Assembly (NCBI RefSeq): GCF_000479335.1
Contig: NC_022584.1
Span: forward strand, 1,798,001-1,862,000
Length of the DNA stretch: 64,000 bases
Source of the DNA: Streptococcus ilei
GTDB lineage: Bacteria; Bacillota; Bacilli; Lactobacillales; Streptococcaceae
Reading direction: 5' to 3'
Position numbers and translations under genes: made by a program. Shown here piece after piece: positions 1-64,000 of this stretch (its first letter is position 1; each line of letters begins with the position of its first letter). Under the pieces are notes generated by a model, which was not told where the DNA came from, made no database searches, and saw only the letters and a program-made list of their open reading frames with translations.

Positions 1-1706
1 TCCTAGGTGGTGCTGAAAACCATCTGGTCAAGGCTGTAGGTCGTATTGCAGAATTGTCTGCCAAGACAGCTGGTGTTGAGGGAACAACTGGTATTGGACA
101 TACTCGTTGGGCTACTCATGGGAAACCAACGGAAGACAATGCTCACCCACATCGCTCTGAGACAGAACGTTTTGTCTTGGTTCACAATGGGGTGATTGAG
201 AACTATCTTGAAATCAAGGAAGAATACCTTGCAGGGCACCACTTTAAGGGGCAAACAGATACTGAAATCGCTGTTCACTTGATTGGAAAATTTGCGGAAG
301 AAGATGGCTTGTCAGTTCTTGAAGCCTTCAAAAAAGCCCTTCACATCATCCGTGGTTCATATGCCTTTGCCTTGGTTGATTCGCAAGATCCTGAAGTCAT
401 CTACGTGGCTAAAAACAAATCACCACTCTTGATTGGTCTTGGAGATGGTTACAACATGGTCTGCTCAGATGCCATGGCTATGATTCGTGAAACCAACCAA
501 TACATGGAAATCCATGACCAAGAGTTGGTCATCGTAAAGGCTGATAGTGTTGAAGTGCAAGACTATGATGGAAATCGTCGTGAACGTGCTAGCTACACTG
601 CTGAGCTAGACTTGTCAGATATCGGTAAGGGAACTTACCCTTACTACATGCTCAAGGAAATTGATGAGCAACCAACAGTGATGCGTAAGCTAATCAACAC
701 ATACTCTGATGAGAATCAACAGATGGTTGTGGATCCTGAGATTGTTAAAGCGGTTCAAGAGGCAGATCGAATTTATATCATTGCAGCTGGAACTTCTTAT
801 AATGCAGGTTATGCTTCTAAAACGATGCTAGAAGAATTAACTGATACGCCTGTGGAATTGGGTATTGCATCTGAATGGGGTTATGCTATGCCGCTACTGA
901 GCAAAAAACCAATGTTTATTTTGCTTAGTCAGTCAGGTGAAACTGCTGATAGTCGTCAAGTTTTAGTAAAAGCTAATGAAATGGGAATTCCAAGTTTAAC
1001 TGTAACTAATGTTTCAGGCTCTACACTATCTCGTGAAGCAACTTATACTATGTTATTGCATGCTGGTCCAGAAATTGCTGTAGCTTCAACTAAGGCTTAT
1101 ACAGGACAAGTGGCGACATTAGCATTTCTTGCTAAGGCAGTTGGTGAAGCTAATGGTAATGAAAAAGCTAAAAAGTTTGATTTGGTGCGTGAACTTTCAA
1201 TTGTAGCTCAGTCTATTGAGTCTACACTTTCAGAGAAAGAATTGATTGAAGAAAAGGTTAGAGGACTCTTAGAAACAACTCGTAATGCTTTCTACATTGG
1301 ACGTGGTCAGGACTACTATGTAGTTATGGAGGCTAGCCTAAAACTTAAGGAAATTTCTTATATTCAGTGTGAAGGTTTTGCAGCTGGGGAACTTAAACAT
1401 GGAACTATATCTTTAATTGAGGATGGTACACCTGTAATTGCCTTAATTTCTGACAATCCAACCGTCGCTTCTCATACTCGTGGTAATATTTCTGAAGTAG
1501 TAGCTCGTGGAGCTAATGCTCTAACTATTGTGGAAGAAGGAATAGAAAAAGAAGGTGATGACATTATTATTAATAAAGTTCATCCATATCTATCTAGTAT
1601 TTCTATGGTTATTCCTACTCAACTGATTGCTTACTATGCTTCACTTCACCGTGGACTGGATGTAGATAAACCACGTAATTTGGCTAAGGCTGTTACAGTT
1701 GAATAA
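1..1706 (+). CDS. glmS: Glutamine-fructose-6-phosphate aminotransferase (5' end outside window), chimeric
   Basis: GlmS makes glucosamine-6-phosphate from fructose-6-phosphate and glutamine, the first step of hexosamine and peptidoglycan precursor synthesis. The frame is open from base 3 (LGGAENHLVKAVG), so the N-terminus with the catalytic Cys lies upstream. Visible are the rest of the glutaminase domain (TRWATHGKPT, HNGVIENY) and both SIS domains ([41 protein letters not shown]), ending in the usual C-terminus [15 protein letters not shown]. Codon use changes abruptly near base 665-700, from GC-richer codons to AT-rich synonymous codons. The original 3' half is found again, damaged, at 7437-8473. 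The gene therefore looks like a recombinant with an acquired 3' half, yet it is full length and probably functional. Confidence 0.95.
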   Translation, partial: LGGAENHLVKAVGRIAELSAKTAGVEGTTGIGHTRWATHGKPTEDNAHPHRSETERFVLVHNGVIENYLEIKEEYLAGHHFKGQTDTEIAVHLIGKFAEEDGLSVLEAFKKALHIIRGSYAFALVDSQDPEVIYVAKNKSPLLIGLGDGYNMVCSDAMAMIRETNQYMEIHDQELVIVKADSVEVQDYDGNRRERASYTAELDLSDIGKGTYPYYMLKEIDEQPTVMRKLINTYSDENQQMVVDPEIVKAVQEADRIYIIAAGTSYNAGYASKTMLEELTDTPVELGIASEWGYAMPLLSKKPMFILLSQSGETADSRQVLVKANEMGIPSLTVTNVSGSTLSREATYTMLLHAGPEIAVASTKAYTGQVATLAFLAKAVGEANGNEKAKKFDLVRELSIVAQSIESTLSEKELIEEKVRGLLETTRNAFYIGRGQDYYVVMEASLKLKEISYIQCEGFAAGELKHGTISLIEDGTPVIALISDNPTVASHTRGNISEVVARGANALTIVEEGIEKEGDDIIINKVHPYLSSISMVIPTQLIAYYASLHRGLDVDKPRNLAKAVTVE

Positions 1707-1719
1707 TAAATAGATGAAC

Positions 1720-1772
1720 AATAGGCGTAGGACTGGGAGGGTTATCTCTTAGATTTTACAGCCTATTTTTTG
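1720..1772 (+). terminator. Probable rho-independent terminator after glmS
   Basis: AATAGGC (1720-1726) can pair with GCCTATT (1761-1767), followed by a T-run. The loop is long, so this is a weak call. It would separate glmS from the mtl promoter. Confidence 0.4.
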
Positions 1773-1842
1773 TAACTCATAATTTGAATTTTTGATGCGG
1801 TTTTCGGTACATTTTGTTTTGTAATATGGTATAAAAAAAGAA

Positions 1843-1889
1843 TTTTGTGACAAAAGTTGATTTTTTTGGCACAAAATCTGTGACAAAGC
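1843..1889 (+). promoter_or_regulatory. Repeated TTGTGACAAA-like sites upstream of mtlA
   Basis: Three related near-palindromic motifs lie in 47 bp: TTTTGTGACAAAA (1843-1855), TTTTTGGCACAAAA (around 1864-1876) and TCTGTGACAAAG (1878-1889). They sit just upstream of a weak -35 region, where an activator such as MtlR would bind. Assignment to MtlR is inference from position only. Confidence 0.4.
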
Positions 1890-1895
1890 TTTAGT

Positions 1896-1923
1896 TTTAA
1901 GCGTTTTCATTTTTGTATATACT
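1896..1923 (+). promoter_or_regulatory. mtl operon promoter with cre-like site
   Basis: TTTAAGCGTTTTCA (1896-1909) matches the CcpA cre consensus TGWAANCGNTNWCA except at one position. A -10 TATACT lies at 1918-1923. No good -35 is seen at the right distance, which fits an activator-dependent, catabolite-repressed promoter. The cre would overlap the polymerase site, so CcpA should repress. Confidence 0.6.
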
Positions 1924-1951
1924 AGATTTAAAGAAAAGGAGGAAAATCCTA

Positions 1952-3727
1952 ATGGAAGAAAAAGTATCTTTGAAAGTTAGAGTTCAAAAACTGGGAACAT
2001 CACTTTCAAACATGGTTATGCCCAATATTGGGGCTTTTATTGCTTGGGGAGTGTTAACTGCCCTCTTCATTCCTGATGGCTATCTACCAAATGAACAATT
2101 GGCTACCATTGTTAGTCCTATGTTGACTTATCTACTGCCGACTCTAATTGGTTATACAGGTGGTTATGTAATTCATGGACAACGTGGGGCCGTCGTAGGG
2201 GCTATTGCTACTGTTGGTGCAATTACAGGTTCTAGTGTTCCAATGTTTATCGGAGCTATGGTAATGGGACCACTGGGAGGATGGACTATCAAGAAATTTG
2301 ATGAGAGGTTCCAGGAAAAAATTCGTCCCGGATTTGAAATGTTAGTTAATAACTTCTCAGCTGGTCTAGTTGGTTTTGCATTATTGCTTTTGGCTTTCTA
2401 CGCAATCGGTCCAGTCGTATCGACTCTTACTGGAGCTGTTGGAAATGGTGTTGAGGCTATTGTCAATGCTAAACTCCTACCTTTGGCAAACATTATCATC
2501 GAACCAGCAAAGGTACTTTTCCTTAATAATGCTCTTAATCATGGAATCTTTACACCTCTGGGAGCTGAGCAAGTATCTCAAGCTGGTAAATCTGTTCTCT
2601 TTCTCTTAGAGGCTAATCCTGGACCAGGTCTAGGTATCCTTTTGGCTTACGCCTTGTTTGGTAAAGGTTCTGCGAAATCTTCTTCTTGGGGAGCAATGGT
2701 TATCCATTTCTTCGGTGGTATCCATGAAATATACTTCCCTTATGTTATGATGAAGCCAGCTCTTTTCCTAGCTGCGATTGCTGGAGGTGTGTCAGGTACC
2801 TTTACATTCCAATTTTTAGATGCTGGTCTTAAATCTCCAGCTTCTCCAGGATCTATCATTGCGATTATGGCTATGGCTCCAAAAGGTGTGTGGCCTCATC
2901 TTAATGTCCTGCTTGGGGTATTAGTGGGAGCAATTGTCTCCTTCCTTGTAGCAGCTCTTATCCTACGTGCAGATAAGTCGACTGATGATTCGTTAGAAGC
3001 TGCTCAAGCTGCTACTCAAGCCGCTAAGGCTAAATCTAAGGGGCAAGTAGTTCCAGTTGCTGTAGATACAAACATTTCAAGAGATTCAGTAGAGAAAATT
3101 ATTTTTGCCTGTGACGCTGGCATGGGGAGTTCTGCGATGGGAGCAAGTATTCTTCGTGATAAGGTTAAAAAAGCAGGTCTGGAAATTCCAGTATCTAATC
3201 AGGCTATCTCAAATTTGGTTGATATACCAAAAACATTAATTGTTACTCAGGAAGAACTGACACCAAGAGCTAAAGGCAAGAGTCCAAGTGCTATTCATGT
3301 TTCTGTCGATAATTTCTTAGCGTCCCCTCGTTATGATGAAATTGTAGCTTCATTAACAGGAGCTGCTCCAATAGCAGAAATTGAAGGAGATATACCAACT
3401 TCAGTACCAGTAGATGGTCAGGAAATTGACCTTAACCATATTGATGCTGTAGTAGTTGCTTATGGTAAAGCACAAGGATCTGCAACTATGGGCTGTGAAA
3501 CGATTCGGGCTATCTTTAGAAACAAGAATATTCGTATTCCAGTTTCTACCGCCAAAATTTCAGAATTAGGTGAATTTAATTCTAAAAACATAATGATTGT
3601 AACAACTATTGCTTTACAGGCAGAAGTGCAGCAAGCAGCACCGAATTCTCAATTTCTTATTGTGGATAGTTTAGTAACAACACCAGAATATGATAAAATG
3701 GTTGCTAGAATGTATAAATATAACTAG
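1952..3727 (+). CDS. mtlA: PTS mannitol transporter EIICB
   Basis: MtlA takes up mannitol and phosphorylates it to mannitol-1-phosphate. I chose ATG 1952 (591 aa, MEEKVSLKVRVQ) because AAGGAGGAAAATCCTA precedes it; a longer frame from 1913 would start inside the promoter. The N-terminal ~340 residues are the hydrophobic EIIC domain (GAFIAWGVLTALF, GGIHEIYFPYVMMKP). A linker rich in Ala/Lys leads to an EIIB domain with the phospho-Cys at about residue 387 (FACDAGMGSSAMG). A second, degenerate EIIB-like copy follows at 3440-3724 with Tyr in place of that Cys. EIIA is encoded separately (mtlF). It is the first gene of an AT-rich mtl operon. Confidence 0.93.
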   Translation: MEEKVSLKVRVQKLGTSLSNMVMPNIGAFIAWGVLTALFIPDGYLPNEQLATIVSPMLTYLLPTLIGYTGGYVIHGQRGAVVGAIATVGAITGSSVPMFIGAMVMGPLGGWTIKKFDERFQEKIRPGFEMLVNNFSAGLVGFALLLLAFYAIGPVVSTLTGAVGNGVEAIVNAKLLPLANIIIEPAKVLFLNNALNHGIFTPLGAEQVSQAGKSVLFLLEANPGPGLGILLAYALFGKGSAKSSSWGAMVIHFFGGIHEIYFPYVMMKPALFLAAIAGGVSGTFTFQFLDAGLKSPASPGSIIAIMAMAPKGVWPHLNVLLGVLVGAIVSFLVAALILRADKSTDDSLEAAQAATQAAKAKSKGQVVPVAVDTNISRDSVEKIIFACDAGMGSSAMGASILRDKVKKAGLEIPVSNQAISNLVDIPKTLIVTQEELTPRAKGKSPSAIHVSVDNFLASPRYDEIVASLTGAAPIAEIEGDIPTSVPVDGQEIDLNHIDAVVVAYGKAQGSATMGCETIRAIFRNKNIRIPVSTAKISELGEFNSKNIMIVTTIALQAEVQQAAPNSQFLIVDSLVTTPEYDKMVARMYKYN

Positions 3728-3744
3728 AGGTTTCTAAATTACGA

Positions 3745-5700
3745 ATGCTATTAACCAAACGAGAAGAACAATTATTGAAGGCTTTCCTACATGTAGGGAA
3801 GCTTTCAATGCAAGACATGACTGAAATCTTACAGGTCTCATCTAGAACAATTTATCGGACTTTATCAGATTTGACAGATAGCATAGAGCAATATGGGATT
3901 GAAATAGCGAAGCGTGGGAAATACTATATTTTGACTGGCGAACTGGACGATCTACCAACAGAACTTGAAGTGTTAGTTGAGTATAGTCCCCAAGAAAGAC
4001 AAGAGTTGATTACTTATCGCCTTCTGACTGAGAATGGTTTTGTCACCAATGAAGCCTTGCAAGAGTGCATGAAAGTCAGTAATGTAACTATTATTCAGGA
4101 TATTTCAGATATTGATAAGCGTCTTTTAGACTTTGATCTGAAAATTGAACGGCAAAAGGGGTATCGCATTTCTGGTGATTCAGTTAGTAAGAGAAGATTT
4201 TTGGCTATTTTACTGACAAACTGTATCTCAGTAGCAGATTTTTCAACCGGTAATTTTGGAAGCTTTGATATTATAGAAGCAGATAGAACTAGGCTGGCCA
4301 GTCAGATTGTTAATAAGCAACTGTCAGGTTTTCCAGATATGGATGCTAGGATGAAGATGTTTTTTGCGATCTTGTTATCTCTTATAGGTCAGGAACAAAA
4401 CATTGAAAATTTGCCTAATACTAGTAAGCAAGCTTTGGAAATTTCTCAAAAAATTTTTCAAGCTTACTCTAAGCAGACTGAGCAATTTTATAGTATTCAG
4501 GAAATTATCTATTTTGCTAGCATCTTGGATGAATTAATCATTAAACGTCAGGAAAATCCGCTCTTTACGGAGAAATTTGATGGTGAATTTTTCTACAATA
4601 TTTCAAATCTGATTGATACGGTTTCTATGTACACCAAGATTGACTTTTTTAAGGACAAGGTTTTATTTAATTTTCTTTTCCATCATATTCGACTCAGTTT
4701 AGGCGTCCCAATCCTTTTTCAGGGTGAAAATTTGCCAGAATCTGTCCAGCTTTTAGTTGAAAGGAATAAATTTCTTTATACAGTCATCAGTCTTTTGGTG
4801 AATGATATTTTTCCGAAATATCTTCATACAGAGTATGAGTATGGCATGATTGCCCTGCATTTTATCTCTAGCTTAGGCCGTAGTCCAGAGATTTATCCAG
4901 TCCGTATTTTGCTTTTAACGGACGAACGTCGGGTCACTAGAGATTTATTAGTCAGTAAAATTAAGAGTGTTGCTCCTTTTGTAGAGTGGATAGATATTCA
5001 GTCTCTAGTAGATTACTACAGTATTGATCTCAGTCAGTATGATTATATTTTATCTACCAAGCCACTGGCTAATCAGGGAATCGATGTAATTTCTAGTTTT
5101 CCAACCGTCAAGGAATTGCTTGAATTGCAGGAACGGCTTCAGTATGTACAGGCACATCGTACAATTGTCGCGCGTGATGCTATCGGCCCTGAGAAAAGTT
5201 ATGACTTGCAAGATTATTTGATATCTAGCAGTCAACTTTTGAGTCAATTTGAGTTGGTTCAACTGGAGAATAATCAATCATTTGAGCATACAGTAGAACA
5301 AATTATCCAATATCAGAAGAATGTAAGTGACAGAGATTACCTAACAAGAAAACTGCTATCTCACTTCCAGAATAGTCCTATGGCTATTCCTAATACTGGC
5401 CTGGTGCTTTTACATAGTCAGTCTAGCAAAGTAACAACAAATAGTTTTACTATGTTTGAACTCAAACTACCTATCTCTGCATTGTCAATGAAACGAGAGA
5501 AAGAAGAGGTCAAAAGGTGTCTGTTAATGCTAATGTCTAAGGAGGCTAGCGAGGAAGTGAGAGATTTAATGACAGCTATCAGTCAGTCGATTATTGAAAA
5601 TCATCTTTATACAGAGATTTACAAGACGGGAAATCAATCCATTATTTATCAGATGCTAAATACTATTTTTAACGAAAAAATTAAGAAATTGGAGAACTAA
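3745..5700 (+). CDS. mtlR: Mannitol operon transcriptional activator, PRD family
   Basis: A 651-aa regulator with an N-terminal HTH ([22 protein letters not shown]), a central part expected to hold two PTS regulation domains, then EIIB-like (around residues 385-470) and EIIA-like C-terminal modules. In the family, phosphorylation by HPr and mannitol PTS components sets activity. It starts 17 bp after mtlA and ends one base before mtlF, so it is cotranscribed. The domain order fits MtlR/LicR-type activators; the mannitol assignment rests on the neighbours. Confidence 0.88.
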
Positions 5701-5701
5701 T

Positions 5702-6139
5702 ATGAAACTTGAAAAACATTTGATTAAGCTTGATAAACAATTTTCTAACAAGGAGGAAGCTATCCGTTATTGTGGGCAAGTTCTTTATGAGGGTGGATAT
5801 GTTAATGAAGACTATATGGAAGCCATGATTGAGCGTGATAAAGAGCTATCTGTTTACATGGGTAACTTTATCGCCATACCGCATGGAACAGATGCAGCGA
5901 AAAAGGATGTCCTCAAGTCTGGTATTACAGTCGTTCAAGTCCCAAGAGGGGTTGATTTTGGGAATGAATCTAACCCTCAAGTGGCAACGGTTCTTTTTGG
6001 TATTGCTGGTATTGGTAATGAACACTTAGAAATTATTCAGAAAATTTCTATCTTCTGTGCAGATGTAGATAATGTTCTTAAACTAGCAGATGCTCAGTCA
6101 GAAGAGCAAGTATTGCGCTTACTTGATGCTGTTGAATAA
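5702..6139 (+). CDS. mtlF: PTS mannitol EIIA component
   Basis: A 145-aa EIIA that passes phosphate from HPr to the EIIB domain of MtlA. The active-site His lies in [19 protein letters not shown], a signature of the mannitol/fructose EIIA family. The length is normal. ATG 5702 directly follows the mtlR stop with only one base between, indicating tight translational coupling. Confidence 0.93.
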
Positions 6140-6200
6140 TCGAATTTTTTCATTTATCATCTAGTATATATGTCACTCAAACAAGAAAAGGAGAAATTCA

Positions 6201-7337
6201 ATGAAACATGCTGTTCATTTTGGTGCCGGCAATATCGGTCGAGGTTTTATAGGCGAAATTCTATTCAAAAATGGTTTTCATATTGACTTTGTGGATGTCA
6301 ATAATCAGATAATTCATGCTCTAAATGAAAAGAGCAAGTATGAAATTGAAATTGCACAGGAAGGACAGCCCCGCATAGAGATAGCTAATGTGGCTGGCAT
6401 TAATAGTAAGGAGCATCCTGAGCAAGTCATTGAAGCGATTCAAAAGGCGAATATCGTTACTACTGCAATCGGACCTAATATACTCCCTTTTATCGCTGAA
6501 CTTCTAGCTAAAGGAATCGAAGCTCGTCGGGCTGTAGGAAATACGCAATCATTGGATGTTATGGCTTGTGAAAATATGATTGGTGGTTCTCAATTTCTCT
6601 ATCAAGAAGTCAAGAAACACTTAAGTCCGGAAGGTTTGACATTTGCTGAGAACTACATAGGTTTTCCAAATGCTGCAGTAGACAGGATTGTTCCAGCACA
6701 AAGTCACGAAGATCCTCTTTTTGTTGTGGTTGAGCCCTTTAATGAATGGGTTGTTGAAACCAAGCGTCTTAAAAATCCAGATTTACGTCTAGAAGATGTG
6801 CATTATGAAGAAGATTTAGAACCTTTTATTGAGAGAAAACTTTTTTCAGTCAATTCTGGACATGCAACTTCAGCTTACATTGGTGCACATTATGGTGCCA
6901 AGACAATTTTGGAAGCTCTTCAGAATCCTGATATCAAGTCTCAGATTGAATCCGTTTTAGCTGAAATTCGGAGTCTCTTGATTGCCAAATGGAACTTTGA
7001 TAAAAAAGAATTGGAGAATTACCACAAAGTCATTATAGAACGCTTTGAAAATCCTTTTATAGTGGATGAGGTTAGTCGAGTAGCTCGTACTCCAATCCGA
7101 AAATTAGGTTATAATGAACGGTTCATAAGGCCAATACGTGAATTGAAAGAACTCGGTTTGTCATATGAAAACCTACTTAAAACAGTTGGCTATGCCTTTG
7201 ACTATCGCGATGTAAATGATGAAGAAAGTGTTCGATTAGGTGAATTGCTGGCTAAACAATCAGTCAAAGATGTCGTTATACAAGTTACAGGTTTAGACGA
7301 CCAAGAATTGATTGATCAAATTGTAGAGTATATTTAA
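6201..7337 (+). CDS. mtlD: Mannitol-1-phosphate 5-dehydrogenase
   Basis: MtlD oxidises mannitol-1-phosphate to fructose-6-phosphate with NAD. The 378-aa product opens with a Rossmann dinucleotide site ([14 protein letters not shown]), has [15 protein letters not shown], and has the conserved C-terminal K/H region ([16 protein letters not shown]). ATG 6201 follows AAAAGGAGAAATTCA. It is the last gene of the mtl operon; its product is also the GlmS substrate. Immediately after its stop lies a BOX element fused to a glmS remnant. Confidence 0.95.
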
Positions 7338-7338
7338 T

Positions 7339-7444
7339 CTTTTTCGAAAATCTCTTCAAACCACGTCAGCTTCACCTTGCTGTAAGTATGGTTACTGACT
7401 TCGTCAGTTCTATCCACAACCTCAAAACACTGTTTTGAGCAACC
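7339..7444 (+). repeat. Partial BOX element
   Basis: The stretch CGAAAATCTCTTCAAACC ... CGTCAGCTTCACCTTGC ... GACTTCGTCAGTTCTATCC ... CTCAAAACACTGTTTTGAGC matches the pneumococcal BOX repeat (established knowledge; the BOX-A1R primer lies in its CGTCAGC..CCTTGC part). It is truncated: after TTTTGAGCAACC the expected BOX continuation is replaced by glmS sequence. Confidence 0.85.
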
Positions 7445-8473
7445 AACGATGATGCGTAAGTTGATCCAAGCTTACACAGATGATGCTGGTCAAGTAGTAG
7501 TAGACCCAGCTATCATCAAGGCTGTTCAAGATGCAGACCGCATCTACATTCTTGCAGCTGGAACATCTTACCATGCAGGATTTGCTTCTAAGAAGATGTT
7601 GGAAGAATTGACAGATACGCCAGTTGAACTCGGTATTTCATCTGAGTGGGGCTATGGGATGCCACTTCTCAGCTAGAAACCACTCTTCATCTTTATCAGT
7701 CAATCTGGTGAAACAGCTGATAGCCGTCAAGTTTTGGTCAAGGCCAATGAAATAGGAATCCCAAGCTTGACAGTGACAAACGTGCCTGGTTCAACTCTGT
7801 CACGTGAAGCAACCATACCATGTTGCTTCATGCAGGTCCTGAAATTGCCGTAGCATCAACCAAGGCCTATACAGCACAAATCGCAGCCCTTGCCTTCCTT
7901 GCAAAAGCAGTTGGTGAAGCAAATGGCAACGAAAAAGCTAAAGCATTCGACTTGGTACATGAATTGTCTATCGTCGCTCAGTCTATCGAATCCTCTCTTT
8001 CAGAAAAAGAGCTGATTGAAAATAAAGTTCGTGACCTTCTTGAAACAACACGTAACGCCTTTTACATCGGACGTGGTCAAGATTACTATGTGGCCATGGA
8101 AGCCAGTCTCAAACTCAAAGAGATTTCTTACATCCAATGTGAAGGCTTTGCGGCAGGAGAACTCAAACACGGAACGATTGCCTTGATTGAAGAGGGAACA
8201 CCTGTTTTGGCCCTCTTGTCAGACCCTGTCCTTGCTAACCACACTCGTGGAAATATCCAAGAAGTGGCAGCGCGTGGCGCTAAGGTCCTTACCATTGCAG
8301 AAGAGAATGTTGCCAAAGATACAGATGATATCGTCCTTACGACCGTACACTCTTACCTCTCACCAATTTCAATGGTCGTACCAACTCAACTAGTCGCTTA
8401 CTTTGCAACCCTACACCGTGGACTCGATGTGGACAAACCACGGAACCTTGCTAAATCCGTAACAGTAGAATAA
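7437..8473 (+). pseudogene. Displaced 3' half of glmS (glmS')
   Basis: The sequence encodes the GlmS C-terminal part from EQPT onward, parallel to residues encoded at 666-1706, with the codon use of the surrounding chromosome. It lacks the whole glutaminase domain and a start of its own. There are two clear lesions: an in-frame TAG where the intact copy has the first Lys of SKKP (7674-7676), and a one-base deletion near 7816-7822 (GCAACCATACC for GCAACCTATACC) that shifts the frame. The remainder (7820-8473) is open to the natural stop. It keeps the native glmS terminator downstream. It is a relic of the resident gene, not a paralogue. Confidence 0.93.
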
Positions 8474-8478
8474 AAAAA

Positions 8479-8510
8479 GAAGCTAGGATCCAGTCCTAGC
8501 TTCTTATTTT
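8479..8510 (+). terminator. Native glmS terminator
   Basis: Perfect 10-bp stem GAAGCTAGGA (8479-8488) / TCCTAGCTTC (8494-8503) followed by TTATTTTATT. Confidence 0.85.
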
Positions 8511-8564
8511 ATTAGAGACTGGGTTACAAACAGTGAGTTAGAAAAGAGAAGGAAGAGTTATAAA

Positions 8565-8739
8565 GAGGCTGGGACAAAAGTCCTAGCCTCTCAATTGTCT
8601 TTGGATTGTCGAGCAAGACGCAGTGGTTGAGTGGGCTCTACTAGGCTGATTTCATCAGCTTTTACAGCCCTACTCAACTGTGCGGAGGTGGGACGACGAA
8701 ATCGAATTCTAACGAATGACCGATTTCTGTCCCACTCTC
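8565..8739 (+). repeat. Dispersed ~175-bp intergenic repeat, copy 1
   Basis: It begins with a terminator-like hairpin (GAGGCTGGGAC..GTCCTAGCCTC), contains a long imperfect palindrome (GTTGAGTGGGCTCTA ... CAGCCCTACTCAAC with an inner GCTGATTTCATCAGC hairpin) and ends CCCACTCTC. Near-identical sequence occurs inverted at 59130-59304; divergent or partial copies lie at 15347-15626 and 43627-43751. It sits between convergent genes. The stop codon of the Cof gene (8738-8740) lies inside its end. Confidence 0.85.
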
Positions 8740-9559
8740 ATTTGTTTGATGGGGATAAGACATACTCTTGGATAGCTTGTGCTACACCGTGTTCTTGGTT
8801 GCTGGTGGTGACAACTTGAGCTTCCTTCTGGACAGCTTCAGGAGCGTTTCCCATGGCAACTCCAAGTCCAGCCAGACGAATCATGGGGAGGTCGTTGAAG
8901 TGGTCTCCGATGGTCATGACCTGTTCTAAAGGGACCTGGTAATAAGCAGCCAGTTCAAGGACAGCATCTCTTTTTGAGACGGACTTGGCGGTGACTTCTA
9001 GGTAGTTTTCCTTTGAAAGGTAGAAAGCAGTCTGAGGAAATTCTTGTGGATCTAGCTTTTGATAGAGTTCTTGAATGTTCTGAGTATCGCCGATCAAGAG
9101 CAATTTATGTAGATGGAGAGCATCGTCAGAGAGGGTCTGAGAAAGGGGCTGTATCTGTGGCGTCTCACCAGTAATCGAAGCCTCAACTTGGGTCCACTGG
9201 TCCTCTCTGGAGTTAAACCAGACTGACCCACTATAACAATTAATCGAAATGCTGGAATCTAGTTCTTCCACACGATGGAGGAAGGTGCGGATCTCATCTT
9301 TGTTCAGGCTGTGTTCAAATAGAATCTCTTCTCCCTTGACGATGAGAGCTCCATTATAGCAAGCGATTGGTTCCTGGTGGACGCCCAATCTTCTTGCGAT
9401 AGGAGCAATCCCGATAGGAGAACGAGCCGATGCCAAGATAAAAGGAATCTTTTTTTCTTGGAGCTTGGGGATGAGTTCGATGAGGTCGGGATCGACCTGA
9501 TGCTGCTGGTCCAGAATGGTTCCGTCAATATCACTGACAATTAAACGAATGGAAGACAT
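8738..9559 (-). CDS. Cof-type HAD-IIB family sugar-phosphate phosphatase
   Basis: A 273-aa cytoplasmic HAD hydrolase. Motif I is IVSDIDGTIL, motif II is FILASAR, and motifs III/IV are SKRDAVLELAAYY plus TIGDHFNDLPMIRLAG, typical of Cof/YkrA-like enzymes that dephosphorylate sugar phosphates or FMN; the substrate is unknown. ATG 9559 is preferred: AGGAGG lies 5 bases upstream, whereas an upstream GTG at 9565 overlaps the Shine-Dalgarno. It is transcribed opposite to its neighbours. Confidence 0.88.
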   Translation of the reverse strand: MSSIRLIVSDIDGTILDQQHQVDPDLIELIPKLQEKKIPFILASARSPIGIAPIARRLGVHQEPIACYNGALIVKGEEILFEHSLNKDEIRTFLHRVEELDSSISINCYSGSVWFNSREDQWTQVEASITGETPQIQPLSQTLSDDALHLHKLLLIGDTQNIQELYQKLDPQEFPQTAFYLSKENYLEVTAKSVSKRDAVLELAAYYQVPLEQVMTIGDHFNDLPMIRLAGLGVAMGNAPEAVQKEAQVVTTSNQEHGVAQAIQEYVLSPSNK

Positions 9560-9694
9560 AGGCACCTCCTTTTTCTTTAGTATACCATATTTTAGGAGAA
9601 TGAAAAGGAGGGGTATAGTTGATTCTTATAACGGGGTCAAGTAATTTTCAAAGTAGGTTCCTTTCTTCAAAAATAAAATAATAGATCAGAATGC

Positions 9695-9731
9695 GCGCAA
9701 GGCTTTATTTTCAAGGGCTTGCGCTTTTTTT
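9695..9731 (+). terminator. Hairpin with T-run upstream of the URO-D operon
   Basis: GCGCAAG (9695-9701) pairs with CTTGCGC (9718-9724), followed by seven T. No gene precedes it on the + strand, so it may be a leftover terminator or a leader structure. The rest of 9560-9878 holds the promoter block described next and nothing else that I can identify. Confidence 0.6.
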
Positions 9732-9757
9732 GATACCTACCTCAATAAAGAAATTTT

Positions 9758-9787
9758 AAGGCCTTGATAGGGAAAATATATTAGTCA
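9758..9787 (+). promoter_or_regulatory. Conserved upstream block of the first URO-D-like gene
   Basis: A 30-bp block with CTTGATA and ATATATTAGTCA recurs almost unchanged at 11112-11141 upstream of the second paralogue. It contains a -10-like TATATT. Its conservation in non-coding DNA suggests a shared promoter/operator. Confidence 0.5.
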
Positions 9788-9878
9788 GCTACTTTTCGAG
9801 GTGATATCATGGTTACAAATTTCAGAAGGGCAGCAATCAGTCTTCCTTTTGGAGAAGAGATTGAGGAGGTTTCACGGT

Positions 9879-10880
9879 ATGAGTAAAAAAGAATTGGTTC
9901 TTCGTGCCATTCGAGGCGAAGCAGTAGAGCGAATTCCTGTAGGATTTTGGCTCCATTATGTGACCCAAGAAGAAAAAGAATTGGGTCTAGACAATCCGGC
10001 CGTACTTGAAAAAAGTATCAAAGGACACCAACACTATGTTGAAGAAATTTCACCTGATTTTGTCAAGATTATGAGCGATGGCTTCTTCCGCTATCCGAGT
10101 GCTCTTTATTCGAGAGAGATCACATCAATCCAAGAATTAAAGGATATTCAGCCCATCGGAGAGCATCATCCTTGGATTGAAAAACAAATTGAAGTGGTCA
10201 AGGAAATTCGTTCTCATTTTCATGAGGAGATTGCTTCTTTCTACAACATCTTCTCGCCCATTTCTTATTTGAAACGCTGGTTCCGGACAGATCATTCTCG
10301 CGGGGATCAAGTGATTGCGGACTTTATCAAGGAAGATCCAGAAACCTTGGCCCATGTACTTGATGTCATTGCTGAAGATATCGCTATTCTTAGTCGCCGC
10401 TTGATCCAAGAAGCGGGAGTGGAAGGGATTTACTTCTCAACTCAGCAGATCCAAGATGAGCGCGTGACAGATGAAGAATACCGCAAGATTATTGAACCGA
10501 GCAGTATCGCTGTCCTAGAAGCGGCCAATGAAGCGGGTGGCATCAATATCCTTCATATCTGTGGCTTTGAAGGAGCTAGCAATGAAGTGGAACTCTTCAA
10601 GGATTATCCAGCTCAGGTTATCAACTGGGCGACCCATCATGAAGGGATCAGCTTAGCAGAGGGGCGCAAGCTCTTTGGCAATCGCGCCGTCTTGGGTGGC
10701 TTTGTCAATGGTAAGAAAGGCTTGCTCTACCAAGGGGAACGAGCAACTATCGAGCAAGAAACCCGTCGCTTGGTGGCAGAAGCTGGAAGTCGCGGTTTGA
10801 TCCTTGGAGCAGACTGCACCGTGCCAGACGATTTCCAATTGGAACGTCTTGATTGGGTGCGCCAAGCAGCTGTCTTATAA
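9879..10880 (+). CDS. URO-D superfamily methyltransferase-like protein, paralogue 1
   Basis: The 333-aa protein belongs to the uroporphyrinogen decarboxylase superfamily, which also holds corrinoid/thiol methyltransferases (MtaA, MtbA, CmuA). The UroD N-terminal arginine motif (RQAGR) is absent; the equivalent region reads RIPVGFW. It has HIC at residues 226-228 and a Cys at 313 (GADCTVP), the spacing of the zinc ligands in MtaA-type methyltransferases. I chose ATG 9879 after GAGGAGGTTTCACGGT because it gives the same length and N-terminus as paralogue 2; a longer frame from 9801 has no support. Function is not established: probably methyl transfer on a small thiol or amine. Confidence 0.8.
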   Translation: MSKKELVLRAIRGEAVERIPVGFWLHYVTQEEKELGLDNPAVLEKSIKGHQHYVEEISPDFVKIMSDGFFRYPSALYSREITSIQELKDIQPIGEHHPWIEKQIEVVKEIRSHFHEEIASFYNIFSPISYLKRWFRTDHSRGDQVIADFIKEDPETLAHVLDVIAEDIAILSRRLIQEAGVEGIYFSTQQIQDERVTDEEYRKIIEPSSIAVLEAANEAGGINILHICGFEGASNEVELFKDYPAQVINWATHHEGISLAEGRKLFGNRAVLGGFVNGKKGLLYQGERATIEQETRRLVAEAGSRGLILGADCTVPDDFQLERLDWVRQAAVL

Positions 10881-10898
10881 AAGAGAAAGGAGAGGGAG

Positions 10899-11099
10899 AT
10901 GAAAAAAATCAATATTTGGTGTCTGATGCTGGTAGCTTTATTCCTAGTCCTAGGACTCGCAAAAGTTGCTGCCGCTAGCAGTCAAGAGGAAAGCAAAACG
11001 GATCCGGATGTGGAAAGACTGGAGAAAATTCCAGCTCATAGTCTCTCCCTCATTCGCCCGTCTGATCTAGCAGGAGTCCTGCTCCTAGAAGATCAGTGA
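10899..11099 (+). CDS. Small exported or membrane-anchored peptide, 66 aa
   Basis: ATG 10899 follows GAAAGGAGAGGGAG. The product begins MKKINIWCLML and has a hydrophobic stretch to about residue 22, an AxA-like site (VAAASS) and a polar, acidic tail ending LLEDQ. It looks like a signal peptide plus a ~40-residue mature peptide. It starts 18 bp after paralogue 1 and is probably cotranscribed with it. I do not recognise the family. Confidence 0.55.
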   Translation: MKKINIWCLMLVALFLVLGLAKVAAASSQEESKTDPDVERLEKIPAHSLSLIRPSDLAGVLLLEDQ

Positions 11100-11111
11100 T
11101 AAAAAAAGATG

Positions 11112-11141
11112 AAGGGCTTGATAAAAAATATATATTAGTCA
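11112..11141 (+). promoter_or_regulatory. Conserved upstream block of the second URO-D-like gene
   Basis: This repeats the 9758-9787 block with about five substitutions in 30 bp (CTTGATA, then ATATATATTAGTCA). It suggests that paralogue 2 and the downstream transporter have their own promoter, controlled in the same way as paralogue 1. Confidence 0.5.
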
Positions 11142-11198
11142 AAAAAAAGTCCAAGTGTTAAGATAACTAGCAAGAAAAGAATAGAACGAGGTAAGAAC

Positions 11199-12200
11199 AT
11201 GTCCACAAAAAGAGAATTAGTTTTAAAAGCTTTCAGAGGGGAAGCGGTTGACCGTGTGCCAGTTGGCTTTTGGCATCACTTTACAAGGGAAGAAGAATGG
11301 TTGAAAGGTTTTTCCAATCCTGAAATTATTGAAAAAAACCTCAATGGTCATAAAAACTTCCTACACAAGGTCAAACCAGACTTTGTCAAACTCATGAGTG
11401 ATGGCTACTTTGCTTATCCAAACCCAGCTATTTACAAGGGCCTTGAAAACATCTCGGATTTAGCAGGGATTGAACCCCTCGGGGCAGATCATCCATGGAT
11501 TACAGAGCAGGTAGAACTGGTCAAAAAAATCCGTGCCGATTTTGAAGAAGACATTGTAGCCATTTACAATATCTTTGCTCCGGTAACCTACTTCAAATGG
11601 TTGGTCGGAGAAGTTTCAGGTGGCGATGACTTGATTGCAAACTTTATCGATCAAGATGCCACTACTCTTAAAAAAGTACTAGATACCATTGGCCAAGACA
11701 TCGCTAGTTTGAGCCAACGAATCATCAAAGAAGCTGGAGCAGACGGGATCTACCTCAGTGTTCAAAGTATTCAAGATGAGCGCGTGAGTCAAGAAGTGTA
11801 CAAACAAGTCATTGCGCCGAGCGAACTCCATGTTTTAGAAACAGCGAATGAAGCAGGTGGGGTGAATATCCTTCATATCTGTGGCTACGAAGGAGCTCGC
11901 AATGATATCCACCTCTTCACAGACTACCCAGCTCAAGTCATTAACTGGGCGGTTGGACCAGAAGGCATCAGCCTAGCGGAAGGACGCGAAATCTTTGGTG
12001 GACGCACGGTTCTTGGTGGCTTTGAAAATGGCAAAAATGGTCTCCTCTACACAGGAGACAAGGCTGCGATCCAAGCAGAAACCAAACGCATCATCGCAGA
12101 AACAGGAACCACAGGCTTGGTCATCGGTGCGGATTGTACCATTCCAAGTGATATCGATGAAGAACGAATCGAATGGGTTCGTGAAGCAGCAGCAGAATAA
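11199..12200 (+). CDS. URO-D superfamily methyltransferase-like protein, paralogue 2
   Basis: 333 aa, collinear with paralogue 1 over its whole length. The invariant blocks are RGEAV-R-PVGFW, PDFVK-MSDG, NILHICG, YPAQVINWA, EGISLAEGR, VLGGF and GADCT-P. The candidate Zn ligands H226, C228 and C313 are kept. ATG 11199 follows ACGAGGTAAGAAC. It is 27 bp upstream of a solute-binding protein gene, so it is in an operon with an amino-acid-type ABC importer, which suggests that the imported compound is its substrate. It is not a haem enzyme: no other haem-biosynthesis gene is nearby and the UroD motif is missing. Confidence 0.8.
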   Translation: MSTKRELVLKAFRGEAVDRVPVGFWHHFTREEEWLKGFSNPEIIEKNLNGHKNFLHKVKPDFVKLMSDGYFAYPNPAIYKGLENISDLAGIEPLGADHPWITEQVELVKKIRADFEEDIVAIYNIFAPVTYFKWLVGEVSGGDDLIANFIDQDATTLKKVLDTIGQDIASLSQRIIKEAGADGIYLSVQSIQDERVSQEVYKQVIAPSELHVLETANEAGGVNILHICGYEGARNDIHLFTDYPAQVINWAVGPEGISLAEGREIFGGRTVLGGFENGKNGLLYTGDKAAIQAETKRIIAETGTTGLVIGADCTIPSDIDEERIEWVREAAAE

Positions 12201-12227
12201 GGAAAATAGAAAGAGGGAGAACAGAAT

Positions 12228-13106
12228 ATGAGTAAAAAAACATGGATTATCGGTGGGGTGGCCGTTCTTGCCCTTGCAGGTGCAACGATTATTGGACGGA
12301 GCTTGAACCACGCAAACGACAGCAAAGGCTCAACAGGATCGAACAAGGTAACAACCTTAAAAGTAGCCCACACTCAAAACTACGTGCCTTATGATTTCGT
12401 CGATGAAAAAGGGGAATCAGATGGTTATGAAGTAGCCGTGCTGAAAGCCATTGACGAAAAACTTCTAGACTACAAGTTTGAGTACACTGGAACGAGTGAT
12501 GACGATCTCTTGATCGGTCTAGAATCTGGCAAGTACGATATCGGTACCAAAGGAGCTTGGTATACAGAAGAACGCGCCAAGAAATTTATCATTCCAAAAG
12601 AACCAATCGGAGCCAGTATCATCGGATTTACCGTACGAAAAGAAGATGCGGATAAATACAAGAACATTGATGACTTTGCGAAAGAAAAAGGAAAATTGGT
12701 TCCAATTTCACCACAAAATGCGCAATGGAATGTTATTAAAGAATACAATGACAAGCATAAGGACAAACAAATCGAATTAACAGCTGCAGAATCGTTCAAA
12801 GTTGCAGATGCCTATGCATGGGTTCTGGAAGGACGTTACGATGCCTTCTTTGACATCAAACTTTCCTTTGAAAAAGCTGTCACAGATAAAGATGGCTCTT
12901 ACCACCAATATGCAGACAAACTCAGCTGGTTTGCCTACAAAGGAATTCCAACTTACCCATTGATCCACAAGGATAAGAAAAACGAAAAATTTGCGGAAGC
13001 CTACAGCAAGGCCATCAAAGAATTGGAAAAAGATGGCACACTTGCTAAACTATCAGAAAAATATTTCGGTGAAGATGTCTTCAGTTATGTAGATAAAGAA
13101 AAATAA
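12228..13106 (+). CDS. ABC transporter solute-binding protein, polar amino acid family
   Basis: A 292-aa family 3 (SBP_bac_3) binding protein. The N-terminal hydrophobic segment (residues ~6-22) is followed by a Ser/Gly/Asn-rich linker, then TLKVAHTQNYVPYDFVDEKG, the Lys/Asp-rich ligand domain and the end KLSEKYFGEDVF. There is no lipobox cysteine: the signal reads ALAGATIIG where a lipoprotein would have Cys. It is therefore either anchored by its N-terminal helix or secreted. The ligand cannot be read from sequence; cystine, methionine-like or other amino acids are possible. Confidence 0.88.
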   Translation: MSKKTWIIGGVAVLALAGATIIGRSLNHANDSKGSTGSNKVTTLKVAHTQNYVPYDFVDEKGESDGYEVAVLKAIDEKLLDYKFEYTGTSDDDLLIGLESGKYDIGTKGAWYTEERAKKFIIPKEPIGASIIGFTVRKEDADKYKNIDDFAKEKGKLVPISPQNAQWNVIKEYNDKHKDKQIELTAAESFKVADAYAWVLEGRYDAFFDIKLSFEKAVTDKDGSYHQYADKLSWFAYKGIPTYPLIHKDKKNEKFAEAYSKAIKELEKDGTLAKLSEKYFGEDVFSYVDKEK

Positions 13107-13108
13107 GA

Positions 13109-13136
13109 TGAAACTGGGTGCGTTTAGCCCCAGCTT
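13109..13136 (+). terminator. Weak hairpin between binding protein and permeases
   Basis: GAAACTGGG can pair with CCCAGCTTC around a short loop, followed by CTTATTTC. The stem has one mismatch and a poor T-run. It may act as an attenuator or 3'-end stabiliser that lowers permease relative to binding-protein expression. Confidence 0.4.
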
Positions 13137-13172
13137 CCTTATTTCTATCCGGATAGAGAAAGGAAAAGAAAG

Positions 13173-13865
13173 ATGGTCTCATACGACATTTCCAAGGTCT
13201 GGTCATTTCTCCCAACCTTGGTCCAAGCCCTGCCGGCGACCCTAGCTTTGATGGTTTTAACGACGCTTCTCGGCTCGGCTTTTGGCTTGGTTTTGACCTG
13301 GGCACAAGTATCAGAAGAGAAGGTAGGAGCAGGTCTAGCAAAAGGCTATATCTTCACATTGCGTTGTACCCCTCCGATTGTCCTCCTTTTCTTGGTCTTT
13401 TATGGACTGCCCCAATTTTTAAACTGGTGGTTGGGAGTAGATATCGATCACTGGTCTAAGTTTGTCTTTGTCCTTGTGGCTATGTTTCTTCTCTTCGCGG
13501 CGATGATCTCTGAGGTCTTCAAGGCAGCCTATTTGGCAATTCCAAAAGGCCAGATGGAAGCCGGCTTGAGTATTGGCTTGACGCCAGCTCAAACCATTTG
13601 GCGGATTGTCCTCCCCCAAGCTTTTCGCGTGGCTCTTCCCAATATGACAACGGCCACCTTGAACCTCATGCGCGATGCCGCTTTGGCTTATACCATTGGC
13701 TTTATCGACATCATGGGAGCAGGAAATAACTTGATCAGCCGCAATCTCGGAAATTATTCTCTGGAGACGTATACAGCCGTAGCAGTGATCTACTGGGTGA
13801 TTGCTCTAGTGATCTCCTTCTCCGCTCAACTCCTTGAGAAACGACTCAGTGTCACAGAAAGGTAG
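13173..13865 (+). CDS. Amino acid ABC transporter permease 1
   Basis: A 230-aa integral membrane protein of the HisM/GlnP family. It has multiple hydrophobic helices, the RCTPPIVLLFLVFYGLP motif, and the EAA loop that docks on the ATPase (EAGLSIGLTPAQTIWRIVLPQA). ATG 13173 follows AAAGGAAAAGAAAG. It lies 3 bp from the second permease; the two should form a heterodimeric channel. Confidence 0.92.
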   Translation: MVSYDISKVWSFLPTLVQALPATLALMVLTTLLGSAFGLVLTWAQVSEEKVGAGLAKGYIFTLRCTPPIVLLFLVFYGLPQFLNWWLGVDIDHWSKFVFVLVAMFLLFAAMISEVFKAAYLAIPKGQMEAGLSIGLTPAQTIWRIVLPQAFRVALPNMTTATLNLMRDAALAYTIGFIDIMGAGNNLISRNLGNYSLETYTAVAVIYWVIALVISFSAQLLEKRLSVTER

Positions 13866-13868
13866 CTT

Positions 13869-14555
13869 ATGGATTTCAATTTTATTAGTAAAACATTTCT
13901 AGCCACCTTGGGTGGTGTTCCAGTGACTCTTCTGATTATGGTCGTCTCCATTCTTTTGAGTTTTTTTCCAGCCCTCTTTTTGGCGCTCGGTCAGATTTAT
14001 AAGGTTAAAGGGGTTCGCAGTTTCTCAGTGGTTTACTTGGCCTTTATACGCGCGACGCCTCCGATTCTCTTGATTCTCTTCTTTTATAGTCTCTTCCCTA
14101 GCCTCTTAAATAGCTTTTTTAAGAGCATGGGTAGTCACTTTAATGTCTTTGAGATCAATCCCATTTACTATGCCTTCATCATCTTTAGCTTGATGACAAC
14201 AGGGAGTCTTGCTGAAATTCTTCGGTCCGCTATTTTGACAGTGGATAAGGGCCAGCTAGAAGCAGCGCAAGCTATCGGCTTGACCAATAGCCAGGCCTAT
14301 ATCCGCATTGTCTTTCCACAAGCCCTGCGTGCAGCCCTGCCCAATCTGTGTAACCTGGTCATCAACTTGGTCAAAGGTACTTCCCTTGTCTTTGTCATGA
14401 CCATCAAGGATATCACCGCTATTGCCAAGGTCGAAGCCTCCTATGGCTATCAGTATTTTGAATCCTATCTAGTGATTTTTATTCTTTATATTGTCATTTG
14501 TGGATTAATTCAGTGGGGATTCAATCGCTTAGAAAAACGCCTGACACTCGCATAG
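13869..14555 (+). CDS. Amino acid ABC transporter permease 2
   Basis: 228 aa, the partner of permease 1: [20 protein letters not shown] loop [24 protein letters not shown], and C-terminal RLEKRLTLA. It starts 3 bp after the first permease, so it is translationally coupled. Confidence 0.92.
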
Positions 14556-14574
14556 AAGAAGGAGAAATGAGAAG

Positions 14575-15339
14575 ATGTTAGAAGTAGAACACGTATCAAA
14601 AAAATTTAAGGACCACCAAGTTCTGGTAGATGTCAATCTCAAGGTCAACCAAGGGGATGTGGTCGTCATTATAGGCCCATCCGGATCAGGAAAAACAACC
14701 TTCCTTCGCTGCCTCAACCACCTGGAAAAGGCAGATACAGGCCGTTTGACTCTGGGTGGGAAAGAGTATGACCTCTCAAAACTCAGCAAAAAGGATATTT
14801 TAGAAATCCGCCAAAAGACAGCCTTTGTCTTCCAGCATTACAATCTCTTTGCCAACAAAACAGCGCTTGAAAATATTTTAGAAGGCCTGATTGTAGCTCG
14901 TAAGATTCCAAAAGAAGAAGCTCTTCAACGGGCAGAATCAGCCCTTGAAAAAGTTGGCCTCCTAGCTTATAAGGATTACTATCCTTCTCAACTGTCAGGT
15001 GGCCAGCAACAACGGATCGGAATTGCACGTGCCATCGCAGTCAAACCAGACGTAATTTTGCTGGATGAACCGACTTCAGCGCTGGACCCAGAGTTGGTTG
15101 GGGATGTACTGGCTGTTATGAAGCAATTGGCCCAAGAAGGAGTGACCATGGTTGTGGTGACGCATGAGATGAGTTTTGCGCGTGATGTAGCCAACCACGT
15201 CATCTTTATGGATGGCGGGCATATCATCGAAGAAAACGAACCCCATGAATTCTTCAATAGTCCAAAGGAAGAGCGAACCAAACAATTCCTATCACGGATT
15301 CTATCCGACGCTACCTACAGCGTCGAATACATGATTTAA
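14575..15339 (+). CDS. Amino acid ABC transporter ATP-binding protein
   Basis: A 254-aa ATPase with Walker [11 protein letters not shown]-loop VFQHYNLF, signature LSGGQQQR, Walker B VILLDEP, D-loop SALDPE and H-loop VVTHEM. It is of the GlnQ/TcyN type and powers the two permeases upstream. ATG 14575 follows AGAAGGAGAAATGAGAAG. It is the last gene of the operon; a dispersed repeat with terminator ends follows. Confidence 0.94.
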
Positions 15340-15346
15340 CAAGAGG

Positions 15347-15626
15347 AGAGTGGGACAGAAATCGGTCATTCGTTAGAATTCGATTTCGTCGTCCCACCTC
15401 CGCACAGCTTCAACAGTCTGGGAGACTGTTGAAGGTTGCAGATAAAGGAAACATAGTTTCCGTCAACATAGGGCATCTTTGAAGCTTAAAAAGTGAATAA
15501 AGACTTAGGATACTTGCTTCGCAAGTTCTATCCGCCACCTCAAAGCAGTGCTTTGAGCACTCAACCACTGCGTCTTGCTAGATAATCCAAAGACAATTGA
15601 GAGGCTAGAACTTTTGTCCCAGCCTC
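15347..15626 (-). repeat. Dispersed intergenic repeat, copy 2, with replaced core
   Basis: The outer ends match copy 1 in reverse orientation (GAGTGGGACAGAAATCGG at the left, AGACAATTGAGAGGCT and a GTCCCAGCCTC hairpin end at the right). The middle differs: it carries AACAGTCTGGGAGACTGTT and a BOX-like core (GTTCTATCC..CTCAAAGCAGTGCTTTGAG). It lies between the ABC operon and clpL; its T-rich right end can terminate transcription. Confidence 0.8.
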
Positions 15627-15681
15627 TTTTTGATTCTGGAAAAATTTTTTTAAAAAAAGTAAAAAATTATGTAAAAAAGTG

Positions 15682-15710
15682 TTGACAAAAAAATCAGTCT
15701 GGATTATAAT
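15682..15710 (+). promoter_or_regulatory. clpL sigma-A promoter
   Basis: TTGACA (15682-15687), 17-bp spacer, TATAAT (15705-15710): a perfect consensus promoter. The untranslated leader is about 240 bases. No CtsR heptad pair (GGTCAAA) or CIRCE element is visible nearby. Confidence 0.85.
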
Positions 15711-15784
15711 AATTTATGTAAACAAAAAGAGGTTGAGAAAATCTCAAGAGTTTACAGAATCAATAGTAGAAAGGAGATGGTGTG

Positions 15785-15841
15785 ATGCTATTTCCAAAAT
15801 ATAGAAAACTAATTGATAAAAGAAGGAATTTAAGATCCTAG
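15785..15841 (+). CDS. Putative 18-codon leader peptide upstream of clpL
   Basis: ATG 15785 is preceded by AAAGGAGATGGTGTG, a strong ribosome site 7-8 bases away. It encodes a very basic peptide, MLFPKYRKLIDKRRNLRS, then TAG. It lies in the clpL 5' leader before a stable hairpin, so a role in translation-coupled control is possible. It could be non-functional. Confidence 0.4.
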   Translation: MLFPKYRKLIDKRRNLRS

Positions 15842-15895
15842 CCCTTGAGGCTATTCATTTAAAAGAGAAAATAAAATTATGTAAATAAACTTAAA

Positions 15896-15912
15896 GTAGC
15901 CAGTCTGGCTAC
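15896..15912 (+). promoter_or_regulatory. Stable hairpin in the clpL leader
   Basis: Perfect 7-bp stem GTAGCCA / TGGCTAC with a 3-base loop (GTC), followed by CATTTTC. It is placed between the leader peptide and the clpL ribosome site. The T-run is too poor for a strong terminator. Confidence 0.5.
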
Positions 15913-15957
15913 CATTTTCAAGAACGAATTAAAATTATGTAAAACGAGGTAACAACT

Positions 15958-18063
15958 ATGAACAACAACTTTAACAATATGGACGATCTTTTCAATCAAC
16001 TAATGGGAAACATGGGTGGTTTCCGTTCTGAAAGCCGTCGCTACATGATCAATGGTCGTGAAGTGACACCAGAAGAATTCGCTATTTACCGCCAAACAGG
16101 TCAACTTCCATCTGATGGTGGCGAACAAGCTCAACACAGCCAAGCTAAAGGTATGAAGCAAGATGGGATTCTTGCGAAGCTTGGTCGCAACTTGACCGAA
16201 GAAGCACGTGAAGGAAAGTTGGATCCGGTCATTGGACGTAACAAAGAAATTCAAGAAACAGCTGAAATCTTGTCTCGTCGTACCAAGAACAATCCTGTCC
16301 TTGTCGGGGATGCAGGTGTTGGTAAGACGGCTGTTGTAGAAGGATTGGCTCAAGCTATCGTGAACGGTGATGTTCCAGCAGCTATCAAGAACAAAGAAAT
16401 CATCTCGATTGATATTTCTGGTCTAGAAGCTGGTACGCAATACCGTGGTAGCTTCGAAGAAAATATCCAAAATATGATCCAAGAAGTCAAAGCAATGGGC
16501 AATGTCATCCTCTTCTTCGATGAAATTCACCAAATTCTTGGTGCAGGTAGCACAGGAGATGGACAAGGATCTAAAGGTCTTGCGGATATCTTGAAACCAG
16601 CTCTTTCTCGTGGTGAATTAACCGTGATTGGGGCAACTACTCAAGATGAATACCGTAACACCATCTTGAAAAATGCTGCCCTTGCTCGTCGTTTCAACGA
16701 AGTCAAGGTCAATGCTCCTTCTGCTGAAGATACCTTCAAGATTCTCCAAGGAATCCGTGATCTTTATGAAAAACACCACAATGTTGTCTTGCCAGATGAA
16801 GTCTTGAAAGCAGCAGTTGATTATTCTGTTCAATACATTCCACAACGGAGCTTGCCTGATAAGGCCATCGACTTGGTTGATGTGACAGCTGCTCACTTGG
16901 CAGCTCAACATCCAGTAACAGATGTGCACGCAGTGGAACATGAAATTGATGAAGAAAAAGCAAAACAAGAAGAAGCTGCAGCTAAAGAAGATTACGAAGC
17001 AGCTTTGAAAGCAAAAGTTCGCATCGAAGAACTGGAAAAGAAAATTGCTAACCATACGGAAGACCATAAAGTAACAGCAACAATCAACGATGTGGCTGAA
17101 TCAGTAGAACGGATGACGGGTATTCCAGTTTCTCAAATGGGAGCAACCGATATCGAACGCTTGAAAGATATGGGACACCGTTTGCAAACGAAAGTTATCG
17201 GTCAAGACAAGGCCGTTGAAGCCGTTGCCAAAGCGATTCGTCGGAACCGTGCAGGATTTGATGAAGGCAACCGTCCAATCGGTAGCTTCCTCTTCGTCGG
17301 ACCTACTGGTGTCGGTAAGACTGAGTTGGCTAAACAATTGGCCCTTGATATGTTTGGTACCAAAGATGCCATCATCCGTTTGGACATGTCAGAATACAGC
17401 GATCGTACAGCCGTCTCTAAGTTGATTGGTACCACTGCCGGTTATGTTGGTTACGATGATAACAACAATACCTTGACAGAACGTGTACGTCGCAATCCTT
17501 ACTCTATCGTCCTTCTTGATGAGATTGAAAAGGCGGATCCTCAAGTGATCACCCTGCTCCTTCAAGTCTTGGATGATGGTCGTTTGACAGATGGTCAAGG
17601 AAACACCGTTAACTTCAAGAATACGGTCATTATCGCTACTTCAAACGCTGGCTTTGGTTATGAGGCTAACTTGACAGAAGATGCTGACAAACCAGAACTC
17701 ATGGATCGTTTGAAACCATTCTTCCGTCCAGAATTCCTAAACCGCTTCAATGCTGTCATCGAATTCTCACACTTGAGCAAGGAAGACCTTTCTAAGATTG
17801 TTGACTTGATGTTAGCAGAAGTGAATAAAACGCTTGCTAAGAAAGACATTGATTTGACAGTTACCGATGCAGCTAAAGAATATATGACTGAAGAAGGATA
17901 CGATGAAGTCATGGGTGTTCGTCCACTCCGTCGTGTGGTTGAACAACAAATCCGTGATAAGGTGACTGACTTCCACTTGGATAACCTTGACGCAAAACAC
18001 TTGTTGGCTGATATGGAAGATGGAGAATTGGTTATTAAAGAGAATGGAACCTCAGAAGAATAA
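15958..18063 (+). CDS. clpL: ATP-dependent Clp protease ATP-binding subunit ClpL
   Basis: A 701-aa Hsp100 chaperone. The short N-terminus, rich in Asn/Phe/Gly/Met ([21 protein letters not shown]), is typical of ClpL and replaces the Clp N-domain. AAA+ domain 1 has Walker [10 protein letters not shown] (~residue 118) and Walker [10 protein letters not shown] coiled-coil middle region (~330-385, [22 protein letters not shown]) follows, then AAA+ domain 2 with GPTGVGKTE and [10 protein letters not shown]. It lacks the ClpP-docking loop usual in ClpA/ClpX, as expected for a ClpP-independent chaperone. ATG follows ACGAGGTAACAACT. Confidence 0.95.
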
Positions 18064-18108
18064 CCGAAACATCTAGCTCCATAAACAAGAGAAAATCAGT
18101 TTGAAAAA

Positions 18109-18138
18109 GAAGGCTAGGAAGAAATTCTTAGCCTTTTT
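18109..18138 (+). terminator. clpL terminator
   Basis: AAGGCTAGGAA (18110-18120) pairs with TTCTTAGCCTT (18125-18135), followed by T. The remaining bases to 18353 are AT-rich and hold a -10-like TATAAT around 18312, upstream of the next gene. Confidence 0.8.
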
Positions 18139-18353
18139 AATGTCAACAAAAGAAAATATATGAGGTATAGTTTTATCGTTTTTTTTCCCAGAAAGTGAAA
18201 AATGATAAAAAATAGGTATGTTTTTTCATAAATTAGTGCAAAATACAGCATGAAAATGCCTTAGAAAGCGTCTGTAAGCAAGATTTTCTTATAAATGAAC
18301 AAATAAATTATATAATATATAAAAGACTAAATTTAAGGGGATAGGATGATTTT

Positions 18354-18599
18354 ATGAAAAATCCAATTGATATTTATTCGACAAAAGATTATAAGAAAGT
18401 TGAAGCTGTCGTTCAATTGATGGTGGATGGAAAGGTGACAAGTTATAGAGTAGCGACTGAGACAGATATTAGCAAGATGAGTCTAGCTACCTTGACAAAA
18501 GGAACCAGTAAAATTAAAAATATTACCTATCAAACAGCCATGTTGTTGATTGAATGGTATGATAAAAATCATGAAAAATATGGAATCACAATCGATTAG
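18354..18599 (+). CDS. Hypothetical protein, 81 aa, possible HTH
   Basis: A small soluble protein beginning MKNPIDIYSTKDYKKVEAVV. The stretch VTSYRVATETDISKMSLATL resembles the turn of an XRE-like helix-turn-helix, which suggests DNA binding, but I do not recognise the family. ATG 18354 is preceded by AAGGGGATAGGATGATTTT. It is a single gene between two terminators. Confidence 0.65.
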   Translation: MKNPIDIYSTKDYKKVEAVVQLMVDGKVTSYRVATETDISKMSLATLTKGTSKIKNITYQTAMLLIEWYDKNHEKYGITID

Positions 18600-18600
18600 C

Positions 18601-18626
18601 AAAAACCTATTTTTTATGGTTTTTTC
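18601..18626 (+). terminator. Terminator after the 81-aa gene
   Basis: AAAAACC and GGTTTTTT form a stem around TATTTTTTAT, followed by CTTTTTC. Confidence 0.6.
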
Positions 18627-18725
18627 TTTTTCTAAAAAAGAAAGCACTAGAAAAGCTGTCCGAATCAAATAGTGGTTGGACACCTCCATCTAAGGACTTA
18701 TTTTTTTGAAAATCAAGGGTTCGTA

Positions 18726-18754
18726 TTGAAAATACCTATAAAATTTGCTATAGT
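18726..18754 (+). promoter_or_regulatory. yajC promoter
   Basis: TTGAAA (18726-18731), 17-bp spacer, TATAGT (18749-18754), about 30 bases before the start codon. Confidence 0.65.
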
Positions 18755-18786
18755 AGAGCATATATGATTTAAAAAGGAGAAATGGG

Positions 18787-19116
18787 ATGCAAAGTGGTAC
18801 AACCTTGCTATTTATGCTTGCGCTAATGGTCGGAATGATGTTCTTCATGAGCCGTAGCCAAAAGAAACAATACCAAAAACGGATGGAAAGCTTGAACAAG
18901 CTTCAAAAAGGGTATGAAGTGATTACCATCGGTGGTTTGTATGGAACAGTTGATGAAGTAGATACTGAACGGAAAACCGTTGTCTTGGATGTGGATGGCG
19001 TATATCTCACATTTGAATTGACAGCTATTAAAACAGTTTTGCCAGTTTCAGAAGGAGTGACAGCTAGTGCAGTTGAAGGCGCTGGCGAATCAGATTCTAT
19101 CATCGACGGTGAATAA
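18787..19116 (+). CDS. yajC: Preprotein translocase subunit YajC
   Basis: A 109-aa protein with one N-terminal membrane helix (TLLFMLALMVGMMFFM), a basic SRSQKKQYQKR stretch, then the small cytoplasmic domain GYEVITIGGLYGTVDEVD. In the family it associates with SecDF at the translocon. ATG follows AAAAGGAGAAATGGG. It has its own promoter and terminator. Confidence 0.9.
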   Translation: MQSGTTLLFMLALMVGMMFFMSRSQKKQYQKRMESLNKLQKGYEVITIGGLYGTVDEVDTERKTVVLDVDGVYLTFELTAIKTVLPVSEGVTASAVEGAGESDSIIDGE

Positions 19117-19124
19117 TAAGAAGG

Positions 19125-19147
19125 AGCGATCAAAAGGTCGCTTTTTT
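19125..19147 (+). terminator. yajC terminator
   Basis: AGCGATC pairs with GGTCGCT around AAAA, followed by TTTTTT. Confidence 0.75.
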
Positions 19148-19247
19148 CATTTTTAGCTAGATCCCCCTAGAAAAGGGACAAGACTGCCATTTTAAGCGGA
19201 TTTATGATATAATGAAGCGATAAAAACAGTGAAATAGGTAGAAAAAC

Positions 19248-19997
19248 ATGTTTCGTTTTAAAAAGAAAGAAAAGTTAAGTGTTCCCCTAGAAGTGCCCAA
19301 GCATATTGGAATTATCATGGATGGGAATGGTCGTTGGGCCAAAAAACGGATGCAACCTCGTGTCTTTGGGCATAAAGCTGGTATGGAGGCTTTGCAAGAA
19401 GTAACCATTGCAGCCAAGGAGATGGGTGTGCAGGCCCTAACGGTCTATGCTTTCTCAACTGAAAACTGGACACGTCCTCAACAGGAAGTGAGCTTTATCA
19501 TGAATCTTCCAGTTGAATTCTATGACCGCTTTGTTCCAGAGCTTCACAAAAATAATGTGAAGATCCAGATGATTGGCGAGGTTTCCCGTCTTCCGAAGGA
19601 AACCTTGGAGGCTCTGGAAAAGGCAGAGGCCTTAACACGCTCCAATACAGGCTTGATATTGAATTTCGCCTTGAACTATGGAGGACGGGCAGAACTGACC
19701 CAAGCAGTCAAACAAATTGCCCAGGAAGTCCTAGATGCGCGCTTGAATCCAGGCGATATTTCAGAAGAGATGATTGCCAATTATTTGTATACCAGTAGTC
19801 TACCCAAGGACTTACGAGATCCTGATCTGATTATTCGGACTAGTGGCGAGCTTCGCTTGAGCAACTTTTTACCTTGGCAAGCAGCCTATAGTGAGCTTTA
19901 CTTTACCGATGTGATGTGGCCTGACTTTGGAGAAAAGGCCTTGCATGAAGCAATAGAAGAATACAGCCATCGTCATCGACGTTTTGGTGGTGTATAG
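19248..19997 (+). CDS. uppS: Undecaprenyl diphosphate synthase
   Basis: A 249-aa cis-prenyltransferase that makes the C55 lipid carrier for wall synthesis. The catalytic Asp lies in IIMDGNGRWAKKR; YAFSTENWTRP and DLIIRTSGELRLSNFLPWQ complete the diphosphate site. A -10 TATAAT lies at 19208-19213. It is the first gene of the envelope operon uppS-cdsA-rseP-proS. Confidence 0.96.
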   Translation: MFRFKKKEKLSVPLEVPKHIGIIMDGNGRWAKKRMQPRVFGHKAGMEALQEVTIAAKEMGVQALTVYAFSTENWTRPQQEVSFIMNLPVEFYDRFVPELHKNNVKIQMIGEVSRLPKETLEALEKAEALTRSNTGLILNFALNYGGRAELTQAVKQIAQEVLDARLNPGDISEEMIANYLYTSSLPKDLRDPDLIIRTSGELRLSNFLPWQAAYSELYFTDVMWPDFGEKALHEAIEEYSHRHRRFGGV

Positions 19998-20008
19998 GAG
20001 AGAAATAG

Positions 20009-20812
20009 ATGAGAAAAGATTTACAGAAGCGAGTGATTTTTGGAGGAATCGCCCTAGCATTCTTTATCCCAGTTGTTCTTATGGGAGGCCTTGTGTTCCA
20101 GATTGTAGTGGGACTTATCGCTATGTTGGGTGTTCATGAATTGTTGAAGATGAAAGGTCTGCAGACTGAAACCATCGAAGGAGCCTTGGCCATGCTAGCA
20201 GCTCTTGTGTTGGCGTTGCCTTTAGAGAGTTACCTTCCCTTCTTACCAGCGGGTGGCAATTTCATCGCCTATGGCCTTTTGGTCTTATTATTGATGGGAA
20301 CGACTGTCTTGGCGCAAGGCTACACCTATGACGAGGTTGTCTATCCGATTGCTTCAAGTTTTTATGTTGGCTTTGGTTTCCATGCTTTGATTCAAGCACG
20401 CTTAGCAGGTGTAGATAAGATTCTCTTGGCCCTCTTTATTGTTTGGGCTACGGATTCAGGAGCCTACTTTATTGGGAGCCAGTTCGGTAAGAAAAAACTC
20501 TTGCCAAGAGTATCACCTAACAAGACTGTTGAAGGAAGTCTAGGCGGGATTGCTTGTGCTGTCGTTGTGACGATGATCTTTATGATGCTAGATCGTACCG
20601 TTGCAGGCTCTTACGGTTGGGTGACCATGATTCTCTTTACCATTCTTTTCAGTATAGCAGCTCAGTTTGGTGACCTAGTCGAAAGTGCCATCAAGCGCCA
20701 TTTTGGAGTGAAAGACTCTGGCCGTTTTATTCCTGGTCACGGTGGTGTCTTGGATCGATTTGATAGCTTGATTTTTGTTTTCCCACTGATGCTATTCTTT
20801 GGTCTGTTTTAA
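20009..20812 (+). CDS. cdsA: Phosphatidate cytidylyltransferase
   Basis: A 267-aa multi-pass membrane enzyme making CDP-diacylglycerol from phosphatidate and CTP. The signature SPNKTVEGSLGG, then FGDLVESAIKRHFGVKDSGRFIPGHGGVLDRFDS, is unmistakable. It lies 11 bp after uppS, in an operon. Confidence 0.96.
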   Translation: MRKDLQKRVIFGGIALAFFIPVVLMGGLVFQIVVGLIAMLGVHELLKMKGLQTETIEGALAMLAALVLALPLESYLPFLPAGGNFIAYGLLVLLLMGTTVLAQGYTYDEVVYPIASSFYVGFGFHALIQARLAGVDKILLALFIVWATDSGAYFIGSQFGKKKLLPRVSPNKTVEGSLGGIACAVVVTMIFMMLDRTVAGSYGWVTMILFTILFSIAAQFGDLVESAIKRHFGVKDSGRFIPGHGGVLDRFDSLIFVFPLMLFFGLF

Positions 20813-20853
20813 ACAGAAATCATCCTATCATCAGATAAAACGAAGGAGCGTGT

Positions 20854-22113
20854 ATGCAATTTATTGCCTTTATTATCATTTTTGGCGTCATTGTCCTGGT
20901 ACATGAGTTCGGCCATTTCTATTTTGCAAAGAAATCAGGCATCCTTGTTCGCGAGTTTGCGATTGGGATGGGGCCCAAGATTTTTGCCCATGTAGGCAAA
21001 GACGGAACAGCCTATACTATTCGAATCCTTCCATTGGGGGGCTATGTCCGAATGGCAGGCTGGGGCGAAGATACAACAGAGATTAAGACAGGAACGCCTG
21101 TCAGTCTAACTTTGAACCCTGAGGGAACAGTTGTTCGGATCAACCTTTCTGGGAAAAATATCGATCAGACAGCTCTTCCCATGAATGTCACAGATTTTGA
21201 TTTTGAGGATAAACTTCAAATTACAGGAATCGTTATCGAAGAGACCAAAACTTATCCTGTCCACCATGATGCAACCATCGTTGAGGAAGATGGGACAGAA
21301 GTACGGATTGCTCCTCTGGATGTGCAGTATCAAAACGCTAGTATCTGGGGACGCCTGATGACCAACTTTGCTGGTCCAATGAACAACTTTATCTTAAGTA
21401 TTGTCGTGTACTCTCTCCTTGCCTTTATGCAGGGAGGTGCAGTGGACTACTATAGCAACCATGTTCAGGTCGTTCCCCAAGGAGTGGTGGCTAAGGCTGG
21501 TTTGAAAGACAATGACCAGATCGTTCAAATCAATGAATACAAGGTCTCCAACTGGGATGAGTTGACAGATTCTGTCCAGAAGGCGACCCGTAACCAAGGA
21601 AAAAATCCAGAAGTAACGATTACCTATGAACGAGACGGGAAAACTCAAAAAGTGACGGTTCAACCAGAAGAAGATGGGGGACGGTATTATATCGGTGTGA
21701 CCAATGCTGTCAAGACAGGCTTCCTAGATAAGCTTTTCTCAGGTGTGACAGATACTTGGTACACAGCAACTCGTATTTTGACGGCCTTGAAGGATATCAT
21801 CTTCCACTTTAGTTTGAACAAGTTGGGTGGTCCGGTAGCGATCTACAAAGCTAGTTCGCAAGCTGCGGAGCTAGGACTTCCAGCTATCCTATCCTTGATG
21901 GCCATGCTGTCTATTAATATCGGAATCTTTAACTTGATTCCTATTCCGGCTTTGGATGGTGGGAAAATCTTGATCAATCTGATCGAGCTTGTTCGTAGAA
22001 AACCTCTTAAACAGGAGGTAGAAACCTACTTGACCCTTGCTGGAGTGGCGGTCATGGTTATTTTGATGATTGCTGTGACTTGGAACGATATCATGAAATT
22101 ATTTTTGAAATAG
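20854..22113 (+). CDS. rseP: Site-2 protease RseP/Eep, intramembrane zinc metalloprotease
   Basis: A 419-aa S2P. HEFGH in the first membrane helix supplies the zinc ligands, a PDZ domain lies at ~200-275 ([18 protein letters not shown]), and the C-terminal [12 protein letters not shown] carries the third ligand Asp. In streptococci and enterococci the homologue Eep trims signal-peptide fragments and pheromone precursors. Cotranscribed with cdsA and proS. Confidence 0.95.
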
Positions 22114-22130
22114 AAAAGGAATGAATCTGA

Positions 22131-23981
<1,851 letters not shown>

Positions 23982-23990
23982 GCAATAGTA

Positions 23991-24028
23991 GAAGGCTAGG
24001 ATGCTCAACACCCTAGCCTTCTTTTTTG
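23991..24028 (+). terminator. proS terminator
   Basis: GAAGGCTAGG (23991-24000) / CCTAGCCTTC (24012-24021), then TTTTTT. Confidence 0.85.
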
Positions 24029-24123
24029 TAAGCTGAGCCAGCTAGATGAAAGGACCTTCTGACAGTCGAAAAGTTAGGCGAAATATGATAAAATAAAGGC
24101 TAGTAATTCGTCAGGGAGAAATC

Positions 24124-27100
24124 ATGTCAACTAGCTTTGAAATCTTAATGAATCAGTTAGGGATGCCTTTGGAAATGCGTGAATCAGGCGCTTTTGAAGG
24201 GGCTGAAATCCAAGAGGTCATCGTCCATAAGCTCAGTCGTGTTTGGGAATTTCGTTTTGTTTTTGCCGAAATTCTTCCCATCACTATTTTTCGGGAGCTC
24301 AAAAACCGCTTGGCTGAGGAGTTTTCAAAGACAGGCAATCGAGCGGTGTTTGAGATTCAGGTAAAGAATCCAACTTTTAGTGAGGAGCTCTTGCAAGCCT
24401 ATTACCAGGAAGCTTTTGAAGATGGTCCCTGTGCGAGTCAGGGCTTTAAGAGCATGTATCAACACTTGCAGGTTCGTGCACAGGGAGGAGAGCTGATTAT
24501 TAGTGGCCCTTCATCTGTGGATACGGAGCATCACCGGAAAAATCATCTGCCAAATCTTGCTAGTCAATTGACCAAGTTTGGTTTTCCTCATTTTCAGTGT
24601 CGGGTAGAAGCTGATGACCAGTTGACAGAAGAACTCCAACAGGCCTTCGAAGCTGAGAAGGATCAAATCTTCCAAGCAGCCAACGAAGAAACATTGCGGG
24701 CCATGGAGTCCTTGTCTCAAATGGCTCCTCCACCAGCAGAGGAAAAACCAGCCTTTGATTTCAAAGCCAAAAAGGCTGCGGCCAAGCCTAAGCTGGATAA
24801 GGCAGAGATCACTCCTATGATTGATATCACGACAGAAGAGAACCGCATTGTTTTTGAAGGGGTAGTCTTTGATGTCGAGCAAAAGGTAACTCGGACAGGT
24901 CGAGTCTTGATCAATTTCAAGATGACCGACTATACCTCCAGTTTTTCGCTCCAGAAATGGGCTAAAAATGAAGAAGAAGCTCAGAAGTTTGATATGATCA
25001 AGAAAAACTCTTGGTTACGGGTTCGTGGGAATATCGAGGTCAATAACTTTACACGAGATTTGACCATGAATGTTCAAGATGTTCAAGAAGTGGTCCACTA
25101 TGAGCGTAAGGATCTGATGCCAGAAGGCGAGCGTCGGGTCGAGTTCCATGCCCATACCAATATGTCGACCATGGATGCCCTACCTGAGGTAGAGGAGTTG
25201 GTCGCAAAAGCAGCCAAATGGGGCCACAAGGCAGTTGCTATTACCGATCATGGGAATGTGCAGTCCTTCCCTCATGGTTACAAGGCAGCTAAAAAAGCTG
25301 GTATCCAACTCATCTATGGGATGGAAGCCAATATCGTTGAAGACCGTGTACCGATTACCTACAATGAAGTCGATCTAGACCTTCATGAAGCGACCTATGT
25401 GGTTTTTGATGTGGAAACGACAGGACTCTCAGCAATTTACAATGATCTGATTCAGGTTGCCGCGTCTAAAATGCACAAGGGCAATATCATTGCTGAATTT
25501 GATGAGTTTATCAATCCAGGGCACCCCATTTCCGCCTTTACAACGGATCTGACAGGCATTACCGATGACCATGTTCGCAATGCCAAACCTTTGAAACAGG
25601 TCTTGGAGGAGTTCCAGGAATTCTGCAAGGATGCGGTTTTGGTTGCCCACAATGCCACTTTTGACGTGGGCTTCATGAATGCCAACTATGAGCGTCATGG
25701 CCTTCCCAAAATCACCCAGCCAGTAATTGATACGTTAGAGTTTGCTCGGAACCTTTATCCAGAGTACAAGCGTCATGGTTTGGGCCCCTTGACCAAGCGG
25801 TTTGGGGTTGCCTTGGAACACCACCACATGGCCAACTATGATGCAGAAGCGACGGGTCGCTTGCTCTTTATCTTTATCAAGGATGTAGCAGAAAAGCATG
25901 GCGTGACTAATCTTGCCAAGCTGAATTTGGATTTGATTAGTCCGGATTCCTACAAAAAGGCTCGGGTCAAACACGCAACCATCTATGTCAAGAACCAGAC
26001 GGGCTTGAAAAACATGTTCAAATTGGTCTCCCTTTCCAATACCCAATATTTTGAGGGAGTTCCTCGGATTCCGCGAACAGTTTTAGATGCCCACCGGGAA
26101 GGTTTAATCCTGGGAACGGCTTGTTCTGAAGGAGAAGTCTTTGACGCGGTCGTCTCTCAAGGAGTTGATGCGGCAGTGGAAGTGGCCAAGTATTATGACT
26201 TTATTGAGGTCATGCCTCCAGCCATCTATGCGCCCCTCATTGCTAAAGAGCAGGTCAAAGACATGGACGAGCTCCAGACTATCATCAAGAGCTTGATTGA
26301 GGTGGGAGATCGCCTTGGCAAGCCAGTCCTCGCGACAGGAAATGTCCACTACCTTGAGCCCGAGGATGAGATTTATCGAGAAATCATTGTCCGCAGTCTT
26401 GGGCAAGGGGCCATGATTAACCGGACCATCGGTCATGGAGAAAACGCCCAACCTGCACCCCTACCAAAAGCCCATTTCCGTACAACCAATGAAATGCTGG
26501 ATGAATTTGCTTTTCTAGGGGAAGACTTAGCACGAAAACTGGTCATTGAAAACACCAATGCTCTGGCAGAAATCTTTGAACCTGTCGAAGTGGTCAAGGG
26601 TGACCTCTATACCCCATTTATCGACAAGGCCGAAGAAACGGTTGCCGAATTGACCTATCAGAAGGCCTTTGAAATCTATGGCAATCCGCTACCTGATATT
26701 GTTGATTTACGGATTGAAAAAGAATTAACCTCTATCCTGGGGAATGGCTTCGCCGTGATCTATCTGGCTTCCCAACTCTTGGTGCACCGTTCCAATGAAC
26801 GGGGCTACTTGGTTGGTTCCCGGGGATCTGTCGGCTCCAGTTTCGTTGCGACCATGATCGGGATTACCGAGGTTAATCCGCTCTCTCCTCACTATGTCTG
26901 CGGGGAGTGTAAATACAGTGAGTTTATCACGGATGGTTCTTATGGTTCAGGATTTGATATGCCCAATAAGGACTGTCCAAACTGTGGTCACCAACTCAGC
27001 AAAAACGGCCAAGACATTCCTTTCGAGACCTTCCTTGGTTTTGATGGGGACAAGGTACCCGATATCGATTTGAACTTCTCAGGGGAAGATCAGCCGAGTG

Positions 27101-28515
27101 CCCACTTGGATGTCCGTGATATTTTTGGAGAAGAATATGCCTTCCGGGCAGGAACAGTAGGTACAGTTGCAGCCAAGACCGCCTATGGGTTTGTTAAAGG
27201 CTATGAGCGGGACTACGGCAAGTATTACCGGGATGCAGAGGTGGAACGGCTAGCCCAAGGAGCAGCTGGGGTTAAACGGACGACTGGTCAGCACCCAGGA
27301 GGGATCGTTGTTATCCCTAACTATATGGATGTCTATGACTTCACCCCTGTGCAGTACCCAGCAGATGATGTGACAGCTGAATGGCAGACTACTCACTTTA
27401 ACTTCCACGATATCGATGAGAACGTCCTTAAACTCGATGTCCTGGGACATGATGATCCGACTATGATTCGCAAGCTCCAGGACTTATCAGGCATTGATCC
27501 AAACGATATCCCAATGGATGATCCTGGTGTCATGGCCCTCTTCTCAGGAACCGATATCTTAGGAGTCACACCGGAGCAAATCGGTACCTCGACTGGTATG
27601 CTGGGGATCCCAGAGTTTGGGACCAACTTTGTTCGGGGTATGGTCGATGAAACCCATCCGACGACCTTTGCCGAGTTGCTTCAGCTTTCTGGTCTGTCTC
27701 ACGGTACCGACGTATGGTTGGGAAATGCCCAAGACTTGATCAAGGCGGGTATTGCTGACCTATCAACCGTTATCGGATGTCGGGATGACATCATGGTTTA
27801 CCTCATGCACGCTGGCCTAGATCCAAAAATGGCCTTTACCATCATGGAGCGGGTGCGGAAAGGCATGTGGCTCAAGATTCCTGAAGAAGAGCGCAATGGC
27901 TATATCGAGGCCATGAAGGCTAACAATGTACCTGAATGGTACATCGAATCTTGTGGGAAAATCAAGTACATGTTCCCCAAAGCCCATGCGGCAGCCTACG
28001 TTATGATGGCCTTGCGGGTGGCTTACTTTAAGGTTCATCATCCGCTCTACTATTACTGTGCTTACTTCTCAATCCGTGCCAAGGCCTTTGATATCAAGAC
28101 TATGGGTGCAGGCCTAGAAGCCGTGAAAGCGCGGATGAAGGAGATTGCTGAAAAACGCAAGAACAACGAAGCTTCCAATGTGGAGATTGACCTCTACACG
28201 ACCCTTGAAATTGTCAATGAGATGTGGGAGCGTGGCTTCAAGTTTGGTAAGCTAGACCTCTATCGCAGTGATGCGACGGAATTCATCATCGATGGAGACA
28301 CCCTTATTCCACCATTTGTTGCCATGGATGGATTGGGAGAAAACGTAGCCAAGCAGATTGTACGAGCTCGCAAAGAAGGAGAATTCCTTTCTAAAACAGA
28401 GTTGCGCAAACGTGGTGGCGTCTCCTCAACCTTGGTGGAAAAGATGGACGAGATGGGAATTCTTGGCAATATGCCAGAAGACAACCAGCTCAGTCTCTTT
28501 GATGATTTGTTTTAA
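24124..28515 (+). CDS. polC: DNA polymerase III alpha subunit, PolC type
   Basis: The Gram-positive replicative polymerase, 1463 aa, with built-in proofreading. In order: N-terminal domain, OB fold (~235-325), PHP domain ([21 protein letters not shown]) interrupted by the DEDDh exonuclease (VFDVETTGL at ~420 to [12 protein letters not shown]), zinc-finger cysteines ([10 protein letters not shown] ... KDCPNCGH), and the polymerase palm with [12 protein letters not shown]. It ends in the beta-clamp-binding [12 protein letters not shown] follows CAGGGAGAAATC. Confidence 0.97.
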
Positions 28516-28575
28516 TTTAAAGTCAACTTGTTCAAATAAGCCGACTAAGTTTCATCTAATTAAGACTTAACAGTA

Positions 28576-28624
28576 AAACCAGTAGAGATGAATTTTTATG
28601 ATTTTCATTTCTACTGGTTTTTAG
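28576..28624 (+). terminator. Strong terminator after polC
   Basis: A 17-bp stem (28576-28592 with 28604-28620, one G:U-type mismatch), AAACCAGTAGA.. / ..TCTACTGGTTT, followed by TT. The rest of 28516-28804 is very AT-rich; I see no small peptide gene of the SHP type there on either strand. Confidence 0.85.
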
Positions 28625-28804
28625 ATATGATAGAATATAAGTAAGTTTTTATACAAAGACTAAAACTTTAGGAAGTTATATATTGAAATTATCAAAAATG
28701 ATTGCTATAAATTACTAATAATGATACTCTCAAACAAGAGTAAGCTTAATGGAAGTAGTGTTTGCTATACCTTAATAACTTTTCGATATGGAATGGAGAT
28801 AAGT

Positions 28805-29668
28805 ATGATTTTAGGTGAAACTTATAGGAAAATAAGAGAAGAAAAGGGGATTTCTATTTCTTCATTAGCAGGTGCTGAAATTTCAAAATCTCAAATATCT
28901 AGATTTGAATTAGGAGAAACAGAGATTTCTGTCTTTAAGTTATTGTATCTTCTTGAAAGAATAGGAGTAACACTAGAAGAATTTCTGCTTATCTGTAATC
29001 ATTATCAACCTTCGGATTTTAATACCTTAATAGCTTCTGTTAAACAGGCCACATATAATGAAGATGCTCAAGCATTACTAGATATGGTAGAGAAAGAAAT
29101 AGAACTTTTTCATGAGACAAATTCTCATTACCATAAATTAAATGCTATTTTCATCGAAAGTATTGTTTCGGGAATGGATAAGAATCATCAATTGAGTCGT
29201 CAAGACGCCTCTTATCTTACAAACTATTTATTTTCCGTTGAAAACTGGGGTTATTACGAAACGCTCATCCTTGGAAATTGCTGTCGTGTTCTATCTCCAG
29301 ATTTATTATTTAGATATGCCAAAGAGGCGCTCAAAAAAGGGAAGTTGTATAGTCCTATACCTAGAAATAGACAATCTCTCATTCAACTACTTCTCAATTC
29401 TTTGATTATAATGATTGAGAACGACTTATATGAGGAATCTTTATTTTTAAAACAGGCTACGAAGAATATATTAGCGGATTCCACAGATTTTTTTGAACAA
29501 ACTATTTTGCTATATTTAGATGGATATTTGGAACTGAAATTCTATCATAATCAAAAATCACTTTTAAAAATCAAAGAAGCTTTAAAAATTTTCGAACTCT
29601 TCAATAAAACAATCTACAAAAATTACAAACAATACTTTGAGAAACACATCATTCATTTAGTAGACTAG
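28805..29668 (+). CDS. Rgg/GadR/MutR family transcriptional regulator
   Basis: 287 aa. An N-terminal XRE HTH (ETYRKIREEKGISISSLAGAEISKSQISRFELGE) is followed by the all-helical Rgg C-terminal domain (around 100-285). ATG 28805 is chosen because GGAG lies 6 bases upstream and the protein then begins at the HTH as usual; an upstream extension to 28721 is unsupported. It is strongly AT-rich compared with polC. It faces the ABC exporter gene end to end, with 9 bp between stops. Rgg proteins often respond to short peptides; no peptide gene is evident here. Confidence 0.85.
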   Translation: MILGETYRKIREEKGISISSLAGAEISKSQISRFELGETEISVFKLLYLLERIGVTLEEFLLICNHYQPSDFNTLIASVKQATYNEDAQALLDMVEKEIELFHETNSHYHKLNAIFIESIVSGMDKNHQLSRQDASYLTNYLFSVENWGYYETLILGNCCRVLSPDLLFRYAKEALKKGKLYSPIPRNRQSLIQLLLNSLIIMIENDLYEESLFLKQATKNILADSTDFFEQTILLYLDGYLELKFYHNQKSLLKIKEALKIFELFNKTIYKNYKQYFEKHIIHLVD

Positions 29669-29677
29669 GCCATTTAT

Positions 29678-31261
29678 CTATAAGGTAATAACGTGATCAA
29701 ACTCTTCCAATATTTCTGGATTTTGATCATGAGTAATGACAATAACAATTGCATCTTTAATGGATAGAATGTAGTCCATTATTTCTTTTGCTTTTATTGG
29801 ATCAAGGTTACTTGTAGGTTCGTCAAATATATAAACTGAATATGTTTTGACTAAAAACCTAGCTAAATCAATTCGTTGCTTTTCTCCTTCTGAAATGATT
29901 TTGTTTGATTGAGCTAGGTTTTTACGAAGGAAGTCTTCATTAAAACCTAAGGATTTTCTTAATTTTTCAGTTAAATGAAGGTTTCTAGCCAATTTGATAT
30001 TCTCTAGAATATTGCCTTCAATTAGAAAGTCATTTTTTTGCACAAACGCAATATCTTTATATAACTCCTCTGAGGGCATATCAATATTCTGTTTTCCGTT
30101 GATTTTTATTTCTCCATCATAAAGATTTTTTGGATAATAATTTAGTATTAATTTTACTAAAGTTGTTTTCCCAGTTCCTGAAGCACCGATAATCGCATAG
30201 CGCTTGCCTTTTTTAAATTCATAGGAAAAATGATCAAATAATATTCTATTTTCAATTTCATAATATAATTGGCTAATAGAAATAGTCGAAATGTTATCAC
30301 AATCAATTGTACTTGTTTTATGGAAAGTTCCATGATTTGTCTCATATAGATTTTCTTGGATATTATCAATAATGGACTTGCTACTGCTGATTAAATTTTT
30401 ATTGTAAAGAATAGATTGTAATGGAGCAAAAACACCGTTTAATAATTGAATACTTGCTACTAGTAGTCCAATAGTCAGTAAGTTATTTCTTACAAAAAAG
30501 ATACCAGCGACCATACAGGATAGTTGAGAGCCAAAACTTAGTAAAATTCCAGTAGTTGAAGCTAAGTCTTTTAAGAATTGATATGTCTTTCTGGACTCTT
30601 CAAATTCTAAACTGATTCCCTGAATTTTTTCTTGGGTCCAGCTTTGAATATTTAATAACTTAATTTGTTCAAAACCATTAATAAAGTTTGTCATTTTTGA
30701 CAAATAGTGACTATTTTGTAGGGAATAATTATTAGTTGCTTTAGTCATTAACTTTCCAGGAATTTGAGATAGAAAAATCGTTATACTCGACAATAAAAGA
30801 AAGACTAATGCTAATCGCCATTCTATATAGATAATGGCAACCACACTCATGATAAGGGTCCCTAAATTTGCAATTAGAGAGATTCTAGGAATCAATAAAT
30901 TTTCTTGAATAAGGTCACTATTTTTGGTGATATTATTTAAGAAATCTGAATGGTTACGGTTGTCAATTTGGTTAAATTCACGCGATAAATAATGTAATAA
31001 GAGACCCTTTTTTAGATCTATAATAACTTTTTTTACATATTGATTTTTAAGATAGGAATAAGAACAAGAGATAAAGAACCACAGTAAAATTAAACTTACA
31101 CAAATAGTGATATGAAAGAGTAATCCACTATTTGAATTAGTTATACTATCAAGTATTCTTCCTAATTGAAGAGAGAAGAATGTCATTAAAAGAGCACTTG
31201 TCAAACTTAATAAAATAATCAAGAAATATAGTAATTTATATTGTTTCATAATCTGGTTCAT
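29678..31261 (-). CDS. ABC exporter, fused membrane and ATPase domains
   Basis: A 527-aa half-transporter with six hydrophobic helices in residues 1-300, then an ATPase with Walker A GASGTGKTT, Q-loop FVQKNDF, a divergent signature ISEGEKQR, Walker B VYIFDEPTSNLDP and H-loop VITHD. There is no C39 peptidase. ATG 31261 has AGAGG eight bases upstream; a GTG at 31270 overlaps that site. A -10-like TATAAT lies upstream. Low GC, as in the adjacent rgg. The cargo is unknown: peptide or drug export, or self-protection. Confidence 0.85.
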   Translation of the reverse strand: MNQIMKQYKLLYFLIILLSLTSALLMTFFSLQLGRILDSITNSNSGLLFHITICVSLILLWFFISCSYSYLKNQYVKKVIIDLKKGLLLHYLSREFNQIDNRNHSDFLNNITKNSDLIQENLLIPRISLIANLGTLIMSVVAIIYIEWRLALVFLLLSSITIFLSQIPGKLMTKATNNYSLQNSHYLSKMTNFINGFEQIKLLNIQSWTQEKIQGISLEFEESRKTYQFLKDLASTTGILLSFGSQLSCMVAGIFFVRNNLLTIGLLVASIQLLNGVFAPLQSILYNKNLISSSKSIIDNIQENLYETNHGTFHKTSTIDCDNISTISISQLYYEIENRILFDHFSYEFKKGKRYAIIGASGTGKTTLVKLILNYYPKNLYDGEIKINGKQNIDMPSEELYKDIAFVQKNDFLIEGNILENIKLARNLHLTEKLRKSLGFNEDFLRKNLAQSNKIISEGEKQRIDLARFLVKTYSVYIFDEPTSNLDPIKAKEIMDYILSIKDAIVIVITHDQNPEILEEFDHVITL

Positions 31262-31380
31262 ATTTTTCACCTCTTAATCTATGATAGCAACATTATATTC
31301 TAAAACTAAAACTCAGGCTGAGATCTCCCATATTTGGGACATTAATTTTATTTCTTTACTATATTTTAGCTAACAGCTAT

Positions 31381-31398
31381 CCATTGTATATCCAATGG
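31381..31398 (+). promoter_or_regulatory. Candidate operator of the toxin-antitoxin operon
   Basis: Perfect inverted repeat CCATTG-TATATC-CAATGG, followed by a weak promoter (TTACAT around 31401, AAAATA about 17 bp on). DinJ-type antitoxins repress their own promoters through palindromes, so this is the likely site. Confidence 0.5.
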
Positions 31399-31452
31399 GT
31401 TTACATTAGCCGTCTTTTTTGTTAAAATAATCAATAGAAAGAAGGTGAGAAT

Positions 31453-31716
31453 ATGCCAAAGACGAGTATGAGCATCCGTCTGGATAGTGAGGTTAAGGAG
31501 CAGGCCCAACAGGTTTTTAATCATTTAGGAATGGATATGACAACAGCTATCAATATTTTCCTTCGTCAGGCAATTCAATATCAGGGTTTGCCTTTTGATG
31601 TTAGGCTTGATGAGAATCAAAAATTGCTCCAAGTAGTAATGGATGTAGACCAAAATCGTAATATGAGTCAGTCTTTTGAATCTGTCTCAGACTTGATGGA
31701 GGACTTGCGTGCTTAA
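31453..31716 (+). CDS. RelB/DinJ family antitoxin
   Basis: An 87-aa ribbon-helix-helix antitoxin: MSIRLDSEVKEQAQQVFNHLG and MTTAINIFLRQAI are typical DinJ. The acidic C-terminus (SVSDLMEDLRA) should wrap the toxin. ATG follows AGAAGGTGAGAAT. It overlaps the toxin gene by 8 bases. Confidence 0.92.
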   Translation: MPKTSMSIRLDSEVKEQAQQVFNHLGMDMTTAINIFLRQAIQYQGLPFDVRLDENQKLLQVVMDVDQNRNMSQSFESVSDLMEDLRA

Positions 31717-31987
31717 AATTCGTTACCATAAACAGTTTAAAAAAGATTTTAAGTTGGCTATGAAGCGTGGGTTGAAGGCAGAATTATTAGAAGAAGTATT
31801 GAATTTTCTTGTTCAAGAAAAAGAACTTCCTGCTAGATATCGCGACCATCAATTGACGACGTCCAAACATTTTCAAGGGGTTCGTGAGTGTCATATCCAA
31901 CCAGATTGGCTTTTGGTCTATAAGGTAGACAAGTCGGAATTGATTTTAAACTTGCTGAGGACAGGAAGTCATAGTGATTTGTTTTAA
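31709..31987 (+). CDS. YafQ family mRNA interferase toxin
   Basis: A 92-aa RelE-fold ribosome-dependent endoribonuclease. It keeps the YafQ-type C-terminal histidine (TGSHSDLF) and the DHQL...ECHIQPDWLLVYK block with the family's other active-site residues. It overlaps the antitoxin end, the usual order and coupling of a type II module. Confidence 0.92.
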   Translation: MLKIRYHKQFKKDFKLAMKRGLKAELLEEVLNFLVQEKELPARYRDHQLTTSKHFQGVRECHIQPDWLLVYKVDKSELILNLLRTGSHSDLF

Positions 31988-32024
31988 TGGATTCAAGGAT
32001 CCTCGCTCGCTTTGAGGTTGGCTA

Positions 32025-32702
32025 ATGATAGAAAAGAAAAAAAGAGCAACACCCTGGAAGTCAGGGAAAGTCATTTCCATTCGCCTACGGAATGGCGTCT
32101 ATGTCTTAGCGCAAATGGTCCGAGAGCCCTATCTGGTGTTTTTTAACCATTTTAAGGAGGATAATAGCTGGAAGGGAGTGACCTTGAAAGAGGAGGATAT
32201 TCTCTTTTGTAAAGCAGTCACTCGTCAGTTTCTACGCTCTAGTCCTGTAACGATTATCAAAGATCTTGAGCCTCTGTTAGATTATCGGCTACCCAAAGAA
32301 TGGATTTACAGCCATATGGAAGGGCATCCGATTACGGTTTCGGTGAAGGGACGGGAGCGCCAACTTGCAGGTTTTGGTAGACGTTGTTCTTTGGTTCTAG
32401 CGGATAAGGATAGTGGACAACCAGAGGATAATCCTCTAATGGGACTCTTCCAAGCCTATATCCTACCAGATATCCAAGAGCAAGATTGGGAGCGGGTAGG
32501 TCAGGCTGAGCTCATGTCGATTGAAGCCTTTCCGACGCTCAATGAACGTCTCTATCTCTGCTTTCTCCATGGGAAAAATGTGAATCCAGAGCTAGATATC
32601 TCTTTAGGAAAGCCCCTGCCCAATGATTATGAAACCTATATCGATATTCTTACCAACAGCCCAGAGGCACGACTCCTCTATCTAGGTGAGGAGGATGACT
32701 AA
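32025..32702 (+). CDS. Hypothetical protein, possibly Imm26-like
   Basis: 225 aa, no membrane segment or signal peptide. The start TPWKSGKVISIRLRNGVYVLAQMVREPYLVFF resembles the opening of the Imm26 immunity family (a beta strand with a G-x-Y-x-x-A-Q-type motif). The rest is not recognised and ends acidic (GEEDD). It lies 37 bp after yafQ and just before a 49-aa gene. No cognate toxin is visible, so an immunity role is a guess. Confidence 0.6.
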   Translation: MIEKKKRATPWKSGKVISIRLRNGVYVLAQMVREPYLVFFNHFKEDNSWKGVTLKEEDILFCKAVTRQFLRSSPVTIIKDLEPLLDYRLPKEWIYSHMEGHPITVSVKGRERQLAGFGRRCSLVLADKDSGQPEDNPLMGLFQAYILPDIQEQDWERVGQAELMSIEAFPTLNERLYLCFLHGKNVNPELDISLGKPLPNDYETYIDILTNSPEARLLYLGEEDD

Positions 32703-32717
32703 GAAAGGAATGGAACG

Positions 32718-32867
32718 ATGAGGGTGAAAATTTTTGCAGAAGACAAACCTGCTCAAAAAACATTTAACTATCAATTAGAGTTAGATACCGATACAATTTT
32801 AAAAGTCACTGCCTTGGTCTGCTCCACTATCGTAGTAGCAAACCTCTTGTCACTCTTAAAGGATTAA
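32718..32867 (+). CDS. Small protein, 49 aa, C-terminal membrane helix
   Basis: ATG 32718 follows AAGAAAGGAATGGAACG, 15 bp after the preceding stop, so it is likely cotranscribed. The product starts MRVKIFAEDKPAQKTF and has a hydrophobic end (VTALVCSTIVVANLLSLL) fitting one membrane helix. It ends 19 bp before pepS. I do not recognise the family. Confidence 0.6.
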   Translation: MRVKIFAEDKPAQKTFNYQLELDTDTILKVTALVCSTIVVANLLSLLKD

Positions 32868-32886
32868 TATAGAAAAGGATTGAAAA

Positions 32887-34128
32887 ATGGTTTTACCAAA
32901 TTTTAAAGAAAACTTAGAAAAATATGCTAAATTGTTAGTTGCGAACGGAGTTAATGTGCAACCTGGCCATACCTTGGCTTTGAACATCGATGTGGAGCAA
33001 AGAGAATTAGCCCACTTGATCGTGAAAGAAGCCTATGCCTTGGGTGCTCACGAAGTCATTATCCAATGGGCGGATGACTTCACTAACCGGGAAAAATTCC
33101 TCCATGCCCCGATGGATCGCTTGGACAATGTACCTGACTACAAGATTGCAGAGATGAACTACCTCTTGGACCACAAGGCGAGTCGCTTGGGTGTGCGCTC
33201 GTCTGATCCAGGTGCCTTAAATGGCGTTGATTCAGAGAAACTTTCTTCTTCTGCTAAGGCTTTGGGCATGGCCATGAAACCCATGCGCATCGCCACTCAG
33301 GCTAACAAGGTCAGCTGGACAGTTGCAGCAGCAGCAGGGGTAGAATGGGCGAAAAAAGTCTTCCCAAATGCGGCTAGCGACGAAGAAGCAGTGGATCTCC
33401 TGTGGGATCAAATCTTCAAGACTTGTCGAGTTTACGAAGAAGATCCGGTTAAGGCTTGGGAAGAGCATGCTGCTATTCTCAAGAGCAAGGCAGATACACT
33501 TAACAAAGAGCAATTCTCAGCCCTTCATTACACAGCACCTGGAACAGATTTGACCCTTGGTTTACCGAAAAACCACGTTTGGGAATCAGCCGGAGCGATC
33601 AATGCCCAAGGCGAAGGCTTCTTGCCAAATATGCCGACAGAAGAGGTCTTCACAGCTCCTGACTTCCGTCGCGCAGAAGGTTATGTCACTTCTACAAAAC
33701 CGCTTAGCTACAATGGGAATATCATCGAAGGGATCAAAGTGACCTTTGAAAATGGGGAAATTGTAGATATTACAGCTGAAAAAGGTGATCAAGTCATGAA
33801 AGATTTGGTCTTCAAAAACAAGGGAGCGCGTGCCTTGGGTGAATGTGCCCTCGTACCAGACCCAAGCCCAATTTCCCAATCAGGCATTACCTTCTTTAAT
33901 ACCCTCTTTGATGAAAATGCCTCTAACCACTTGGCCATCGGAGCAGCCTATGCAACTAGTGTAGAAGGTGGCGCAGAGTTTACAGAAGAAGAACTCGAAG
34001 CAGCAGGACTTAACCGCTCAGACGTCCACGTCGACTTCATGATTGGCTCAAGCCAAATGGATATCGACGGCATCCGAGAAGACGGCACTCGCGTCCCAGT
34101 ATTCCGCAACGGAGATTGGGCAATATAG
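32887..34128 (+). CDS. pepS: Aminopeptidase PepS, M29 family
   Basis: A 413-aa metallo-aminopeptidase of the PepS/AmpS/AmpT family that trims peptides in the cytoplasm. Family blocks include GVNVQPGHTLALNIDVEQRELAHLI, FMIGSSQMDIDGIREDGTRVPVFRNGDWA at the C-terminus, GECALVPDPSPIS and NHLAIGAAYATS. Length is normal. ATG follows AGAAAAGGATTGAAAA. Confidence 0.93.
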   Translation: MVLPNFKENLEKYAKLLVANGVNVQPGHTLALNIDVEQRELAHLIVKEAYALGAHEVIIQWADDFTNREKFLHAPMDRLDNVPDYKIAEMNYLLDHKASRLGVRSSDPGALNGVDSEKLSSSAKALGMAMKPMRIATQANKVSWTVAAAAGVEWAKKVFPNAASDEEAVDLLWDQIFKTCRVYEEDPVKAWEEHAAILKSKADTLNKEQFSALHYTAPGTDLTLGLPKNHVWESAGAINAQGEGFLPNMPTEEVFTAPDFRRAEGYVTSTKPLSYNGNIIEGIKVTFENGEIVDITAEKGDQVMKDLVFKNKGARALGECALVPDPSPISQSGITFFNTLFDENASNHLAIGAAYATSVEGGAEFTEEELEAAGLNRSDVHVDFMIGSSQMDIDGIREDGTRVPVFRNGDWAI

Positions 34129-34130
34129 GG

Positions 34131-34504
34131 AGCAGGACAGAAATCGGTAAACGCAGTCTCGATTTCGTAGTCCTGCCCCCGCACAGTTGATTAGGAAGTA
34201 CAAGTACCGTAGGTAGGAGTAGTTCCAATCAACCACTGCGCCGAGAGACAGAAATCAGTAACTCGAAGAGTTTGATTTCTTCCTCGCTTCTCGATTTCAA
34301 GGCTCGGGCAAAAAAGGTCCCCCGAACCTTTTTAGTCCCCCCGCCCAGTTGATTCAAAAGGGGCTTGCTCCGCAATCTCTATCCGCACCTTAAAACTGTG
34401 TTTTGAGCAATCAACCACTGCGCTAAGAGACAGAAGTCGGTAACTCAGAGCGTTTGTTTTTTGAGAATAAAAATAAAGAGTTTGGTTTTAACAGTCAAGC
34501 TCTT
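34131..34504 (+). repeat. Mosaic intergenic repeat region with terminators
   Basis: Degenerate pieces of the dispersed repeat occur twice (CAGGACAGAAATCGGTAA, CCGCACAGTTGATT, CAACCACTGCG; then CGCCCAGTTGATTC, CAACCACTGCGC). One holds a BOX-like core (CTCTATCCGCACC, AAACTGTGTTTTGAGCAA) at about 34376-34410. Two terminator hairpins are seen: AAAAAGGT..ACCTTTTT (34310-34335) and AAAGAG..CTCTTTTT (34469-34504). It fills the gap between pepS and strH. Confidence 0.7.
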
Positions 34505-34621
34505 TTTCTTGTGTCCGCTAGTTTTAATAAAATATAGGGATAAAATTTTATAGCTTCTTCTCTTAATTAAAGAACATTTCAAAGAAGCCTTGACGAGGGC
34601 AGGCTTTCTAGATAGACTGAG

Positions 34622-34635
34622 AGTAAGCGTTTACA
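34622..34635 (+). promoter_or_regulatory. cre-like site upstream of strH
   Basis: AGTAAGCGTTTACA matches the cre consensus TGWAANCGNTNWCA with one mismatch and lies 24 bases before the start codon. It suggests CcpA control of this glycosidase. Confidence 0.55.
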
Positions 34636-34650
34636 CACAACAAAATTTAG

Positions 34651-38643
<3,993 letters not shown>

Positions 38644-38657
38644 TCAGCCCCCCGATT

Positions 38658-38714
38658 GAACTAAGTTTTTCTAGTTTTCCAGAAATGGAAAAGGAAAGAC
38701 TTGGTTCTTTTTTT
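38658..38714 (+). terminator. strH terminator
   Basis: GAACTAAG / CTTGGTTC outer stem with an inner TTTTCC..GGAAAA stem, followed by TTTTTTT. Confidence 0.75.
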
Positions 38715-38789
38715 GTCCTAAAAACTGTACCCGGACAGTTGTTGCTTTTCTGCCTTGTTCCGCTTGGATGAACTTGATAAAATAAAAAC

Positions 38790-39536
38790 ATGACACGATA
38801 CAAAGCAACTATTTCTTACGATGGAACTCTATTTGCGGGTTTCCAACGACAACCGCATGCACGTAGTGTGCAAGAAGAAATCGAGAAGACCTTGATGCGT
38901 CTGAACCATGGACAGGCAGTGACCATCCATGGCGCGGGCCGGACGGATGCAGGCGTCCATGCCCTTGGGCAGGTCATCCATTTTGATCTCCCTCAGCCAC
39001 GGGATGAGGAGAAGCTCCGCTTTGCTCTGGATACCCAGACCCCAGAGGATATTGATTTCATCCGGGTGGAGCAAGTAGCAGATGACTTTCACTCACGTTA
39101 CAAGAAGCACAGCAAGACCTACGAATTCATCGTGGATTATGGCCGCCCCAAGAATCCCATGATGCGCCACTATGCAACTTCCTATCCTTACCCCTTGGAT
39201 GTGGCCAAGATGCAAGAAGCCATCCAAAAATTGGAGGGGACCCACGATTTCACTGGCTTCACAGCTTCGGGAACCAGTGTGGAAGACAAGGTTCGCACGA
39301 TTACAGAGGCTCGCTTGGTCGAGGACGTGGCAAATCATCGTCTTCTCTTTACCTTTTCGGGCAATGGCTTTCTCTACAAGCAAATCCGTAATATGGTGGG
39401 AACTTTGTTGAAGATCGGAAATGATCGGATGCCGATCGAGCAGATCGATCTGATTTTAGAAAAGAAGGACCGCAATCTAGCAGGTCCTACAGCAGCGCCA
39501 AATGGCTTATATTTAAAGGAGATCCGTTATGAGTAA
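38790..39536 (+). CDS. truA: tRNA pseudouridine(38-40) synthase
   Basis: A 248-aa TruA. The catalytic Asp lies in [29 protein letters not shown] and [14 protein letters not shown] are family blocks. Its end overlaps the next gene by 8 bases, linking tRNA modification to a vitamin-B6-type operon by position only. Confidence 0.96.
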
Positions 39537-40290
39537 TGAATTGATTCTAGCTATTTCAGGAAATGATATTTTTAGTGGGGGAGGTCTTCACGCTGACCTG
39601 GCCACCTATACAACCAACAAACAGCATGGCTTTGTAGCAGTGACTTGTTTGACCGCTATGACCGAGCACGGTTTTGAAGTCATTCCGGTGGATCCGACGA
39701 CCTTTGCTCAACAGCTCAACTCTCTCAAGGATGTTCCTTTTTCTGCTATTAAACTCGGCCTCTTGCCAAATGTCCAAGTGGCAGACTTAGCCTTGGACTA
39801 TGTCAAAGCCCATGCGGAGATTCCTGTGGTACTAGACCCTGTCTTGGTCTGCAAGGAAACTCATGACGTGGAAGTGTCAGCCCTTCGAGATGAATTGATC
39901 AAGTTCTTCCCTTATGTGACCATCATCACGCCAAACTTACCAGAAGCTGAGATCTTGACTCAAAGCAAGATTCAATCGCTCGACGATATGAAGGAGGCCG
40001 CTCGTAAGCTCCATGAATTAGGAGCAGCGACTGTCGTGGTCAAAGGGGGCAATCGCCTCAACAAGGAAAAAGCCATCGATGTCTTTTATGACGGCCAAGA
40101 CTTTACGGTCTTCGAAGAAGACGTTTTAGAAAAGAATAATACAGGAGCTGGTTGTACTTTTGCCTCTAGCATAGCAAGCCAGTTAGTCCAAGGGAAGGCA
40201 ACCTTAGAAGCTGTCAAAGCCTCTAAAGACTTTGTCTACCAAGCCATTCAAAAATCAGATCAATATGGAGTAGTTCAATATGACCAATAA
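39529..40290 (+). CDS. Pyridoxine/hydroxymethylpyrimidine kinase, ThiD/PdxK family
   Basis: A 253-aa ribokinase-fold kinase: [48 protein letters not shown] and [15 protein letters not shown] (anion hole). ThiD and PdxK are hard to separate by eye. The next gene is an ECF S component of the pyridoxine/HMP type, so salvage of vitamin B6 or thiamin pyrimidine is likely. It overlaps both neighbours. Confidence 0.85.
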
Positions 40291-40750
40291 ACGGACCCAA
40301 GTAATCGCGCATTTAGCCATTTTAACCGCCTTGACAGTTGTACTAGGCTATTATACTAAGTTGCCAACTCCTACCGGGATGGTGACCTTGCTGGATCTAG
40401 GTGTATACTTCACCGCCTTTTATTTGGGGCGCAAAGAAGGAGCAGTAGTTGGTGGTCTTGGCGCCTTTCTCTTAGACCTCGTCTCCGGTTATCCTCAATG
40501 GATGTTCTTTAGTCTTCTTTTCCACGGAGCTCAAGGCTACTTTGCTGGCTTTAAAGGAAAAGCCCGCTATATCGGTCTGTTACTTGCTACTGTCATCATG
40601 GTAGGTGGCTATGCACTAGCTTCAGCGCTCTTTTTAGGAAACAACTGGGGGCCAGCCTTAGCGGAGATTCCTCATAATTTGGTTCAAAACTTCGTTGGTA
40701 TGGCTCTAGGATATGCTCTTTATCATTTCTTACCAAAGAAGGGAAATTAG
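40280..40750 (+). CDS. ECF transporter S component
   Basis: A 156-aa membrane protein with about five to six helices. The N-terminal AILTALTVVLGYYTKLPTPTGMVTLLDLGVYFTAFYLGRKEG fits the vitamin-binding ECF S families (pyridoxine or HMP). It overlaps the kinase gene by 11 bases, so imported vitamin would be phosphorylated and trapped at once. The shared energising module (EcfAA'T) must be elsewhere. Confidence 0.85.
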   Translation: MTNKRTQVIAHLAILTALTVVLGYYTKLPTPTGMVTLLDLGVYFTAFYLGRKEGAVVGGLGAFLLDLVSGYPQWMFFSLLFHGAQGYFAGFKGKARYIGLLLATVIMVGGYALASALFLGNNWGPALAEIPHNLVQNFVGMALGYALYHFLPKKGN

Positions 40751-40753
40751 AAG

Positions 40754-41317
40754 ATGGAGTTGGAGCAATTAAAAAGAGAAACCCAGGAAATCTTGCTGGA
40801 TCTTTTATCCAAGGCTCATCTGCGTCAGGGGCAAATCCTTGTGTTAGGCCTGTCAACCAGCGAGGTCGCTGGAGCAAGTATCGGTAAGAACTCAAGTTTA
40901 GAGATTGGGCAAGCCATTGTAAAAACCATCCTAAATACCCTAACTCCCAAAGGGATTTATTTAGCGGTTCAAGGATGTGAACATCTTAACCGAGCTCTGG
41001 TGGTCGAACGTGAACTAGCAGAAAAGAAAGACTTAGAAATCGTTAATGTACTACCGAGCCTCCATGCGGGAGGTGCCGGTCAGTTGGCAGCTTTTAGTTA
41101 TATGAAAGACCCCGTCGAAGTTGAATTTATCACAGCTCAGGCGGGTTTGGATATTGGAGATACCTCTATCGGGATGCATGTCAAGCATGTGCAAGTACCT
41201 GTTCGTCCTGTCTTGAAAGAACTGGGGGGCGCTCATGTGACGGCTCTAGCCAGTCGTCCGAAGTTAATCGGAGGGGCGCGTGCTTCTTACCAAGAAGATC
41301 CGCTTCGAAAATCTTAA
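40754..41317 (+). CDS. TIGR01440/DUF436 family protein
   Basis: A 187-aa YwlG-like protein: [79 protein letters not shown]. It is conserved in Firmicutes; the function is unknown to me. It starts 4 bp after the S component, so it is in the same operon. Confidence 0.88.
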
Positions 41318-41327
41318 TAAGAAGGAA

Positions 41328-41356
41328 ACTAGTTCAAGACATGGACTAGTTTTTTT
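41328..41356 (+). terminator. Terminator after the DUF436 gene
   Basis: ACTAGTTC / GGACTAGT stem with an 8-base loop, then TTTTTTT. Confidence 0.8.
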
Positions 41357-41535
41357 GTTTCGGGACCAATTTTGAGAGAGGAAAGGGATTTGAAATCTAT
41401 TGGTCTGCAGAAATCACTATAAAATTGCTAAAAAAGAAGCAGTTTCCACAAAACCAGGATGCCCAAAAACTTGCATTTTCGAAGTTTTATGGTAAAATTA
41501 TTAGGAATGACTATATTATTTTAAGGAGAGACAGA

Positions 41536-42819
41536 ATGTCTGTATCATTTGAAAACAAAGAAACAAACCGCGGTGTATTGACTTTCACCATTAGTCAAGA
41601 ACAAATTAAACCAGCTTTAGATCGCGTGTTTGAATCTGTTAAGAAAAACTTGAACGTACCAGGATTCCGTAAAGGTCACCTTCCACGTCCAATCTTCAAC
41701 CAACGTTTTGGTGAAGAATCACTTTATCAAGATGCTTTGAACGATCTTCTTCCGGCAGCTTATGAAGCAGCAGTAAAAGAAGCAGGTCTTGAAGTTGTTG
41801 CTCAACCAACTTTTGACGTTGTATCAATGGAAAAAGGTCAAGATTGGACTTTGACAGCAAATGTTGTTACAAAACCAGAAGTAAAATTGGGTGCTTACAA
41901 AGACCTTGAAGTATCTGTAGACGTTTCTAAAGAAGTAACAGATGAAGATGTAGATGCACGTATCGAACGCGAACGCAACAACTTGGCTGAATTGGTTATC
42001 AAAGAAGGACCAGCAGCTGAAGGTGATACAGTTGTGATCGACTTTGTAGGTTCTGTTGACGGTGTTGAGTTTGACGGAGGAAAAGGAGATAACTTCTCAC
42101 TTGGACTTGGTTCAGGTCAATTCATCCCAGGTTTTGAAGACCAATTGGTTGGACACTCTGCTGGTGAAACAGTTGATGTGATCGTAACTTTCCCAGAAGA
42201 CTACCAAGCAACTGACCTTGCAGGTAAAGAAGCGAAATTCGTGACAACTATCCACGAAGTAAAAGCAAAAGAAGTACCAGCTCTTGACGATGAATTGGCA
42301 AAAGACATCGATGAAGAAGTTGAAACTCTCGCTGAATTGAAAGAAAAATACCGCAAAGAGTTGGCTGAAGCGAAAGAAGAAGCTTACAAAGATGCAGTTG
42401 AGTCAGCAGCAATTGATCTTGCGGTAGAAAATGCAGAAATCGTTGACCTTCCAGAAGAAATGATCCACGAAGAAGTACACCGTGCTGTTAATGAATTCCT
42501 TGGAAACTTGCAACGTCAAGGAATCTCTCCAGACATGTACTTCCAAATCACTGGAACAACTCAAGAAGATCTTCACAAACAATATGAAGCAGACGCAGCA
42601 GCACGTACTAAGACAAACCTTGTCGTAGAAGCGGTTGCCAAAGCAGAAGGCTTCGAAGCAACTGACGAAGAAGTAACTGCAGAAATCGAACAATTGGCAG
42701 CAGATTACAACATGCCAGTTGAACAAGTTCGCAGCTTGCTTTCACCAGAAATGTTGAAACATGATATCGCTGTGAAGAAAGCTGTTGAAGTGATCACGAG
42801 CACTGCGAAAGTAAAATAA
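41536..42819 (+). CDS. tig: Trigger factor
   Basis: 427-aa ribosome-bound chaperone. Ribosome-binding loop [11 protein letters not shown] (~45-55), FKBP-like prolyl isomerase domain (~150-245, [32 protein letters not shown]) and long helical C-terminal arms. ATG 41536 follows TTAAGGAGAGACAGA and gives the family length; an upstream extension to 41425 runs through promoter-like DNA. Codon use is strongly biased, as in highly expressed genes. Confidence 0.97.
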
Positions 42820-42855
42820 AAAAGATGATCTTCCATCTTTATGGAAAGCAATCAT

Positions 42856-42895
42856 AAGAGGAAAAGCTGAGGCCATGTGTCCCGGCTTTTCTCTT
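42856..42895 (+). terminator. tig terminator
   Basis: AAGAGGAAAAGC (42856-42867) pairs with GCTTTTCTCTT (42885-42895), followed by CTTATT. Confidence 0.65.
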
Positions 42896-43037
42896 CTTAT
42901 TGGCGCGGAATTTTCCTTTGACGAAAGGGGAAAATTATCGTACAATAGAGTGTAACGATAAATGATGTATTCTAGGGGTATCCTCTTTTTTAATGAAAAA
43001 GAGTGATGCCTTGAGATGAAAATGAAGGAGATCTACC

Positions 43038-43616
43038 TTGGAATTAGAAGTATTTGCTGGACAAGAAAAAAGTGAACTTTCAATGATTGAAGTAGCCCGT
43101 GCCATTTTGGAGTCACGTGGCCGTGATCATGAAATGTATTTTAATGACCTGGTCAATGAAATTCAAAACTACCTCGAAAAATCAAACAGTGAAATTCGTG
43201 AAGCTCTTCCATTGTTCTATACGGAATTAAATGTGGATGGAAGCTTTATCCCACTAGGAGATAACAAATGGGGACTTCGCTCATGGTATGCCATCGATGA
43301 GGTAGATGAAGAAATCATCGCTCTTGAAGAAACAGATGAAGACGAAGAGCCTAAGAAACGTAAGAAAAAACGTGTCAACGCCTTTATGGATGGAGATGAA
43401 GACGCGATTGATTACAATGCGGATGATCCAGAAGACGAAGATGTCTATGAAGCAGATCCAGCGCTTACTTACGATGATGAAAACCCAGAAGATGAGAAGG
43501 ATGAAGTGGAAGCATATGACGCTGAAATTAATGAAATCTCACCAGATGAGTTGGATGTGGAAGTTGAGTTAACTGACGAAGAAGACGAAGAAGAGTCTTA
43601 CGAAGAAGAAGAATAA
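43038..43616 (+). CDS. rpoE: RNA polymerase delta subunit
   Basis: 192 aa. A globular HARE-HTH N-terminal domain ([23 protein letters not shown]... NKWGLRSWY, to ~90) precedes a very acidic, disordered tail of Asp/Glu, typical of delta, which aids promoter escape and recycling. The start is TTG 43038, with AAGGAG seven bases upstream; no ATG fits the conserved N-terminus. A basic KKRKKKR patch lies at the junction. Confidence 0.94.
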
Positions 43617-43626
43617 TCCAAAAAAG

Positions 43627-43751
43627 AGGCTGGGACAAAAGTCCTAGCCTCTTTATTTTCTTTGGATTGTCGAGCAGGACGCAGTGGTTGAGTGGGCTCT
43701 ACTACACTGATTTCATCGGCTTTTACAGCCCTACTCAACTATCCCACTCTC
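43627..43751 (+). repeat. Dispersed intergenic repeat, copy 3, shortened
   Basis: It begins with the GAGGCTGGGACAAAAGTCCTAGCCTC hairpin-like end and T-run, has the GTGGTTGAGTGGGCTCTACTA..CAGCCCTACTCAAC palindrome, then jumps to CCCACTCTC. It lacks the ~50-bp TGTGCGGAGG..GATTTCTG part of copies 1 and 4. The left end serves as the rpoE terminator. Confidence 0.85.
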
Positions 43752-43831
43752 TTTTCTTTACTTGAAGGATGGTTCAAGGAGGAGTATAATGAGGGTGTAA
43801 GCCTAACCTAGCACAGAAGGAGGAAGGAAAT

Positions 43832-44527
43832 ATGGACTGGATACTGAATCAAAGTTTGGTGGATTTAGGGATTGAGACGGTAGTGATTGGAGTAGCAAAA
43901 CAGGTGAATCCACAAGCTCCCTTATCTGAAGAATTTTTAGCTAAAAAGAAGGAAATGGAAGATTGGGCTTTAAATTGCGACCTCAGCTCGGTGAAAGAGG
44001 AGCCGGTTGTACAAGGCTACCTTGACTTATTGAAGGATGTGGGGCGTAGTGTTAAGAAGAACCCACCGACTATTCTTGCTTTGATTAAGAATATTCAAAG
44101 TCGTGGCTTCCTTCCTACGATTAATAGTGTGATTGATATCTATAATGTCGAATGCCTCAGTTCCTTTTTAGCCATCGGAGGGCATGATTTAGATAAGATC
44201 CAGGGGCCAATCGAATTTACGATTAGCCAAAGAGAGGATAGCTTTTTGCCCATCTTATCAACCGAAAAGCATGTTAGTGAAAGCGATCCGGTCTACCGAG
44301 ATCAACAAGGTATTATGGCCTGGCTAGATGTGAGAGATGGTGAACGCTACAAGATGGAGGAGACTACCCGTAATGTCCTCTTTATCATACAGGGGAATCG
44401 AGCGACCTCTGTAGAGATGCGCTTGGAAGCACTCGATCAGATCAGAGAAGATTTGCTCTCATGCATGCCTGATTTAGAATTTGAAAAGTTTCTGGTTACG
44501 CCCAGTGAGACAATTCCAGTCCCTTAA
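43832..44527 (+). CDS. B3/B4 (tRNA-binding) domain protein
   Basis: 231 aa, soluble. It matches the free-standing B3/B4 fold related to the editing region of PheRS beta: NPPTILALIKNIQSRGFLPTINSVIDIYN, then ECLSSFLAIGGHDLDKIQGPIEF. Proteins of this type may act on misacylated tRNA or free amino acids; no substrate can be read here. ATG follows AGAAGGAGGAAGGAAAT. Confidence 0.82.
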   Translation: MDWILNQSLVDLGIETVVIGVAKQVNPQAPLSEEFLAKKKEMEDWALNCDLSSVKEEPVVQGYLDLLKDVGRSVKKNPPTILALIKNIQSRGFLPTINSVIDIYNVECLSSFLAIGGHDLDKIQGPIEFTISQREDSFLPILSTEKHVSESDPVYRDQQGIMAWLDVRDGERYKMEETTRNVLFIIQGNRATSVEMRLEALDQIREDLLSCMPDLEFEKFLVTPSETIPVP

Positions 44528-44654
44528 AGGAGTCCTTCATCAAGGAGGATTTGTCAGCATCTAAACAGGAGAGAAAAGTGTAGACTTTGAAAAAAGTTTG
44601 AAAAAAATCTTGACAAGAAAGTAGAAGATTGATATACTAGTAAGGTACTCAATC

Positions 44655-44740
44655 GCGGGGATGGCGGAATTGGCAGACGCGCAGGACTAAGGATCCTGTG
44701 ACCGCTTTAGGTCGTGAGGGTTCAAGTCCCTCTCTCCGCA
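44655..44740 (+). tRNA. tRNA-Leu (AAG)
   Basis: An 86-nt class II tRNA. Acceptor GCGGGGA/TCTCCGC, D arm, anticodon stem CAGGA/TCCTG with loop CTAAGGA (anticodon AAG), long variable arm, T loop TTCAAGT. Discriminator A at 44740; CCA is not encoded. The rest of 44528-44919 is the weak promoter region before it and the fba promoter after it. Confidence 0.95.
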
Positions 44741-44751
44741 TCGGATTATCG

Positions 44752-44775
44752 AGATAGCTTCGGCTATCTTTTTTT
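44752..44775 (+). terminator. tRNA-Leu terminator
   Basis: AGATAGC-TTCG-GCTATCT with a stable TTCG tetraloop, followed by TTTTTT. Confidence 0.85.
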
Positions 44776-44919
44776 CTTGTTCATTTAGCAGAAAGACAGC
44801 TTGAAAAGAGAAGAAAACGCTTTAAAGGTTCAGGAAAAGCTAGCATTTTCAATGAAAAAGTGATAAAATAAACAATGTAAGTGGTTTAACCACAAAAAAT
44901 TAGAGGAGGCCTACTACTA

Positions 44920-45801
44920 ATGGCAATCGTTTCAGCAGAAAAATTTGTCCAAGCAGCTCGTGACAATGGTTACGCAGTTGGTGGATTTAACACAAACAAC
45001 CTTGAGTGGACTCAAGCTATCTTGCGTGCAGCAGAAGCTAAAAAAGCTCCAGTTTTGATCCAAACTTCTATGGGTGCTGCTAAATACATGGGTGGTTACA
45101 AAGTAGCTCGCAACATGATCGCTAACCTTGTTGAAGCAATGGGTATCACTGTACCAGTTGCAATCCACTTGGACCATGGTCACTACGAAGATGCTCTTGA
45201 GTGTATCGAAGTTGGTTACACTTCAATCATGTTCGACGGATCACACCTTCCAGTTGAAGAAAACCTTAAATTGGCAAAAGAAGTTGTAGAAAAAGCTCAC
45301 GCTAAAGGTATCTCAGTTGAGGCTGAAGTTGGTACAATCGGTGGTGAAGAAGATGGTATCGTTGGTAAAGGTGAATTGGCACCAATCGAAGATGCTAAAG
45401 CAATGGTTGCTACAGGAATTGACTTCTTGGCAGCAGGTATTGGTAACATCCACGGTCCATACCCAGCAAACTGGGAAGGTCTTGACCTTGACCACTTGAA
45501 GAAATTGACAGAAGCTCTTCCAGGATTCCCAATCGTATTGCACGGTGGTTCAGGTATCCCTGATGACCAAATCCAAGAAGCTATCAAACTTGGTGTTGCG
45601 AAAGTTAACGTAAACACTGAGTGCCAAATCGCATTCGCTAACGCAACTCGTCAATTCGTACGTGAATACGATGCAAACGAAGCAGAATACGACAAGAAGA
45701 AACTCTTCGACCCACGTAAATTCTTGAAACCAGGATTCGAAGCAATCACAGCTTCAGTTGAAGAACGTATCGACGTATTCGGTTCAGAAAACAAAGCTTA
45801 A
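44920..45801 (+). CDS. fba: Fructose-bisphosphate aldolase, class II
   Basis: A 293-aa Zn aldolase of glycolysis. Zinc ligands lie in VAIHLDHGHYEDALECIEVGY, EAEVGTIGGEEDG, GIGNIHGPYP and VLHGGSGIPDDQIQEAI. Codons are extremely biased (GGT, GCT, CGT, GAA), indicating very high expression. ATG follows TTAGAGGAGGCCTACTACTA. Monocistronic with its own terminator. Confidence 0.97.
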   Translation: MAIVSAEKFVQAARDNGYAVGGFNTNNLEWTQAILRAAEAKKAPVLIQTSMGAAKYMGGYKVARNMIANLVEAMGITVPVAIHLDHGHYEDALECIEVGYTSIMFDGSHLPVEENLKLAKEVVEKAHAKGISVEAEVGTIGGEEDGIVGKGELAPIEDAKAMVATGIDFLAAGIGNIHGPYPANWEGLDLDHLKKLTEALPGFPIVLHGGSGIPDDQIQEAIKLGVAKVNVNTECQIAFANATRQFVREYDANEAEYDKKKLFDPRKFLKPGFEAITASVEERIDVFGSENKA

Positions 45802-45826
45802 TTTCGCTTGAAACGATATTAACCAG

Positions 45827-45854
45827 AGGCTTATCCGTGAGGATAAGCCTTTTT
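45827..45854 (+). terminator. fba terminator
   Basis: AGGCTTATCC-GTGA-GGATAAGCCT, then TTTT. A related hairpin recurs after lacG (54509-54539). Confidence 0.88.
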
Positions 45855-45877
45855 GATTTCTCTTTTTTGGAAAAATG

Positions 45878-45927
45878 TTTGTTTCAAACAAATAATGATT
45901 GCGATTCTGACAGTTTAAGGTTATAAT
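45878..45927 (+). promoter_or_regulatory. lacR promoter with LacR-like palindrome
   Basis: TTTGTTTCAAACAAA (45878-45892) is a perfect 15-bp palindrome immediately upstream of -35 TTGCGA (45899-45904) and -10 TATAAT (45922-45927). LacR-type DeoR repressors bind TGTTTG-type repeats, so autoregulation is likely. Confidence 0.6.
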
Positions 45928-45955
45928 AAACAAAAACGAAGCAAGTAGGTAGGAA

Positions 45956-46711
45956 ATGAAGAAACAGGAAAGACTGAATGAGATTATCAATCTAGTCAAT
46001 AAGGCTGGAACCGTTTACGTTCAAGATATAATGGAAAGTATGCAGGTGTCGGATATGACGGTCCGTCGTGATTTGATTGAACTGGAAAAACAGGGGCTGA
46101 TTATTCGGGTTCGAAACGGAGCTAAAAGTAACCAATTCCTCCCTTCACGAGAACTTCCTCATGAAGAGAAGTTGCTCAAGAATATACTGGCTAAGCGTGA
46201 GGTAGCGAAGAAAGCTTGCGAACTGATAAAAGAAGGTGAGAGTATCTTCCTTGGACCTGGGACCTCTGTTGAAGTTCTTTCCGAAGCTATTAATAATAAG
46301 GAATTGCGCGTGGTGACCAACTGTCTGCCGATTTTCCAAGAGTTGTTAAAGAAGAAAAGTGATACCTTTAAGGTAATCCTCTTGGGAGGGGAGCTACGAG
46401 AAACCAGCCAAGCTTTTGTCGGCGAGATAACGAACACTCTCATGGAAAGAATGTACTTCCACAAGATGTTTTTTAGTGGGAATGGCATTGTGGATGGGCG
46501 CGTTCTGACCTCTTCTTTTGAAGAAGCCTATACGCAAAAGTTGGCTTTAGAACGTTCTTCCGAAGCCTACCTACTGATTGATTCCTCCAAGATTGGTAAA
46601 GAAGACTTTACCTCTATCTGCTCCTTAAAGAAAGTGACGGCAGTGATAACGGACGATGCATCTGAGAAAGCACATGAAGAATTAGAGGAGTATACACGAG
46701 TGATTGTATAA
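45956..46711 (+). CDS. lacR: Lactose phosphotransferase system repressor, DeoR family
   Basis: 251 aa. The N-terminal DeoR HTH (VNKAGTVYVQDIMESMQVSDMTVRRDLIELEKQGLIIRVRNGAK) is followed by a sensor domain (IFLGPGTSVEVLSEAI) expected to bind tagatose-6-phosphate, the family inducer. ATG follows GTAGGTAGGAA. It is transcribed in the same direction as the lac operon but separated from it by a terminator. Confidence 0.93.
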   Translation: MKKQERLNEIINLVNKAGTVYVQDIMESMQVSDMTVRRDLIELEKQGLIIRVRNGAKSNQFLPSRELPHEEKLLKNILAKREVAKKACELIKEGESIFLGPGTSVEVLSEAINNKELRVVTNCLPIFQELLKKKSDTFKVILLGGELRETSQAFVGEITNTLMERMYFHKMFFSGNGIVDGRVLTSSFEEAYTQKLALERSSEAYLLIDSSKIGKEDFTSICSLKKVTAVITDDASEKAHEELEEYTRVIV

Positions 46712-46726
46712 ATGATGAACTGAAAA

Positions 46727-46750
46727 AAGAGAGAATCATTCTCTCTTTTT
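46727..46750 (+). terminator. lacR terminator
   Basis: AAGAGAGAAT-C-ATTCTCTCTT followed by TTT. Confidence 0.75.
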
Positions 46751-46813
46751 GTTTGTTATAAACAGAATAAGATTGAAAATTAAAACAAAAATGAAAAAAA
46801 TAAACAAATATAG

Positions 46814-46854
46814 TTGACAACAAACAAAATTAGCGCTATACTATGTTTGTGAAC
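46814..46854 (+). promoter_or_regulatory. lac operon promoter and operator
   Basis: TTGACA (46814-46819), 17-bp spacer, TATACT (46837-46842): a strong promoter. CAAACA (46820-46826 area) and TGTTTG (46844-46849) form an inverted repeat across the core, a fitting LacR operator that would block polymerase. Confidence 0.7.
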
Positions 46855-46924
46855 AACAAAACGAAGTCGGATGAAGAAAGAGGAGAACTTTCTTTGTTGA
46901 CGGAAATATAAAAAGGAGAATCAT

Positions 46925-47350
46925 ATGGCAATTGTAGTTGGTGCGGATGCAGCAGGTATTCGCTTAAAAGAAGTAGTCAAAGAGTGTTTGGAAGCAGAAG
47001 GTTTCCAAGTGGTGGATGTTACTGAAGAAGGGCAAGACTTTGTTGATGTGACCTTGGCTGTTGCAAAAGAAGTGAAACAAGCAGAAGACAATCTTGGGAT
47101 TGTTATTGACGCTTATGGAGCAGGTCCTTTCATGGTCGCAACTAAAATTAAAGGAATGGTTGCGGCAGAAGTTTCAGATGAGCGTTCAGCTTATATGACT
47201 CGTGGTCATAACAATTCTCGCATGATCACCATGGGTGCTCAAATCGTGGGTGACCAATTGGCGAAAAATATTGCCAAGGGATTTGTTAACGGTAAGTATG
47301 ACGGTGGTCGCCACCAAATCCGTGTGGATATGCTCAACAAGATGTGCTAA
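46925..47350 (+). CDS. lacA: Galactose-6-phosphate isomerase subunit LacA
   Basis: 141 aa, RpiB/LacAB fold. With LacB it converts galactose-6-phosphate to tagatose-6-phosphate. [23 protein letters not shown] and [37 protein letters not shown] identify it. First gene of the lac operon. ATG follows AAAAGGAGAATCAT. Confidence 0.95.
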
Positions 47351-47366
47351 AGGGAGGAGTAAAAGA

Positions 47367-47882
47367 ATGAAAATTGCAATTGGATGTGACCATATTGTCA
47401 CGAATGAAAAAATGGCTGTTTCAGAATTTTTGAAATCAAAAGGCTATGAGGTCCTTGATTTCGGAACCTATGACCATGCTCGCACCCACTACCCAATTTT
47501 TGGGAAAAAAGTCGGAGAAGCTGTAGCTAGTGGTCTTGCAGATTTTGGAGTATGTATCTGTGGAACTGGCGTTGGGATTAACAACGCGGTTAACAAGGTC
47601 CCTGGAATCCGTTCAGCCTTGGTCCGCGATATGACAACTGCACTTTATGCCAAAGAAGAACTCAATGCCAACGTCATTGGTTTCGGTGGGAAAGTAACTG
47701 GTGAATTGCTCATGTGCGATATTATTGAAGCTTTCATTCATGCAGAATACAAACCAAGTGAAGAAAATAAGAAATTGATTGCCAAGATTCAACATTTGGA
47801 AACCCACAACGACCATCAAGAAGATGAGGATTTCTTCACAGAATTCCTTGAAAAATGGGACCGTGGGGAATACCACGACTAA
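47367..47882 (+). CDS. lacB: Galactose-6-phosphate isomerase subunit LacB
   Basis: 171 aa, partner of Lac[35 protein letters not shown] carries the sugar-phosphate-binding Asp-His, and [26 protein letters not shown] the catalytic Cys loop. ATG 47367 has GGGAGGAG upstream and gives the standard length; the longer open frame is not used. Confidence 0.96.
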
Positions 47883-47893
47883 GAGGTGAGTCT

Positions 47894-48823
47894 ATGATAC
47901 TAACGGTAACCATGAACCCTTCAATCGACATTTCCTATCCATTAGAAACTTTACACTTGGATACGGTCAATCGAGTTGACAAGGTAAGCAAAACCGCAGG
48001 AGGGAAGGGTCTCAATGTCACACGGGTCCTTGCAGAGATTGGAGATCCTGTCTCGGCAACTGGTCTGATTGGTGGTTCAACAGGCCAATTTATTTTGGAC
48101 CATCTAGATCAGGAAATCGGCAAAGAATTCTTTGAAATTCAAGGGGAGACCCGGAATTGTATTGCGATCCTCCACGAAGGTCAACAAACAGAAATCTTAG
48201 AAAAAGGTCCATCTGTTTCTGAAGAAGAAGGGCAAGCATTTCTGGCTCACTTTGAAGCTTTGCTTCCAGATGTAGCAGTTGTTGCTATCTCAGGAAGTTT
48301 ACCAGCTGGTTTACCAGTTGATTATTATGTGAAATTAGTCGAGCGTGCTAAGAAGGCAGGAAAACCAGTTGTTCTGGATTGTTCAGGTGTTTCCTTGGAA
48401 AAAGCTCTAGCAGCTCCTATTAAACCAACGGTTATCAAGCCCAATAATGAAGAGTTGTCTCAACTCTTGGGCTACGAGGTGACCAAGGATCTGGATCAAT
48501 TAAAAGAGGTCCTTCAATCTAACTTGTTTAAAGGGATTGACTGGGTCATCGTCTCCCTAGGAGCTGACGGTGCCTTTGCCAAACATGGTGATGTCTTCTA
48601 TAAAGTGGACATTCCAAAAATTGAAGTGGTCAATCCAGTAGGATCTGGTGATTCGACAGTTGCTGGGATTGCCTCAGCTCTCTATCATCAGGAAGACGAC
48701 CAAGCACTTTTAACCAAAGCCAATGTCCTTGGCATGTTGAATGCTCAAGAAGCAACGACAGGCCATATCAATATTCATCGCTATGATGATTTGTATCAAC
48801 AGATAAATGTAAAAGAGGTATAA
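47894..48823 (+). CDS. lacC: Tagatose-6-phosphate kinase
   Basis: A 309-aa PfkB-family kinase making tagatose-1,6-bisphosphate. [30 protein letters not shown] and the catalytic [20 protein letters not shown] 47894 follows AAGAGGTGAGTCT and matches the family N-terminus ([12 protein letters not shown]). It lies 11 bp after lacB and one base before lacD. Confidence 0.95.
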
Positions 48824-48824
48824 G

Positions 48825-49805
48825 ATGGTATTAACAGAACAAAAACGCAACTATTTAGAAAAATTGAGCACCAAAGAGGGTGTGATCTCAGCCTTAGCCT
48901 TTGACCAACGTGGCGCTTTGAAACGCCTCATGGCTCAATATCAAGACACAGAACCAACAGTGGCTCAAATGGAAGAATTGAAGGTCTTGGTGGCTGAAGA
49001 ATTGACGCCATTCGCATCTTCTATGCTCTTGGACCCTGAGTATGGACTTCCAGCGACTAAGGTTTTGGATGCGGAAGCGGGGCTCTTGTTGGCTTATGAA
49101 AAAACAGGCTACGACACTTCAAGCACCAAGCGTCTGCCAGACTGCCTCAACCTTTGGTCAGCTAAACGCATCAAAGAACAAGGTGCAGATGCAGTGAAAT
49201 TCTTGCTCTACTATGATGTGGATAGTGCTGATGAACTCAACCAAGAAAAACAAGCCTATATCGAACGCATCGGTTCAGAATGTGCGGCAGAAGAAATTCC
49301 ATTCTTCCTTGAAATCTTGGCTTACGATGAAACCATCGCTGATGCAGGTTCTGTAGAATACGCTAAAGTGAAACCTCGCAAAGTCATCGAAGCTATGAAA
49401 GTCTTCTCAGACCCACGCTTTAACATCGATGTTTTGAAAGTAGAAGTTCCTGTTAACGTCAAATACGTAGAAGGCTTTGGAGATGGTGAAATTGTTCATA
49501 GCCGTGAAGAGGCTGCAGCCTTCTTTAAAGAACAAGAAGCAGCAACTAACCTTCCATATATCTACTTGAGTGCAGGTGTTTCTGCTAAACTCTTCCAAGA
49601 AACCTTAGTTTTTGCGCATGAAGCAGGAGCGAACTTCAACGGAGTTCTTTGTGGCCGTGCAACTTGGGCTGGATCTGTAGAAGCCTACATCAAGAATGGG
49701 GAAGCTGCAGCTCGTGAATGGTTGCGTACCGAAGGTCGTCGCAACATTGAAGAACTCAACCAAGTCTTGGACCAAGTCGCAACTTCTTGGAAAGAGCGTA
49801 TTTAA
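48825..49805 (+). CDS. lacD: Tagatose-1,6-bisphosphate aldolase
   Basis: A 326-aa class I aldolase splitting tagatose-1,6-bisphosphate to dihydroxyacetone phosphate and glyceraldehyde-3-phosphate. [28 protein letters not shown] (Schiff-base Lys), FLEILAYDE and [12 protein letters not shown] fit LacD. Codon bias is strong. Its stop precedes a new promoter for lacT. Confidence 0.95.
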
Positions 49806-49918
49806 CAGTGTAGACCACTCCTTTAACGATGGGCGTTCGAATTTCCTTGAAGAGCCCAGAGAATACAACGATAAACAGCTATTTGTTAGAAAAAAACAAA
49901 AAAGTTAAAAAGTTGTTA

Positions 49919-50058
49919 AGAAAGGGTTTACAAAAACAAAAGCGTGTGCTATACTTAATCCATAAGTGAATACAAGGTGAGTGTTAGTAAGTTAGATTAC
50001 GCATGATCACAGATGAATCGGGGAGAAACCTCTCTGATCTCATTTGTGGTCATTTTTT
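49919..50058 (+). promoter_or_regulatory. lacT promoter and antitermination leader
   Basis: TTTACA (49927-49932), 17-bp spacer, TATACT (49950-49955). About 50 bases downstream lies a 12-bp terminator stem, GATCACAGATGA (50005-50016) / TCATTTGTGGTC (50040-50051), plus TTTTTT. The 5' arm overlaps a region (TTAGTAAGTTAGATTACGCATGATCAC) that can hold a LacT antiterminator (RAT). A cre-like AGAAAGGGTTTACA with two mismatches overlaps the -35. Confidence 0.7.
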
Positions 50059-50096
50059 ATACCCTAAACCTTAAATAAACTATCAAGGAGAGTACC

Positions 50097-50930
50097 ATGT
50101 ATCGGATTTTGAATCCACTCAATCACAATGTTGCTCTGGTGAGGAATGACAAAGGGGAAGAACTGATTGTCATTGGAAAAGGAATCGTTTTTGGGAAAAA
50201 GAAGGGCGACCTAGTCCCTAAAGAAAAGGTAGAAAAGCTCTTTCGGATGAAAACAGAGGAATCCCGAGAGAACTTTATGACCCTGCTAAAAGATGTTCCG
50301 TTAGACTTCATCACAGTGACCTACGAGATGATTGATTACTTGATCAAAAAGTATCACTATCCCGTTCAAGAATATATTTATGTGACCTTGACCGACCACA
50401 TGTTTTGCTCTTACCAAGCAATGACCCAAGGCAGGTATAAGGAAAGTAATCTTTTGGATATCTCGGAGAACTATCCAGTGGCTTTTGAGATTGCCAAAGA
50501 GGCAGTAGATATCTATCGGGAGAAGCTCACAACTAGCTTCCCTGAAGATGAGATCACTCGCATCGCCTATCATTTCATCAACGCAGAAGGTGAAAATGGA
50601 GTGGAAATCGTGGATTCCATGGACCAGCGCAAAGAAATCTTAAAAGGTGTGGAAGAGGTTTTGGATAGTTACTCAATCAAACGAACCGAGACCAACAATA
50701 ACTTTTATGATCGCTTCATGATTCATCTCAACTACTTCTTGGATTACCTGGATCGCAATCGAGACGATAATCAATCACTTCTAGATATGGAGGAGCACAT
50801 CAAAAGCTCCTATCCCAAAGCCTTTGAGATTGGTTCCAAGATTTATGATGTGATTTCTAGGGAGACTGGAGTTGACTTGTACAAGAGCGAACGGGTCTAT
50901 CTTGTCTTACACATTCAACGATTATTGTAA
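50097..50930 (+). CDS. lacT: BglG-family transcriptional antiterminator LacT
   Basis: 277 aa. An N-terminal RNA-binding CAT domain (MYRILNPLNHNVALVRNDKGEELIVIGKGIVFGKKKGD) and two PRD domains (~65-170 and 170-277) with regulatory histidines (TDHMFCSYQ, RIAYHFINAEGEN, VYLVLHIQRLL). When lactose PTS activity is high it should stabilise the antiterminator in its own leader and allow lacTFEG transcription. Confidence 0.94.
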   Translation: MYRILNPLNHNVALVRNDKGEELIVIGKGIVFGKKKGDLVPKEKVEKLFRMKTEESRENFMTLLKDVPLDFITVTYEMIDYLIKKYHYPVQEYIYVTLTDHMFCSYQAMTQGRYKESNLLDISENYPVAFEIAKEAVDIYREKLTTSFPEDEITRIAYHFINAEGENGVEIVDSMDQRKEILKGVEEVLDSYSIKRTETNNNFYDRFMIHLNYFLDYLDRNRDDNQSLLDMEEHIKSSYPKAFEIGSKIYDVISRETGVDLYKSERVYLVLHIQRLL

Positions 50931-50972
50931 CAACTTTTAAAAATTAAGAAATTCAAATTGGAGGAATTGGTC

Positions 50973-51290
50973 ATGACCAAAGAAGAAATGACACTATTAG
51001 GTTTTGAGATCGTTGCCTATGCAGGGGATGCTCGCTCTAAACTTTTGGAGGCCCTCAAGGCAGCTGAGAAGGGTGACTTCGCTCAAGCGGAAAGCTTGGT
51101 AGAAGAAGCAGGAAGCTGCATCGCAGAGGCTCACAAGTCTCAAACAACTATGCTAGCGCAAGAAGCAGCCGGAGAAGACCTCCCTTACAGCATTACCATG
51201 ATGCATGGGCAGGACCACTTAATGACAACGATCCTATTAAAAGATGTGATTCATCATTTCATTGAACTATACAAAAGAGGAGTAAAATAA
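50973..51290 (+). CDS. lacF: PTS lactose-specific EIIA
   Basis: A 105-aa EIIA of the lactose/cellobiose family: [32 protein letters not shown], with the phospho-His near [28 protein letters not shown] 50973 has GGAGG upstream; a TTG at 50958 would overlap that site. Its stop overlaps the lacE start by one base. Confidence 0.95.
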
Positions 51291-52990
51291 TGCATAAATT
51301 AATTGAATTTATTGAAAAAAAGAAACCTTTCTTTGAAAAATTATCGCGGAATATTTATCTCCGCGCCATCCGTGATGGCTTTATTGCGGGAATGCCAGTC
51401 ATTCTCTTTTCAAGTATCTTTATCTTGATTGCCTTCGTACCAAACTCATGGGGCTTCCAATGGTCTGATGATGTAGTGGGCTTCTTGATGAAACCTTACA
51501 GCTATTCCATGGGGATCCTTGCTCTATTGGTAGCAGGAACAACAGCCAAGTCCTTAACAGACTCTGTCAATCGTAATATGGAAAAAACCAATCAAATCAA
51601 CTATATGTCAACACTTTTGGCAGCAATCGTTGGTTTGTTGATGCTGGCTGCTGACCCAATTGAAGGTGGTATTTCTACAGGTTTCCTTGGAACAAAAGGT
51701 TTGCTTTCTGCTTTCCTTGCGGCCTTTGTTACTGTTAATATTTACAAGGTCTGTGTGAAAAACAATGTTACCATCCGCATGCCGGACGAAGTTCCACCGA
51801 ATATCTCTCAAGTTTTTAAAGATGTGATTCCATTCACACTCTCAGTTGTTTCTCTTTATGCTCTTGATTTGATTGTTCGTCATATTGACGGGGCAAGTGT
51901 GGCCGAATCGATTGGTAAACTCTTCGCTCCTCTCTTCTCTGCAGCAGATGGCTATGTAGGAATTACCATTATCTTTGGGGCCTTTGCTTTCTTCTGGTTT
52001 GTTGGGATTCACGGACCATCTATTGTTGAACCTGCTATTGCAGCGATTACTTACGCAAATGCCGAAGTTAACTTGAATTTGCTAAAAGAAGGGATGCATG
52101 CGGATAAGATTCTCACTTCTGGTACGCAAATGTTTATCGTTACCATGGGTGGAACAGGTGCGACCCTAGTAGTTCCATTTATGTTTATGTGGCTATGTAA
52201 ATCGAAACGAAATCGTGCTATTGGACGTGCATCAGTCGTTCCTACTTTCTTCGGTGTAAACGAGCCAATCTTGTTCGGTGCACCACTTGTATTGAACCCA
52301 ATCTTCTTTATTCCATTTATCTTTGCGCCAATCGCTAACGTTTGGATCTTCAAGTTTTTTATTGAAACGCTTGGGATGAACTCATTCACGACCAACCTTC
52401 CATGGACTACTCCAGCACCACTTGGACAAATCTTGGGTACGAACTTCCAAGTCTTGTCCTTTATCTTGGCGGCCCTCCTGATTGTTGTAGACGTTGCTAT
52501 TTACTATCCATTCCTCAAGGTTTATGATGAGCAGATTCTTGAAGAAGAACGCTCTGGTAAAGCAAACGATGAATTAAAAGAAAAAGTAGCTGCAAACTTC
52601 AATACTGCCAAAGCAGACGCTATTCTTGAAAAAGCAGGTGTTGAAGATGCACCAGCTGAAAATACGATTACAGAAGAAACAAACGTCTTGGTTCTCTGTG
52701 CAGGTGGAGGAACCAGTGGCCTCCTTGCCAATGCCTTGAATAAGGCTGCAGCTGAATATAAGGTTCCTGTCAAAGCGGCAGCAGGTGGTTACGGTGCCCA
52801 CCGTGAAATGTTGCCAGAGTTTGATCTAGTCATCTTAGCTCCTCAGGTTGCTTCAAACTTCGAAGATATGAAGGCAGAAACAGACAAGTTGGGCATCAAA
52901 CTGGCTAAGACAGAAGGTGCTCAGTACATTAAACTAACACGTGATGGACAAGGTGCTCTCGCCTTTGTTCAAGCTCAATTTGAAGAATAA
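51290..52990 (+). CDS. lacE: PTS lactose-specific EIICB
   Basis: A 566-aa transporter. The EIIC membrane domain (~1-410, [38 protein letters not shown]) is joined by a linker to the C-terminal EIIB domain with phospho-Cys in [20 protein letters not shown]. It imports lactose as lactose-6-phosphate. One-base overlap with lacF. Confidence 0.96.
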
Positions 52991-53060
52991 GAACTAAGAA
53001 CTAAGAAGTGAGATGGAGATGGATGGCTCACTAGCTCCTCTCCTCTCACTTTTCATTTGA

Positions 53061-54491
<1,431 letters not shown>

Positions 54492-54508
54492 AGAAATAAA
54501 CATGTGAG

Positions 54509-54539
54509 AAGGCTTATCCGTAAGGGTAGGTCTTTTTGA
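54509..54539 (+). terminator. lac operon terminator
   Basis: AAGGCTTATCC-GTAA-GGGTAGGTCTTTTT, a mismatched relative of the fba terminator hairpin. Confidence 0.7.
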
Positions 54540-54617
54540 CTCGATAATATTTTTTGATAATTTTCTACTAGCTACTATTGACAGCCTTCTTCAAAGTGCT
54601 ATACTATAGGGGTAATT

Positions 54618-54690
54618 GCCGAATTAGCTCAGTTGGTAGAGCAACGCACTCGTAACGCGTAGGTCACAGGTTCGATCCCTGCATTCGGCA
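54618..54690 (+). tRNA. tRNA-Thr (CGT)
   Basis: A 73-nt tRNA. Acceptor GCCGAAT/ATTCGGC with discriminator A, D arm GCTC..GAGC, anticodon loop CTCGTAA (anticodon CGT), T arm ACAGG TTCGATC CCTG. CCA is not encoded. A promoter TTGACA..TATACT-like sequence lies just upstream (54577-54607). Confidence 0.95.
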
Positions 54691-54706
54691 TCAAGCTACA
54701 CAAGAA

Positions 54707-54731
54707 AAAGCCTATTGTAACAGGCTTTTTT
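54707..54731 (+). terminator. tRNA-Thr terminator
   Basis: AAAAGCCT / AGGCTTTT around TATTGTAAC-type loop, followed by TT. Confidence 0.75.
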
Positions 54732-55176
54732 GATGTTGAATTGCTTTTTGTACCAAAAATTATAAAAGTTTTTGAATGTTATCAAGTTCAACATTTATTT
54801 TCTCTTGTAATGTATGATCGTAGTCTTAGCTAATACGGGAATGACTTTATCAATATTCTAAAGTTATTTTAGAAATGCTCAAAACTATCTTTTCGGAAAA
54901 TATAAATTTTTCGGAAAGTTGATTTATAGTCTCTTTTAAATATAAAATTAAAAAGATGTGCAGGGTTGTAATTAACTTGTGCATTTTTTTGTTTAAGGTG
55001 AATTCAAAGTATCCTAATATACCATATAGCTGAGAAATAAATCAAAATAGGGAAAAGAAGATATTGACAGAATTCCAGGGTTTGGTATAACAGTCAACTA
55101 GATAGTTACAATAATCAACAGGAGATATTCCTGAAGGTGTAATGTAAGATATTAGTGAAAAGATCGGAGAACATAC
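54732..55176 (+). other. AT-rich intergenic stretch downstream of tRNA-Thr
   Basis: No convincing gene. A promoter (TTGACA 55064-55069, 16-bp spacer, TATAAC 55086-55091) lies near the end and would serve the 71-aa gene after a ~85-base leader. The low GC next to a tRNA fits a former insertion site, but I see no att repeat. Confidence 0.5.
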
Positions 55177-55392
55177 ATGGAATATAGTAAACTAGGCTGG
55201 GAAGAAGTTAGTAAGTTTGAGGAAATAAAAGGTTATGGACAACATATTTGGCGACATCATGAGAAATATTTTTTTGTTGCAGATGAAGGGGGAATAGTTG
55301 AACAGAGGGTAGTCTATGAATTACCATATAGAACTATTTCAATCACCCTACCAAGTTTTTCTGAGTTACTTGAAAAGTCTAACTTAATTTGA
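55177..55392 (+). CDS. Hypothetical protein, 71 aa
   Basis: A small soluble protein beginning MEYSKLGWEEVSKFEEIKGYGQHIW, not recognised. ATG 55177 follows CGGAGAACATAC and a good promoter lies upstream, so expression is plausible. Its stop abuts the IS remnant, so the original C-terminus may have been lost. Confidence 0.5.
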   Translation: MEYSKLGWEEVSKFEEIKGYGQHIWRHHEKYFFVADEGGIVEQRVVYELPYRTISITLPSFSELLEKSNLI

Positions 55393-55812
55393 AAATTTAG
55401 GCAATAAAGAAATCCTAGACAAGCTTTTGAGCTATTCAGAAGACTTGAAATACCACTATAATCTCTATCAGCTCTTGCTTTTTCACTTTCAGAATAAGGA
55501 ACCAGAGAAATTTTTGTGGACTCATTGAAGACAATATAAAGAAGGTTCATTCTCTTTTTCAGACTGTCTTTAAAACATTTCTAAAGGACAAAGGGAAAAT
55601 CATCAATGCCCTTCAGTTATCCTATTCCAACGCAAAATTGGAAGCGACTAATAATCTCATCAAACTTATCAAGCGCAATGCCTTTGGTTTTCGGAACTTT
55701 GAAAACTTCAAGAAGCGAATTTTCATCGCTCTGAATATCAAAAAAGAAAGGACGAAATTTGTCCTTTCTCGAGCTTAGCCTTTCTTCAACCCACTACAGT
55801 TGACAAAGAGCC
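55391..55812 (+). pseudogene. IS1167-like (ISL3 family) transposase remnant
   Basis: Only the C-terminal part is present: ENLGNKEILDKLLSYSEDLKYHYNLYQ.., then a frameshift in GAGAAATTTTTGTGGACTC, then IINALQLSYSNAKLEATNNLI, KLIKRNAFGFRNFENFKKR and the end KFVLSRA at 55778. The terminal inverted repeat (ACAGTTGACAAAGAGCC) ends at 55812. The 5' part and left end are missing. Not mobile. Confidence 0.88.
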
Positions 55813-55898
55813 GTAGATTTTAGGTATTTACCTTGTCTACTTAAGAGGTATCATATCATCGAGATAAAGGTGATTTGTTTGTTCCTAAGAATTAGGTT

Positions 55899-58163
55899 TT
55901 AGGTTTGACTTGTGGCAACTTCTGGAAAAAGCTTGTCTAGGATTTTTGGAGTGATAGCTTGTCCAGGACCTTCAGCACAATAGGTGTGAATATACATAGA
56001 GGGATTGAAGTTGAGCTCGATACAAGTGCAATGAGGTTTTTCCTTGCTAGCAGGCTGAGTTCTATCTGGAATGATGAGGTCAACCCCGCAAGCCCAGGCC
56101 CCCATGCTAGTTGCCATAGCTGCTGCCAATTCTTGGTAAGAGGAATCTATTGTCTCAGTGACATCAATAGAGTCACCACCCGTAGAGATGTTGGAGTTAC
56201 GGCGGAGATTGACCTTTTTCCCTTCTGGGAGAATATCATCAGGTGCATAACCTTGCTGAGTTAACATCAATTGTTCGATGTCTCCTAGCTTAATGATTTC
56301 CAGAGGTGAGCGGTGGTCACGGCCTCGCAATGGATTGGCATTTTTCTGAGCGACTAATTCACGAATGGTATGTTTGCCATCACCGACAACATTAGCAGCG
56401 ACACGAAGGAGGACAGCCTCACAACGCCCGTCCAGAATGAAGAAACGGTATTCGGTTCCTGGGATAAATTCTTCAACAAGAACAGCTGTATCTTCTGCAA
56501 AGGCAATCTCGAGAGCTTTCTTATAGTTATCAAGGCTGGCAGGCTCTTGGAAAATGGAAATGCCCAGACCGAAGTTGGTTGATTTTGGTTTAACCACAAT
56601 TTGCTTGCCCTTGATAAGAGGATAGTAGGCTAGACCTTGTTCTAGACTGGTAAATTCGTCGCCGGCAGGGACAGGGAAGCCAGCATCAGCCAGGATTTTT
56701 TTGGTCACGGTTTTATTAGCCATGGCAAGAGGAACTACATAGTTGTCTTTTGAGGTCATGTTACCATTTTTGACGTACTCAACATGATCTTTATGCCAGA
56801 GTTTAAGGAATTGATCCTGCTCATCTAGGATTTCAAAATGAAGCCCTTTTTGAATGGCATCAAAGAGCAGCATCTGGGTAGAAAGTTCCATCTCCTCATA
56901 ACCCTTAAGGGCATAGTGGGCAGTCCAGTCGTAATCATGATAGGCAAGCGCCTTGTCAAGGGCAAAGTCAGAAAGGGACTTGTCTTTGATATGAGGAAGA
57001 AGTTGAGCAGCTAGTGTCTTGTTCGGATCTGCAAAGGCATCTTTAACTTGTTTGACCAGACCTTGATGATAGTCACCAAGCCCAAAATGTTGCACCAGTT
57101 GGTCTAGAGCTGTCGTAATGTTCTGAGTTTCAGCTTCAGAAGGTAGAGGTTCTAAAGGATGAGAGAGGGCAATTTTTTCATTCAGCGCGTGACCTTGAGC
57201 CAGAGCCTGATCAACATTTTCAGGGGCATCCAGCCAGAGGAAGGCTAGAAGGAGTAGGTGTACGGTATCCATGGTAGTTTGGCTAATACCGATACGCTCA
57301 AAGGGGTTGAGGTCGAAGTTACGGAATTCTAGGTAGGTGATTCCCTTGTCAAGGAAGGAGCGATTAACCTTTTGTCCACGGAAACGAACAGCCGAGTAAA
57401 ATTCCTTTTCCGCAATCAAATCACCTTGTTCGATATAGTTTTCGATGGCAGAGACATAGTCTTCTAGGCTTGCAAAAGATACTTGTATTTCTTCCTTATT
57501 GACATAACCATGGTCGCTGTTTCGGAAGGAACGCACGAGTTCTGGCACTTCTTGGTCGAAGAAGCCTTGCTCAGCAACAGGTGCAGCACCAAAGAGATAG
57601 GTGATCACCCAACGATAGCGCAAATAGTTCTGAGCCAACTTAAGATAGAGGGCATTTTTGAAAGCAATTATATCAATCTGGTCACTTTCTTGGAATAGGG
57701 CCTCAACCAAATCTTTCCCTAGTTCCATATTATAGTGGATACCTGAGATAGCTTGTAGTTTAGTTCCGTATTTTTCGGCCAGGTAGTTACGATAATGGCG
57801 TTCAAATTCATTTTCCAGTTGGGCAACTTGAATTTCCTGGGCGTTGATACGAGGAGGCATGGACAAGGGCCAGAGAAGTTCATCTTTACTGATGGAACGT
57901 CCAGCTACATCGGTAATGGCTCCAAGAAATCGACGAGCCTCAGTGGTAGATTTAGCAACTGGTGTGATGAGTTCCATCTGAAACTCACAAAAATCTGTTT
58001 GAATATAAGGGTGGAAACTTCGAGCTCCTAGGCAGGAAGGGTGAGGCGTATGTGCTAATTTTCCCTGTCTATCGACACGAAGACTTTCGCGTTCAATTCC
58101 AAAGTTAGCTTGAAGGATAGGGCTAGTAGGCTCCAGCTTTTGAAGCAGTTGATTTATAATCAT
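55899..58163 (-). CDS. gshF: Bifunctional glutamate-cysteine ligase / glutathione synthetase
   Basis: A 754-aa fused enzyme that makes glutathione from Glu, Cys and Gly. The N-terminal half is a GshA-type ligase (NFGIERESLRVDRQGKLAHTPHPS, QTDFCEFQMELITP); the C-terminal third is an ATP-grasp ligase (VVKPKSTNFGLGISIF, VLVEEFIPGTEYRFFILD, CIELNFNPSMYIHTY). This fusion is typical of streptococci and Listeria. A -10-like TATAAT lies on the minus strand at 58199-58204. Confidence 0.96.
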   Translation of the reverse strand: MIINQLLQKLEPTSPILQANFGIERESLRVDRQGKLAHTPHPSCLGARSFHPYIQTDFCEFQMELITPVAKSTTEARRFLGAITDVAGRSISKDELLWPLSMPPRINAQEIQVAQLENEFERHYRNYLAEKYGTKLQAISGIHYNMELGKDLVEALFQESDQIDIIAFKNALYLKLAQNYLRYRWVITYLFGAAPVAEQGFFDQEVPELVRSFRNSDHGYVNKEEIQVSFASLEDYVSAIENYIEQGDLIAEKEFYSAVRFRGQKVNRSFLDKGITYLEFRNFDLNPFERIGISQTTMDTVHLLLLAFLWLDAPENVDQALAQGHALNEKIALSHPLEPLPSEAETQNITTALDQLVQHFGLGDYHQGLVKQVKDAFADPNKTLAAQLLPHIKDKSLSDFALDKALAYHDYDWTAHYALKGYEEMELSTQMLLFDAIQKGLHFEILDEQDQFLKLWHKDHVEYVKNGNMTSKDNYVVPLAMANKTVTKKILADAGFPVPAGDEFTSLEQGLAYYPLIKGKQIVVKPKSTNFGLGISIFQEPASLDNYKKALEIAFAEDTAVLVEEFIPGTEYRFFILDGRCEAVLLRVAANVVGDGKHTIRELVAQKNANPLRGRDHRSPLEIIKLGDIEQLMLTQQGYAPDDILPEGKKVNLRRNSNISTGGDSIDVTETIDSSYQELAAAMATSMGAWACGVDLIIPDRTQPASKEKPHCTCIELNFNPSMYIHTYCAEGPGQAITPKILDKLFPEVATSQT

Positions 58164-58204
58164 AGAGTCACCTTTTCATCTAATGTTAGTGTTAGTCTAT
58201 TATA

Positions 58205-58472
58205 AATAGGAACAAAAAACAAATTTCTGCTACGTATGGCTATGATTTACCAACATTTAACGCAAGTTTGTGAAAAATGAGCAGGTTTTAGAGTTGTTTT
58301 TTCTCTACCTATTTTTCTAAAACTGGGGAAAATCTGATATAATAAGCTTTGTAGGTGTATTATATTAATACTTACAGAACCGAACTATTCCCCTATTTAA
58401 GAAATATTGATTCAAATTTTATGAAATCAATCAGTAAATATCGTTCATAAAAACCTTGATATTACGCTATTT
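58205..58472 (+). other. Intergenic stretch upstream of gshF
   Basis: No gene. A + strand -10-like TATAAT lies at about 58338. A hairpin GTAGGTGTATTA / TAATACTTAC lies at about 58351-58375 without a T-run. The significance is unknown. Confidence 0.4.
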
Positions 58473-58667
58473 TTAGTCCAACTGAAACTCATACTTTCCA
58501 AACCAGGTTTTACGAAAAGTTTTATTTGCACCAAATGATTTTAAAAGTATTCGGATATTTTCAAATTCATCGTTAATCTTCTCGATCGACAGGTACTTTA
58601 ATTGTTTAATGAAAGAGAGGAACCATAACCTAAATATGGATACTTCATCTGGCTCATCAATGTTCAT
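58473..58667 (-). CDS. Doubtful hypothetical ORF, 64 aa, possible gene remnant
   Basis: The minus-strand frame encodes MNIDEPDEVSIFRLWFLSF.. ending KYEFQLD. It has no ribosome site. The same frame stays open further upstream without a start, across the promoter of the + strand membrane gene. It could be the tail of a lost gene. Confidence 0.25.
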   Translation of the reverse strand: MNIDEPDEVSIFRLWFLSFIKQLKYLSIEKINDEFENIRILLKSFGANKTFRKTWFGKYEFQLD

Positions 58668-58670
58668 GTG

Positions 58671-58739
58671 ACCAGATAGTCCGATAATTCGACCACTTAT
58701 CCAAATTTCCTTGTCACCTTTGCCTTGGTTTGCTATAGT
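58671..58739 (+). promoter_or_regulatory. Promoter with LytTR-type direct repeats, membrane gene
   Basis: ACCAGATA (58671-58678), 13 bp, ACCACTTA (58692-58699), 11 bp, -35 TTGTCA (58711-58716), 17 bp, -10 TATAGT (58734-58739). The repeat period is 21 bp (two helical turns), as in LytTR sites. The same layout occurs at 59324-59391. Confidence 0.65.
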
Positions 58740-58793
58740 AGGATTATCGAAAGAAGCCAGTCTTCTGATAATATTACAAAAAGAGGTAGTATC

Positions 58794-59105
58794 ATGAAAA
58801 AATTAATTGGTTTTGGATTTATCCTTGCAGCTATCGCCGTCATCACCTTTAGTATCATTGGTTATCCCAAAATAGATGCCAATCTTTGGCCCTTGGTTCC
58901 AGTTGTCTTGTTTGCTTTCTTTACTTTTGAAAATGCACTCAAGAAAGACTACAAGTCTAGTTTGATCTGTGCAGTGATTGGCTTGATCATTGCCAATGCC
59001 ATCTATGATCTTCTTCCAATTTCAAATGGGGTCGTGATGACTGCGGGTGTCTTGGCCTGTCTTGGTCTAGGTTTTCTCTTTCCAGACGCATCAAAAGAAA
59101 AATAA
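58794..59105 (+). CDS. Small membrane protein, LiaF-type transmembrane domain only
   Basis: 103 aa with about four hydrophobic helices (MKKLIGFGFILAAIAVITF.., VVLFAFFTFENALKKDY, ICAVIGLIIANAIYDLLPIS, GVVMTAGVLACLGLGFLFP). It resembles residues 1-100 of the LiaF-like protein at 59873 in order and spacing (MK-KLIG-, LP-SN-VV) but lacks the C-terminal domain. ATG 58794 follows AAGAGGTAGTATC. It probably belongs to the same regulatory circuit as the LytTR gene. Confidence 0.75.
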   Translation: MKKLIGFGFILAAIAVITFSIIGYPKIDANLWPLVPVVLFAFFTFENALKKDYKSSLICAVIGLIIANAIYDLLPISNGVVMTAGVLACLGLGFLFPDASKEK

Positions 59106-59129
59106 TGCTTCCGATTTTATTCGCTTTAG

Positions 59130-59304
59130 GAGAGTGGGACAGAAATCGGTCATTCGTTAGAATTCGATTTCGTCGTCCCACCTCCGCACAGTTGAGTAGG
59201 GCTGTAAAAGCTGATGAAATCAGCGTAGTAGAGCCCACTCAACCACTGCGTCTTGCTCGACAATCCAAAGACAATTGAGAGACTAGGACTTTTGTCCTAG
59301 CCTC
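59130..59304 (-). repeat. Dispersed ~175-bp intergenic repeat, copy 4
   Basis: Nearly identical to copy 1 (8565-8739) in reverse orientation, starting GAGAGTGGGACAGAAATCGG and ending in the GACTAGGAC..GTCCTAGCCTC hairpin with TTTTT. It separates the small membrane gene from the LytTR operon and can terminate the former. Confidence 0.88.
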
Positions 59305-59323
59305 TTTTTAGCTATCTGAAAGA

Positions 59324-59391
59324 ACCACTTAGGGGCTGAAAATAACCACTTACCGAAAAGGACTTGTAAGATTTTGAACAGCTGTTATAAT
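59324..59391 (+). promoter_or_regulatory. LytTR operon promoter with perfect direct repeats
   Basis: ACCACTTA (59324-59331), 13 bp, ACCACTTA (59345-59352), 11 bp, -35 TTGTAA (59364-59369), 16 bp, -10 TATAAT (59386-59391). The position just upstream of -35 fits an activator site; autoactivation by the LytTR protein is inferred. Confidence 0.7.
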
Positions 59392-59421
59392 GTTACTAAC
59401 AAAGGTTAAGAAAGGAGTCCT

Positions 59422-59868
59422 ATGAAAGTTCGCATCGAATTAGATCCGCAGATGGATGAGCCAGAAATGATCATCCGGGCTCCTCGATTGACGGAGGAAG
59501 TCGCCCGCTTGCAACAGTTGATCTTGGAGCAAAAAATGACGCCACTGACCTTTTACAAGGATCGAAGCGAGTACTTCGTAGATGTGTCAGAAATTCTCTT
59601 CTTTGAGACAGATGGCGAAAAGATTTATGGGCATACCAGAGAAGAGGCCTATGAGGTTCGTCAAAAACTCTATGAGTTGGAAGAAATCTTGCCGATTGCT
59701 TTCTGTCGCATCTCCAAGTCGACCATTGTCAATGCCAAGCAGATTTATTCTATTGAAAAATCTTTTTCGGGAACTAGTACAGTAAACTTTTATCAAACCC
59801 ATAAACAGGTACACGTGTCCCGGCACTATTATCAACTCTTAAAAGAACGGTTAAAGGAAATGAGGTAA
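59422..59868 (+). CDS. LytTR-family DNA-binding regulator
   Basis: 148 aa: a short N-terminal helical part (MKVRIELDPQMDEPEMIIRA) and a C-terminal LytTR domain (TFYKDRSEYFVDVSEILFFETDGEKIYGHT..., FCRISKSTIVNAKQIYSIEK, HVSRHYYQLLKERLKE). It has no receiver domain, so it is not a classical response regulator. It resembles HdrR/BrsR-type LytTR regulatory systems, where a cotranscribed membrane protein holds the regulator inactive. ATG follows AAGAAAGGAGTCCT; the gene lies 4 bp before its membrane partner. Confidence 0.88.
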   Translation: MKVRIELDPQMDEPEMIIRAPRLTEEVARLQQLILEQKMTPLTFYKDRSEYFVDVSEILFFETDGEKIYGHTREEAYEVRQKLYELEEILPIAFCRISKSTIVNAKQIYSIEKSFSGTSTVNFYQTHKQVHVSRHYYQLLKERLKEMR

Positions 59869-59872
59869 CAAG

Positions 59873-60568
59873 ATGAAAAATAAATTAATTGGGATTTTCT
59901 TAATCCTCTTAGCAACCCTAGTGCTCTTACAAGGTTATTTTGTAAAATGGGAAATCAGTATCTGGACGCTGGCTTGGGTTGTTTTACTAGCAGTCCTTTC
60001 CCTCTCAAGTTTTTTGAAGCGGCACTTTGGCTGGGGCTTCCTATATGGGATTTTGCCCCTCTTCTCCCTGAATGGTCAATACCATTTTCTTCCAGTATCC
60101 AATTCGGTGGTCATCTTTTCTTCTATTTTAGCGGTGATTGGTCTGAATATTCTCTTTAAGCCCTCTAAAAAAGCGAAAACGACTTGGAGTTCCTATTCAG
60201 CAGGATCACATGCCCAAGCTGCTGGCAATGATATCGATGTTTCCTTTTCTACAGTGACCAAGTATTTGAATGACCAGAACTTTACAGGTGGAAGTGCCGA
60301 TGTGAGTTTTGGAGAAGCTTCGATCTATTTTGATAATTGCCGGATGGAAGGTCCGTCTGCCCAGTTCGCAGTGGATGTTTCCCTTGGAAGTCTGAGCCTC
60401 TATGTTCCAAGCGACTGGCGGGTTCACGTCAATGTAGAAAATTCTCTGTCAGCCATCCAACACCAGGAAAATCCAAGCAATTTAACCAGCAAGGACTTTT
60501 ACATCGTTGGAGAGGTCTCACTGGGGAACCTAGAAATCATCTATGTAGGTGAGAAATCCTTCGAATAA
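59873..60568 (+). CDS. LiaF-like membrane protein, probable LytTR partner
   Basis: 231 aa. Residues ~1-95 have four hydrophobic helices (KLIGIFLILLATLVLLQGYF...). The soluble C-terminal part (~115-231) is a repetitive beta-rich domain like the LiaF/VraT C-terminus (DIDVSFSTVTKYL, SADVSFGEASIYFDNC, FAVDVSLGSLSLYVPSDW, IVGEVSLGNLEIIYVG). LiaF senses or damps envelope-stress signalling. Here it is coupled to a LytTR regulator, not to LiaRS. Confidence 0.82.
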   Translation: MKNKLIGIFLILLATLVLLQGYFVKWEISIWTLAWVVLLAVLSLSSFLKRHFGWGFLYGILPLFSLNGQYHFLPVSNSVVIFSSILAVIGLNILFKPSKKAKTTWSSYSAGSHAQAAGNDIDVSFSTVTKYLNDQNFTGGSADVSFGEASIYFDNCRMEGPSAQFAVDVSLGSLSLYVPSDWRVHVNVENSLSAIQHQENPSNLTSKDFYIVGEVSLGNLEIIYVGEKSFE

Positions 60569-60686
60569 GCCTATCTAAGAAAAACTTATTCAAAGGTCTT
60601 GCCAAGAGGAAGTTTTTTTGGTAATATAGTACGGTATGTGGTGCTAGCACATCCGTAATATTAGATCTAATAGGAGGCAAAACAGA

Positions 60687-60875
60687 ATGGCTAAAGTATG
60701 TTATTTCACTGGTCGTAAGACTGTATCAGGAAACAACCGTTCACACGCGATGAACCAAACCAAACGTGCCGTAAAACCAAACCTTCAAAAAGTAACTGTC
60801 CTTATCGATGGTAAACCTAAAAAAGTTTGGGCTTCAGCTCGTGCATTGAAATCTGGTAAAGTAGAACGCGTTTAA
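60687..60875 (+). CDS. rpmB: 50S ribosomal protein L28
   Basis: 62 aa, complete: [28 protein letters not shown] start and [18 protein letters not shown] end. No zinc cysteine pairs. ATG follows AATAGGAGGCAAAACAGA. Monocistronic. Confidence 0.97.
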
Positions 60876-60884
60876 TCAGAAATC

Positions 60885-60906
60885 AGGATCTCTTGGAGGT
60901 CCTTTT
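60885..60906 (+). terminator. rpmB terminator
   Basis: AGGATCTC-TTG-GAGGTCCT followed by TTT and a second T-run. Confidence 0.75.
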
Positions 60907-61031
60907 CTTTTTTCTTCGTTTTTTTCTCTTTTTGAACATTTGTATCAACCGATAGGAGAAAGGTGTATCCCTTTTACACGCGCCCTCTTTTATGGTAAAA
61001 TAGAATATAAAATACTTTTGAGGTAGAAATT

Positions 61032-61397
61032 ATGACAGTAAAAATCAATACAAAAGATGGTCAGATTGAATTGACCGATGATGTCATCGCAACTGTTGTA
61101 GGCGGTACAGCCACTGAAATTTTTGGAGTGGTTGGAATGGCCAGCAAAAAAGCGATTAAAGATAATTTCCAAGCTCTCTTAGGTAAGGAAAACTACTCTA
61201 AGGGTGTAGTTGTGAAGACAACAGAAGCAGGAAGTATTGCGGTTGATGTTTACACTGTTTTGAGCTATGGTACAAAAATTAGCGAAGTCTCAAAAAATAT
61301 TCAAGAGCGTGTCAAATTCAGTCTAGAAAATCAACTTGGAATCACAACGGATACAGTCAACGTCTATATCCAAAACATTAAAATTGTGGGAGAATAA
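61032..61397 (+). CDS. Asp23/Gls24 family envelope stress protein
   Basis: A 121-aa DUF322 protein (YloU-like): GQIELTDDVIATVVGGTATEIFGVVGMAS, then GIAVDVYTVLSYGTKISEVSKNIQERVKFSLE-type blocks and VNVYIQNIKIV. It is placed two bases before fakA, as is usual in Firmicutes. Confidence 0.93.
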   Translation: MTVKINTKDGQIELTDDVIATVVGGTATEIFGVVGMASKKAIKDNFQALLGKENYSKGVVVKTTEAGSIAVDVYTVLSYGTKISEVSKNIQERVKFSLENQLGITTDTVNVYIQNIKIVGE

Positions 61398-61399
61398 TC

Positions 61400-63064
61400 G
61401 TGTCTAAAATTACAACTAGTTTATTTCAAGAAATGGTCCAAGCAGGGGCTACTCGCTTAAATAAACAAGCCGAGTATGTCAATTCATTGAACGTTTTTCC
61501 TGTACCAGATGGTGATACTGGAACCAATATGGGGATGACCATTGAAAATGGTGCAAAAGAAGTAGCCGATCGCTCTGCTTCAACTGTTGGAGAAGCAGCA
61601 AATATCTTTGCGAAAGGGCTTTTGATGGGAGCGCGTGGAAACTCAGGAGTGATTACGTCACAATTGTTCCGCGGATTTTCTCAAAGTGTCAAAGACAAGG
61701 ATGAATTGGATGGAGCAGCTCTTGCGGCAGCCTTTCAAGCAGGGGTTGAAGTAGCCTATAAAGCGGTAATGAAGCCTGTAGAAGGAACCATCTTGACCGT
61801 TTCTCGTGGTGCTGCCATCGGTGCCAAGAAAAAAGCAGAATCTACCAATGATGCTGTCGAAGTCATGCGTGCGGCCCTTGAAGGAGCTAAGACAGCTCTT
61901 GCCAAAACACCAGATATGCTTCCTGTATTGAAGGAAGTCGGTGTGGTGGACTCTGGTGGTCAAGGTTTGGTCTTCATTTATGAAGGGTTCCTATCAGCTT
62001 TGACAGGAGAATTTATCGCTTCTGAAGAATTTGTGGCGACTCCAGCAACCATGTCAGAAATGATCAATGCAGAGCACCACAAGTCCGTAGCGGGCCATGT
62101 GGCAACCGAAGATATCACCTTTGGTTACTGTACAGAGATCATGGTCGCTTTGAAACAAGGCCCAACCTATGTCAAAGACTTTGACTACGATGAATTCCGT
62201 AACTATTTGAACAATCTTGGGGATTCTCTACTAGTCGTTAACGATGATGAAATCGTCAAAGTCCATGTCCATACTGAAGATCCAGGTCTTGTTATGCAAG
62301 AAGGATTGAAATATGGTAGCTTGGTCAAGGTAAAAGTAGACAACATGCGCAACCAGCATGAAGCACAAGTTGAAAAAGAAGAGCGTCAAGCGAAACCAGC
62401 TAAAGCAAAAGAATATGCGATCATCGCAGTCGTTGCGGGTGACGGATTAGCGGATATCTTCAAAGCGCAAGGTGTGGATTACATCATCTCTGGTGGTCAA
62501 ACTATGAACCCATCAACAGAAGACTTTGTCAAAGCTGTTGAAGAGTTGAATGCGCGCAACATCATTATCTTGCCAAATAACAAAAATATCTTGATGGCCG
62601 CTCAATCAGCAGCAGAAGTCATTGAACAACCTGCAGTTGTCGTAGAGACCAAGACCATCCCTCAAGGATTGACCAGTCTTCTTGCCTTTGATGAGAGCAA
62701 GTCTATTGAAGAAAACCATGATCGAATGGCAGCAGCGATTGAAGATGTGGTGTCAGGTAGTGTGACGACAGCCGTTCGTGATACAACCATTGATGGCCTT
62801 GAAATCCATGAAAACGACAATCTTGGAATGGTCGATGGCAAAATCGTTGTTTCCAATCCAGATATGATGGAAACCTTGACAGCAACCTTTGATAAGATGT
62901 TGGACGAAGATAGTGAAATTGTTACGATCTATATCGGTGAAGATGGTCAAGAAGATCTAGCCAATGAGTTGGCTCAAAACTTGATGGCTAAATATGAGGA
63001 CGTTGAAGTCGAAATTCATCAAGGAAATCAACCAGTTTACCCATATTTGTTTAGCGTTGAATAA
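61400..63064 (+). CDS. fakA: Fatty acid kinase catalytic subunit, DAK2 domain protein
   Basis: A 554-aa YloV/FakA. The N-terminal DhaL-like nucleotide domain has NVFPVPDGDTGTNMGMTIENG with Mg-binding aspartates and LLMGARGNSGVITSQLFRGFS; middle and C-terminal DAK1-like parts follow. FakA phosphorylates fatty acids presented by FakB. The start is GTG 61400 with GGGAG upstream; no ATG fits the conserved N-terminus. Coupled to the asp23-like gene. Confidence 0.93.
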   Translation: MSKITTSLFQEMVQAGATRLNKQAEYVNSLNVFPVPDGDTGTNMGMTIENGAKEVADRSASTVGEAANIFAKGLLMGARGNSGVITSQLFRGFSQSVKDKDELDGAALAAAFQAGVEVAYKAVMKPVEGTILTVSRGAAIGAKKKAESTNDAVEVMRAALEGAKTALAKTPDMLPVLKEVGVVDSGGQGLVFIYEGFLSALTGEFIASEEFVATPATMSEMINAEHHKSVAGHVATEDITFGYCTEIMVALKQGPTYVKDFDYDEFRNYLNNLGDSLLVVNDDEIVKVHVHTEDPGLVMQEGLKYGSLVKVKVDNMRNQHEAQVEKEERQAKPAKAKEYAIIAVVAGDGLADIFKAQGVDYIISGGQTMNPSTEDFVKAVEELNARNIIILPNNKNILMAAQSAAEVIEQPAVVVETKTIPQGLTSLLAFDESKSIEENHDRMAAAIEDVVSGSVTTAVRDTTIDGLEIHENDNLGMVDGKIVVSNPDMMETLTATFDKMLDEDSEIVTIYIGEDGQEDLANELAQNLMAKYEDVEVEIHQGNQPVYPYLFSVE

Positions 63065-63093
63065 TCAAAAAATTTCAAAAATAGCAGGAAAAA

Positions 63094-63126
63094 GAGCCAA
63101 AAAAATGATTTTTTGGCCCTTTTTTT
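63094..63126 (+). terminator. fakA terminator
   Basis: GAGCCAAAAAA / TTTTTTGGCCC stem with a four-base loop, followed by TTTTTTT. Confidence 0.8.
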
Positions 63127-63166
63127 GATAAAAAAAACTTTATGAAAGCGATTAGATAGGTGTTTT

Positions 63167-63195
63167 TAGACAATTTTTATTTGATATGTTATACT
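63167..63195 (+). promoter_or_regulatory. Promoter of the lipoprotein gene
   Basis: TAGACA (63167-63172), 17-bp spacer, TATACT (63190-63195). Confidence 0.65.
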
Positions 63196-63225
63196 TTAGA
63201 AAAATAGAAATAGGAGAAAAAGCAA

Positions 63226-63795
63226 ATGAAAAAGGTAATCTGCTTTTTAGGAGCTTTGCTTTTTGTGATGACGGGGTGTGCTACTAAGTCTCAGTCCACA
63301 GAAACATCAAAAAGCTCAACCACTACTTCGATAGAAAAAAGTGAAACTGTTACTAGTGAGGCAAAGGAAGAAACCAAAGTTCTCACTGCAAAAATCAATG
63401 GCAATCAACATCGCTACACCATCACGACAAAAGGTGATAAGGTTCAGAAATTAAAGTTAGATGTTTTATCAGCCTTGCCAGAAAAAATCGCCACTAATTC
63501 AGCTAATCTAAGTCCTGAAGAGATGACAAAAATTATTAATGAAGGCTTGCAGTCAGATTCAGAATACAAGGCTCTGAAAGACATGGCTGGCTTCAGTATC
63601 GAATATAAGGTCACTCCAGAGAAAAAATTAGCCTCAACGGTCTCTGTTGATATGGAAACTATTGATTGGGACAAGGTTAAAGACCTATCTTACTTTAAAG
63701 ATCTTGGTATCGGTGACCTAAAAGACATCAAGGCATCGACTGTTTTCACAGGATTAAAACTCCACGGTTTTAAAGAAGAAACGCCAGCACCATAG
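63226..63795 (+). CDS. DUF1307-like lipoprotein
   Basis: 189 aa. Signal peptide with lipobox VMTGC (Cys 18), then a Ser/Thr/Glu-rich spacer to ~50 and a YehR/DUF1307-like domain (HRYTITTKGDKVQKLKLD, GFSIEYKVTPEKKLASTVSVDMETIDWDKV). It should be anchored on the outer face of the membrane. The function of the family is unclear. Confidence 0.85.
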   Translation: MKKVICFLGALLFVMTGCATKSQSTETSKSSTTTSIEKSETVTSEAKEETKVLTAKINGNQHRYTITTKGDKVQKLKLDVLSALPEKIATNSANLSPEEMTKIINEGLQSDSEYKALKDMAGFSIEYKVTPEKKLASTVSVDMETIDWDKVKDLSYFKDLGIGDLKDIKASTVFTGLKLHGFKEETPAP

Positions 63796-63821
63796 GTTCG
63801 GACTCTTGTCCGGCCTTTTTT
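63795..63821 (+). terminator. Terminator after the lipoprotein gene
   Basis: CGGAC-TCTT-GTCCG extended to GGTTCGGAC / GTCCGGCC, then TTTTTT. Confidence 0.8.
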
Positions 63822-63827
63822 ATTTTC

Positions 63828-63893
63828 CATGACATTTGTCATGTCAGCCAGTGACAAAATCATCTAGTAGCCTGTTATTCCTTTCGCTATAAT
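63828..63893 (+). promoter_or_regulatory. Palindromic operator and weak promoter before last gene
   Basis: CATGACATTTGTCATG (63828-63843) is a perfect 7+7 bp inverted repeat with a TT centre. A third half-site, TGACA, follows at 63852-63856. The -10 TATAAT is at 63888-63893, but no -35 is recognisable. The layout suggests a dimeric activator, perhaps of response-regulator type. Confidence 0.5.
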
Positions 63894-63921
63894 AAAGTCA
63901 GAAAGTAAGAGGTAAGGAAAA

Positions 63922-64000
63922 ATGAAACAATGGTTCTATAAAGTGTTTACATTAACAGTGGTTGGGATGGTCGTCTATTTGATCTTTTCAAAGGATGATA
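63922..64000 (+). CDS. Membrane or exported protein, 3' end outside window
   Basis: ATG 63922 follows AGAGGTAAGGAAAA. The 26 visible residues (MKQWFYKVFTLTVVGMVVYL..) hold a short basic start and one hydrophobic segment, so a membrane anchor or signal peptide. The rest is outside the window, so no function is assigned. Confidence 0.7.
   Translation, partial: MKQWFYKVFTLTVVGMVVYLIFSKDD

Follow-up and report, generated by a model that had tools for sequence, protein, structure and literature searches.

The probable scar of a gene capture in Streptococcus ilei: a chimeric glmS, a mannitol operon and a broken half of the resident gene

How does a mannitol operon come to lie between an intact glmS and a broken copy of the same gene's 3′ half? 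The window, i.e., the whole 64,000 nucleotides of Streptococcus ilei DNA analyzed here (contig NC_022584.1, positions 1,798,001 to 1,862,000), contains, in this order, a chimeric glmS, mtlA-R-F-D, a cut BOX element and a broken resident glmS 3′ half. A sequence-only reading had proposed that a single donor segment entered glmS by homologous recombination, restored the gene and displaced its old 3′ half. The features are as follows.

1..677, + strand: resident-type (mitis-group) part of glmS, glutaminase domain (identity to genome G132; 5′ tree)
672..691, + strand: left breakpoint interval, codons 260-266, between the glutaminase and SIS domains (nucleotide alignment with native genes and BCC31/KO16; domain positions)
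692..1706, + strand: foreign 3′ half of glmS, SIS/isomerase part, AT-rich (identity to BCC31/KO16; dS)
1952..3727, + strand: mtlA, mannitol PTS EIICB (NF011663 and TIGR00851 over cut-off; 98-100% DNA identity to BCC31)
3745..5700, + strand: mtlR, Mga/PTS-type transcription regulator (Pfam Mga HTH, HTH_11 and PTS_EIIA_2; operon position)
5702..6139, + strand: mtlF, mannitol PTS EIIA (PF00359, E 1e-34)
6201..7337, + strand: mtlD, mannitol-1-phosphate 5-dehydrogenase (NF002647 over cut-off)
7345..7444, + strand: BOX element cut at the start of boxC (boxA, one boxB and AACC), left edge approximate (repeat copies elsewhere; boxA primer site)
7436..7444, + strand: right joint, TGAGCAACC, 9 bases common to BOX and resident glmS (comparison of both sides)
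7437..8473, + strand: glmS remnant, resident 3′ half, pseudogene (TAG, deletion, identity to G140, trees)
8474..8545, + strand: resident glmS 3′ flank with a terminator-like hairpin, assigned by eye (alignment to G135/G140)

The intact glmS is a chimera of a mitis-group 5′ part and an S. sanguinis-like 3′ part. It starts at -105, left of the window edge, is open to that edge with no internal stop, and has 603 codons; its GC3 falls from 39.1% (3-677) to 19.6% (693-1703), which bears out the earlier description of an intact gene with an AT-rich second half. Trees place the 5′ part inside the mitis group (support 100/99) and, in another tree, within a 17-row mitis-like set (SH-aLRT 98). Positions 1-300 are G132-like (tree support 99/99; 99% identity), and 301-677 are 89-94% identical to the mitis-group genomes scored, in a table that used one BLAST piece per genome and gave no value to the resident-group genomes G024, G140, G135, G150 and G281, all five of which are included in the tree of that stretch. 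The trees of the two halves conflict, and the data reject a single phylogeny for the whole gene (AU p 5e-40 and 5e-33). The half-to-half identity gap exceeded 10 points in 59 of 3,655 pairs drawn from 86 glmS sequences; the window, G240 or G241 was involved in 54 of these (extremes -23 and +22), and the gap in the remaining five was at most 10.1 points. The switch of ancestry inside glmS is far beyond chance. The glmS trees cover the genomes whose glmS loci were extracted, a subset of 284 streptococcal genomes, with identical rows removed before building (98 to 87), and “mitis group,” “mitis-like” and “S. sanguinis-type” are labels taken from the trees and from BOX content.

The foreign 3′ half is 99% identical to that of S. 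sanguinis BCC31 (G240; dS 0.034) and 91% to that of KO16 (G241), the next listed match being at 78%. Among the matches listed, only the window and these two mtl-carrying S. sanguinis genomes exceed 78%, and no relative lacking mtl does; 281 of the 284 genomes searched gave a match, those beyond the ones listed scoring lower. No species whose whole glmS matches 692-1706 was found among the 284 genomes. Over 7.3 kb, the resident-type 5′ part included, the window and BCC31 are 96.3% identical. BCC31 and KO16 are themselves the same kind of chimera, with the same break in an otherwise native glmS, and the left breakpoints in the window and in S. sanguinis coincide within about 25 bases. For six of seven relatives the switch from native to BCC31-type sequence falls within an identity run of 12-20 bases; G281 has no run of at least 12 bases there. 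Weighted by identity runs, the shared breakpoint block receives 11% if the recipient is G132-like and 0-6.5% for six other recipients, so that a chance coincidence of the left breakpoints is not a comfortable explanation. The left end is constant across the three genomes and the right ends vary: in the window the resident glmS picks up again at 666, KO16 returns to it at about 1509, and in BCC31 the return comes immediately behind the stop. In G129 mtl has a different left border. Linkage of glmS and mtl was seen in 25 of 31 mtl-carrying genomes, and this usual linkage makes glmS a ready-made homology arm.

The four mtl genes are all open frames and form a complete mannitol PTS set (EIICB, regulator, EIIA and mannitol-1-phosphate dehydrogenase), although mtlR and mtlF are identified by Pfam domains, neither having an NCBIfam model over cut-off. 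Their GC content is 37.7%, versus 45.5% for the glmS remnant. The sequence-only reading had assumed one donor, which is not borne out: from the glmS 3′ half to about 7100-7230 the DNA is S. sanguinis-like, whereas the last ~105-240 bases of mtlD have another origin, resembling the second, mitis-type mtl of G129 (the bin from 7184 is 96% identical to G129, versus 74% to BCC31 and 80% to KO16), and BOX follows. Carriage by a plasmid or phage was considered and rejected; megablast gave no near match to the mtl operon among plasmid or phage records, the only phage hit being to the BOX stretch and the only plasmid hit covering 67 bases of mtlD, in Salinivibrio. No Rfam RNA reached the gathering threshold in 1-9600.

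What lies between mtlD and the remnant (about 7345-7444), passed over in the earlier reading, is the cut BOX. Modules assigned by eye comprise boxA- and boxB-like parts and a truncated boxC. The boxA primer site has 4 mismatches in 22 bases in the window and 2-3 in the copies of L026 and L182-L185, and it was not found in L087 or L007. G000 holds one full-length copy of the stretch, the window's own, and four partial ones, and dozens of other genomes also match among the matches listed. G229 and G060 hold repeat copies that are identical to the last ~55 bases before the right joint and run on past the joint position with TGCGG and TGTGG. At the joint, BOX and resident glmS share the 9 bases TGAGCAACC; at least 9 shared bases occurred in 17 of 200,000 random joints. 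In the mitis-like G106 a BOX separates glmS from the gene that follows, with no mtl there. G129 has a BOX behind mtlD; its interior differs, it is without a boxA primer site, and GAGCAGCC stands at its joint position. BOX is reported to be rare in species other than S. pneumoniae and S. mitis, with S. sanguinis almost devoid of it (PMC3049150).

Beyond the joint, both glmS copies begin with GAGCAACCAAC (at 666 and 7437), as had been noticed from the letters. The second copy carries one in-frame TAG (7674-7676) and a 1-base deletion near 7811 and lacks a 5′ half, in agreement with the decayed glmS 3′ copy described behind the mtl genes. It is 93% identical to G140 and clusters with G024/G140 (SH-aLRT 84), and 7436-8545 is 91-92% identical to the glmS ends of G135/G140; the remnant is of the resident's kind. 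All seven loci viewed (G132, G150, G024, G237, G281, G135 and G140) have a single glmS and no mtl at this site. The old 3′ half was kept behind mtl, contrary to the proposal that it had been displaced. The remnant is young: apart from the stop and the frameshift, the changes private to it number 4 synonymous and 5 nonsynonymous, compared with 0-5 and 0-2, respectively, in 21 working copies. These private changes hint at relaxed selection; pairwise dN/dS is 0.02-0.05 and not raised.

Trees and identities uphold the core of the earlier proposal, a foreign glmS 3′ half plus mtl within the resident glmS and the gene whole as a chimera. The order of events and the route of entry, which we infer, would probably be those of capture in one event of transformation. 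By natural transformation the cell would have taken up a DNA strand of mitis-like origin that bore mtl and, ready for use, a glmS 3′ half of S. sanguinis type, and donor and recipient would have paired in the 5′ half of glmS, giving a likely homologous left end. The strand would then have peeled off where homology ended, its BOX joining resident glmS at TGAGCAACC in a likely illegitimate 9-base right joint, and the incoming 3′ half would have left no cell, the first included, without a working GlmS. Entry by homologous recombination, as first proposed, would accordingly hold for the left end and not for the right. The sole competence gene looked for, comEC, is present in the genome. Because BOX follows mtlD both here and in G129, yet is reported to be nearly absent in S. 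sanguinis, the immediate donor would have been a mitis-like strain already holding the chimera, probably an intermediate. The combination of a mitis-type 5′ half, foreign 3′ half, mtl and BOX occurs in none of the 284 genomes searched besides the window, so this donor is hypothetical. The tree of 301-677 is only suggestive of a mitis-like donor instead of the resident's group (AU p 0.19 and 0.105) and failed as proof of such a 5′ half.

Foreign-DNA capture by homology-facilitated illegitimate recombination usually deletes resident sequence, and it counts against capture in one event that none is missing here unless the left crossover lay upstream near 300; a crossover at 672-691 entails no net loss, and one near 300 an exchange of about 365 bases. 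The left breakpoint shared with S. sanguinis and the unlikeness of the G129 BOX to the window's also weigh against it. A two-step history would have the usual insertion-deletion geometry, with homology in the right flank and loss of the remaining BOX and of the gene that follows BOX in G129 and G106: a double homologous exchange would swap in the foreign 3′ half, mtl and BOX, and later the native 3′ half and right flank would return, with the 9-base joint at BOX and homology on the right. The G129-like mtlD end and BOX fit a recipient already carrying a G129-type mtl. However, it requires the second event to begin no more than about 25 bases away from the first breakpoint, and we regard this history as unlikely, if worth serious attention.

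Far less probable is a site-specific mobile unit of glmS 3′ half and mtl that integrated at a core near glmS codons 258-266 and restored the gene, its recombinase lost or acting in trans. The breakpoint common to S. sanguinis and the window and the same 9-11 bases at the start of both window copies would suit such a unit, but the four mtl genes include no recombinase; as the sequence-only reading had stated, no integrase is near, the closest of six tyrosine-recombinase domains (PF00589) in the genome being 43 kb away in a search confined to that family. The differing right ends, a right joint inside a repeat found elsewhere and the other left border of the G129 mtl tell against it as well. The original version, a single donor with homologous recombination at both ends and the resident half displaced, is very improbable: its left end does lie within homologous sequence, but just 9 bases are shared at the right, the resident half is retained and mtl has two sources. 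That the glmS 3′ half was duplicated locally and one copy then diverged, as two copies flanking mtl might suggest, is rejected by the trees, which put the copies in different clades, and synonymous divergence between them is saturated; the chances of this history are next to nil.

Capture in one event resembles homology-facilitated illegitimate recombination, which reportedly yields insertion-deletions in transformation: there is one homologous anchor and a few-base joint at the other end, in a naturally transformable genus, and the locus has one border in homologous sequence and the other at 9 shared bp. It differs in that resident sequence seems to have been kept rather than deleted, the essential gene has become whole once more in chimeric form, and several sources are stacked. 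Gene-restoring ICEs and IMEs insert into the 3′ part of a gene and restore it. Like them, the locus has an insertion inside a gene, with a new 3′ part in place of the old one and a remnant pushed aside; unlike them, it has no recombinase found inside, right ends that vary between genomes and a joint in a BOX repeat. Since glmS and mtl are neighbors in most of the mtl-carrying streptococci examined, glmS would serve as both homology arm and restored target, giving an outcome like that of a mobile element without a recombinase. A broader idea, which we entertain tentatively and rather doubt, is that glmS-mtl is a recombinase-free traveling cassette with its own homology arm and replacement half-gene, re-landing at the same 20-base inter-domain block in S. 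sanguinis and a mitis-group species. In S. pneumoniae, transformation gives merodiploids in which long repeats have paired and some 100-900 kb are duplicated in tandem (PMC3784515); there too, transformation and repeats yield a second copy of chromosomal sequence, essential genes included, whereas here 1 kb of resident glmS is left behind foreign DNA. Compared with the BOX of S. pneumoniae and S. mitis (PMC3049150), the window's element has boxA- and boxB-like parts and the first boxC bases (modules by eye), but glmS replaces the rest of boxC.

The locus preserves, resolved to the base, a scar that gene capture across species left in nature: an essential gene is intact again at the very site of entry, no recombinase is in view, and a repeat element is linked to the joint. 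It suggests why some operons travel well, namely by adjoining a gene present in every recipient. A narrow literature search, judged by titles and the openings of abstracts, found no publication on streptococcal glmS-mtl; new here are the chimeras in both mtl-carrying S. sanguinis, the mitis-type mtlD end with BOX, the 9-base joint and the usual linkage. A breakpoint common to two species makes ideas of a hot spot and of domain compatibility testable. In the window, the left breakpoint narrows to 678-691 if A677 is a resident allele.

The window, positions 1798001-1862000 of a 1.99-Mb Streptococcus chromosome (genome G000), opens 105 bases past the start of a glmS with 603 open codons, followed to the right by:

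up to ~677, resident glmS 5′ part
692-1706, foreign glmS 3′ half
downstream, open frames mtlA, mtlR, mtlF and mtlD, in that order
~7345-7444, ~100 bases of cut BOX repeat behind mtlD
7436-7444, joint between the BOX repeat and resident glmS
7437-8473, second glmS 3′ half (the resident remnant), broken by a TAG and the deletion of one base
8740-12000, resident flank, 97.7% identical to G132

In G132 glmS is single, uninterrupted and without mtl, and an extra gene separates it from the matching flank.

The trees of the two glmS halves are in conflict. In alignment with relatives, the window matches mitis-group genomes to 671 or 677 and Streptococcus sanguinis BCC31 from 692. Its 5′ half falls in the mitis group (support 100/99) and its 3′ half with S. 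sanguinis BCC31 and KO16 (100/99). A uniform phylogeny along glmS, tested as evidence against the proposal in the sequence-only reading that a donor segment carrying a glmS 3′ half and mtl had entered the resident gene, was rejected both for the 5′ half joined to mtl-bearing S. sanguinis (AU p 4.9e-40) and for the 3′ half joined to the mitis group (AU p 4.7e-33). The same proposal withstood a search for the AT-rich 3′ half in relatives lacking mtl, none of which exceeded 78% identity among the matches listed; the foreign half was matched in 281 of 284 genomes searched, and among those listed only the window, BCC31 (99%) and KO16 (91%) lay above that value. In a control of 86 glmS sequences, the halves differed in identity by more than 10 points in 59 of 3,655 pairs, 54 of which include the window, BCC31 or KO16; the remaining five reach at most 10.1 points.

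BCC31 and KO16 carry the same chimera. Their 5′ halves cluster with those of ten S. sanguinis-type genomes (100/100), and their 3′ halves do not (p 1e-4); over the 15 such pairs listed, the 5′ halves are 94.4-97.8% identical and the 3′ halves 73.6-75.1%. At the loci examined, none of the ten has mtl next to glmS. (Such types, like mitis-type and mitis-like, are read from trees and BOX content.) The switch lies at or before 697. In KO16, the last 198 bases of native glmS remain behind mtlD (99.0% identical, with the flank, to G048 over 1,539 bases), while in BCC31 native sequence resumes immediately past the glmS stop. Comparison of these ends thus shows a left border common to the window and S. 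sanguinis, and different right joints.

The mtl operon of the window appears to have two sources. Identity to BCC31 is 94-100% to ~7184 and 74% beyond, where G129 reaches 96%. In genome G129 glmS is intact and mitis-type, and mtl is 93% identical over 5.6 kb to that of the window; immediately after mtlD stands a BOX, and then the gene that several more mitis-type genomes have after glmS. In mitis-like G106, which lacks mtl there, a BOX occupies the corresponding place. Given these identities and the BOX behind G129 mtlD, the operon's end resembles a G129-type mtl. The G129 locus (L087 2657-10305, glmS orientation) is itself a third arrangement, intact mitis-type glmS followed by mtl and BOX, and its glmS 3′ flank resembles by eye the window's foreign-type flank. 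Among the loci L158-L167, L026 and L092, some have a flavin-oxidoreductase-like gene (named by eye) after glmS and some lack it at that place, in S. sanguinis as well as in the mitis group.

At the right joint, repeat copies in G229 and G060 agree with the window at every position over about the last 55 bases and show one to three differences farther left; those copies proceed into TGCGG or TGTGG, the window into glmS. Both joint partners, BOX repeat and glmS, contain TGAGCAACC, and at least nine shared bases occurred in 17 of 200,000 random joints. Against the boxA primer site, the window has 4/22 mismatches and five other loci have 2-3; L087 and L007, whose repeats differ internally, gave no match to it. 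The only full-length match to the BOX stretch in G000 is the window's own. According to passages of PMC3049150, BOX elements abound in S. pneumoniae, also occur in S. mitis and are nearly wholly absent from S. sanguinis. A S. pseudopneumoniae satellite phage record (MK448497.1, 12766-12863, near the record end) is 92% identical to the repeat.

On the scale of dS and private changes the event is recent: the foreign 3′ half has a dS of 0.034 to BCC31, and the remnant, stop and frameshift aside, has four synonymous and five nonsynonymous private changes (0-5 and 0-2 in 21 working copies). In a quick tree the remnant clusters with G024/G140, which are of the resident's kind (SH-aLRT 84).

Most simply, the locus would have formed by transformation, with a mitis-like donor in which the chimera already existed. 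The incoming strand would pair homologously with the resident in the glmS 5′ half, and its BOX would join resident glmS at nine bases. Such a donor is hinted at by the 5′ half, which is G132-like over 1-300, nearest to mitis-like G092 over 301-677 and, as a whole, placed inside a 17-row mitis-like set in the tree; the tree test on a mitis-like origin of 301-677 gave p 0.19 and 0.105. Of the run weight, 11% falls on the identity run at the left border when the recipient is G132-like, and 0-6.5% with six others, so that chance does not comfortably account for the agreement of this border with the one in S. sanguinis. The genome has comEC, no tyrosine recombinase domain lies closer than 43 kb, and the plasmid and phage records that were searched held nothing close to the operon. 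The sequence-only observation is real and well resolved, and the arrangement is more layered than that reading supposed. Processes of this kind are known; new is the form here, with an essential gene whole again, the resident half left behind, a BOX joint and the same border in a second species.

MtlD was found in 31 of 147 genomes. In 25 of the 31, the window's included, mtlD shares the strand of glmS and lies at most 7.5 kb downstream of it, with three more within 20 kb and three on another strand or contig. An operon that adjoins an essential gene brings along a homology arm shared with every recipient. Elsewhere, glmS is split in two pieces near query codon 353 in G081 (L093 2921-4638), carries an insert in G145 (L094), and has no full match in G045 and G086 (E at best 1.5e-12 and 4.5e-12), where it is either lost or in an assembly gap.

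Around the locus, a ~180-base interspersed repeat at 8562-8743 has a 98% copy near G000:1791083 (L097 1083-1264) and ~95-98% copies near glmS of G024, G140 and G132. The resident left flank (L097) is a patchwork: relative to the window start, the stretch between about -1500 and about -300 is 93-100% identical to G024, and the next one, up to about +300, is 98-100% identical to G132. To the right, 9801-10880 and 11199-12200 hold adjacent similar genes, uroporphyrinogen decarboxylase-type methyltransferase-like by eye.
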